Shown here: one piece after another, positions 1 through 37,627 of the stretch
Position numbering within the stretch: the first letter of the stretch is position 1
Layout of the letters: the number at the start of each line of letters is the position of its first letter
Notes under the pieces: model-generated
Told to the model about the DNA's origin: nothing
Database searches by the model: none
The model's input: the letters and a program-made list of their open reading frames with translations, nothing else
Position numbers and translations under genes: made by a program
Assembly: GCA_016871495.1 (NCBI GenBank)
Contig: VHDF01000043.1
Span: 1-37,627, forward strand
Direction of reading: 5' to 3'
DNA from: Verrucomicrobiota bacterium
Lineage (GTDB): Bacteria; Verrucomicrobiota; Verrucomicrobiia; Limisphaerales; VHDF01
DNA length: 37,627 nucleotides

Positions 1-32
1 AGGAGAAGAAGCGGTGAGAAACTTTCCCCCGT

Positions 33-160
33 GTATCCCGATGTTGTTGGTAGGGCGGGCCTGTCCCAGCCCGCCGCCCACGGGATGCAAAAAATCATGC
101 TCCGGCGGCGCGCCGGGACGGACGCGCACTACCTGCATCACCGGCAACATCGGGATGCAC
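33..160 (+). repeat. 128-bp dispersed MITE/REP-like element, copy 1
   Basis: First of three copies of the same length (others at 17367-17494 and, inverted, 35582-35709). The ends are imperfect inverted repeats: the left end carries ATCCCGATGTTG followed by TTGGT, and the right end read on the other strand carries ATCCCGATGTTG followed by CCGGT. The interior holds two GC-rich palindromes, GGGCGGGC/GCCCGCC and CCGGCG/CGCCGG. The copy is bracketed by a near-perfect 12-bp direct repeat, AACTTTCCCCCG at 20-31 and AACTTTCCCGCG at 163-174, which looks like a target duplication. One reading frame stays open through all three copies, so automatic annotation may call a false small protein here. No transposase is encoded. 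Confidence 0.85.
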
Positions 161-185
161 CGAACTTTCCCGCGGAGCATCCGCG

Positions 186-240
186 GGTTGTCGGTGCTGC
201 GAGGGGCAGCGCCGGAGCGCGGCATGCACGCTCCTTCAGG
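186..240 (+). repeat. Degenerate copy of a second palindromic repeat
   Basis: The stretch GGTTGTCGGTGCTGCG followed by CAGCGCCGGAGCGCGGC matches 17136-17190 with scattered differences. It ends in a decayed version of the palindrome GGCGTTCACGCCGCTTCA seen intact at 17169-17186 and 34113-34130. It lies just downstream of copy 1 of the 128-bp element, so the two repeat families occur together both here and near 17.1-17.5 kb. The remaining bases from about 241 to 370 show nothing I recognise. Confidence 0.5.
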
Positions 241-370
241 CTTGGCCGGCGATCCGGCACGGCGAATCCGGAAAGGCGGACGGTGAAGACGCGCCTGTTC
301 CGCGGACGTCCAGGCACAAGACCGCTCCGGATGACCGTGAGGGTGGGGGGAGCCTTCGGCTTGGATTAAT

Positions 371-402
371 TTGTTGACATATCAACAATATGGACCTAAA
401 CA
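371..402 (+). promoter_or_regulatory. Promoter with palindromic MarR-type operator
   Basis: TTGTTGA-CATA-TCAACAA at 371-388 is a perfect inverted repeat with 7-bp arms. A -35 box TTGACA (374-379) lies inside it, and 17 bp further on is a weak -10 box TAAACA (397-402). A regulator bound to the palindrome would block RNA polymerase. MarR proteins usually bind palindromes of this size in their own promoters, so autoregulation of the gene at 409 is the natural reading. Transcription would be expected to start at or within a few bases of the ATG at 409, and no Shine-Dalgarno sequence is visible, so the mRNA may be leaderless. Confidence 0.6.
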
Positions 403-408
403 GACGAC

Positions 409-918
409 ATGGCAACGAGATCCGGCTCCTCCGTGCGAGGCGAGTATTACGAGGCGCTGCTCGAGTTCTTGCGCGTCGCGGAGACGATTTGGGAAGCGAG
501 CCGCCTTTTCTTCGGGCGGTGGGATCTCAGCCCGAGCCAGTTCAACGTGCTCAACGTCCTGCGGGAGCGCGCCAAGGGCATGAGCCAGGTGGAACTCAGC
601 CGGGCCTTGATCACGCACCGATCGAACGTGACCGGACTCGTGGACCGTTTGGAGAAACGAGGGTTGGTTGCCCGTCGCGAGGGGGAGGGAGATCGCCGGG
701 CCTACTGCGTGGTTCTGACCCCGGACGGCCGGCGCTTGATGGAGGAGATTCTTCCCGGGTATCACGCTGCCGTGGAGGCGTTGTGGATCGGCATTTCGCC
801 GCATCAGGCGAAGGCGTTGGTGAGGCAATTGAAGCCGGTGGGGGAACGTGCGCGGCAAGCGGCGCAAGCCCGCTCGCGGTCCAACGGTGGATCATCCACC
901 GGCCATCCCTCCGTCTGA
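409..918 (+). CDS. MarR family transcriptional regulator
   Basis: A 169-residue protein with the winged helix-turn-helix fold of MarR regulators. The dimerisation helix lies at about 11-36, the helix-turn-helix at about 55-83 with recognition helix THRSNVTGLVDRLEKRGLV, and the wing at 88-102 with the family's conserved DRR (95-97). The C-terminal helices at 115-155 complete the dimer interface. MarR proteins are dimeric repressors released by small ligands or oxidation; there is no cysteine in the N-terminal helices where OhrR-type sensors carry theirs, so a ligand is more likely. The start at 409 was chosen because it follows the palindrome-containing promoter closely. It is 13 bp upstream of the acyltransferase gene, so the two are probably cotranscribed and that gene is its likely target. 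Confidence 0.9.
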   Translation: MATRSGSSVRGEYYEALLEFLRVAETIWEASRLFFGRWDLSPSQFNVLNVLRERAKGMSQVELSRALITHRSNVTGLVDRLEKRGLVARREGEGDRRAYCVVLTPDGRRLMEEILPGYHAAVEALWIGISPHQAKALVRQLKPVGERARQAAQARSRSNGGSSTGHPSV

Positions 919-931
919 AATCGATTTTTCT

Positions 932-3100
932 ATGAGAATTATCCTGCGATCATTGCTCAAACTGTGGTTCCGTTTTCGGATCACGGGCGCGGATTCCCTG
1001 TCGGCCAAGGGGCCGGTCCTGCTGATCCCGAACCACGCATCCTGGATCGACTGGCTGTTCCTGGGCGCGGTGCTCGAGGACGACTGGAAGTTCGTGGTTT
1101 CGAGCGTTGCGGCCGAGTACTCGCTGTTGCACCGGAAGCTCATGGTGAACTCGAGAACCTTTCCAATCGACACGAATTCGCCCTATGCCGTGAAGCGCAT
1201 GGCCGAGTATCTTCAGGCGGGCGGACGGTTGGTGCTTTTCGCGGAGGGCCGAATCACGAACACGGGATCCCTGATGAAGGTTTTTGACGGCACCGGCTTT
1301 CTGCTGTTCAAGACCAAGGCCAGGGTGATCACGTGTTATCTTCGGGGCGCGCATCGCTTTGCCCTTTCACGCCAGCCGGGATGGCGCACCTGGTTTCCTA
1401 GAGTCAGTGCTCATTTCAGCCCGGTCCATCAGCCTCCCGAACTGGGCGAGGTGAGGACCAGCCATGCCCGGGCCTTTTACACGACGTGGCTGAAGGACCG
1501 TCTGATCGAGCAGCAGTTCGAGACGGAGATGAGTGAAGGACCTTCAACGGTCCTGGCGGCAATTGTCGAGACCGTCTCACAGCGCCCGGGGAATGAAGTG
1601 CTGGAAGACTTCCAGCAGCAGCCCATGACGGGGCGGCGGCTGCTGGCGGGAGTTTCGGTCTTGTCGGAAAAGCTTGAAGCCCGTGTGGCCGCGGGGCCGG
1701 AGAGGGTGGGGGTGTTGCTGCCCAACCTGAATGCGATGCCGGTGGTGCTCATGAGCTTGTGGAGTTTGCGGAAGGTGCCGGCGATTCTGAACTTTTCCAC
1801 CGGAGTCCCGACCCTGTTGACCTGCGCCCGGCTGGCAGGGTTCAAGCAGGTCGTGACCTCGAGTGCCTTTGCCGCCAAGGCCAAGCTGGATCTCACGCCA
1901 TTCCGCGAAGCAGGCATCGAGCTGATCGAGTTGGAGGCGTTGCGAGCGTCGGTCGGAACCGGGGACAGGCTGGCGGGAATGGTCCGGGCGACGTTCAGTC
2001 CCAGGTCCCTTTGCCGGCGTTCCGTGTCGCCGTCGGACGCGGCCGTCGTTTTGTTCACGAGCGGGTCGGAGGGCATTCCCAAGGGGGTGGAGCTGACGAA
2101 TCGCAATCTTCTGGCGAACGTGCGGCAAATGATCTCGGTGATCGACTTGACCGACCAGGACCGGATTTTCAACGCCTTGCCCTTGTTTCACAGTTTCGGT
2201 CTGACGGTGGGCACGCTGCTGGGCATGATTCGGGGACTCTATGTTTTTCTTTATCCCTCCCCGTTGCATTACCGCGTGGTGCCCACGGCGTTTTACGAAA
2301 AGAACTGCACCGTGTTTCTGGCCACGAACACGTTTCTGAACGGTTACGCGCGCAAGGCGCATCCGTACGATTTTCGATCGATGCGTTATCTTTTTGCGGG
2401 TGCGGAGAAGATTCAGGAGACGACGTTTCTGACCTGGGCCAGGAAGTTCGGGGTGCGCATTCTCGAGGGTTATGGCGCCACGGAATGCAGTCCTTGCTTG
2501 TGTGTGAACACCAACATGGAGCCGAAATTTGGCAGTGCCGGGCGGCTCTTGCCGGGGGTGGAATGGAAACTTGAATCGTTCGAGGGTGTGACCGAGGGAG
2601 GTCGTTTGCTGGTGCGGGGGCCGAACATCATGAAGGGGTATGTGAACGCGGACGCCAACGAGAAGTTTCAAGCGTTAGGCGGATGGTATGACACGGGGGA
2701 CATCGTGAGGATCGACGCCGAAGGATACCTGCACGTGCAGGGAAGGTTGAAGCGTTTTGCCAAAATCAGCGGGGAGATGGTGAGCTTGACCGCGGTGGAG
2801 GATGCCCTGGCCGGGGCGTTTCCTCATCACGGTTTGCGCTTTCAAGTGGCGGTGGTATCGCGACCTGACGAAGACAAGGGGGAGGCCTTGATCGCGGTGA
2901 CCAACGAATCGAAACTCACGCTGGAGGAGATTCGCAACGCGATCAAAGCCAAAGGCCTCACCAACTTATGTGTTCCCCGTGAAATACGCGTGGTGCGGGA
3001 GATCCCCAAACTGGGCACCGGCAAAGTCAACCATCGCGAATTGCAGAAGGAACTGCAGCAGAGTCAAACCAGCCAGGATCCGCGGAAAGAAGATGGCTGA
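932..3100 (+). CDS. aas: Bifunctional lysophospholipid acyltransferase / acyl-ACP synthetase (Aas-like)
   Basis: A 722-residue protein, close to the length of E. coli Aas (719). Residues 1-200 are a PlsC-type acyltransferase: H35xxxxD40 in NHASWIDWLF is the catalytic motif and EGR at 105-107 the phosphate-binding block. Residues 225-715 are an adenylate-forming domain with the phosphate loop TSGSEGIPKG (376-385), YGATE (514-518), YDTGD (586-590) and the terminal lysine K698 in GTGK. In the Aas family the C-terminal half charges acyl carrier protein with fatty acid and the N-terminal half moves it to lysophosphatidylethanolamine, recycling membrane lipid. No fused LplT-type transporter is present. 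The frame stays open upstream to 848 inside marR, but the acyltransferase domain begins at the ATG at 932. Confidence 0.88.
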   Translation: MRIILRSLLKLWFRFRITGADSLSAKGPVLLIPNHASWIDWLFLGAVLEDDWKFVVSSVAAEYSLLHRKLMVNSRTFPIDTNSPYAVKRMAEYLQAGGRLVLFAEGRITNTGSLMKVFDGTGFLLFKTKARVITCYLRGAHRFALSRQPGWRTWFPRVSAHFSPVHQPPELGEVRTSHARAFYTTWLKDRLIEQQFETEMSEGPSTVLAAIVETVSQRPGNEVLEDFQQQPMTGRRLLAGVSVLSEKLEARVAAGPERVGVLLPNLNAMPVVLMSLWSLRKVPAILNFSTGVPTLLTCARLAGFKQVVTSSAFAAKAKLDLTPFREAGIELIELEALRASVGTGDRLAGMVRATFSPRSLCRRSVSPSDAAVVLFTSGSEGIPKGVELTNRNLLANVRQMISVIDLTDQDRIFNALPLFHSFGLTVGTLLGMIRGLYVFLYPSPLHYRVVPTAFYEKNCTVFLATNTFLNGYARKAHPYDFRSMRYLFAGAEKIQETTFLTWARKFGVRILEGYGATECSPCLCVNTNMEPKFGSAGRLLPGVEWKLESFEGVTEGGRLLVRGPNIMKGYVNADANEKFQALGGWYDTGDIVRIDAEGYLHVQGRLKRFAKISGEMVSLTAVEDALAGAFPHHGLRFQVAVVSRPDEDKGEALIAVTNESKLTLEEIRNAIKAKGLTNLCVPREIRVVREIPKLGTGKVNHRELQKELQQSQTSQDPRKEDG

Positions 3101-3181
3101 CCATCGATCTTCACGGACTGGGTTCGGCTTTCGTGGAAACGAGCCCGGAGATTCTATGCCTCGCCGCCGGGGATTTCCAGC

Positions 3182-3778
3182 CTAGGCGCGGCGTCGCATC
3201 CGGGATGCGGCGAATGCGGAGATGGCGGCGCCCAGGCAAAGCACACCTGATCCACCATCGGGAACAGTCGTGGCCGTCGTGTTCTCGAACGAAAAACTGA
3301 GATCATTGTAACCACTCGCGCCTTCAGGCAGATTCAACAAGTCCTCGAAACTGACCAGGGTTGTCGAAGGAAGCCAATTGGCCTGCACCCGGGCATGCGG
3401 AAGTCCATCGGCATTTCTCGAGCCCGGTCCCGTGAAGAAATCATCGCCGGTGTTGTTCACGTGCAAGCGGAATACAAGTTCGGTGCCGGCCGTGAATGTC
3501 CCCAGGTTTACCGTGGATCCCACGATACTCGCGTGGTTATTGAAAATGAACAGGTCATTGGACGTATTCCCGTCCATGCCCGGACTCCCCGAACCATCCA
3601 ACTCCAGATAAAGATCGTTGCTGAAGCCGGCTGAATTGCCCTCATACTTGGCGATGACCGGATTCGATCCGGCCGGGACCGATAACCCTTCCGTTCCAGG
3701 CACAGCAATCGGGTGAGCATTCACCGCCGCGCTGGCGAGCAACGACAGGGCGGGGAACAAAGTACGTGGGTATTTCAT
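3182..3778 (-). CDS. Exported DUF4114-like protein with VPDSG-CTERM-type sorting tail
   Basis: A 198-residue protein. Residues 1-21 form a signal peptide ending near VNA. The central part (about 80-168) resembles DUF4114: it has the spaced motif TGPGSRNADGLPHARV and then FEDLLN-x8-YNDLSFSF. The C-terminus has VPDGG (172-176), a hydrophobic stretch, and a basic end RMRRRA. That is the layout of VPDSG-CTERM sorting signals known in Verrucomicrobia, with glycine replacing the usual serine. The protein is therefore probably exported and processed by an exosortase-type system; no exosortase is in the window. It stands alone and converges on the aas gene. Its molecular role is unknown. Confidence 0.75.
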   Translation of the reverse strand: MKYPRTLFPALSLLASAAVNAHPIAVPGTEGLSVPAGSNPVIAKYEGNSAGFSNDLYLELDGSGSPGMDGNTSNDLFIFNNHASIVGSTVNLGTFTAGTELVFRLHVNNTGDDFFTGPGSRNADGLPHARVQANWLPSTTLVSFEDLLNLPEGASGYNDLSFSFENTTATTVPDGGSGVLCLGAAISAFAASRMRRRA

Positions 3779-4386
3779 AAGAGATTAATGACTGATTGAA
3801 GAGGTTAGGATTTCATACGACTCATCACGAACGTCTCTAAGCAAATGTCAGACCAACCAAGACCGCTCGTGCCAGGCCATGAATCCGAGTCCCGTATCTG
3901 ACTGAAGTGGAATAGGTTGTGCATCGGGATTTAGATCTGATGCATCGACGCGTTTCAGAGCCATACTGCTTGAACTGTTAAGAAGGCTTTACAGTTCCCA
4001 AGAATCGCCCCGCAAAGAAACGAGGAAAAAACTATCATAGCGAAGGTTTTACATTCGCATCTCGAAAGTGTTAACGATTCCGACAACTCAGCATGATTCC
4101 ATTTCGATGACGCTGCTCCCGAAATGGATTGTCCGGCTGCCAACCGCGAACGTGTGGCGTCGTTTCAGAAGTCGATGGAGCTCCGCAAGTCCCCGCGATG
4201 GGCGGCGTTGGAATGGCTTCCGCGACCGCCGCCCGGCCGGATGGACCCGGAAGGCGTGACCGAGGAACCGTCGGCTGGGTTTGCGAGGAAGCCTGGGAGC
4301 AGAGCGGTTCGTGATCTGGGCCGGACTGCTGGCGTTTTCAGCGCAAGGCTTCGAGCTCTACGCGAGCGAATGCCATGTTCGCGACG
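3779..4386. other. Intergenic region, 608 bp, no recognised gene
   Basis: The half near 3779-4100 is relatively AT-rich and presumably contains the promoter of the minus-strand gene ending at 3182; on the minus strand a TATGAT box can be read near 4034-4039, but no convincing -35 box accompanies it. The half at about 4120-4386 is GC-rich with several short open frames on the plus strand. None of these resembles a known protein and they run into the antisense of the next gene, so I do not call them. Confidence 0.4.
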
Positions 4387-7386
4387 TTATTTTTCGAGGA
4401 AGAGGGGGCTCTGGACGAGCCATTGCAGCATGTCTCCGAGCCGGTATTCGGTGGGGCGAAAACGCGGCAATTGGCGGCGGAGCCATTCCGATTCGTGGTA
4501 GGTCGGAGTTCTTCCGTTGGCGTATGTCGCCAAATGTTTCATGAAACTGAAGGCGACTTGTTCGAGTCGGTCCTCGGTCAGGTGGCGCTTGAGATCGGGC
4601 ATGCCGGCCACTTCGGCACCGCCGGGCAAGGTGGAGCGGGCATCGACGCGAGTTGACTTTAGGCGTCCGGACGCGTCGAACTCCTCGAAGGGGATTCCCC
4701 AGGGATCGATCTTGGCATGGCAAGCGGCGCAGCCGGGTTGGTTGCGATGTTTCTCCAGTCGCTCACGCAGGCTGAGGTGGCGTGTGTCCTCGGACAATTG
4801 GGGCACATTGGGAGGTGGATCGTCCGGAGGTTCAGCGATGATGCGCCGGGCGAGCCAGGCGCCGCGTTTGACGGGATTGGATTCGCGCCCGTCCGACAGG
4901 CCGGCAAGGATGGAGGCTTGCGCCAACAAGCCGCCGAGATCCCGGCGATCATGCCGGAGGGGTTGGAATTGGAAGCCCGACTCGGTGTGAGTTCCAAGGC
5001 CGTAGTAGGATGCGGTGACTTCGTTGGCGAGGATGAAGTCGGAAACGATCAGGTTTCGCGCCGGAAGATTGTTCCGGAAGAGGTGAAGCAGAAACGACTC
5101 GGGTTCCCGGCTCAGGTGGGTGCGGGCGTGTCGCGAGAGATCGGGGAACTTCTTGCGATCCGGATCCACCACCGAGAATTTATCGAGGGCAAGCCATTGC
5201 TGTGTGAATTCGCGGGTGAACCGTTCGAATTTTTCGTCCTGCAGCAGGCGCTTTGTTTCGACACTGAGGCGGCGCTGCAAGCGACCTTGGCCGGCGAGGC
5301 GCAAGAGTTCCTCATCCGGGGGGCTGTTCCAGAGGAAGAAGGCCAGCTTGGAAGCGAGCTCGTGCGGGTGGAGCGGTTCGGGTTTGGGAGACTTGCTCCA
5401 TTCAATTTGGAACAGGAATTGCGGTGAAGTGAGCACGGCGAGAAGCGCTTCTTTGATGGCCGGTTGGAAATCAGCTCCTGAAGCTTTCGCTTGATGGAAA
5501 ATCTTGAGGAGGTCGCGAAGCTCGGACGAGTCCACGGGACGGCGAAAGGCTTTGGTGGCGAACCGCGACAGGATGATGCGGGGGGCCTCGGGCCCCAGGA
5601 TCTCCTTGTCTCCCTCATAGAAAATCCGGCGATGCGAGCTCGGCGGCCAGGAATCCAGGAGCGGTCCCTCAAATTCGACCGATTGGACGAGGAGCCTTGG
5701 AACGTCGCGTCCGTCGGTGGGTTCGCTGCGCACACCGATTTCGCGAAGGCCAGCGAGGTAATTGACATTGTCCGCTTCCACGTCGGGGCTGGGGAAATTC
5801 CGGATGGCACCTTCAAACACGAAACGTTCGAGCGATCGTTGGGAGACCGGTTGCGCGGTGCCGACGGGAGCGAGGGTGCTCCCGCAATCGCGTCGCAGTC
5901 CCAAGTGGACTCCCACGCGGGGAGCCCGGTTTTCGAAGGCGAGGAAGCGCCGGTGGAGCGCATGAGTTTCGGGCACGCGGGTGAGGGTCAAGCGGTCGAG
6001 GCTGGCCGCGTTGGTGGAGCGGGCCGAGAGGGTGAGGGGTCCTGCGGGCAACCGCACGGCGAGGAACGCGGGCTGGACGAGCAAACCCGTGAACTCTTGT
6101 TGTCCGAGCACGAGTTGGAGGGCGGTTGCCCGGGGGGGCGACTTGGCCTGCGGTTGTGGAGGGAGAGAGGTGGCGAAGACATCGACGCGGTAAACGCCCG
6201 GTTCCCCGATCTGAATCGTTTGGGAGGGATTGAGCTTCTCGACCACGTGGGAGGGTGATGGAGTCTCGCTCGCGGGGGCATCCTTGGAATCGAGGAGCAG
6301 TGCGTCCGGATACTTCGCGGCGGTCACGGTGACGCGGAAACGACCGTGGTGCGGCAGATCGCGGAGGGAAATCTTGAAATTGGCTTTCGGGCCGTAGGTG
6401 CCCTCGGCGTCGAAGAGTTCGTCGTTCGGAAGCGCGGGTCGGAGCAGTAGTCCCCCGGGGACGATGTCATAGGCGTGTCCTTTCGGGTAGCCTGTGCTGC
6501 CGCGCATACAGGCGAAGACGGAGTGGTAGAGGCTGTGGAAATCGCGCCAGCCGCGGACGGTGTCATTGCCTTGGTACCCTTCGATGAACCGCAATTTGGA
6601 GGGCATGGAAAAGGCTGAGAACTCGAAGGGCTTGGCGGGAGTCAGTTCCGTGACGAGGACATCGGCATTCGGAAGCAGGAGGCTGTTCGCGCCGAGGATG
6701 AGGGCGTCGGGGCAAGGATGAGGGTTGACCGAGCGTCCCAAATCGACGCGAAAGTTTTGGACCACGGGTTTGGACTTGGGATCGATGAGGACGCGTTCCA
6801 ACGCTTTTTCGGCGACCTCGAAGTAGGATTCGACGAGCAGGGGAGAAGTGGCGAGGGTTTCCTGGTTGTTGACGAAGCCTTCTTTGGAAACGGCGTCGGG
6901 CGGGAGCAAATCGGCCAGTTCATCATCGAGGAGCAACAATTCCCGCAGGGTGTTTCGGTATTGGGCCACGGTGAGGCGGCGGGCGCCGCCGTTCTTGGGA
7001 GACGGTCGGAGCCGGGCCTGATGAAGGGATTCGGCGACCCATCGGGCCACCGTTTCGCGCTCCTCCGCGGAAGGCTGGGGTTCGTCCTCCGGCGGCATGG
7101 CCTTGTTTTCGAGTTGGTGCTGGATGCGTGTCCACAGGGTGAGGCTTGGATCGTCGAAGACGGCGGTGAGGTGATCCACGCGGACGCCGGACTTGGCTTT
7201 GTCCTCGTTGTGGCAAGGCAGGCAATACTGGTTGAGGAAAGGCTGAACTTTAAGGGCGAATTCGCGACGGAGGGACCCGGCGGCTGGGGTCGCGGCCTGG
7301 GTTTGGAGGACGAGGAACATGAGGGCGAGCCACCCTCCGGCGGGCGAAGTGCGGATCGAGGCGGGGAGGGGAATACGGATCGCCAT
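4387..7386 (-). CDS. DUF1587/DUF1592/DUF1588/DUF1585 c-type cytochrome protein
   Basis: A 999-residue exported protein of the large planctomycete/verrucomicrobial cytochrome family. A signal peptide occupies about 1-32. C55-x-x-C58-H59 in YCLPCHNEDK is a heme c site in an N-terminal cytochrome-like domain. A DUF1587-type segment follows (RRLTVAQYRNTLRELL), then a long middle region, then DUF1592 (around TREFTQQWLALDKF), DUF1588 with GRESNPVKRGAWLARRI and a second CxxCH (CAACH, 886-890), and DUF1585 at the end. The family is often encoded beside DUF1552 or DUF1501 proteins and is thought to act outside the cytoplasm in electron transfer or polymer degradation; this is not established. It is the last gene of a five-gene operon, starting 5 bp after the DUF1501 gene. 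Confidence 0.88.
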   Translation of the reverse strand: MAIRIPLPASIRTSPAGGWLALMFLVLQTQAATPAAGSLRREFALKVQPFLNQYCLPCHNEDKAKSGVRVDHLTAVFDDPSLTLWTRIQHQLENKAMPPEDEPQPSAEERETVARWVAESLHQARLRPSPKNGGARRLTVAQYRNTLRELLLLDDELADLLPPDAVSKEGFVNNQETLATSPLLVESYFEVAEKALERVLIDPKSKPVVQNFRVDLGRSVNPHPCPDALILGANSLLLPNADVLVTELTPAKPFEFSAFSMPSKLRFIEGYQGNDTVRGWRDFHSLYHSVFACMRGSTGYPKGHAYDIVPGGLLLRPALPNDELFDAEGTYGPKANFKISLRDLPHHGRFRVTVTAAKYPDALLLDSKDAPASETPSPSHVVEKLNPSQTIQIGEPGVYRVDVFATSLPPQPQAKSPPRATALQLVLGQQEFTGLLVQPAFLAVRLPAGPLTLSARSTNAASLDRLTLTRVPETHALHRRFLAFENRAPRVGVHLGLRRDCGSTLAPVGTAQPVSQRSLERFVFEGAIRNFPSPDVEADNVNYLAGLREIGVRSEPTDGRDVPRLLVQSVEFEGPLLDSWPPSSHRRIFYEGDKEILGPEAPRIILSRFATKAFRRPVDSSELRDLLKIFHQAKASGADFQPAIKEALLAVLTSPQFLFQIEWSKSPKPEPLHPHELASKLAFFLWNSPPDEELLRLAGQGRLQRRLSVETKRLLQDEKFERFTREFTQQWLALDKFSVVDPDRKKFPDLSRHARTHLSREPESFLLHLFRNNLPARNLIVSDFILANEVTASYYGLGTHTESGFQFQPLRHDRRDLGGLLAQASILAGLSDGRESNPVKRGAWLARRIIAEPPDDPPPNVPQLSEDTRHLSLRERLEKHRNQPGCAACHAKIDPWGIPFEEFDASGRLKSTRVDARSTLPGGAEVAGMPDLKRHLTEDRLEQVAFSFMKHLATYANGRTPTYHESEWLRRQLPRFRPTEYRLGDMLQWLVQSPLFLEK

Positions 7387-7391
7387 GAGGG

Positions 7392-8885
7392 TCAGGCGAG
7401 GACTTCCCGGACGACGTGTCCGTGAATGTCGGTCAGGCGGAAGTCGCGTCCCGCGTAGTGATAGGTGAGGCGTTCGTGGTCGAACCCGAGCAAATGGAGC
7501 AGTGTGGCGTGCAGATCATGCACGTGGACGGGTTTTTCGACGGCGCGATAACCGAACTCGTCGGTGGCGCCGTGGATGTGGCCGGGGCGGATGCCGCCGC
7601 CTGCGAGCCAGACGGAGAATCCCCAATGGTTGTGGTCGCGTCCGAGCTTGGCATCGCCGGTGCCCGGCTGGGGCAGCTCGACCGAGGGGGTTCGTCCGAA
7701 CTCGCCGCCGCAGAGCACCAGCGTGTCGTCGAGAAGGCCGCGTTGTTTCAGGTCGGTGAGAAGGGCGCCGATGCCTTGATCGCATTCGCGGGCCAGCCGG
7801 CGGTGTTCCTTCTCGATCTGGCTGTGGCTGTCCCAGGGCTGCACGTCGCCGTGGAAGCATTGCACGAAACGCACGCCCCGTTCGAGCAAACGGCGCGCGA
7901 TGAGGAGTTGGCGGGCTTGAGTGGTGTCGCCGTAGAGACGGCGGATGGATTCCGGCTCGCGCGAAATGTCAAAGGCGTCGCTGGCCGCGAGTTGCATTCG
8001 CGCGGCGAGCTCGAAGGATTGGATTCTCGCTTCCAAGGGATCGAAAGTTTCCCTGCCGCGTTGGTGTTCTCGGTTCAGTTGCGCCAGGAGATCGAGCTGA
8101 AGGCGCTGGGCTCGGGCGCTGCTATGGGAGTGGGCGATGTTCTCAATCAACTCCTCCACCCGCGTCTTCCGCGTGTTGATGTAGGCGCCTTGATAGATGC
8201 CCGGCAGAAAGGAAGATCGCCAGTTGGAGACGTCGGAGACAGGGAGTCCGGGGCACATGGAGACGAAACCCGGCAGATTTTGGTTTTCCGTTCCCATCCC
8301 ATAGAGAAGCCAGGCGCCGAAGCTTGGACGGGAGAGGCGCTCGTCCCCGCAATTCATGAGGCGCATCGATTGCTCATGATTGGGGGTGTTGGCGTGCATG
8401 GATCGAATCACGCAGAGATCGTCGGCGTGCTTGGCGGTTTCGGGGAAAATCTCGCTGATATCGAGTCCGCTCCGTCCATATTTCTTGAATTGGAATGGGG
8501 ACGGCAGGGCGCCGCCGGTGGGACGTTCGGTCGTCAGGTTCCCGGTCGGAATCGGGCGGCCCGCGAAGGTCGCGAGCATGGGTTTGGGGTCGAAGGTGTC
8601 CACTTGGGATGGGCCGCCATTCAAGTAGATGTGGATGACGCGGCGGGCGCGCGGGGCGAAGTGAGCCGGTCGGGGAGCCAATGGATTGGTTCGCCCGTCT
8701 GGGGCGGCCGACAATTCCGGGAACCATCCGGCGTCGCGGAGGAGTCCTGCCAGGCCCAGACTGCCGAGGCCCGTGCCCATGCGGCCCAGCATTTCGCGAC
8801 GAGACAGCAGGCGAGGCCCTCGGAGCGTCGGCGGGGAATCCGTGCTGGCGTGGGGGGAGGGATGGGGCGGGGGAACCGGGTCCAT
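7392..8885 (-). CDS. DUF1501 domain-containing exported protein
   Basis: A 497-residue protein. The N-terminus has a twin-arginine motif, SRREML (about 28-33), and a hydrophobic stretch, GTGLGSLGLAGLL, pointing to Tat export of a folded protein. The rest matches DUF1501, a relative of the alkaline phosphatase/sulfatase superfamily. Typical landmarks are HIYLNGGPSQVDTFDPKP near the start, HGDVQPWDSH in the middle, and LCGGEFGRTP plus GRDHNHWGFSVWLAGGG towards the end, rich in potential metal ligands. DUF1501 genes usually pair with DUF1549/DUF1553 genes, as here: the partner ends 7 bp upstream and the DUF1592-family gene starts 5 bp downstream. The enzymatic activity has not been defined. Confidence 0.9.
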   Translation of the reverse strand: MDPVPPPHPSPHASTDSPPTLRGPRLLSRREMLGRMGTGLGSLGLAGLLRDAGWFPELSAAPDGRTNPLAPRPAHFAPRARRVIHIYLNGGPSQVDTFDPKPMLATFAGRPIPTGNLTTERPTGGALPSPFQFKKYGRSGLDISEIFPETAKHADDLCVIRSMHANTPNHEQSMRLMNCGDERLSRPSFGAWLLYGMGTENQNLPGFVSMCPGLPVSDVSNWRSSFLPGIYQGAYINTRKTRVEELIENIAHSHSSARAQRLQLDLLAQLNREHQRGRETFDPLEARIQSFELAARMQLAASDAFDISREPESIRRLYGDTTQARQLLIARRLLERGVRFVQCFHGDVQPWDSHSQIEKEHRRLARECDQGIGALLTDLKQRGLLDDTLVLCGGEFGRTPSVELPQPGTGDAKLGRDHNHWGFSVWLAGGGIRPGHIHGATDEFGYRAVEKPVHVHDLHATLLHLLGFDHERLTYHYAGRDFRLTDIHGHVVREVLA

Positions 8886-8892
8886 GGGGCGA

Positions 8893-11412
8893 TCAATCGA
8901 GAAACATCATTTCGTTTGAAATGAGCAAGGTCTGCGCGAGTTGTTGAAAAGGGGAAAGGTGTTCCTCCTCCCGGTCGAGGGTTTTGGCGGTTTCAAGGAA
9001 GCGGAGAGCGAGGTTCAGTTCGGAGGGCGCAGGGGAACGGAGCAGTACGGTTCGATAGAGCCGGGTGACCCGGTCGCGCTCGCGTGTCGAATTCCATCCG
9101 ATGCGTTGTTCGAGGCTGAAGGCTTGTTCGGCGACAAATTTGGAATTGAGGGCGAAGAGGGCTTGTTGGGGTACGATCGTTTGGGGGCGCATGGCGGACG
9201 ACTGGTCGGGGCTCGCGAAGTCAAAAGCGCGGAACAGCGCGGGCACATCTTGACGATCGACGAGGCCGTAGAGGGTGCGCCTCCGGTTCAGGGCATCTTG
9301 GGCGACGTCCGTCGATCGCCCGCCCATGCCCGGATCAAGCCGACCCGAGGCGGCGAGCAGCGAATCACGCATGGACTCGAAGTCGAGCCGCCGTTTGTGG
9401 GCGCGCCAGAAGTAAAGGTTGTCCGGGTCGATCGAGCGGGCGGAGGGCCGGTCGTCGCTGGATTGGCGGTAGGTTTCCGACAGCACAATGGTTCGGACGA
9501 GATTCTTGAGTGAGCCGTGCTGGAGCAGTCGGTGAGCGAGATCGTCGAGGAGTTCCGGATGTTTGGGAGGTGGGGTGCGGACGCCGAAATCGCTTGGAGT
9601 GGGGACCAGAGGCGAGCCCAGAAGGTGCTGCCAGACTCGGTTGGCGAACACGCGGTAGGCGAGAGGGAAGTCGTGGGACAAGATCGATTGGGCAAGGTCG
9701 AGTCTTCCACTGCCGCGGGTGAATGGACTCGCGTCGTTTCCGCCGAGCCACGAGAGATGGCGGCGCGGGACGCTTTCGCCGGGGATGGCGGGGTTTCCGC
9801 GCAGGAAGACTCGTGTGGCCGGGATTTCGGGGACATCCGCCAGGATCATGGCCCGCGCTGGGGGGCGGTTAGTGGCATGGGCCGCGAATTTGTCCAAGCC
9901 GGTGACGAGTCCCCCATATTTATCACGCGGGACGCGGGACATGTGGAGGTAGGTGTTGCCCTTGGGGAACCAGACGGGACTTTCCTGCGAGGTGAGGATG
10001 GAAGCGAGTTCACGGGCCGCGGCTTGATCCTGGGCGGAAGCGTCGGCGAGGGTGCCGGACGCTTGGGAGTCTTTGAAGGCTTGCCCGATGGCTTCTCCGT
10101 AGAGGCGAGCGAGGGCGAGGCGAGTGGAAGGTTTGGAGCTGATGAGGGCGGCCCGGATTCGATTGTTCCATGAGGAGGATTCCGGGTGTTTGAGCCGTGA
10201 TTCCAGTTCAGAGGCGAGCTTTTCCTCGGGAACCTTCATCAACGCGTGCCAGGCGCCGAAGACGGAGTTGCTGGGGTTGGATCGCTGGGAGACGAAGCGC
10301 CTCCACCGGGAGAGGATGCCGGGACGCAGGTCTTCGGGCGAAAGCGAAAGGAAAAAGACCGCGTTTTCGGTGAGGCCGGAATGTTGGGTGGCGACTTGGG
10401 CCAGATAATCCGCCGTGCGGCGGCGAGCGGTCTCGGTGATCTCGGCGTATTGCTGGTCGATGTGGGTTTGCAGTTCAAGCCGTTTGGCAGCGAGCGCCTT
10501 TTCGAATTGGGGGCCATCAGGGAGGGTTTCGGGTGATTCCAGCAAGGGCGGGTCGAGCGGGGGTTCGCTGGCGGAGAAAATGCCGTAGAGCGCGTAGTAA
10601 TCGCGCGCCGTAATGGGATCGTATTTGTGATCGTGGCACCGGGCACAGGACACGGTCAGACCGAGGAACCCCCGGGTGACCGTGTCGATCTGGTCGTCGT
10701 AAATATCGTGCGGATTATTGTCGAAGAGACGGCCGAGCGTGAGGAATCCCATGGCGGCGAGGCGCCAGGAATGTCGGGGAGGGGCGTGTTGATCGGCGGC
10801 CAACTGGTCGGTGACGAAATCGGCGAAGGGGAGATCTTCGTTGATGGCCCGAATCACGTAATCTCGATACGTATAGGCGTAGGGGCGCAAACGGTCCTTG
10901 CCGTAGAGGAGCACCAGGTCCTTCGTTTCAGCATACCGCGCCACGTCGAGCCAGTGCCGAGCCCATCGTTCCCCGAATCGTGGGGAAGCGAGCAGTCGAT
11001 TGACTTGGCGTTCGTAGGCGGCGGGACGGCCATCGGCCATGAAACTTTCGATTTCCTCGAAGGTCGGAGGGAGTCCGGTGAGGTCGTAGGAGAGCCGGCG
11101 CAGCAGCGTGCGCCGGTCGGCGGGGGGTGAAGGCGAAAGGCCTTGGCGGGCCAGGCCGGTCCGGATCCAGGCATCCACCGTGTTGCCCGTCTCGGATCCA
11201 GCGACTCCAGCGGTGCGGGGTGGGTTCGTGGGGCTGAGCGGCTGGATGGCCCAATGGCGGCTGGAGTTGGAGGTTGGCATCGCAGGGGCTCCTCGGCTGG
11301 CGACCATGGCTGCCAGGGGGCACAAGATCGCGAGAAGGTTCAGAAGAACACGAGGGACCCTTCGAAGAACAACGGCGGGCTGGGCGCTGAAAAATGGAGA
11401 CCGGGAACGCAT
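8893..11412 (-). CDS. DUF1549/DUF1553 domain-containing protein (operon copy)
   Basis: An 839-residue exported protein. Residues about 15-42 form a hydrophobic signal segment. DUF1549 follows (about 75-285), with LSYDLTGLPPTFEEIESF, GERWARHWLDVARYA and the heme-type motif C256-A-R-C259-H260 in VSCARCHDHKYDP. DUF1553 fills the C-terminal half, with FANRVWQHLLG, TPSDFG, HPELLD and PQQALFALNS. The separate N-terminal cytochrome domain (PSCyt1) often seen in this family is absent. Two starts are possible: the ATG at 11412 used here, or a TTG at 11424 whose codon overlaps the prepilin stop. Either way the genes are translationally close. The DUF1501 gene follows after 7 bp. Confidence 0.88.
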   Translation of the reverse strand: MRSRSPFFSAQPAVVLRRVPRVLLNLLAILCPLAAMVASRGAPAMPTSNSSRHWAIQPLSPTNPPRTAGVAGSETGNTVDAWIRTGLARQGLSPSPPADRRTLLRRLSYDLTGLPPTFEEIESFMADGRPAAYERQVNRLLASPRFGERWARHWLDVARYAETKDLVLLYGKDRLRPYAYTYRDYVIRAINEDLPFADFVTDQLAADQHAPPRHSWRLAAMGFLTLGRLFDNNPHDIYDDQIDTVTRGFLGLTVSCARCHDHKYDPITARDYYALYGIFSASEPPLDPPLLESPETLPDGPQFEKALAAKRLELQTHIDQQYAEITETARRRTADYLAQVATQHSGLTENAVFFLSLSPEDLRPGILSRWRRFVSQRSNPSNSVFGAWHALMKVPEEKLASELESRLKHPESSSWNNRIRAALISSKPSTRLALARLYGEAIGQAFKDSQASGTLADASAQDQAAARELASILTSQESPVWFPKGNTYLHMSRVPRDKYGGLVTGLDKFAAHATNRPPARAMILADVPEIPATRVFLRGNPAIPGESVPRRHLSWLGGNDASPFTRGSGRLDLAQSILSHDFPLAYRVFANRVWQHLLGSPLVPTPSDFGVRTPPPKHPELLDDLAHRLLQHGSLKNLVRTIVLSETYRQSSDDRPSARSIDPDNLYFWRAHKRRLDFESMRDSLLAASGRLDPGMGGRSTDVAQDALNRRRTLYGLVDRQDVPALFRAFDFASPDQSSAMRPQTIVPQQALFALNSKFVAEQAFSLEQRIGWNSTRERDRVTRLYRTVLLRSPAPSELNLALRFLETAKTLDREEEHLSPFQQLAQTLLISNEMMFLD

Positions 11413-11420
11413 GACGCGAG

Positions 11421-12200
11421 TCAATTGGCCGGCACTTGCGACTTGTCGCGATAGAACTTCTCAAAGGCGAATCGTCCCGAGGTCAGCTTGGGCGACATGA
11501 GCACATTGGACTTGAGCGATTCGACGTGGCCGTCGGCAAAGGGGATGGTTTCGCGCTTGAGGTGCCGGTACTGAAGGATGAAGAGGTCCTCATAGGCGAA
11601 CAGCATCGAGCCCCAGCCTTCTCCAGGATTCGAGACGCCTCCGAGAGCATAGGAGGCCTTGTGATCCCGGATCTCGGTGAAGGCCACCGTTTGGACGGGT
11701 TGTTCCAAGGTTTCGGGCTGGACGGAGAAGCCGAGAGCCATCACGCCGGTCTGGCGGGGGTTGCCGTGGCGCTGCTCGTGGTTCTTGATGTTGGCATTCG
11801 TCCAATAGTGGCGCCGGCCTTGCTTGTGGCTCGGGCAAACGATGATGTTCGTGGGAGCACCGAAAGGGAGGATCAGCTCGTCCCAGGTCATGTAACCTTT
11901 GGTGTTGCGGCCTGGCGTTTCGAGCGAGCCGCAAGGAAGGCGTCCGCCTCGATCCTCGGTGTAAAGCAGGCACGCGAGCATGATTTGCCGGGCGTTATTG
12001 AAGCATTTGGTCTTGCGTCCTTGTTCTTTGGAGGAGGCGAGGGAGGGCAGTAGTAATCCGGCAAGAATGGCGATGATAGCGATAACGACCAGGAGTTCGA
12101 TCAGGGTAAACCCGCGGCGGGCCGGGAGGGGAGTGGAACAAGCGGAGGCGCGGCGGCGGCGGCTCCGATTCCACGCCCGAAAACCAGTGTCAGCATCCAT
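11421..12200 (-). CDS. Prepilin-type protein with H-X9-DG motif
   Basis: A 259-residue protein. A basic leader ends in ARRG, followed by [19 protein letters not shown] (from F31), the classic type IV prepilin/type II pseudopilin cleavage site and membrane helix, with E at position 5 of the mature chain. The C-terminal half has H213, nine residues, then D223-G224, the H-X9-DG signature of a family expanded in Planctomycetes and Verrucomicrobia. It should be inserted in the inner membrane and processed by a prepilin peptidase. No secretion or pilus assembly genes are nearby. It sits in the operon 24 bp after the DUF1552 gene and abuts or overlaps the DUF1553 gene, which suggests a role tied to export or surface display of those proteins (inference). 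Confidence 0.88.
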   Translation of the reverse strand: MDADTGFRAWNRSRRRRASACSTPLPARRGFTLIELLVVIAIIAILAGLLLPSLASSKEQGRKTKCFNNARQIMLACLLYTEDRGGRLPCGSLETPGRNTKGYMTWDELILPFGAPTNIIVCPSHKQGRRHYWTNANIKNHEQRHGNPRQTGVMALGFSVQPETLEQPVQTVAFTEIRDHKASYALGGVSNPGEGWGSMLFAYEDLFILQYRHLKRETIPFADGHVESLKSNVLMSPKLTSGRFAFEKFYRDKSQVPAN

Positions 12201-12224
12201 CTCGCGACCGAGGGGTTGGGTTTT

Positions 12225-13595
12225 TTACCCGCTTGAAAGTTCATCCAGCCTCCGGTCCGTGTCGCCGAATCGGGGGAGTTCGACTCCCATTCGGTCCAAG
12301 ATGGACAAGTAAAGGCTGCAAGCCCGCCGGCGTTCTTCGGGTTGGCCGAGACGGTCGATCACGCGCCCGGTCTTCCACGCGCCCCCCGCCCGCCCGGCCA
12401 TCACCATGGGCATGTGGTCGGCCTGGTGCGCGTCGCCGTCGAACATGTTCGAGCCGCAGAGCAGGATGGAATTGTCGAGCATCGAGGATCCGCCTTCGTC
12501 GATGTTTTTCATGCGCTCGATGAGATAGGCGAGCTGGCTGACATGAAACTGGTTAGTTTTCATGTGCATGATTTCGATTTTGGGATTGTTCCCGTTGTGG
12601 GTGAGGTCCACGTGGAGGCTGCCTTTGACATCGTCCAGGAATGGGAAGGTCATGGCCGAGAGATCGTTGTTGAGCAGGCAGGTGGCCACCCGTGTCTTGT
12701 CCATTTGGAACGCGAGCAGGATGAGGTCCATCATCAGCCGCATGTGGGTGGGGACATCCTGGGGCAGGGTTTCGGCGGGCCGCTGCATTTTGACTTCCTT
12801 GAGGGTAGGTTGCCAGCCTTCAAGGCGGCGATCTTGCGCGGCGCCTTCCAATCGTTTTTCGATGTCACGGATGGACTCGAGATACTCATCAATTTTGGAT
12901 CGATCGGAGGCGGAAACCCGGGATTGGACGGAGCGGGCGTCGCGGCTGACTTCGTCCAGGATGCTGCGGTCAAGTCGGCGGCCTTGAGGATCGCCGACCA
13001 GAAGATCGAAGACGCGCGAGGGATAGATTTCTTTGGTGGCGGGTTTGGTGTCGGATTTCCAGGAGATGCAGGACCCGTAGAGCATGGTCAGACCGTCCTC
13101 GAGGCGAAGCTCGGTGGGTTCGATCCCGAGGGCGAGGCTGGGGATGGGCGTCTCGCGGGCCAGGCGTTCGGCGAGGACCTGGTCCATGGTTTGGCCGACT
13201 CGAATATCGTTCTGCTGGGTGCTGACCCAGGCCCCGGAGAGGATGTTGGGGAAACGCCCGAGATGAGAGCTTTGGTGGGCCAGCGCCTTGGCGTTATAGA
13301 GGCCGCCGAGATAAATGACCTCGGACTGGTGAGGCTCGAGAGGTTTCAGGGCTTCGCCGAGACGGAGCGTTTGGCTTTCCTCGCGAGCCCACCAATACTT
13401 CGGCTCCACGCCATCGGCGAAACAGAGGTAGGCGAAGCGGACGGGAGGCTTGGCCAGCGGCGGGACGGCGGAGCGTTTGCCGGATTCCGCTGAGCGAAGC
13501 GGCCAGGATTCGAGCCACGGCAAGGCGAGCGCGACGCCGCTGGCGCGCCTGAGAAAAGCCCTTCTCGAAAAATCCAGGGAACGTGCGCGTTGCAT
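12225..13595 (-). CDS. DUF1552 domain-containing exported protein
   Basis: A 456-residue protein and first gene of the five-gene operon. The N-terminus has a twin-arginine motif, FSRRAFLRRASG (9-20), then a short hydrophobic run, so Tat export is likely. The body matches DUF1552, distantly related to DUF1501, with PPVRFAYLCFADGVEPKYWW, LGGLYN, LSGAW, GQTMDQVLAERL, and near the end LCGSNMFDGDAHQADHMP. DUF1552 proteins usually pair with DUF1592-family cytochromes; here that partner is the last gene of the same operon, with a DUF1501/DUF1553 pair between. The start is supported by an unusually good ribosome binding site, AAGGA seven bases upstream (13603-13607). Confidence 0.88.
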   Translation of the reverse strand: MQRARSLDFSRRAFLRRASGVALALPWLESWPLRSAESGKRSAVPPLAKPPVRFAYLCFADGVEPKYWWAREESQTLRLGEALKPLEPHQSEVIYLGGLYNAKALAHQSSHLGRFPNILSGAWVSTQQNDIRVGQTMDQVLAERLARETPIPSLALGIEPTELRLEDGLTMLYGSCISWKSDTKPATKEIYPSRVFDLLVGDPQGRRLDRSILDEVSRDARSVQSRVSASDRSKIDEYLESIRDIEKRLEGAAQDRRLEGWQPTLKEVKMQRPAETLPQDVPTHMRLMMDLILLAFQMDKTRVATCLLNNDLSAMTFPFLDDVKGSLHVDLTHNGNNPKIEIMHMKTNQFHVSQLAYLIERMKNIDEGGSSMLDNSILLCGSNMFDGDAHQADHMPMVMAGRAGGAWKTGRVIDRLGQPEERRRACSLYLSILDRMGVELPRFGDTDRRLDELSSG

Positions 13596-13602
13596 AGTGA
13601 AT

Positions 13603-13607
13603 TCCTT
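13603..13607 (-). promoter_or_regulatory. Strong Shine-Dalgarno of the DUF1552 operon
   Basis: On the minus strand AAGGA lies seven bases before the ATG at 13595. Most genes in this window have no clear Shine-Dalgarno, so this site stands out and fixes the start of the operon's first gene. Confidence 0.65.
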
Positions 13608-13917
13608 ACCCGATTACGCGGGGGTGGGCAATGGTGGATTACGATTTCATGAAGGCCCGACTTTTTCGCGGTCAGCCTCTCCCTCCAGTCCCGCGAACGC
13701 GGTTTCTCCGAGGCCCAGCTCATCGAGTCCTTCCCTGACGAAATCAAGAACGCCCTGGGCGGGACGCCACCTGCTCCGCCAGCGCTTCGACGTCAACGCG
13801 GCCTGGTCCAGGGCAGGAATTCACCTACCGCCCCCTTGTGGATGCACCTTCGGTGCCGGGTCGTTGGAGGCTGGGCTTGCTCCTGGAGCTTCCCCGGAGC
13901 AGGATTTGGTCTTCAGC
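13608..13917. other. Divergent intergenic region, about 310 bp
   Basis: It separates the minus-strand DUF1552 operon from the plus-strand protease fusion and must contain both promoters, although no clear -35/-10 pair is visible. A plus-strand frame stays open through much of the region, and between about 13658 and 13760 another frame has coding-like composition. Neither matches anything I recognise, so at most it is a decayed coding fragment. Confidence 0.35.
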
Positions 13918-16158
13918 ATGGATTCATCCCCGACGCCATCGCCCCTGTGGAGGTCGTTCTGCTCCGTTCCCGGAGCGGTGGTGGCGCTGGCGGTCGTGGT
14001 TGGATTTTGGGGGGAAGTTTCGCTGTCTGGAGCGGAGCGGAAGGCGCCCAAGGCGGGAACCCAGGTCAATGTTGCGGCGCTGGCGGAAAAGCTGAAGCCC
14101 AGCGTGGCCGTCGTCCGGCAGTTCGGCCGGCAAGGCCGCCAGGAAGGGGTCGGCACTGGATTCGTCGTTTCGAAGGACGGCCTCATCGCCACTTGTTTTC
14201 ATGTCATCGGAGAGGCTCGTCCCATTTCGGTCGAGTTGGCGGATGGCAGGAAGTTCGAGGTCGTCGAAGTGCATGCCTCCGATCGACGGATGGATCTGGC
14301 CGTGTTGAAGATTCAAGCCTCAGGGCTTACCCCGTTGAAATTGGGCGATTCCGCGACTTTGAAGCAGGGCGAGTCCGTGCTGGCCTTGGGCAATCCCGCC
14401 GGACTTGAACACAGTCTGGTCCAGGGCATTGTGTCCGCGCGACGGGACTTCGACGGGCTTGAGATGATTCAGTTGGCCATGCCGATCGAGCACGGCAATA
14501 GCGGCGGTCCCTTGCTGGATCTCCAAGGAAAGGTTCAAGGCCTGCTCAACATGAAATCGGCGGTGACGGCGAATCTCGGTTTCGCCATTCCCAGCGTGGC
14601 TTTGCGATCTTTGCTGGAACGCCCCAATCCCATGCCCATGTCCCGCTGGCTTCGTTTGGGGGCGCTTGATCCGGCGGAATGGAAGCCTCTCATGGGCGCG
14701 CAATGGAGCCGGCGCGGGGGCCGGGTCCTGGTCGAGTCTCCGGGCGAGGGGTTTGGCGGACGTTCGCTTTGCTTGTGGATGAAGGAGAAACCCGAACCGC
14801 CTTACGAGTTGACGGTGAAGGTGAAACTGGAAGATGAGTCGGGCGCGGCAGGACTCGTCTTTGGGTCGGACGATGGAGACCGGCATTACGGATTCTATCC
14901 GACGGCGGGTCAACTGCGCCTCACGCGTTTCGACGGGCCGAATGTCTTCTCCTGGTCCATCCTCAAGGATCAAAAAACTCCCCATTACAAGCCGGGCGAC
15001 TGGAATGTTCTGAAGGTCCGCGTCGATCATGATCGCATCGAAGGATTCGTGAATGGCGAGCGTGTGATCGAATCCCGAGACGCGCGGTGGCGGGAAGGGC
15101 GCGTCGGCCTCGCCAAATTCCGTGAAACCAAGGCGCAATTCCGCAATTTTTCCATCGGCACCGTGACACCCGCGGAATCGAATCCAGCCGAACTGGGAGC
15201 CGCGCTCGAAGCCGCGGTCAAGGGGCCCGTGGATGCCGAGACCGAATTGTTGTTGTCCCGGCAGTCCAATGCAGCCCGACCCTGGTTGTTGGAACGTGCG
15301 CTTCAGTTGGACCAGGACGCCCGGCGCTTGAGGCGGATGGCGCGGGAACTTTCGGAGAGCGCGGTTCGCGCCCGTTTGGTTGAGGTGCTCGGTCAACCGG
15401 AGGATCGGATCGATCTCTCGCTGGCCGCTCTTCTGGTTGCGAAACTGGATGAACCGGATCTCGACGTCGAGGGCTCTCGCGCGGAAATCGCGCGCATGGG
15501 GGAAGAGTTGGCGCGATCCCTCAAACCTGGCCTGGGCGCGGCGGAGAAATTGGAAGCCTTGCGCAAATACCTCTTCGAAGAGCAGGGGTTTCACGGAAGT
15601 CGGACCGATTTCTACAATCGCGCGAACAGTTATTTGAACGAAGTGATCGAGGAGCGGGAAGGCTTGCCCATCACACTCGCGGTGTTGTTTCTCGATTTGG
15701 CGGGCCGGATCGGTGTCCATCAGGTGTGGGGGGCGCCGGTTCCCACGCGCTTCATGGTGGGTTTCAAGCCCGAGTCCGGACGCGAAAGGCTGATCGACGT
15801 GTTTGATGGAGGAAAGTTCCTGACTCGGAGCGAGGCTGTCGCGCTGGTGGCGGACAACGTCGAAGCGGTGGGCGACCTCGATTTTGCGCCGGCGGCGAAA
15901 GGGCAGATCGTGGCGAGAATGCTCCGGAATCTTCTCGGAATCGCCCAGCGCCAGCGCGACGCGGTTCAATCCCTCAGGTATCTCGAAGCCCTGCTGGCCA
16001 TTCTGCCCGATTCGGCGCCGGACCGTTTGGAGCGTGCGCGCATTCGGGCGCAGTTGGGCGATTCGGCGGGAGCCAAGGCCGATGTGGAACGCTTGATCGA
16101 GCGGGCGCCGGCGGGATTGGATCTGGAAAAGCTCAAGGAATGGTCCCGGACCTTGTGA
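13918..16158 (+). CDS. Trypsin-like serine protease / LamG-like / SirB1 fusion protein
   Basis: A 746-residue exported or membrane-anchored protein with three parts. An N-terminal hydrophobic segment (about 17-38) is followed by an HtrA/S1C-type protease domain (50-235) with a full triad: H95 in CFHVIG, D126 in RRMDLAVL and S195 in GNSGGP. No PDZ domain follows. Residues about 245-415 resemble the LamG-like 3-keto-disaccharide hydrolase domain (DUF1080), with GDWNVLKVRV and FVNGERV. Residues about 470-746 are a SirB1/YchA transglutaminase-like domain with TPR-like end, recognised by RTDFYNRANSYLNEV, REGLPITLAVLFLDLAGRIG and the C-terminal ARMLRNL region. The open frame extends upstream to 13450, antisense to DUF1552; the ATG at 13918 sits directly before the signal segment and is preferred. 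Confidence 0.82.
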   Translation: MDSSPTPSPLWRSFCSVPGAVVALAVVVGFWGEVSLSGAERKAPKAGTQVNVAALAEKLKPSVAVVRQFGRQGRQEGVGTGFVVSKDGLIATCFHVIGEARPISVELADGRKFEVVEVHASDRRMDLAVLKIQASGLTPLKLGDSATLKQGESVLALGNPAGLEHSLVQGIVSARRDFDGLEMIQLAMPIEHGNSGGPLLDLQGKVQGLLNMKSAVTANLGFAIPSVALRSLLERPNPMPMSRWLRLGALDPAEWKPLMGAQWSRRGGRVLVESPGEGFGGRSLCLWMKEKPEPPYELTVKVKLEDESGAAGLVFGSDDGDRHYGFYPTAGQLRLTRFDGPNVFSWSILKDQKTPHYKPGDWNVLKVRVDHDRIEGFVNGERVIESRDARWREGRVGLAKFRETKAQFRNFSIGTVTPAESNPAELGAALEAAVKGPVDAETELLLSRQSNAARPWLLERALQLDQDARRLRRMARELSESAVRARLVEVLGQPEDRIDLSLAALLVAKLDEPDLDVEGSRAEIARMGEELARSLKPGLGAAEKLEALRKYLFEEQGFHGSRTDFYNRANSYLNEVIEEREGLPITLAVLFLDLAGRIGVHQVWGAPVPTRFMVGFKPESGRERLIDVFDGGKFLTRSEAVALVADNVEAVGDLDFAPAAKGQIVARMLRNLLGIAQRQRDAVQSLRYLEALLAILPDSAPDRLERARIRAQLGDSAGAKADVERLIERAPAGLDLEKLKEWSRTL

Positions 16159-16170
16159 ATCGCGGACGAT

Positions 16171-16190
16171 GGGAGCCTGCGGTTGCTCCC
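16171..16190 (+). terminator. Possible weak terminator hairpin
   Basis: GGGAGC and GCTCCC form a 6-bp stem around an 8-base loop, 13 bp after the stop of the protease fusion. No T-run follows, so a stem-only or Rho-assisted signal is the most that can be claimed. Confidence 0.25.
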
Positions 16191-16262
16191 GGCTGAATCA
16201 GGCGCAGAGGTCTGTTCGGGCATGTTCGTGGGAACCGTTTTGGGTCCTTCTCGTTTTGAAGC

Positions 16263-17093
16263 ATGGTCGAAATTGAAGAAATCCGTTCGTTCGAGGATCC
16301 CAGGCTGTTGCCCTACCGGACCATGCGGCGGCAGGACGACCACGAGGCGCAGGGGGTGTTTGTGGCGGAGGGGGACAAGGTTGTTGCGCGACTCCTGGAG
16401 ACCGCCATCACCGTGATTTCCATGCTCGTTCAGAGGGAGAGGGTGGAGGAGTACCGGCGGCTGCTTTCGATGCGTCCGGAACGCGTTTGGCTTCATGCGG
16501 CGGAGAAAGCCGTGCTGGAACAATTAACAGGCTATCCTCTGTATCAGGGCGTCCTGGCCCTGGCGAAGATCCCCTTTCAACCTCGTTCGATTTCATTCCC
16601 CGTTGCGCCGGGCGGTTTGGTGGTGGCGTTGGACGGACTGGCCAACGCGGAGAACCTTGGAGTGATCGCGCGTAACGCGGCCGCGTTTGGGGCGGACGTC
16701 CTGCTCGTGGGGGAGAATTGCGTTTCTCCCTATCTGCGCCGGGCCGTGCGCAATTCCATGGGCGCCCTTTTCCGGATGCGTCTGGTGTTATCGTTCGATT
16801 TGGCCGCGGATTTGAGGCGGTTGGACACGCTCGGCTTTCGGAACCTGGCGGCGCATCCCCACACGGATCGACGGGTGCTGGCTCAAGCCGGCATGACGGG
16901 TCATCTCTGCGTGGTGTTCGGAAGCGAAGGGCATGGCATTCGGCCCGAAGTGCTCGCGGAGTGTGGGGAATGGGTGGCGGCGCCGATGGCGCCCGGGGTG
17001 GACTCTTTGAATGTGGCCAGCGCTTCGGCGGTGTTTTTGTACGAAGCCTGCCGCCAGCGATCCGCGAGGGCGGGGAGGGACGCAGGCGTTTGA
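16263..17093 (+). CDS. SpoU/TrmH family RNA 2'-O-ribose methyltransferase
   Basis: A 276-residue protein of the SPOUT superfamily that should methylate the 2'-hydroxyl of a ribose in tRNA or rRNA using S-adenosylmethionine. The substrate-binding N-terminal domain covers about 1-110. The catalytic domain shows all three SpoU motifs: motif 1 NAENLGVIARNAAAFGAD (128-145), with the catalytic arginine at R137; motif 2 VVFGSEGHGI (217-226); and motif 3 APGVDSLNVASASAVFLYE, which forms part of the cofactor knot. The length and N-terminal domain resemble 23S rRNA methyltransferases such as RlmB, but the target base cannot be assigned. It lies 104 bp after the protease fusion on the same strand and may be transcribed separately. 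Confidence 0.9.
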   Translation: MVEIEEIRSFEDPRLLPYRTMRRQDDHEAQGVFVAEGDKVVARLLETAITVISMLVQRERVEEYRRLLSMRPERVWLHAAEKAVLEQLTGYPLYQGVLALAKIPFQPRSISFPVAPGGLVVALDGLANAENLGVIARNAAAFGADVLLVGENCVSPYLRRAVRNSMGALFRMRLVLSFDLAADLRRLDTLGFRNLAAHPHTDRRVLAQAGMTGHLCVVFGSEGHGIRPEVLAECGEWVAAPMAPGVDSLNVASASAVFLYEACRQRSARAGRDAGV

Positions 17094-17135
17094 CGGATGC
17101 TGGCACGCGACAACGAGGAACCGCGTATCCACAGG

Positions 17136-17197
17136 TTGTCGGTGATGCGCACGGCAGCGCCGGGGCGCGGCGTTCACGCCGCTTCAAGGCGTGTCTG
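17136..17197 (+). repeat. Second dispersed palindromic repeat
   Basis: It contains GGCGTTCACGCCGCTTCA at 17169-17186, an exact 18-bp match to 34113-34130 and, with one mismatch, the inverse of 34179-34196. The core GGCGT-TCAC-GCC is self-complementary. The flanking GGTTGTCGGTGATGCG segment is shared with the degenerate copy at 186-240. A related inverted variant, GAAGCGCCGTGAACGGCG, lies near 17307-17324; its stem bases differ on both sides, so pairing is kept. It lies wholly between genes. Confidence 0.6.
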
Positions 17198-17366
17198 CAA
17201 AGGGGCATGGCATGTTCAACGGGCAAGGGTGCTGCCAGGGCGAAGGCATTCACCCGGGGCGGGCCATGGAGTGGGAGGAGATCGCCGCGGCCGATTGGCC
17301 CAAGCGGAAGCGCCGTGAACGGCGCGCCCCGAGAACGGCTTCGGGATGCACTAAACGAGGAACCGT

Positions 17367-17494
17367 GTATCCCGTTGTTGTTGGTAGGGCGGGCCTGTCC
17401 CAGCCCGCCGCCCACGGGATGCAAAACATCATGCTCCGGCGGCGCGCCGGGACGGACGCGCCCTACCTGCAACACCGGCAACATCGGGATGCAC
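17367..17494 (+). repeat. 128-bp dispersed MITE/REP-like element, copy 2
   Basis: Same orientation as copy 1 and the same length, with only scattered substitutions such as CCCGTTGTTG for CCCGATGTTG at the left end. It is bracketed by the imperfect direct repeat AACGAGGAA (17354-17362) and AATGAGGAA (17497-17505), consistent with a target duplication. It lies about 130 bp upstream of the sugar kinase gene and could affect its transcription. The rest of the gap from 17094 to 17625 holds the second palindromic repeat and nothing else I recognise. Confidence 0.85.
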
Positions 17495-17625
17495 CGAATG
17501 AGGAATCCGCGATGAAATCCGGCTTGAATTTGCCCGTTAACCTTGCAGTTTTCCCCGTTCGTGCGGTTTCGTGCCGGATTTAGCTGCGGCCGATTCGTGT
17601 AATCCTAACTCCAAGATCATTCAAC

Positions 17626-18726
<1,101 letters not shown>

Positions 18727-18730
18727 CGCA

Positions 18731-20017
18731 TCAGGCGCGCCTGGCTCTCCAGGCGTTGAAAAGCAACAGCAGAAGGTTAAAGCCCCCGAGCGTGCCGATG
18801 ACGGCGTGCAGGGACGGATGCCAGACTGCGATCGTACTTCCGTACGCCACGCCAATCGCAGCTGAACCGTAAACCGCCACTTGATCCCGCCGGGCGAGCG
18901 CACTCGAGATCAGGACGTTCGCGATCGCCAAAGGAAGCATCGCCCAGACAAACCAGGGGATGAGGGCTCCGGCTTCGAGCAACAGGCTTCGGCGTTCCGG
19001 CCCAAGTTTTTCGACCAGCGATTTTGCCCAGCCCGCTTCGGACAGCGTCAATTGATCGAGCAGCCAGGGAATGGACCAAGCGCCCGCGCTCGTGCCCAGG
19101 GCGGCAAGCGCGCCCAGGGCGGCGGTGCAGACCACGGCCCAACCGAGTACTTTCGTCGGTTCAGCGTGCGTGGCGCTGCGGACGAGTTTGGGAAACAGCA
19201 CAATGCTTAAAGGGGTGGTGAACACCACGAGACCGCGGCCAATCATCCCCGCCGCCGCATAAGACCCGGTCAAGCCGGCTTCGAAGCCTTGGCGGACCAC
19301 GGGGAGGTCGATATAGAGAATGAATTGCACGGTCCCCAGTCCGAGGGTCAGGGGAATCAATTGTGAAACCCAACGGCCCCACTCGAAGCGGGATGCGGGG
19401 CCGGACAGGACTTGGCGGCTGTGCCACAACGCGATTCCAAAAGCGGATGCAAATCCCAAGAGCACACCCACCATCGCGCCGGCGGCATAGCCTCCCATGA
19501 TCGCCACGATGATTCCAACCGACGCGAAACGTCCCAGTCCATTCAACACGGTCGCCCAACCGAACCAGAGAAAATTCTGGCGACCTTGCAAGTAGCCCAT
19601 GAAAATCGGCAGCCAAAGCTGTGGCAAGGCCACCGCAGCGGTCATCCAGAGGGCGGCCGGATTGGAGATTTTGAAGCCGGCCAGCAGGCGGGATTGGAAG
19701 AGCCAGACGGCAAGCAGAACCACGATCCACAGCAGAAAGGACCAGCCCACCAGGCTGCGGAGGGTTCCGGCCAGTTCGAGTTCGTCCTCGCGATCGAGAC
19801 ATGCGGCCGTTTGCTGGGCCAGAGTGGTTTGCAGCCCGATGACGGGAATCATCATCAGGCCCACAAGGCCAAGCAGCGCGCCGAACAACCCGTACTCCTC
19901 CTTCGGCATGAGCGGCGCGAAGAGATGCACGGCAAACATGAATCCCCCGCTCAGGGTGGTCGAGATCATCATCCATCCACCCTGGCGGAAAAAAGAATGG
20001 CGCTCGGCTTGGGTCAT
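18731..20017 (-). CDS. Oligosaccharide flippase-type membrane protein
   Basis: A 428-residue polytopic membrane protein with about 12 hydrophobic segments, first at about 13-35. It resembles the MOP superfamily (Wzx/MATE-like polysaccharide exporters): features include the polar GGWMMISTTLSGGFMFAVHL at the start, FMGYLQGRQNFLWFGW, and the glycine-rich GSYAAAGMIGRGLVVFTTPL. Such proteins flip lipid-linked sugars across the inner membrane. A longer frame begins at a TTG at 20095, but the ATG at 20017 overlaps the stop of the glycosyltransferase gene as ATGA, the usual sign of translational coupling, and is preferred. It is the third gene of an operon with a glycosyltransferase and an M20 hydrolase. 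Confidence 0.78.
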   Translation of the reverse strand: MTQAERHSFFRQGGWMMISTTLSGGFMFAVHLFAPLMPKEEYGLFGALLGLVGLMMIPVIGLQTTLAQQTAACLDREDELELAGTLRSLVGWSFLLWIVVLLAVWLFQSRLLAGFKISNPAALWMTAAVALPQLWLPIFMGYLQGRQNFLWFGWATVLNGLGRFASVGIIVAIMGGYAAGAMVGVLLGFASAFGIALWHSRQVLSGPASRFEWGRWVSQLIPLTLGLGTVQFILYIDLPVVRQGFEAGLTGSYAAAGMIGRGLVVFTTPLSIVLFPKLVRSATHAEPTKVLGWAVVCTAALGALAALGTSAGAWSIPWLLDQLTLSEAGWAKSLVEKLGPERRSLLLEAGALIPWFVWAMLPLAIANVLISSALARRDQVAVYGSAAIGVAYGSTIAVWHPSLHAVIGTLGGFNLLLLLFNAWRARRA

Positions 20018-20964
20018 ATCGTGATTCTCTCCAGAACCACGGGAATGGGCTCGCGATCTCCGGGGGCTTTCAGACGCGTGAAGAGCCCCTTCCAAAATCC
20101 AAGTCCATAGGCGATGTGAGTGAGCATCAAACCGAGGGCAATGGCACCCCAGCGCGCGCGAGGTTCACGGGGCGTCAGCCAGGCGGAGGCGCTGACCATG
20201 ACCAGGTAGCCCGCCAGCGGCCAAAGCGCGATGGAAGGCAGCAAGGGCATGGCGGCCAGGTAAACGCAAAAAAGCGGCGGCACAAAATTCAGGACGGAAT
20301 TCATGGTGGGATGCGAACGCCATTGTTCCGCCCGCCCACGGCCATAATTCATCAGCATGTTCACAAAAGCGCGCCACGTGGTGCGAGGACGTCTCGACAC
20401 CACAAAATTAGGATCGTAAATCAGGCGCCCACCTTGAGCCAAAATCGCGTCCATCAGGGCGTTTTCTTCATTGGGATACAGCGCCTCATCGAACCCCCCC
20501 AAGCGCAAGAAGGTGTCCCGTTTCAAAATCAGATTGCAGAGGATCAACTCCTTTTCGCTCGATTCGCGGCGGCTTCCCATCGCCCGGTAACGCGCCGCAC
20601 TCGGGCCGAACGCCAGGCGATTACCCATGACGCTGGCGAAGGATTGTTCAAGCGGCGGCGCTGTTTCCGGGCACAGATTGGGTCCGCCCACGCCTTCACA
20701 TCCCGGCTGCACAAGCGCGTCCAGCACGCGCCGCAGATTCGCGCGTTCGGGAACGGAATCATCGTCCAGAAAATAGATCCACTCGCCTTGGGCGGCCCGC
20801 ACGGCGTGGTTGCGCTGGACCGAAGGCTGCTTGCCCCGCGCGACAAGGATCTCAAGCTTGTCCTTGGGGTAATCGAGCAGCGCCGCGGCATGGGCGGCCA
20901 GAACCTGGGCTTCGTCCGGTCGCGCGGCGATGACCACACTGAGGAAGGGCACGGAGGCATCCAT
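20014..20964 (-). CDS. Family 2 glycosyltransferase
   Basis: A 316-residue inverting GT-A glycosyltransferase. The nucleotide-sugar domain starts SVVIAARPDEAQVLAAH; the metal-binding DxD is the DDD at 67-69 in YFLDDDSVPERANLRRV. A later motif, LGGFDEALYPNEENALMDA, supplies the acidic acceptor-binding/base region in place of the usual ED. Two or three hydrophobic segments at about 228-290 anchor the enzyme to the membrane. It probably adds sugar to a lipid-linked or surface glycan that the neighbouring flippase then moves. It lies 9 bp after the M20 hydrolase gene and overlaps the flippase start by 4 bp. Confidence 0.87.
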   Translation of the reverse strand: MDASVPFLSVVIAARPDEAQVLAAHAAALLDYPKDKLEILVARGKQPSVQRNHAVRAAQGEWIYFLDDDSVPERANLRRVLDALVQPGCEGVGGPNLCPETAPPLEQSFASVMGNRLAFGPSAARYRAMGSRRESSEKELILCNLILKRDTFLRLGGFDEALYPNEENALMDAILAQGGRLIYDPNFVVSRRPRTTWRAFVNMLMNYGRGRAEQWRSHPTMNSVLNFVPPLFCVYLAAMPLLPSIALWPLAGYLVMVSASAWLTPREPRARWGAIALGLMLTHIAYGLGFWKGLFTRLKAPGDREPIPVVLERITI

Positions 20965-20973
20965 CGCGTGCGG

Positions 20974-22110
20974 TCAAGGCAGCGATTCCAGGAATCGGGT
21001 GAGCTGGCGGACGGCCAAATCGAGGGAATCCAGATCGATCCATTCGTCGGCGGTATGAGCTTGGGCGATGTCGCCGGGTCCATAGACAATGCTCGGAATG
21101 CCGCCCATGGCCAGCACCGCGGCGTCGCAAAAATAATTCACCCCTTGAGGGTCCGATTGCCCGGCGGCTTGCATCATTCGTTGCACCCAGGGGTTTTTGA
21201 AATCGGTTTCGAGCGCGGGACACGGGCCCTCGCGCAAGGTGCCAAGCGAGGCGGACAGGCGCTTGGACCGCAGCCGGGCGGCCAATTCAAGCTTCACCGT
21301 GCTCAGGGATTCGCCCGGCAGCGTGCGACGATCGACTTGGATGGAGCATGAGGCGGGGACGATGTTGGGTTGCGAGCCTCCCAGGATCGCTCCGACATTC
21401 ACCGTGGCCGAGCCCAGCAGGGGGTGGGATCGACGCGAAAGGTCGTCGGCATACTCGGTCTCCAGGAGATCCACGATGCGGGCCATTTCATGCACCGCAT
21501 TCTTGCCAAGTTTGGGAGTGGATCCGTGGGCTGATTTTCCCACGGTCTTCAGTACAAGCCAGAGGCCGCCCTTGTGGGCGGTGACCACGCGATTGCGAGT
21601 GGGCTCTCCGACAATGGCCAGGTCCGCCTTTAATTTCGAACGCGCCACATGGCGCGATCCCTCTTGAGCCTTCTCTTCGTCGATGAGGCCCAGAAAAAGG
21701 ATTTCGGTGTGCGCGGGGCGCTTGCGTTTGCCGGCCATCGCCATGACGGCGCTCAACATGGCGGTGACGGAACCCTTCGTGTCGCAGGCACCCCGACCGT
21801 GAAGTCTTCCTCGCTTGATCTCCGGAGTAAACGCCTTCTCGGGGGTGCCGAGGATGCCCACGGTGTCCAGATGCGGCGCAAGAATCACCCGATGTTTGAT
21901 CCGTCCCGTGGGAGTCAAGCGAGCGTGCAAATTAGGCCTCTGGGCAAAGACCTCATCCAGGGCCACGTCCAGTCCGGCGTCGGCGGCGACCGAGGCCAGC
22001 CAATGGGCGACGCGCTGTTCTCCCGCCCTCGGATCATCCTTGGGCAGGAAAGCGGGGTTTACACTGGGCAACGCGACAAGTTCTCGGAGAAGGGCGCGGG
22101 GGGTGGGCAT
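20974..22110 (-). CDS. M20 family metallopeptidase (ArgE/DapE-type deacylase)
   Basis: A 378-residue di-zinc amidohydrolase. All expected metal and catalytic residues are present: H80 and D82 in APHLDTVG, bridging D110 in GRGACDTKG, catalytic E145 with metal-binding E146 in GLIDEEKA, E169 in VGEPT, and H352 near the end. The dimerisation domain lies at about 175-285. ArgE/DapE relatives remove acyl groups from amino acids such as N-acetylornithine or N-succinyl-diaminopimelate. Nothing nearby belongs to arginine or lysine synthesis, so the substrate is uncertain; its place before a glycosyltransferase and flippase may be coincidental. The start at 22110 gives the normal N-terminus; the open frame extends upstream to 22215 without similarity. 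Confidence 0.85.
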   Translation of the reverse strand: MPTPRALLRELVALPSVNPAFLPKDDPRAGEQRVAHWLASVAADAGLDVALDEVFAQRPNLHARLTPTGRIKHRVILAPHLDTVGILGTPEKAFTPEIKRGRLHGRGACDTKGSVTAMLSAVMAMAGKRKRPAHTEILFLGLIDEEKAQEGSRHVARSKLKADLAIVGEPTRNRVVTAHKGGLWLVLKTVGKSAHGSTPKLGKNAVHEMARIVDLLETEYADDLSRRSHPLLGSATVNVGAILGGSQPNIVPASCSIQVDRRTLPGESLSTVKLELAARLRSKRLSASLGTLREGPCPALETDFKNPWVQRMMQAAGQSDPQGVNYFCDAAVLAMGGIPSIVYGPGDIAQAHTADEWIDLDSLDLAVRQLTRFLESLP

Positions 22111-22409
22111 GGGGAAGATCGGCGAGTTGAGGGAGAGGGATGAATCAGCAGGTTGCCGGACATTGCATGTTAAATTCAGCGGGATGAATTGGGCATGGTG
22201 TTCACCGGCCGCCACCTGATCGCGTCCCGTTTAGAGTCCGCCAGTCGGGCCAGCGCAGCATTCAGCTTCAGGAACTTACCCAAGCCGGGAGAAAGTCCAA
22301 AGGTAAATTGGCGAACTTCGGCAAGCGCGGCGATCTGAACGAGTGGTGTGATGGCCCCAGGAAAGCTCGCGCGGAGGATCCCAGATCAAGGGGTGACCCC
22401 AAGCCGGGA
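22111..22409. other. Intergenic region with hairpin, 299 bp
   Basis: It holds the upstream region of the M20 gene and the 3' side of the LysR gene. A nested inverted repeat at 22377-22411 (GATCCC/GGGATC outside, GGGGT/ACCCC inside) overlaps the LysR stop codon. It has no T-run, so it could be a weak terminator or a repeat remnant. Between about 22215 and 22350 a minus-strand frame is open but matches nothing I recognise. Confidence 0.4.
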
Positions 22410-23303
22410 TCATTTTCCGGAAGCCGCTTCCCTGGCGTGGTCCAAGAACCTTTCTGCCGCCGCCGTGAGTCCGTTCTTGAGCGAAACGACCCCGACTTGC
22501 AACGGAGCGGGCGCCGGCGTCAGCGGCAGGAGTCTCAGACGCGGTCCGGCGATGCATGACAGAGATTCCGGCATCAACGCGATTCCACTGCCGGCTTCGA
22601 CCGCCGCAATGAGACTTGATACACCATCGAGTTCTTTCGCGATGCGCGGACGGTCCTTGGGCTTGGCGAACACCGCGGCCAGCAATTCGTGATAGTCGGG
22701 ATACTCCTGGCGGCTGAAGGCGACCCAGGGCTCGCGGACGGCTTCGTCCAGCGTCACGACGCGCCGGCGGGCCAGCGGATGCTTCGGTGCGACTGCCAGG
22801 CGCAAATGGTCGCGGGTGAGTTCCTCAAAGCGCAGTCCACGCAACGCGGCGGTGCTCGGGCGCGCCGTCATCGCCAGATCCAGTTTCGCATCGCGCAACC
22901 TGGCCAGCATCTCCGCCGTGGACAGGTCTTGCATCCGCACCCGCATGCCCGGCATCGCCGTCTGAAACGCCCGCAACGCCACGGGCAGGAAACGCGCCGT
23001 GAGCGTCGGCGCGTAGCCCATACGAAGTTCGCCGGGTCCGCCGGTGGCGACGGCTCGCGCCGCCCTGACGGCCTCGTCGGCCCTTTGCAGGACAGCGCGT
23101 GTTTCGGTGAGGAACACGCGGCCTGCGTCAGTCAGTCGCACGGACTTGGCGCTGCGCTCGAAGAGCGGGAACCCCAGTTCATCTTCGAGGTCGCGAATTT
23201 GCCGGCTCAAGGCGGGTTGCGAGATGTGCAGTTTCGGGGCCGCGCGGGAGACGTTCTCCGCCTCGGCGACGGCGGCGAAGTAACGGAGATGCCGGAGTTC
23301 CAT
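22410..23303 (-). CDS. LysR family transcriptional regulator
   Basis: A 297-residue regulator of normal LysR length. The N-terminal winged helix-turn-helix (1-60) has MELRHLRYFAAVAEAENVSR and the recognition segment HISQPALSRQIRDLEDELG, followed by LFERSAKSVRLTDAGRVFL. The C-terminal domain (about 90-290) is the periplasmic-binding-protein-like effector domain with GELRMGYAPT at its start. LysR proteins typically autoregulate and control a divergent gene in response to a small ligand; the divergent neighbour is the pirin-like gene. The ATG at 23303 starts directly at the DNA-binding domain; an upstream extension to 23456 would run through the shared promoter and into the pirin gene, so it was rejected. 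Confidence 0.9.
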   Translation of the reverse strand: MELRHLRYFAAVAEAENVSRAAPKLHISQPALSRQIRDLEDELGFPLFERSAKSVRLTDAGRVFLTETRAVLQRADEAVRAARAVATGGPGELRMGYAPTLTARFLPVALRAFQTAMPGMRVRMQDLSTAEMLARLRDAKLDLAMTARPSTAALRGLRFEELTRDHLRLAVAPKHPLARRRVVTLDEAVREPWVAFSRQEYPDYHELLAAVFAKPKDRPRIAKELDGVSSLIAAVEAGSGIALMPESLSCIAGPRLRLLPLTPAPAPLQVGVVSLKNGLTAAAERFLDHAREAASGK

Positions 23304-23313
23304 GCGCAATGGA

Positions 23314-23332
23314 GCATACCTCTTGGTTATGC
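23314..23332. promoter_or_regulatory. Candidate LysR binding site between divergent genes
   Basis: GCATACCTCTTGGTTATGC is an imperfect palindrome with GCATA/TATGC ends, containing a T-N11-A core typical of LysR sites. It lies 11 bp upstream of the LysR start and about 57 bp upstream of the pirin-like start, a suitable position for autorepression and divergent activation. The assignment rests on position and symmetry only. Confidence 0.45.
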
Positions 23333-23388
23333 TGAGGCAAGAAACATGGTCTTTCCCAGATTCCCAGGGCCCGTGGCATCGTGTTTCC

Positions 23389-24084
23389 ATGATGAAAATA
23401 CGGAAAGCAAACGAACGCGGCCACGCCGAGCGGGGATGGCTTGACACGTACCACACCTTCAGCTTCGCGGACTACTTTGACCCGCAGTGGAGAGGCTTCC
23501 GCAGTCTGCGCGTCATCAACGACGACCTGGTGATGCCGGGCATGGGATTCGGAACGGATCCGCATCGCGACATGGAGATTATGACTTACATCTTGAGCGG
23601 CGCGCTGGAGCACAAGGACTCGATGGGCAACGAGCGCATCATCCGTGCGGGCGAGGTGCAATACATGGCCGCCGGCACGGGCGTGGAGCACAGCGAATTC
23701 AATCCCTCGCCGGACGAAGCGGTGCATCTGCTGCAGATTTGGATTGAGCCTGACCGCAAAGGTGTGACGCCGCGTTACGCGGAGAAGTCATTGGTGAGCG
23801 CGGTCCCCGGCGAATTCCACTTGGTCGCAAGCAAGACGGGGTTCGGCCGTTCAATCGCCATCCACCAAGACGCTCAGTTTTGGTTCGCGAGACTGGACGC
23901 GGGCCAACGCGTCACCCATCCGCTCGCCGGCAATCGTCATGCGTGGATTCACGTTGCCGAAGGTGAAGTGTCACTCCAGGGCAGACCGCTTCAAGGCGGC
24001 GACGGCGTGGCGGTGAGCGATGAGCGCACGCTGGAACTGAGCGCATCCAAGCCGGCACAAGTTCTCCTCTTCGACCTCCACTAA
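23389..24084 (+). CDS. Pirin-like bicupin protein (YhhW-type)
   Basis: A 231-residue protein that aligns without gaps to the start of E. coli YhhW: MMKIRKANERGHAERGWLDT, then HTFSFADYFDP and the N-terminal cupin. YhhW binds its metal through H57, H59, H101 and E103 and has quercetin 2,3-dioxygenase activity in vitro. Here H59, H101 and E103 are present, but position 57 is aspartate (GTDPHRDMEI instead of GTHPHRDMEI). Aspartate could still bind metal, so activity is not excluded. The second cupin covers about 130-231. Two adjacent ATGs (23389 and 23392) are possible starts. The gene is divergent from the LysR regulator, 85 bp away, and is its likely target. Confidence 0.87.
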   Translation: MMKIRKANERGHAERGWLDTYHTFSFADYFDPQWRGFRSLRVINDDLVMPGMGFGTDPHRDMEIMTYILSGALEHKDSMGNERIIRAGEVQYMAAGTGVEHSEFNPSPDEAVHLLQIWIEPDRKGVTPRYAEKSLVSAVPGEFHLVASKTGFGRSIAIHQDAQFWFARLDAGQRVTHPLAGNRHAWIHVAEGEVSLQGRPLQGGDGVAVSDERTLELSASKPAQVLLFDLH

Positions 24085-24445
24085 ACCTCCCGACGAACTT
24101 GATGGTGAAGTGACTCACCGTTCCGCACCCCGGCCCGGCGGAGTTCTTTGGCTTAAAACGGCCATTGCCCTCCATGAATCTTCGCAAGGTTGGCGGTAAA
24201 GCCTTTCCGCATCACTTACCAGATCCATCAAGGATAGGCCTCGTTCTTCGTCGTGTTTTTTTCAATGGGACACGGAATGGGCGATGCTCACGGCGACGGA
24301 ATCCCGTTGGGATTCTTGGCGGGACGAGTTTGAGTTGCGTTTCGTCGGTTGGGACGGGTTTAAGGATCAAGGATGCGGGGATGCCACGAAGGCCGCTGGC
24401 GAAGAACTCCAGTTCATGGACATGCCGGATCTTTGGGACGAGCGG
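24085..24445. other. Intergenic region, about 360 bp, no gene recognised
   Basis: The region separates the pirin-like gene from the convergent methyltransferase gene. GAATCCC-GTT-GGGATTC at 24299-24315 is a perfect 7-bp stem with a 3-base loop but lacks a T-run. Short frames on both strands show no similarity I can name. Confidence 0.35.
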
Positions 24446-25169
24446 TCACGGGCTGCCGGATCCGGTTTGGCCGGGCTTTCTTCTGAACACGAGCACGGCG
24501 AGGCCGTTCCACCATTGTTCCAAGTCGCCGTTGTGCCGGGCGGGAAGTTCGTGGACAAGCCGCCATCGCCCGGCGAGTGCCGGCTTCCGCCCGTGAATCG
24601 GAGTCCGGTGCAAAGCGCCAATCGTCCACCAGGACCAACGCCTCGTCGGCCAGAAGCGGTTCGGCGTCCCGGATGCCCCGGTATTGAGAATCCTCGTCGT
24701 GGGCGCCGTCGTAAAAGTAGCAGCCGACCGGAGGCAGGCCCAGCGAGGGCCAGTCTTGAATCACATCGCGGAAATCGCGGTTGAAAAACGTGACGCGATG
24801 TTCGAGTCCGTAGTCGCGCAGGTTGGCTTCGAGCGCCTTCTGATTGCGAGGTTCATGCGGGTCGTCGAACAGCGAGAAGTTGTCGCAGGCGACGGCGCGG
24901 GCGTGTGCATGACCGCGCATCGCTGCGATGAGGCTCTTCCCCTGGAATGTGCCGACTTCGAAATAAAGTTCCGAGCCGTCGCGAGGGAGCGCCGCTCCAG
25001 CCAATTGAAGCAGCCGCAGTTTTTTGGGCGATGCCATGCCCTGGACGCTTGGACAGGGGTCAGACGATGGCAAGATCCCGATGCGCTCGAGCCACCGCTG
25101 CCAGCGCGGGAAGCTGAATTGACCTCGCACCAGCGGTTCGATCGACTGGAGAAACGGCTTCGTGTCCAA
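24446..25169 (-). pseudogene. Class I SAM-dependent methyltransferase with a +1 frameshift
   Basis: The first about 200 residues are a Rossmann-fold methyltransferase: LYFEVGTFQGKSLIAAM is the SAM-binding motif I, FNRDFRDVI follows, and FYDGAHDEDSQYRGI then ALVLVDDWRFAPDS matches the Methyltransf_24-like group. The frame then runs into arginine-rich sequence without similarity (stop at 24414). Removing one base from the run of three Cs at 24569-24571 restores a family-like ending, VHELPARHNGDLEQWWNGL then AVLVF, with a stop at 24446 and a total of about 240 residues. The cause is therefore one extra base, either a recent mutation or an assembly error. It is the last of three genes in an RNase HII-YraN operon, 24 bp after yraN. 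Its substrate is unknown. Confidence 0.75.
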
Positions 25170-25193
25170 GGCGGGAGGCTCGTGTTCGTAGGA

Positions 25194-25631
25194 TCAGCCG
25201 AAGCGCATCGAGGAGGGCATGGAAAAGGCAGCCTGAAGGTGGCGCACTTCGGAAAGGGCGTCTGCCTCGAGCAAGACTTCGACGATGTCGAAACGGATCT
25301 TGATTTCCGGGCGCCCGATTTCGCTTAGATAATCCATGGCGCCCTGGGCCACACGCCGTCGTTTTTCGGTGTCCACGGCGGCGGCGGGCCGCGTCCATTG
25401 ATCGCGTCCCCGGGCTTTGACCTCGACGAAGACCAGGCAATCGTGATCTCGGAACACGAGGTCGATTTCGCCTCGCGGGGAACGATAATTGGCGGCGAGG
25501 CATTTCATCCCGGTTCGTTCCAAGTGCCGACGGGCGGCGCGCTCGCCGAGGTGGCCGCGCCGTTGAGCGATCGGCTCTTGGTTTGGGCGCGGCCAGATGG
25601 ACCGAAGACGATGGAGCCAGTTGCCAGGCAT
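25194..25631 (-). CDS. yraN: YraN family (UPF0102) endonuclease-like protein
   Basis: A 145-residue protein with the restriction-endonuclease-like core of UPF0102. The sequence RGHLGERAARRHLERTG is followed by YRSPRGEIDLVFRD and CLVFVEVKAR, which supply the conserved E, D and ExK residues of the fold. The family is widespread, often next to rnhB as here, and has been linked to DNA processing, but its role is not settled. The start at 25631 leaves 7 bp after the rnhB stop; an upstream start at 25676 would overlap rnhB by 38 bp. The C-terminal tail is somewhat longer than usual. Confidence 0.85.
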   Translation of the reverse strand: MPGNWLHRLRSIWPRPNQEPIAQRRGHLGERAARRHLERTGMKCLAANYRSPRGEIDLVFRDHDCLVFVEVKARGRDQWTRPAAAVDTEKRRRVAQGAMDYLSEIGRPEIKIRFDIVEVLLEADALSEVRHLQAAFSMPSSMRFG

Positions 25632-25638
25632 AAGCAGT

Positions 25639-26358
25639 TCAAAAGAATTCGGGCTGCCGCGGGCGGCAGGGAGCAAAACTCAACCGATGGATGGGGCTGG
25701 TGCCGAGGCGGTCCAGGGCGTCCAAATGTTCCGGGGTGCCATAGCCTTTGTGGTCGGCGAAACCGTATCCGGGATAGAGCCGGTCGAGTTCGAGCATGCG
25801 ACGGTCGCGGGTGACTTTGGCGATGACACTCGCGGCGGCGATAGAATAGGAGCGAGAATCCCCCTTGATCAAGGCGGTTTGGGGTGGGGTCAAACCCGGG
25901 ACGGGGCGTCCGTCGATCAGAACATGTCCGGGTTCATGGCCAAGCTGACGCAGGGCCAGAGCCATGGCGCGATGCGTGGCTTGGAGGATGTTGATGCGGT
26001 CGATCACCTCGGGTTCGATGGAAGCGACCCCTTTCTCGATCTGAGGATGGCCAATGAGGAAATCGAAGTAGGACTCCCGTCGAGACTCGGAAAGCTGCTT
26101 GGAATCGTTGAGGCCTTCGAGTTCCGGGGGCAATCCCGACAGAACCCAGCGGGAAGGGAAAATGACGGCGGCCGCCACGACCGGTCCGGCGAGAGGGCCT
26201 CGACCCGCTTCATCGATCCCGGCCACACGAGCCACGCCGAGCGCCAGGCGGCTTTTTTCGAACTCAAAAAGGTCCGGGGCGGGTTCGGACGTGGCGGGCA
26301 CGGCCGGAAGAGTGAGGCATTGCCTTTGCGCGCGGCAACGCCAAAGATGGCCGCCCAT
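25639..26358 (-). CDS. rnhB: Ribonuclease HII
   Basis: A protein of about 239 residues that cleaves RNA in RNA-DNA hybrids and starts removal of single ribonucleotides from [23 protein letters not shown] holds the first two catalytic acids, D49 and E50. [14 protein letters not shown] (third acid) and the [20 protein letters not shown] region (last acid and substrate loop) follow, then [18 protein letters not shown], the RNase HII C-terminal signature. The first about 45 residues are not conserved, so the start is uncertain: ATG 26358 is used, with an upstream ATG-initiated frame to 26403 and a GTG at 26301 as alternatives. It leads an operon with yraN and the methyltransferase and is divergent from the Hsp70 gene. 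Confidence 0.9.
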
Positions 26359-26374
26359 GGCCTCTGTTCCGGAC

Positions 26375-28276
26375 ATGATATTGGGCATCGATCTTGGCAC
26401 CACGAATTCGCTGGTGGCGATGGTGGATTCCGGTGTGCCCTTGGTGCTGGCGGACGTTCAGGGGCGGCGCTTGACCCCCTCGGTGGTGCATTTTCCGGTG
26501 GACGGTGGCCGGGCGGTGGTGGGGCACGAGGCACGGCGGATGGCGGTGGTGGCGCCCGGGTCCACCTTGAGTTCCGTCAAGCGCTTGATGGGCCGGAGAT
26601 TCGGCGAGCTTTCCGAGGCGGAACGGGCGGGAGCTTGCGAGATTCGTGACGGTGGACGCGAGACGGTTGAGTTTGGCCTGACCGGAGGACGCGTGACCAA
26701 TCCGGTGGAGGTTTCGGCTGAGATCTTGCGGCGATTGGTGGAGAACGCGGAGGCGGTCTTGGGAGTGACTGCCCGGCGCGTGGTGATTACGGTGCCGGCT
26801 TATTTCAACGAAGCACAAAGGCAGGCGACAAAGCGCGCGGGCGAACGCGCCGGGTTGACGGTGGAACGGATCCTGAACGAACCGACGGCGGCGGCGCTGG
26901 CTTACGGGCTGAATCGTTTGCGGGACCAATCCAAGATTGCGGTTTTCGACCTGGGCGGCGGGACATTTGATCTCTCCATTTTGGAGCTGCACGAAGGCGT
27001 GTTCCAGGTGCGGGCGACGCATGGGGACACCCGCTTGGGCGGGGATGATTTGGACCGGCGGGTGATGGAGAAGCTCGCGGGGGAGATTCGGGAGCGAGGG
27101 GGGATGGGCTTTGCCAGCGATCCCGTAGCGGTGGCGCGTTTGCGTGAGGCGGTGGAAGACGCGAAGATCCGGCTTTCCTCCGAATCGGCGGTGGAAATTC
27201 GCCTGCCCTTCCTGACTTCGGGCTTCAGTTATCAGCGCGTCCTGGAGCGGAAGGAGCTCGAGGTGTGGACGCGGGATATTTTGTTGCGCACGCGGATCAG
27301 TTGTCTGAGGGCGTTGGAAGACGCGCGGTTGCGTCCGGAGGAACTGGACCAGGTGATTTTGGTGGGGGGGCAAACGCGCATGCCGTTGGTGCGGGAGTTG
27401 GTGTCGGAGTGGTTCGGGTGCGTCGAGTTTGAGGCTTTGCGGGGCGGCGTGCGGATGAGCGAATCAGGGCACTCGGCGAGCGGGCCGCTGCTGAATACTT
27501 CCCAGAATCCCGACGAGGCCGTGGCGTTGGGAGCGGCGATTCAGGGAGCGATCTTGCAGGGCGGGGTGCAGGGTGTGGTGCTGCTTGACGTCACGCCCCT
27601 CTCGCTCGGGCTTGAAACATTCGGCGGGTTGATGAACGTGCTCATCCCCCGCAACTCGACGGTGCCGGTCAAAGCGGGCGAGGTGTTCACGACGGCGGTG
27701 GATTTTCAGTCGTCGATGCTGATTCATGTGTTGCAGGGGGAGCGGGAGAAGGCCGCGGACAACTGGAGTCTGGGACGGTTCGCCATCGAGTTCGAACGGG
27801 CGCCCCGCGGGGTGCCGCGGGTCGGCGTGCAATTTGAAATCGACGCCAACGGCATGCTGCAGGTGCTGGCGAGAGACCTCAAAACGTTGAAGGAGACGCG
27901 GGTTCAGGTCGCTTCGGCGGTGGACGTGGAGGATTCGGCGGTGCAGAAGATGGTGGAAGAGTCGGTGGAACATGCGTGGGAGGACTTGCGGCTCCGGCGC
28001 TGGGTGGAGGCGAAATTGAAAGCGGAGCAAGTCGCGGAAGCGACGCGATCCGCGATGGTTGAGTTTGGCGGTTATTTGGAGGAGGGTGCTCTTGCCCGCG
28101 TTCAAGCGGCATTGGCTCGCGTGGAAGCGTTGCTCCGTGCCGAGGAATCGGGAGGCGAGGCGGAGCCGTTGCGCCAGGCCACGGTGGAGCTGGATGAAGC
28201 AACGCGGCCCCTGGCAGATCTGATGATGGATCAGGCCATGGAGGCCTTGTTGAAGCGACGCGGTGTGCTGGGTTAG
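26375..28276 (+). CDS. Hsp70 family chaperone, HscA/DnaK-like
   Basis: A 633-residue Hsp70. The ATPase domain has [17 protein letters not shown], the phosphate-2 motif [28 protein letters not shown] and [12 protein letters not shown]. The substrate domain begins [19 protein letters not shown] and [11 protein letters not shown], whose wording is close to HscA. Between the last ATPase helix and [11 protein letters not shown] there is an insertion of about 26 residues (near 351-376) absent from DnaK. The C-terminal lid is arginine- and glutamate-rich and lacks a DnaK-type glycine-rich tail. No iron-sulfur assembly genes, DnaJ or GrpE are nearby, so it may be an HscA-type chaperone or a DnaK paralogue with unknown clients. 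An in-frame ATG at 26357 is an alternative start; with either choice the gene begins next to the divergent rnhB start. Confidence 0.87.
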
Positions 28277-28321
28277 CCCGGAAATTTCATCCTTGTTCCG
28301 CGACCGGGAATCTCCGGGCCG

Positions 28322-28344
28322 GGGAAACCGCGCCCAGGTTTCCC
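28322..28344 (+). terminator. Hairpin downstream of the Hsp70 gene
   Basis: GGGAAACC-GCGCCCA-GGTTTCCC is a perfect 8-bp stem, 46 bp after the Hsp70 stop. The following bases are GAAACGCTTCCTTTT, so the T-run is displaced and the terminator would be weak. The remainder up to 28521 shows nothing else. Confidence 0.4.
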
Positions 28345-28521
28345 GAAACGCTTCCTTTTCGATGGTTCCGAAGAAGAACTTCTTTCCACAGGATGTGGCA
28401 TGAGAAAAGCATGAGTGGATTGAAGAGGGGCGCGGTTTGATCTAACCCGCATGGCTGAAACTCGATGGAGAGTGCTTCTCGTTCAAGCCGAGTGTGAAAT
28501 AGGCGGGTTGGCCCGCGGAGA

Positions 28522-29517
28522 CTACCAGCAATTCTTCCGCACTTCTTCGCGCAGCATTTCGCTCAAGGGAGCGATGGCGGAATGCCAGTCCCCGAACGCT
28601 TTTTGGCGGAAGAGTTTCATGGTGGGATACCAAGGGGTGGTGTCGCCGTTCAACATCCACCGCCAACAGGGGCTGTAGGAAAGCAAAGCCCAGGTGGGAC
28701 GTCCCAGTGCTCCGGCCAGGTGCAGCGCCGATGTGCAAACGCTGATGATGAGATCCATCTGGCACATGACGGCGGCGGTGTCGCGAAAATCCTTGAGCTT
28801 GCCGCCCACGTCGAAGATGCGGGCGGTCACCGGGAGATCTTTCATTTCCACGCGTTTGGGTCCGACTTGCAGGCTGTACCAAACGACGCTCGGCGTTTCC
28901 AAGAGGGACGTGAGTTGGGTGAGATGGAGCGAGCGGAGGTGATCCTTGGGATATTTGGTCCCACCCGCCCATACGAGCCCCACCTTCATTTGGCCGCGCG
29001 GCGCGGCCGGGATGTTGACGAGGCCGGGCCCAGGGAGACGGAGATAGGGGACGGTGTTGGGGACATTGTCGGGCGTGCTTTCGAAGATCGCCGGAAGATC
29101 CAGGAGCGGCACGTGAGCATCGAAGGGCGGGATGGTTTCCTGTTCCTTGAGGAGGTAGTCCACGCCTGGGCACGATTCAAACAAGGACTGGAGTTCGCGG
29201 GGGGCGGCGAACAGGACCCGCTGGCAGCGCGACTTCGCGAGGGGAAGATAACGAGCAAAGTGGAGGCTGTCGCCCAGGCCCTGTTCGCACCAGACCAGCA
29301 GGGTTCCCCCGGGGAGCATCTCTCCTTTCCACCAGCTTTGGTTGAAGGAAGGTTTGGCCGTTCCGAAGCCATCCCACTTCCACCGCCATCGGTATTCCTG
29401 CCAGCCTTCCGTCCATCGCCCTGATGCGAGCAGTGCGAGAGAGCGGTTGTAGCGGACGCCGGCGTCGTTGAGCCGGGTGCGCAGAGCGTGATGATAACAG
29501 GACATCGCCTCCTCCAC
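28522..29517 (-). CDS. TPR/glycosyltransferase protein, C-terminal part
   Basis: This 331-residue frame is the C-terminal part of a protein interrupted by an in-frame TAG at 29527-29529. It opens in the middle of a TPR unit (VEEAMSCYHHALRTRLNDAG), then has YNRSLALLASGRWTEGWQEY and a GT-B domain like those of TPR-linked, family 9-like glycosyltransferases: WCEQGLGDSLHFARYLPL, MKVGLVWAGGTKYPKDHLRS and DLIISVCTSALHLAGALG followed by PTWALL. Such enzymes are proposed to glycosylate proteins or surface polymers. A GTG at 29517 could serve as a start, but it would begin mid-repeat and has no convincing ribosome site, so independent translation is unlikely. See the companion entry at 29527-30513. 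Confidence 0.7.
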   Translation of the reverse strand: MEEAMSCYHHALRTRLNDAGVRYNRSLALLASGRWTEGWQEYRWRWKWDGFGTAKPSFNQSWWKGEMLPGGTLLVWCEQGLGDSLHFARYLPLAKSRCQRVLFAAPRELQSLFESCPGVDYLLKEQETIPPFDAHVPLLDLPAIFESTPDNVPNTVPYLRLPGPGLVNIPAAPRGQMKVGLVWAGGTKYPKDHLRSLHLTQLTSLLETPSVVWYSLQVGPKRVEMKDLPVTARIFDVGGKLKDFRDTAAVMCQMDLIISVCTSALHLAGALGRPTWALLSYSPCWRWMLNGDTTPWYPTMKLFRQKAFGDWHSAIAPLSEMLREEVRKNCW

Positions 29518-29526
29518 GCGTCCGGT

Positions 29527-30513
29527 CTATTGCAAGAGGTTCCCGAGGTTGTTGGCCGGGTCCAGGAAGTCGGGTTTCGCCTGGATGGCCTGGCGATAAA
29601 GCGCCTCGGCTTCAGCGAGGCGGTTCTTGCGTTCCAGCAACAGCGCCAAGTTGTTGGCGGATTCGGGATGGCCGTTTTCGGCGACGGCGAGAGCGTAGTG
29701 TTGTTCCGCTTGATCGATGCGCTGGGCTTGTTGATGGATCAAGCCGATTTGAAAATGCACCTCGGCTTTCTTGGGGTGGAACGAGAGCGCCTGGAGATAT
29801 TGGGTGAGGGCCTTGTCGTGGTCCCCCATTTCCCGCAAAGTCGAGGCCAGATTGAGGGCCGCGTCGGCGTGCGTAGGATTGAAAATCAAGGCTTGTCGGA
29901 ATGCGGCGACCGCGTCTTTCGATCTCCCGATTCCCTTCAAAACCAGACCGAGATTATTGGCGGGGTCGGGGTCCGGGGCGATGGCGAGGGCATCGCGGTA
30001 GGCGGTCATCGCTTCGTCGAGCCTGCCTCGCTGGTGAAGGGCGACGCCGAGATTGAAGTGCGCGCCTGGAAAACGCGGGTCGAGATGAGTGACATGACGA
30101 AAAGCGGCGATGGCTTCGTTCCAACGCTTCAGCGCGGCGAGCACGGTTCCGCGGTTGAAATGGAAGGTCGCGAGGGTGGGGAGCAAGTTCGTGGCGCGAT
30201 CGAGCCAATCCAATGCGTCCGCATCAAGTCCGCGCTGATGGAGAAGCACCCCTATGAGGTGGATCAGTTCCGCGTCGTTGGGGGCTTTGGCCAGGAGGGC
30301 GTCATAGATTTCCTCCGCAGCCTGCCAGCGTCCCGACCGCTGATGGACCAGCGCGGCCTGGAGGTGACGGTGGAACGATTCGCTCGGCGTAACGGTCTGG
30401 CCCCCGATGATGTTCTGCGTCAGCAGGGGCGTCGAGTCTCTTCGTCCGAACGCGACGGACACGGATTGAATCTCCTGCCGCCGCTCAGAATTCACGCCAC
30501 GACTTCTACCCAT
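29527..30513 (-). CDS. TPR-repeat protein, N-terminal part, ends at in-frame amber codon
   Basis: About 328 residues made mostly of consecutive tetratricopeptide repeats (about eight), with consensus pieces such as AHFNLGVALHQRGRLDEAM, ANNLGLVLKGIGRSKDAV and ANNLALLLERKNRLAEAEAL. It ends abruptly after ANNLGNLLQ at a TAG; the same frame continues with TGRVEEAM, exactly the expected next TPR helix, into the glycosyltransferase part downstream. One base change (for example GAG or CAG to TAG) explains the break. The intact protein would have about 663 residues. TPRs mediate protein contacts. The ATG at 30513 was chosen; a GTG at 30525 is also possible. Confidence 0.7.
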   Translation of the reverse strand: MGRSRGVNSERRQEIQSVSVAFGRRDSTPLLTQNIIGGQTVTPSESFHRHLQAALVHQRSGRWQAAEEIYDALLAKAPNDAELIHLIGVLLHQRGLDADALDWLDRATNLLPTLATFHFNRGTVLAALKRWNEAIAAFRHVTHLDPRFPGAHFNLGVALHQRGRLDEAMTAYRDALAIAPDPDPANNLGLVLKGIGRSKDAVAAFRQALIFNPTHADAALNLASTLREMGDHDKALTQYLQALSFHPKKAEVHFQIGLIHQQAQRIDQAEQHYALAVAENGHPESANNLALLLERKNRLAEAEALYRQAIQAKPDFLDPANNLGNLLQ

Positions 30514-30629
30514 GGACGACAACACAAGGCTCGATCTGAACAGTCGCTAGCCCATGCCAGACCTAACATCCAAGACATCATCCGCTGTTACTCGCGCTAA
30601 ACCTCAACGCCAAAATCCAAGGCTGCGGT

Positions 30630-30660
30630 TTGAGTGTGAGTCAATGTGACTCACTATAAC
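30630..30660 (+). promoter_or_regulatory. Promoter with palindromic operator filling the spacer
   Basis: TTGAGT (30630-30635) and TATAAC (30655-30660) are -35 and -10-like boxes 19 bp apart. The 19-bp spacer is exactly GTGAGTCA-ATG-TGACTCAC, a perfect palindrome with 8-bp arms. Further TGAGT and ACTCA half-sites lie on each side (30631-30635 and 30659-30663). A dimeric regulator bound here would control the promoter. It points rightwards, away from the TPR gene (start 30513), whose own promoter may also lie in this gap. Confidence 0.5.
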
Positions 30661-30666
30661 TCAGGA

Positions 30667-30847
30667 TTGGAGAATCCCCGGGATCTGATAAAGTGCGTGT
30701 GATTGGCCCACCTCGAAGGACTGGGAACAAGAAACAGATTTCGTGCGCTTCATGCGCCCGCCAAGGGGCGCCGGTCTTCACGGCTGGCACCTAGCGTGGG
30801 GAACCGACGACGCCTCCGGAATGAACTTCCGGAGGCGGACGTTTTTA
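30667..30847 (+). ncRNA. Candidate orphan small RNA, about 180 nt
   Basis: The interval runs from the predicted start, seven bases after the -10 box at 30655, to the terminator at 30811-30846. No convincing protein is encoded. It contains several short hairpins: GGATT/AATCC at the 5' end, GCGC/GCGC, CGCC/GGCG, and a longer pairing of CCCAC (near 30707) with GTGGG (near 30797). Both flanking genes are on the other strand, so the signals do not belong to them. The size is like that of 6S RNA, but I cannot show the 6S bubble structure, and the sequence does not carry SRP RNA or tmRNA signatures. A short leader or regulator not recognised here remains possible. Confidence 0.4.
30811..30846 (+). 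terminator. Rho-independent terminator, plus strand
   Basis: CGCCTCCGGAA-TGAAC-TTCCGGAGGCG is a perfect 11-bp stem with a 5-base loop, followed by GACG and TTTTT (30842-30846). It is the best intrinsic terminator in the window. The T-run is on the plus side, whereas both neighbouring genes are on the minus strand, so it must end a plus-strand transcript from the gap. Confidence 0.75.
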
Positions 30848-30885
30848 GAGGCCCGTTGTTGCCGTTTCCAAGTTCAAGCCTGAAC

Positions 30886-33800
30886 CTAATCGACGAAAAG
30901 AAACTCGTTCGACGAAAAGATGACCTGCGCCAGTTGCTCGGCAGGGAAAAATGGACTGGGTAGGGCCTCCGGGGGACCGGAAAAGTCCTGCTTGGAATCC
31001 CAGGAGCGAGGTTGTGATTCCCCCTGGGGGCCGATCTCAACCAACACCGGTGACCACAGATAATCGTCGTGGCTCAGTCCAGGACCACGATCCACCGCAA
31101 AGTCGATTGTATCTCCCGCAGCGACCTCGACAGAGGCAAGGGCTATTTCTTGCTCGCGTTGATGGACGGACCATTGACCGAGCACTTGCTTTGAGTTGTG
31201 CACGATCCAGGCTCGAACTCCGTCACCTTCTTTGGCTTTATGAACAAGCTTGCCCCGCACTTCGACCTTCATGGCTTGAGGCGAGATCCAGCGGCGGATG
31301 GAGGAGTGATTGAGGTCGTTTCCCGGATGTCCTCCTGTGGCCGTCAATCGAACCCACCCCAGTTTGTCGTCGGGCCATTTCGAACCGCCCTGCCAGGAGC
31401 CATCCGTGAAATGAGGGAGGATTTGGAAGGGTTTAGCCTGGCCATTCGTCACGACGGGCGAACCGAAGCCGTACTTCCACGCCGGCGGTGGCGGAGGCTT
31501 CCGCTCGAGCCTCGGTGATCGTTGCGAGGTCGACAGGAATTCACGGGCGGCTTGGAGTTCCTGGGACGAGGGGGATCGCTGGTAGGCGCGGCGAAAGAAC
31601 TCCGCCAAGTCGCCTTGCGCGAGGACGGCCCGGGCCAGCGTGCGCGCCCGTTCCGCCGCGAAGGGGCTGTTTATGAAGAAAAGCGCTTGCTGCGGGACCG
31701 TGGTGTCCGGTCGAGCCGGGGTGTGAAGATCGGGATTGGCGAAATCGAAGTTGCGCAGGGAGCCCGGGAGGAACTGCCGGTCGATGGGAAGGTAAATGGA
31801 GCGCGGGCGGGGGCCGCCTTCCTTTGGAGAGGCGGCGAATCCGCCTCGTTGCTGTTCGAGTTCGCCACTGACGAACAGCATCGAATCGTGAAGCGATTCC
31901 CAATCCAGCCGGCGAGGCGCCATCCGCCAGAGGAAGCGGTTTTCCGGATCGCGCGCCTGGGCTTCGGGGCGGTCCACGCTGGACTGGCGGTAAGTGTTCG
32001 AGAGCACGATGAGTTGATGCAGTTTCTTCATCGACCCGCCTTGGTTGAGGAACCACGTGGACAGCCAGTCCAGAAGCTCGGGGTGGCTGGGCGGCAAGCT
32101 GCGCCATCCAAAATCGCTCGGGGTGGCCACCAGTCCTCGTCCAAAATGATGCGTCCAGACCCGGTTCACAAACACGCGCGCGGTGAGCGGATTGGCGCGG
32201 TCCGCGATGCGAGCCGCGAGTTCTGCGCGGCCGCTGCCGGAAGTGAATCGAGTCTGCCGCGGATCCAAGGCCGATAAAAATCGCGGTGGAACTTCCTCGC
32301 CTGCCAGGGCGGGGTTGCCACGTCGAAAAACGCGCCCCGGTTTGGGCTCGAGTTTGTCTTTCAGCACGACGGTGTGGGGGAGGGCATTCGAGGGCGAGAT
32401 TTTGATGAGCCAGCGATCGATCTCGGCTTGAAGCTTGGACAATTCAACCCGGGTTGGCTCGTCGAAATACCATTCGATTTCCACCACCGCGCCCGGGGGA
32501 ACCGCCAGGGGCGATTCGGGACCGTGGAAAACCTGGCGGATGCTTTCGAGCGCCGCATCCGCCATGCGAGGCGCGGCATTGGACGAGGCGGAGTGGTCGC
32601 GCCAAACACGGTCCACCTTTGCGAAGACTTTCGCGTAGACTTGGGCCAGCTCGGAAATCGACCGAGGGGGCTCCTTCGCCAAAGCTTCAGCGAGGGCAGG
32701 ATTTGCCGAGGATTGCTGGGTCAGTCGACTCAGGGCCTGGGGGAATTCATGAGTTCGTTCGGCCCGGGCAAGATCTGCGAAGGCCTTCCACGGCGTGAAC
32801 ACGGGATGGCCGGCTGCTCCCGCGCGTTGGACGAAGTCAGCCCAGCGTCTGACAAAAATGGGGTTGAGGTCATTGGTGCCGCGCAATTCATAAAAATCCT
32901 CGGTGGGATAGGAGGCGGCCGCTGGAATGGCTTCAAGATAACGCCCGATTTGCGAGCGCAAACGGTCGGCCAGCAGGTCGCGCTTGGCTTGCAGCACCGC
33001 GGCGAGCTTGTCCTGCCGCGCGCGCAATTCCTGGAGCGCCTCTTTTTCGATCCCGTGCTCTTCAAACGGACGCAGGGGGGTGAGTTGTTCGTAGGAGGAG
33101 GCGAAAATGCCGTAAAGGGCGTAATAATCCTGCGTGGAAACAGGATCATATTTGTGGTCGTGGCAGCGGGCGCAACTGACGGTGAGTCCCAGCAGGCCGC
33201 GCGTGACCACGTCGATGCGATCGTCGATGATGTCGTGCATCACCCCCAAAAAACGCTTGCCCAGAGTGAGGAAACCGAGCGCGGCCAGGTCGGCGCTCGA
33301 GGTGGCGCGCGTGTCGGCGGCGAGTTGAAGTTCGAGAAACCTGCTAAAAGGAAGATCGTCATTGTGAGCTCGGACAACCCAATCCCGATAGGCATGGGAA
33401 TGGACGAACCGCGTTTCTTCGCGATCCCCATACACGTAGCCTTTTGTGTCGGCGTAGCGCGCCACGTCGAGCCAATGACGGCCCCAACGCTCCCCATAAC
33501 GCGGGGAGGCCAGCAGACGGTCCACCACCTTCTCAACGGCGGAGCCTGATCGGTCATGGACGAAGGCTTCGACTTCCTCGAAGGTGGGGGGAAGGCCGTG
33601 CAGATCGAAGCTTAGCCGCCGGATCAGCGTCCGGCGGTCAGCCTCCAACGACGGTTCCAAGCCCTCGCTCTCCAATCGGGCAAGAATGAAACGATCGACG
33701 GGCGTGGCAATCCATCGTTCGTTGCGGACTCGCGGCGGTGGGGGATTTCGGATGGGAGCCAGAGACCAAAGCGCGTTCGTTGAGGGGGAAGCGGGTTGGT

Positions 33801-33972
33801 GGGTTGAAGTGCCCGTGCGGCCATCCCGCGCTCCGAGTTCCATTCCTGGATCGGCGAAAAGTGTCGAGAAAAGCAGACCGGGCAGGAATCCCGCCAGGCA
33901 CCCCCACACCACGTGTGGGAACCACCGGAGAAAAATTCTCCAGGTTCCGCGTCTCCAGGGCGAGTTTCGCAT
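30886..33972 (-). CDS. DUF1549/DUF1553 domain protein with C-terminal beta-sandwich insert
   Basis: A 1028-residue exported protein, paralogous to the one at 8893. The signal segment at about 10-40 follows the ATG at 33972. DUF1549 (about 85-290) has LSFDLHGLPPTFEEVEAF, GERWGRHWLDVARYA and C267-A-R-C270-H271 in VSCARCHDHKYDP. DUF1553 follows with FVNRVWTHHFGRGL, TPSDFG, HPELLDWL and PQQALFFINS. Before the last DUF1553 helix, after a proline-rich stretch, there is an inserted domain of about 150 residues (WKYGFGSPVV ... LWSPVLVEIG) that looks like a carbohydrate-binding-type beta-sandwich; the family tail QLAQVIFSSNEFLFVD then resumes. It has no DUF1501 partner next to it. The frame is open upstream to 34260, without similarity. 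Confidence 0.87.
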   Translation of the reverse strand: MRNSPWRRGTWRIFLRWFPHVVWGCLAGFLPGLLFSTLFADPGMELGARDGRTGTSTHQPASPSTNALWSLAPIRNPPPPRVRNERWIATPVDRFILARLESEGLEPSLEADRRTLIRRLSFDLHGLPPTFEEVEAFVHDRSGSAVEKVVDRLLASPRYGERWGRHWLDVARYADTKGYVYGDREETRFVHSHAYRDWVVRAHNDDLPFSRFLELQLAADTRATSSADLAALGFLTLGKRFLGVMHDIIDDRIDVVTRGLLGLTVSCARCHDHKYDPVSTQDYYALYGIFASSYEQLTPLRPFEEHGIEKEALQELRARQDKLAAVLQAKRDLLADRLRSQIGRYLEAIPAAASYPTEDFYELRGTNDLNPIFVRRWADFVQRAGAAGHPVFTPWKAFADLARAERTHEFPQALSRLTQQSSANPALAEALAKEPPRSISELAQVYAKVFAKVDRVWRDHSASSNAAPRMADAALESIRQVFHGPESPLAVPPGAVVEIEWYFDEPTRVELSKLQAEIDRWLIKISPSNALPHTVVLKDKLEPKPGRVFRRGNPALAGEEVPPRFLSALDPRQTRFTSGSGRAELAARIADRANPLTARVFVNRVWTHHFGRGLVATPSDFGWRSLPPSHPELLDWLSTWFLNQGGSMKKLHQLIVLSNTYRQSSVDRPEAQARDPENRFLWRMAPRRLDWESLHDSMLFVSGELEQQRGGFAASPKEGGPRPRSIYLPIDRQFLPGSLRNFDFANPDLHTPARPDTTVPQQALFFINSPFAAERARTLARAVLAQGDLAEFFRRAYQRSPSSQELQAAREFLSTSQRSPRLERKPPPPPAWKYGFGSPVVTNGQAKPFQILPHFTDGSWQGGSKWPDDKLGWVRLTATGGHPGNDLNHSSIRRWISPQAMKVEVRGKLVHKAKEGDGVRAWIVHNSKQVLGQWSVHQREQEIALASVEVAAGDTIDFAVDRGPGLSHDDYLWSPVLVEIGPQGESQPRSWDSKQDFSGPPEALPSPFFPAEQLAQVIFSSNEFLFVD

Positions 33973-34112
33973 CGCCCCGGCGGTCTGGCAGGTTCGTGCC
34001 GAGGGCGGCCTCGGACAGTCGTCGCCATGCACCATGGCGCGACCGGGGAACCTCAATTCCGTCGCCACTGCAGGAATCGCTTGGGGCGTCCGCGAGTGGC
34101 CGGTCAGAGCAC

Positions 34113-34196
34113 GGCGTTCACGCCGCTTCATTCTCCGCGCGCCCTCTGGCGAAGGCTCGTGATCGGGTGAAGCAGGACTGAAGCGGCGTAAACGCC
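34113..34196. repeat. Paired palindromic repeat, inverted arms
   Basis: GGCGTTCACGCCGCTTCA (34113-34130) and TGAAGCGGCGTAAACGCC (34179-34196) are inverse of each other with one mismatch in 18, 48 bp apart. Each arm is also partly self-complementary. The first arm equals 17169-17186. This REP-like pair lies in the 326-bp gap between the divergent DUF1553 and SDR genes, the rest of which (33973-34298) contains no recognised feature. Confidence 0.6.
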
Positions 34197-34298
34197 CCGG
34201 CCCGGCGCAGAGGCGCGCATCCCCGGCATCTTGAGGATGCACTGGAAAAGTTCGATCCATCGATTGGGAGTGGCGCGATTCGATGGCCGGAGTATAGC

Positions 34299-35069
34299 AT
34301 GAATTCGGACACGATGAACAAGCTCGATTTGAAAAACAGGGTGGCGGTGGTCACAGGCGGAGCGCGCGGGATTGGTTTGGCCATCGCGCAGCGATTGTTG
34401 GATTCCGGCGCGCGGTGCAGTTTATGGGACCGGGACCAGGCGGCCTTGGACGCCGCTCTGGCGAAGCTCGGGCATGGCGGTGATCAACTCCATGCGGTGG
34501 CCGTCGATGTGGTCTCTCCTGAATCCGTGCAATCCGCAGCGCAATCGGCGCTTCGCACTTTCGGCAAGGTGGACATCCTCATCAACAACGCCGGCATTGC
34601 CGGGGTCTCGAAAAAACTGTGGGAGTGCAGTCCGCAAGAATGGCGCGAGGTGATGGACATCGATTTGTTTGGCGTCTTTCTGTGTTGTCACGCGCTCGTG
34701 CCGGCCATGATCACCCATGGATGGGGACGCATCGTCAACATTGCGTCCATTGCGGGCAAAGAGGGCAATCCGAACGCCTCGCATTACAGCGCCGCCAAAG
34801 CGGGTGTCATCGGTCTCACCAAGTCGCTCGGCAAAGAGCTGGCGCTGACGAATGTGCGGGTGAATTGCGTGACCCCGGCCGTGATTGAGACCGAGATTCT
34901 CAAGCAGGTCTCCGAGGAGCACGTGAAGTACATGCTTTCGAAAATCCCGATGAACCGGACCGGAAAAGTGGACGAAGTTGCCGCGCTGGTCGCGTGGTTG
35001 TCCTCGGAAGACTGCTCGTTTTCAACGGGAGCCGTCTTCGATATCTCGGGGGGGCGGGCGACCTATTGA
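34299..35069 (+). CDS. SDR family oxidoreductase, FabG-like
   Basis: A 256-residue short-chain dehydrogenase/reductase. It has the NAD(P)-binding TGGARGIG near residue 19, DVVSPESV, NNAGIAGVS, the catalytic serine in NIASIAGK, and YSAAK with catalytic tyrosine and lysine. The end FSTGAVFDISGGRATY is typical of FabG-type 3-oxoacyl-ACP reductases, but many sugar and alcohol dehydrogenases share it. An acyl carrier protein gene converges on it 120 bp away, which favours an acyl-ACP substrate weakly. Two starts, ATG 34299 and ATG 34314, are possible; no ribosome site decides. Confidence 0.85.
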   Translation: MNSDTMNKLDLKNRVAVVTGGARGIGLAIAQRLLDSGARCSLWDRDQAALDAALAKLGHGGDQLHAVAVDVVSPESVQSAAQSALRTFGKVDILINNAGIAGVSKKLWECSPQEWREVMDIDLFGVFLCCHALVPAMITHGWGRIVNIASIAGKEGNPNASHYSAAKAGVIGLTKSLGKELALTNVRVNCVTPAVIETEILKQVSEEHVKYMLSKIPMNRTGKVDEVAALVAWLSSEDCSFSTGAVFDISGGRATY

Positions 35070-35101
35070 TCGAGTCGCGAAAAGTCCGGTGGGCCGATCA
35101 C

Positions 35102-35117
35102 GCCCGCGACCGCGGGC
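35102..35117. terminator. Possible hairpin between convergent genes
   Basis: GCCCGCG-AC-CGCGGGC is a perfect 7-bp stem between the convergent SDR and acyl carrier protein genes, followed on the plus strand by CGTTCTAAA. It may end the SDR transcript, but the tight loop and poor T-run make this weak. Confidence 0.25.
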
Positions 35118-35189
35118 CGTTCTAAACCCGCGCATCTTTCACCCGCGCGAACCCCTTTCGTGACCCCGTCGGAATTCCTGCGCGTGGAT

Positions 35190-35453
35190 TTAGGTCGAAG
35201 CCTGGTGGGTGGCGACGGCGGCGGTGATGGAGTTGATATCCCTGAGGATCTCCCGGGCCTTGGGCTGATCCGTGATTTTGAGCCCGAAGTTCTTGTCCAA
35301 AGCCACGACTAGTTGAAGGGCGTCCACGGAGTCCAAGCCCAAGCTGCCGGGCCCGAAGAGAGGCTGATCATCCCGCAGATCCTCGAGGGGCGTTTGCAGC
35401 ATGATGTTGGCGGCCAGCATTTCCCGGATCCGGGGTTTGAGCTCGTCGGACAT
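35190..35453 (-). CDS. Acyl carrier protein
   Basis: An 87-residue acidic carrier protein. The phosphopantetheine attachment site is S42 in LGLDSVDALQLVVALDKNFG, followed by the usual helix III region and a REILRDIN segment. It differs from housekeeping AcpP in having a glycine/proline-rich PLFGPGSLGL before the DSV motif, and no fatty-acid synthesis genes adjoin it. It may therefore serve a dedicated acylation or polyketide-like pathway; a role with the convergent SDR is a guess. The open frame extends upstream to 36134, through a repeat and into the antisense of the next gene; the ATG at 35453 gives the normal protein length. Confidence 0.87.
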   Translation of the reverse strand: MSDELKPRIREMLAANIMLQTPLEDLRDDQPLFGPGSLGLDSVDALQLVVALDKNFGLKITDQPKAREILRDINSITAAVATHQAST

Positions 35454-35527
35454 AAACGTGTTTGGCGCGGGAGGATGGAGAATCCGCCCACGGACGAGAA
35501 GGCAAAAAGTGGCGGGGTGTTGAGCAG

Positions 35528-35571
35528 CCCGAATCATGACCGGGCCGTCATCGACTGGGTCATGATTCGGG
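35528..35571. repeat. Perfect 14-bp inverted repeat
   Basis: CCCGAATCATGACC (35528-35541) and GGTCATGATTCGGG (35558-35571) are exact inverses around a 16-base loop. It lies 75 bp upstream of the acyl carrier protein gene and directly beside copy 3 of the 128-bp element, whose flanking duplication begins inside the right arm. It could be an operator, a terminator-like structure or a REP element used as the insertion target. Confidence 0.6.
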
Positions 35572-35581
35572 TACTCCATCG

Positions 35582-35709
35582 GTGCATCCCGATGTTGCCG
35601 GTGATGCAGGTAGGGCGCGTCCGTCCCGGCGCGCCGCCGGAGCATGATGTTTTGCATCCAGTGGGCGGCGGGCTGGGACAGGCCCGCCCTACCAACAACA
35701 TCGGGATAC
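35582..35709 (-). repeat. 128-bp dispersed MITE/REP-like element, copy 3 (inverted)
   Basis: The same element as at 33-160, on the opposite strand. It is bracketed by a perfect 14-bp direct repeat, CGGGTACTCCATCG at 35568-35581 and 35711-35724, the clearest target duplication of the three copies. It lies between the divergent acyl carrier protein and AAA-FHA genes. Confidence 0.88.
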
Positions 35710-35765
35710 ACGGGTACTCCATCGTCGTCCTTGTTGTTCCTTTGAAAGTCACGTAAAGTCTGATC

Positions 35766-37364
35766 ATGTCCGATGATCGGCACGAGACCCGCGGCTCCGC
35801 GTTCTTCTTCACGGGAGGCACGTTGCGAGCGGACGCGGAATCGTATGTCGAGCGCCCCGCGGATCGGAAATTGCTTCAGGCTCTCAGCCATTCGGAGTTC
35901 TGCTACGTGCTGACTTCCCGACAGATGGGGAAATCCTCGTTGATGGTGCGAACCGCGCGCCGGTTGCGCGAACGCGGGGTTCGGGTCGTGGTGCTCGATT
36001 TGACGGCTCTCGGCCTCAACGTTTCTCCCGAGCAATGGTATGACGGATTCATAGCCCGGTTGGGAAACCAACTTGATCTCGAGTCTGAACTGGAGGAGTT
36101 CTGGCTCGCCAACCGCCAAGCCGGGCCCTTGCAACGCCTGCTCGACAGCTTGGGAAAAATCGTCCTGCCCACCATCGAGAAGGCCGCCCCAGGCCAGGAA
36201 GCCGACCAGCGCCTGGTTATTTTCATCGACGAAATCGACGTGGTCCGAAGCCTTCCCTTCTCTTCCGACGAATTCTTTTCTGGCATCCGCGAATGTTACA
36301 ATCGCCGCGCGCTCGAACCTCGCTGGTCCAAGCTCACGTTTTGTCTGCTGGGCGCCGCAACGCCTGCCGACTTGATTCGCGATCAGAAAATCACGCCCTT
36401 CAATATCGGGCGCCGCATCGAATTGACCGATTTCGGAGATCTGGACACCGTAGGATTGCAGGGCGGACTCCGGTCCGCCTTTGAACCGGTGTTTGCGGGT
36501 TCAGGCGGGGCGAAGGTCCTACCCACCGACACCCGCCGCATGGTGTCGAGAGTCTTGCATTGGACGGGCGGCCATCCCTATCTCACCCAGCGATTGTGCC
36601 GTGCGTTGGCCGAAATCGATCCCAGCATGCATTCGGAACTTTCCGAGGAGCAATTGGTGGATCGCTTCTGCGACGAGCTCTTTCTTTCCACCCAAGCCCG
36701 GGAGCGGGACGACAACCTGCTGTATGTCCGGGACCGCGTCCTCAGGACCAACAAGGATCTCGCGGGCGTGTTGAACCTCTACCAAAAAGCGCTTCAAGAT
36801 GAATTCGTGGCGCCGGAGGAGAATCATCCGCTTTTAGATGAGCTGCGCTTGGCGGGGTTGCTGCGCCTCCGGTCGGACGGCACGGCCATGGAAATTCGCA
36901 ATCGCATTTACCGGAGCGTTTTTGACCAGGGATGGGTCCGCCTGCACCGTCCGGACGCCCTTTTGGTGCGCGAAAACGGGGAACGCATCGCGTTGCGATC
37001 GTTGTGCAACATCGGACGTGCTCCTTCCAATGAGCTGGTGCTGCAAAGCGAACGCGTTTCCCGGCGACACGCGCAGATTCAAATGCAGCCCGGAGGCGAA
37101 TTCTGGCTGGTGGACCTGGGCAGCAGCAACGGCACCCTCCTCAATGGACGTCCGGTGACCTCCCCGATTCCGTTGCGTGACCAGGACTTGATCGAGATCG
37201 GACAGATCCGGCTGGTCTTTCAGCAAGAACGCATGCCCAGAGGAGCCGCGAATCGCGCCACGTCGCATGACGCCACCGTTACGGATACCGTGATCGCCTC
37301 CCGCAGTTCAGTCGCCAAGCACGGACTTCGAAGCCCGCCTCCGCGAGGTCCTTCCGCGTCCTAG
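35766..37364 (+). CDS. AAA-like (AAA_35) ATPase with C-terminal FHA domain
   Basis: A 532-residue cytoplasmic protein. Residues about 14-390 match the AAA-like domain common in cyanobacterial and other signalling proteins: FFTGGTLRADAESYVERPAD at the start, an atypical phosphate loop SRQMGKSSLM (51-60), Walker B LVIFIDEID (150-158), and GAATPADLIRDQKITPFNIG (196-215), the family signature. Residues about 398-486 are an FHA domain that should bind phosphothreonine: G417-R418, S432-x-x-H435 and SSNGTLLNG (453-461) are present. The last 40 residues are rich in serine and threonine and may be phosphorylated. No kinase is adjacent. The combination suggests a phosphorylation-dependent ATPase switch; its target is unknown. 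Confidence 0.85.
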   Translation: MSDDRHETRGSAFFFTGGTLRADAESYVERPADRKLLQALSHSEFCYVLTSRQMGKSSLMVRTARRLRERGVRVVVLDLTALGLNVSPEQWYDGFIARLGNQLDLESELEEFWLANRQAGPLQRLLDSLGKIVLPTIEKAAPGQEADQRLVIFIDEIDVVRSLPFSSDEFFSGIRECYNRRALEPRWSKLTFCLLGAATPADLIRDQKITPFNIGRRIELTDFGDLDTVGLQGGLRSAFEPVFAGSGGAKVLPTDTRRMVSRVLHWTGGHPYLTQRLCRALAEIDPSMHSELSEEQLVDRFCDELFLSTQARERDDNLLYVRDRVLRTNKDLAGVLNLYQKALQDEFVAPEENHPLLDELRLAGLLRLRSDGTAMEIRNRIYRSVFDQGWVRLHRPDALLVRENGERIALRSLCNIGRAPSNELVLQSERVSRRHAQIQMQPGGEFWLVDLGSSNGTLLNGRPVTSPIPLRDQDLIEIGQIRLVFQQERMPRGAANRATSHDATVTDTVIASRSSVAKHGLRSPPPRGPSAS

Positions 37365-37391
37365 CCCGCGTGGCCACAAATCATTGTTTTG

Positions 37392-37627
37392 ATGGACCCC
37401 TCCTGTCTGACGCGCCCCTCCCGCCGCCGGAACTCGACCGGCTTCACGCTCATCGAACTGCTCACGGTGATCGCCATCATCGCGATTCTCGCCGGCATGC
37501 TGCTCCCCGCCTTGTCCAAATCCAAAACCAAAGCCCAGGGCATCAAATGCATGAGCAACCTCAAGCAGTTGAATCTGGCTTGGTTCATGTATGCGGACGA
37601 CAACGGGGAACGGCTCGTCCCCAACGG
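37392..37627 (+). CDS. Prepilin-type N-terminal cleavage/methylation protein (partial)
   Basis: This gene begins at ATG 37392 and is cut by the window end after 78 codons. A short basic leader ending in STG precedes [20 protein letters not shown], the prepilin cleavage site and membrane helix, then [38 protein letters not shown]. This is the same family as the prepilin-like gene at 11421, and the wording [19 protein letters not shown] is typical of the Verrucomicrobia. It starts 27 bp after the AAA-FHA gene, so the two might be cotranscribed. Any H-X9-DG motif would lie beyond the window. Confidence 0.85.

Follow-up and report, generated by a model that had tools for sequence, protein, structure and literature searches.

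Promoters of the MerR family have an over-long spacer of 19-20 bp that holds a dyad operator, and their regulators activate by untwisting the promoter. The long spacer between the -35 and -10 elements of MerR-type promoters is described in one source (PMC3431237), and for HspR, a MerR-family repressor, the operator called the HAIR element is CTTGAGT-N7-ACTCAAG (PMC6102357). The locus analyzed here combines a promoter-like site whose 19-bp spacer is filled by a palindrome with an intrinsic terminator downstream. It lies in contig C43, the whole of which (37,627 bases) is referred to below as the window; the genome is a 5.06-Mb assembly in 201 contigs, 97% complete, and scans of it covered stretches totalling 2.34 Mb, window included.

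Sequence reading and scans for promoter-like sites place a -35-like hexamer TTGAGT (4/6) at 30630-30635 on the plus strand, and a -10-like hexamer TATAAC (5/6) is read at 30655-30660 (+). The original prediction held that the spacer between them is exactly a perfect palindrome of 19 bp, and base-by-base comparison bears this out, coordinates included: 30636-30654 reads GTGAGTCAATGTGACTCAC, that is, GTGAGTCA-ATG-TGACTCAC, a candidate operator without strand that contains TGAGT-N7-ACTCA, a HAIR-like core. The -35 is weak, the spacing is not the optimal one, and the site at 30630-30660 fails a standard promoter scan on account of its 19-bp spacer and 4/6 -35. Taken alone, a palindrome of such size is ordinary (the window holds 13 with arms of at least 8 and loops of 0-8, against 9.9 +/- 2.8 in dinucleotide shuffles); what is remarkable is its position inside a promoter-like spacer. 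Among the 494 strict promoter-like sites in the 2.34 Mb (-35 at least 4/6, -10 at least 5/6, spacer 15-20), 30636-30654, with arms of 8, is the sole spacer palindrome with arms of at least 7. Three shuffled copies yielded 1557 promoter-like sites, four of them with arms of 7 and none with arms of at least 8. A window has about 8 promoter-like sites, and by chance one of them would hold a palindrome with arms of 7 in about 2% of windows and one with arms of 8 in less than about 0.5%; neither figure is corrected for the post hoc choice of a feature picked after reading.

The hairpin further downstream had been called the best intrinsic terminator of the window, with an 11-bp stem plus TTTTT, and it is indeed the sole window hairpin that joins at least 9 perfect pairs to a T run. 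Hairpin and T-run scans locate this terminator at 30811-30846, on the plus strand only: the hairpin CGCCTCCGGAATGAACTTCCGGAGGCG (30811-30837, 5-nt loop) is followed by GACG, four bases that separate the stem from the T run at 30842-30846, and its minus side has no T run. A G+C-rich hairpin followed by a T run, as in Rho-independent terminators, is thereby present with the T run offset by 4 nt. The predicted fold closes this distance by pairing 30807-30809 with 30840-30842, so that the T run adjoins the stem; the canonical terminators of the genome differ from this copy, whose T run begins 4 nt past the stem.

Terminators of the hairpin plus T-run type form a real class in this genome. Perfect stems of at least 8 number 945 in the 2.34 Mb, of which 35 have T4 and 13 have A4, counted as a run of four within ten bases past the stem; for stems of at least 9 in a 0.83-Mb subset, T and A runs number 21 and 6 in the real DNA against 3 and 3 in shuffled DNA. 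With genes called by a simple codon-usage script, not a standard gene finder, 19 of the 35 T4 hairpins follow a predicted gene on their own strand by no more than 300 nt, mostly by 15-44 nt, and five, including the terminator at 30811-30846, lie between two opposite-strand genes. The latter is convincing as a signal and has no same-strand gene ahead of it.

Promoter-like site and terminator sit in a 360-bp gap (30526-30885) with minus-strand genes on both sides. That both neighbors are on the other strand had been stated and is correct: the PSCyt2/PSD1 (DUF1549/DUF1553) gene occupies 30886-34260 and runs from 34260 to 30886, and the TPR gene occupies 28522-30525 and runs from 30525 to 28522. 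No minus-strand terminator-like site was found in the gap. The TPR gene has an in-frame stop at 29527-29529, either the mark of a pseudogene or a sequencing error, which divides it into two same-frame ORFs. Just 3' of the PSD1 stop is the end of an interspersed repeat, TTGAACTTGGAAACGGCAA (30859-30877, minus strand). The motif TTGAACYTGGAAACGGCAA at this position has 26 copies in the genome at up to 2 mismatches, against 0 for the control; several copies continue as a longer element whose inverted ends are similar, and several start at or near the stop codon of a gene. The window also contains interspersed repeats of about 130-140 bp at 29-164, 17357-17497 and 35579-35719 (-), 96-97% identical among the window copies; the family gives 88 BLAST matches in the 2.34 Mb, or roughly 190 genome-wide.

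Judged from the sequence, promoter and terminator together plausibly make a short plus-strand transcript, predicted to span 30667-30846 (about 180 nt), with start and end placed from the promoter and terminator positions. The reading we favor, tentatively and at somewhat less than an even chance, is a lineage-specific, regulated transcript of cis-antisense type that is probably non-coding. The features pointing to it are the hexamers 19 bp apart, the palindrome that fills their spacer, the plus-only terminator, and the gap between minus-strand genes. A dimeric regulator would bind the palindrome that separates -35 from -10. Once bound, it would either block polymerase or untwist the promoter, with its over-long 19-bp spacer, and so activate it in the MerR manner. 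Repression by occlusion and activation by untwisting appear equally compatible with the site, the latter being offered because a dyad-filled 19-bp spacer is the MerR-type promoter layout. The RNA would be released near 30846 and be fully complementary to any read-through from PSD1 to TPR, and might then uncouple the two genes as a cis-antisense RNA or a collision transcript. Given where the unit lies, between PSD1 and TPR, a cis-antisense role is the natural inference. If real, the unit would add one more lineage-specific small RNA to an order whose small RNAs, to our knowledge, have hardly been mapped; the genes of the window (PSCyt2/PSD1, TPR) and their best relatives suggest that this order is Verrucomicrobia-like.

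Does anything else speak for a dedicated RNA? None of the tests of family, conservation, regulon, structure or coding adds support. An Rfam scan of the gap RNA gave no match at the gathering threshold or at E<=10. Folding of the predicted RNA gave z = -2.67 with the terminator and z = -0.31 without it; there is therefore no sign of selected structure in the RNA body. The original prediction had called for a search of related genomes: in 146 and in 320 genomes of the same order, all from other families, no DNA similar to the gap was found above chance. Since the nearest genomes compared belong to other families, absence from them says little at the distance over which a small RNA would be expected to persist. 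Synteny is of no help in reaching intergenic DNA, the best full-length PSD1 relatives being about 47% identical as protein and thus too distant.

The search of the gap DNA gave three short matches in the 146 genomes and two in the 320, mostly to a G+C-rich hairpin stretch at 30746-30777. Among them, and judged to be chance, L173 covers about 25 nt within a protein-coding gene, L010 is the terminator hairpin that follows a gene, L008 is intergenic, and L009 matches elsewhere in the query. Pattern searches in the own genome give no support to the reading of 30746-30777 as a repeat; one of these searches is weak, as its pattern allowed a gap one base shorter than that of the copy in the window. 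One other genome (G307) has about 10 hairpins similar to 30746-30777.

What the original prediction described, a regulated RNA of about 180 nt, is thus supported in one half: its own promoter and terminator fit the anatomy of such a unit and the way this genome uses terminators. The other half, that the RNA is regulated and dedicated, has not gained a conserved sequence, an Rfam match or an operator regulon.

A first alternative, which we consider somewhat unlikely, is that the terminator is a guard that halts stray plus-strand antisense transcription before it enters the PSD1 gene; a dedicated RNA would then not exist, and chance would account for the promoter-like site. In its favor are the plus orientation of the terminator and its place 48 bp from the end of the PSD1 gene, the unremarkable RNA body and the lack of conservation. 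It also has parallels, since the genome has further orphan terminators between opposite-strand genes, but it leaves the upstream coincidence of promoter and palindrome (1 of 494 sites) unexplained. In two of these orphan terminators, L139 (minus strand, position 8893 from the reverse end) and L150 (plus strand, 13529), the stem passes straight into a run of T9 and T7, respectively. Neither gave an Rfam match at the gathering threshold, and on the quality of the signal both are better candidates for the end of a small RNA than 30811-30846.

It is also unlikely that palindrome and hexamers are chance, with the hairpin serving mainly to end the minus-strand PSD1 mRNA or to protect it at its 3' end. 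The main support for this comes from distance, the hairpin being 48 nt past the PSD1 stop and so near the 15-44 nt usual for terminators in this genome. Palindromes of such size are common, as the count of 13 against 9.9 expected indicates, and the feature was picked post hoc. The T run, however, is on the plus side and none follows the hairpin on the minus strand, which makes it a poor terminator for the PSD1 gene.

Could the unit encode a tiny protein? A 33-codon GTG ORF at 30693-30794 (+) fits between promoter and terminator, and its start and stop suit both signals. This ORF nevertheless lacks a coding signal (codon score -4.2), a Pfam match, a clear ribosome-binding site by eye and any relatives found, so that it is not supported as a gene and we hold this alternative to be very unlikely.

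Regulation through the palindrome bears on a further alternative and on a narrower form of the favored reading. The full palindrome at 30636-30654 has no second copy in the own genome at 0-2 mismatches, and the core TGAGT-N7-ACTCA has a single occurrence in the 2.34 Mb, the one in the window; no regulon is visible as a result. The core nevertheless shares 5+5 bases with the HAIR element CTTGAGT-N7-ACTCAAG (PMC6102357), which raises the question of a heat-shock unit under HspR. The window reads GTGAGT-N7-ACTCAC, so that the core alone agrees with the full HAIR operator and the outer arm bases differ. The own genome shows no enrichment of HAIR (57 sites at up to 3 mismatches, none with 0-1, against 100 for the reversed control), and the dnaK-like gene of the window has no HAIR-type site upstream. 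Only two MerR_1 matches were found in the own genome, on contigs C60 and C29; the open frames that hold them are 277 and 349 aa long, neither of HspR size, and the second reads by eye as a B12-type regulator. No HspR gene was found in this genome, which at 97% completeness could have missed one, and a MerR_1 search of the window's contig found no match and hence no cognate MerR-family gene beside the promoter.

Across the same-order genomes the longer motif TGAGTCA-N3-TGACTCA has 8 occurrences, its reversed control 1. It precedes dnaK by about 120 bp in one case (L206) and an hsp20 gene by about 230 bp in another (L204); two more (L207 and L208) are a single orthologous place within one genus, three stand in no clear context, and the window supplies the last. 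There are hints here of a chaperone-linked operator in some members of the order, and with no HspR evident in the genomes examined the motif may mark a heat-shock operator not yet assigned. The hint fails to carry over to the own genome because HAIR is not enriched there, the dnaK-like gene has no site, and no MerR_1 match is HspR-sized. We accordingly consider an HspR-controlled heat-shock unit most improbable at this locus. The narrower form of the favored reading, a lineage-specific regulated cis-antisense RNA switched by a putative dimeric regulator that reads TGAGTCA-N3-TGACTCA, the motif found upstream of dnaK and hsp20 in two members of the order, is a long shot.

Comparison with 6S RNA, also proposed originally, turned up nothing 6S-like at 30630-30847, and a 6S RNA at 30667-30846 is next to impossible: length and intergenic position are all that favor it, against the lack of a match even at E<=10, a predicted fold without the single long bulged hairpin, and the presence on contig C40 of a 6S-like match over the full length. 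That match (L131; G000 contig C40, 7317-7497, minus strand) scores 36.9 bits (E 1.3e-5), under the curated RF00013 cut-off of 46.4 bits, and probably represents the genome's own 6S RNA, so that none is needed at 30667-30846.

Returning to the favored reading of a short regulated transcript, its resemblance to described systems is uneven. Length is what the unit has in common with 6S RNA (RF00013), from which it differs in having no covariance-model match, the 6S-like RNA being at another locus. With the HAIR element of HspR the window shares the TGAGT-N7-ACTCA core and its spacing; it differs in the outer bases, in that no HspR-like gene was found in the own genome, and in that no chaperone gene is attached. 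The likeness to MerR-family promoters lies in a 19-bp spacer wholly occupied by a dyad, whereas the weak -35 and the absence of an adjacent cognate regulator gene are unlike them; we know of no MerR operator that the dyad sequence resembles. Among bacterial intergenic and cis-antisense small RNAs with intrinsic terminators, the candidate unit stands apart in lacking conservation; it is like them in its own promoter-like signal, its predicted length of about 180 nt, its hairpin plus T run and its freedom from coding signal, which together describe a modest, unproven candidate small RNA of an ordinary kind.
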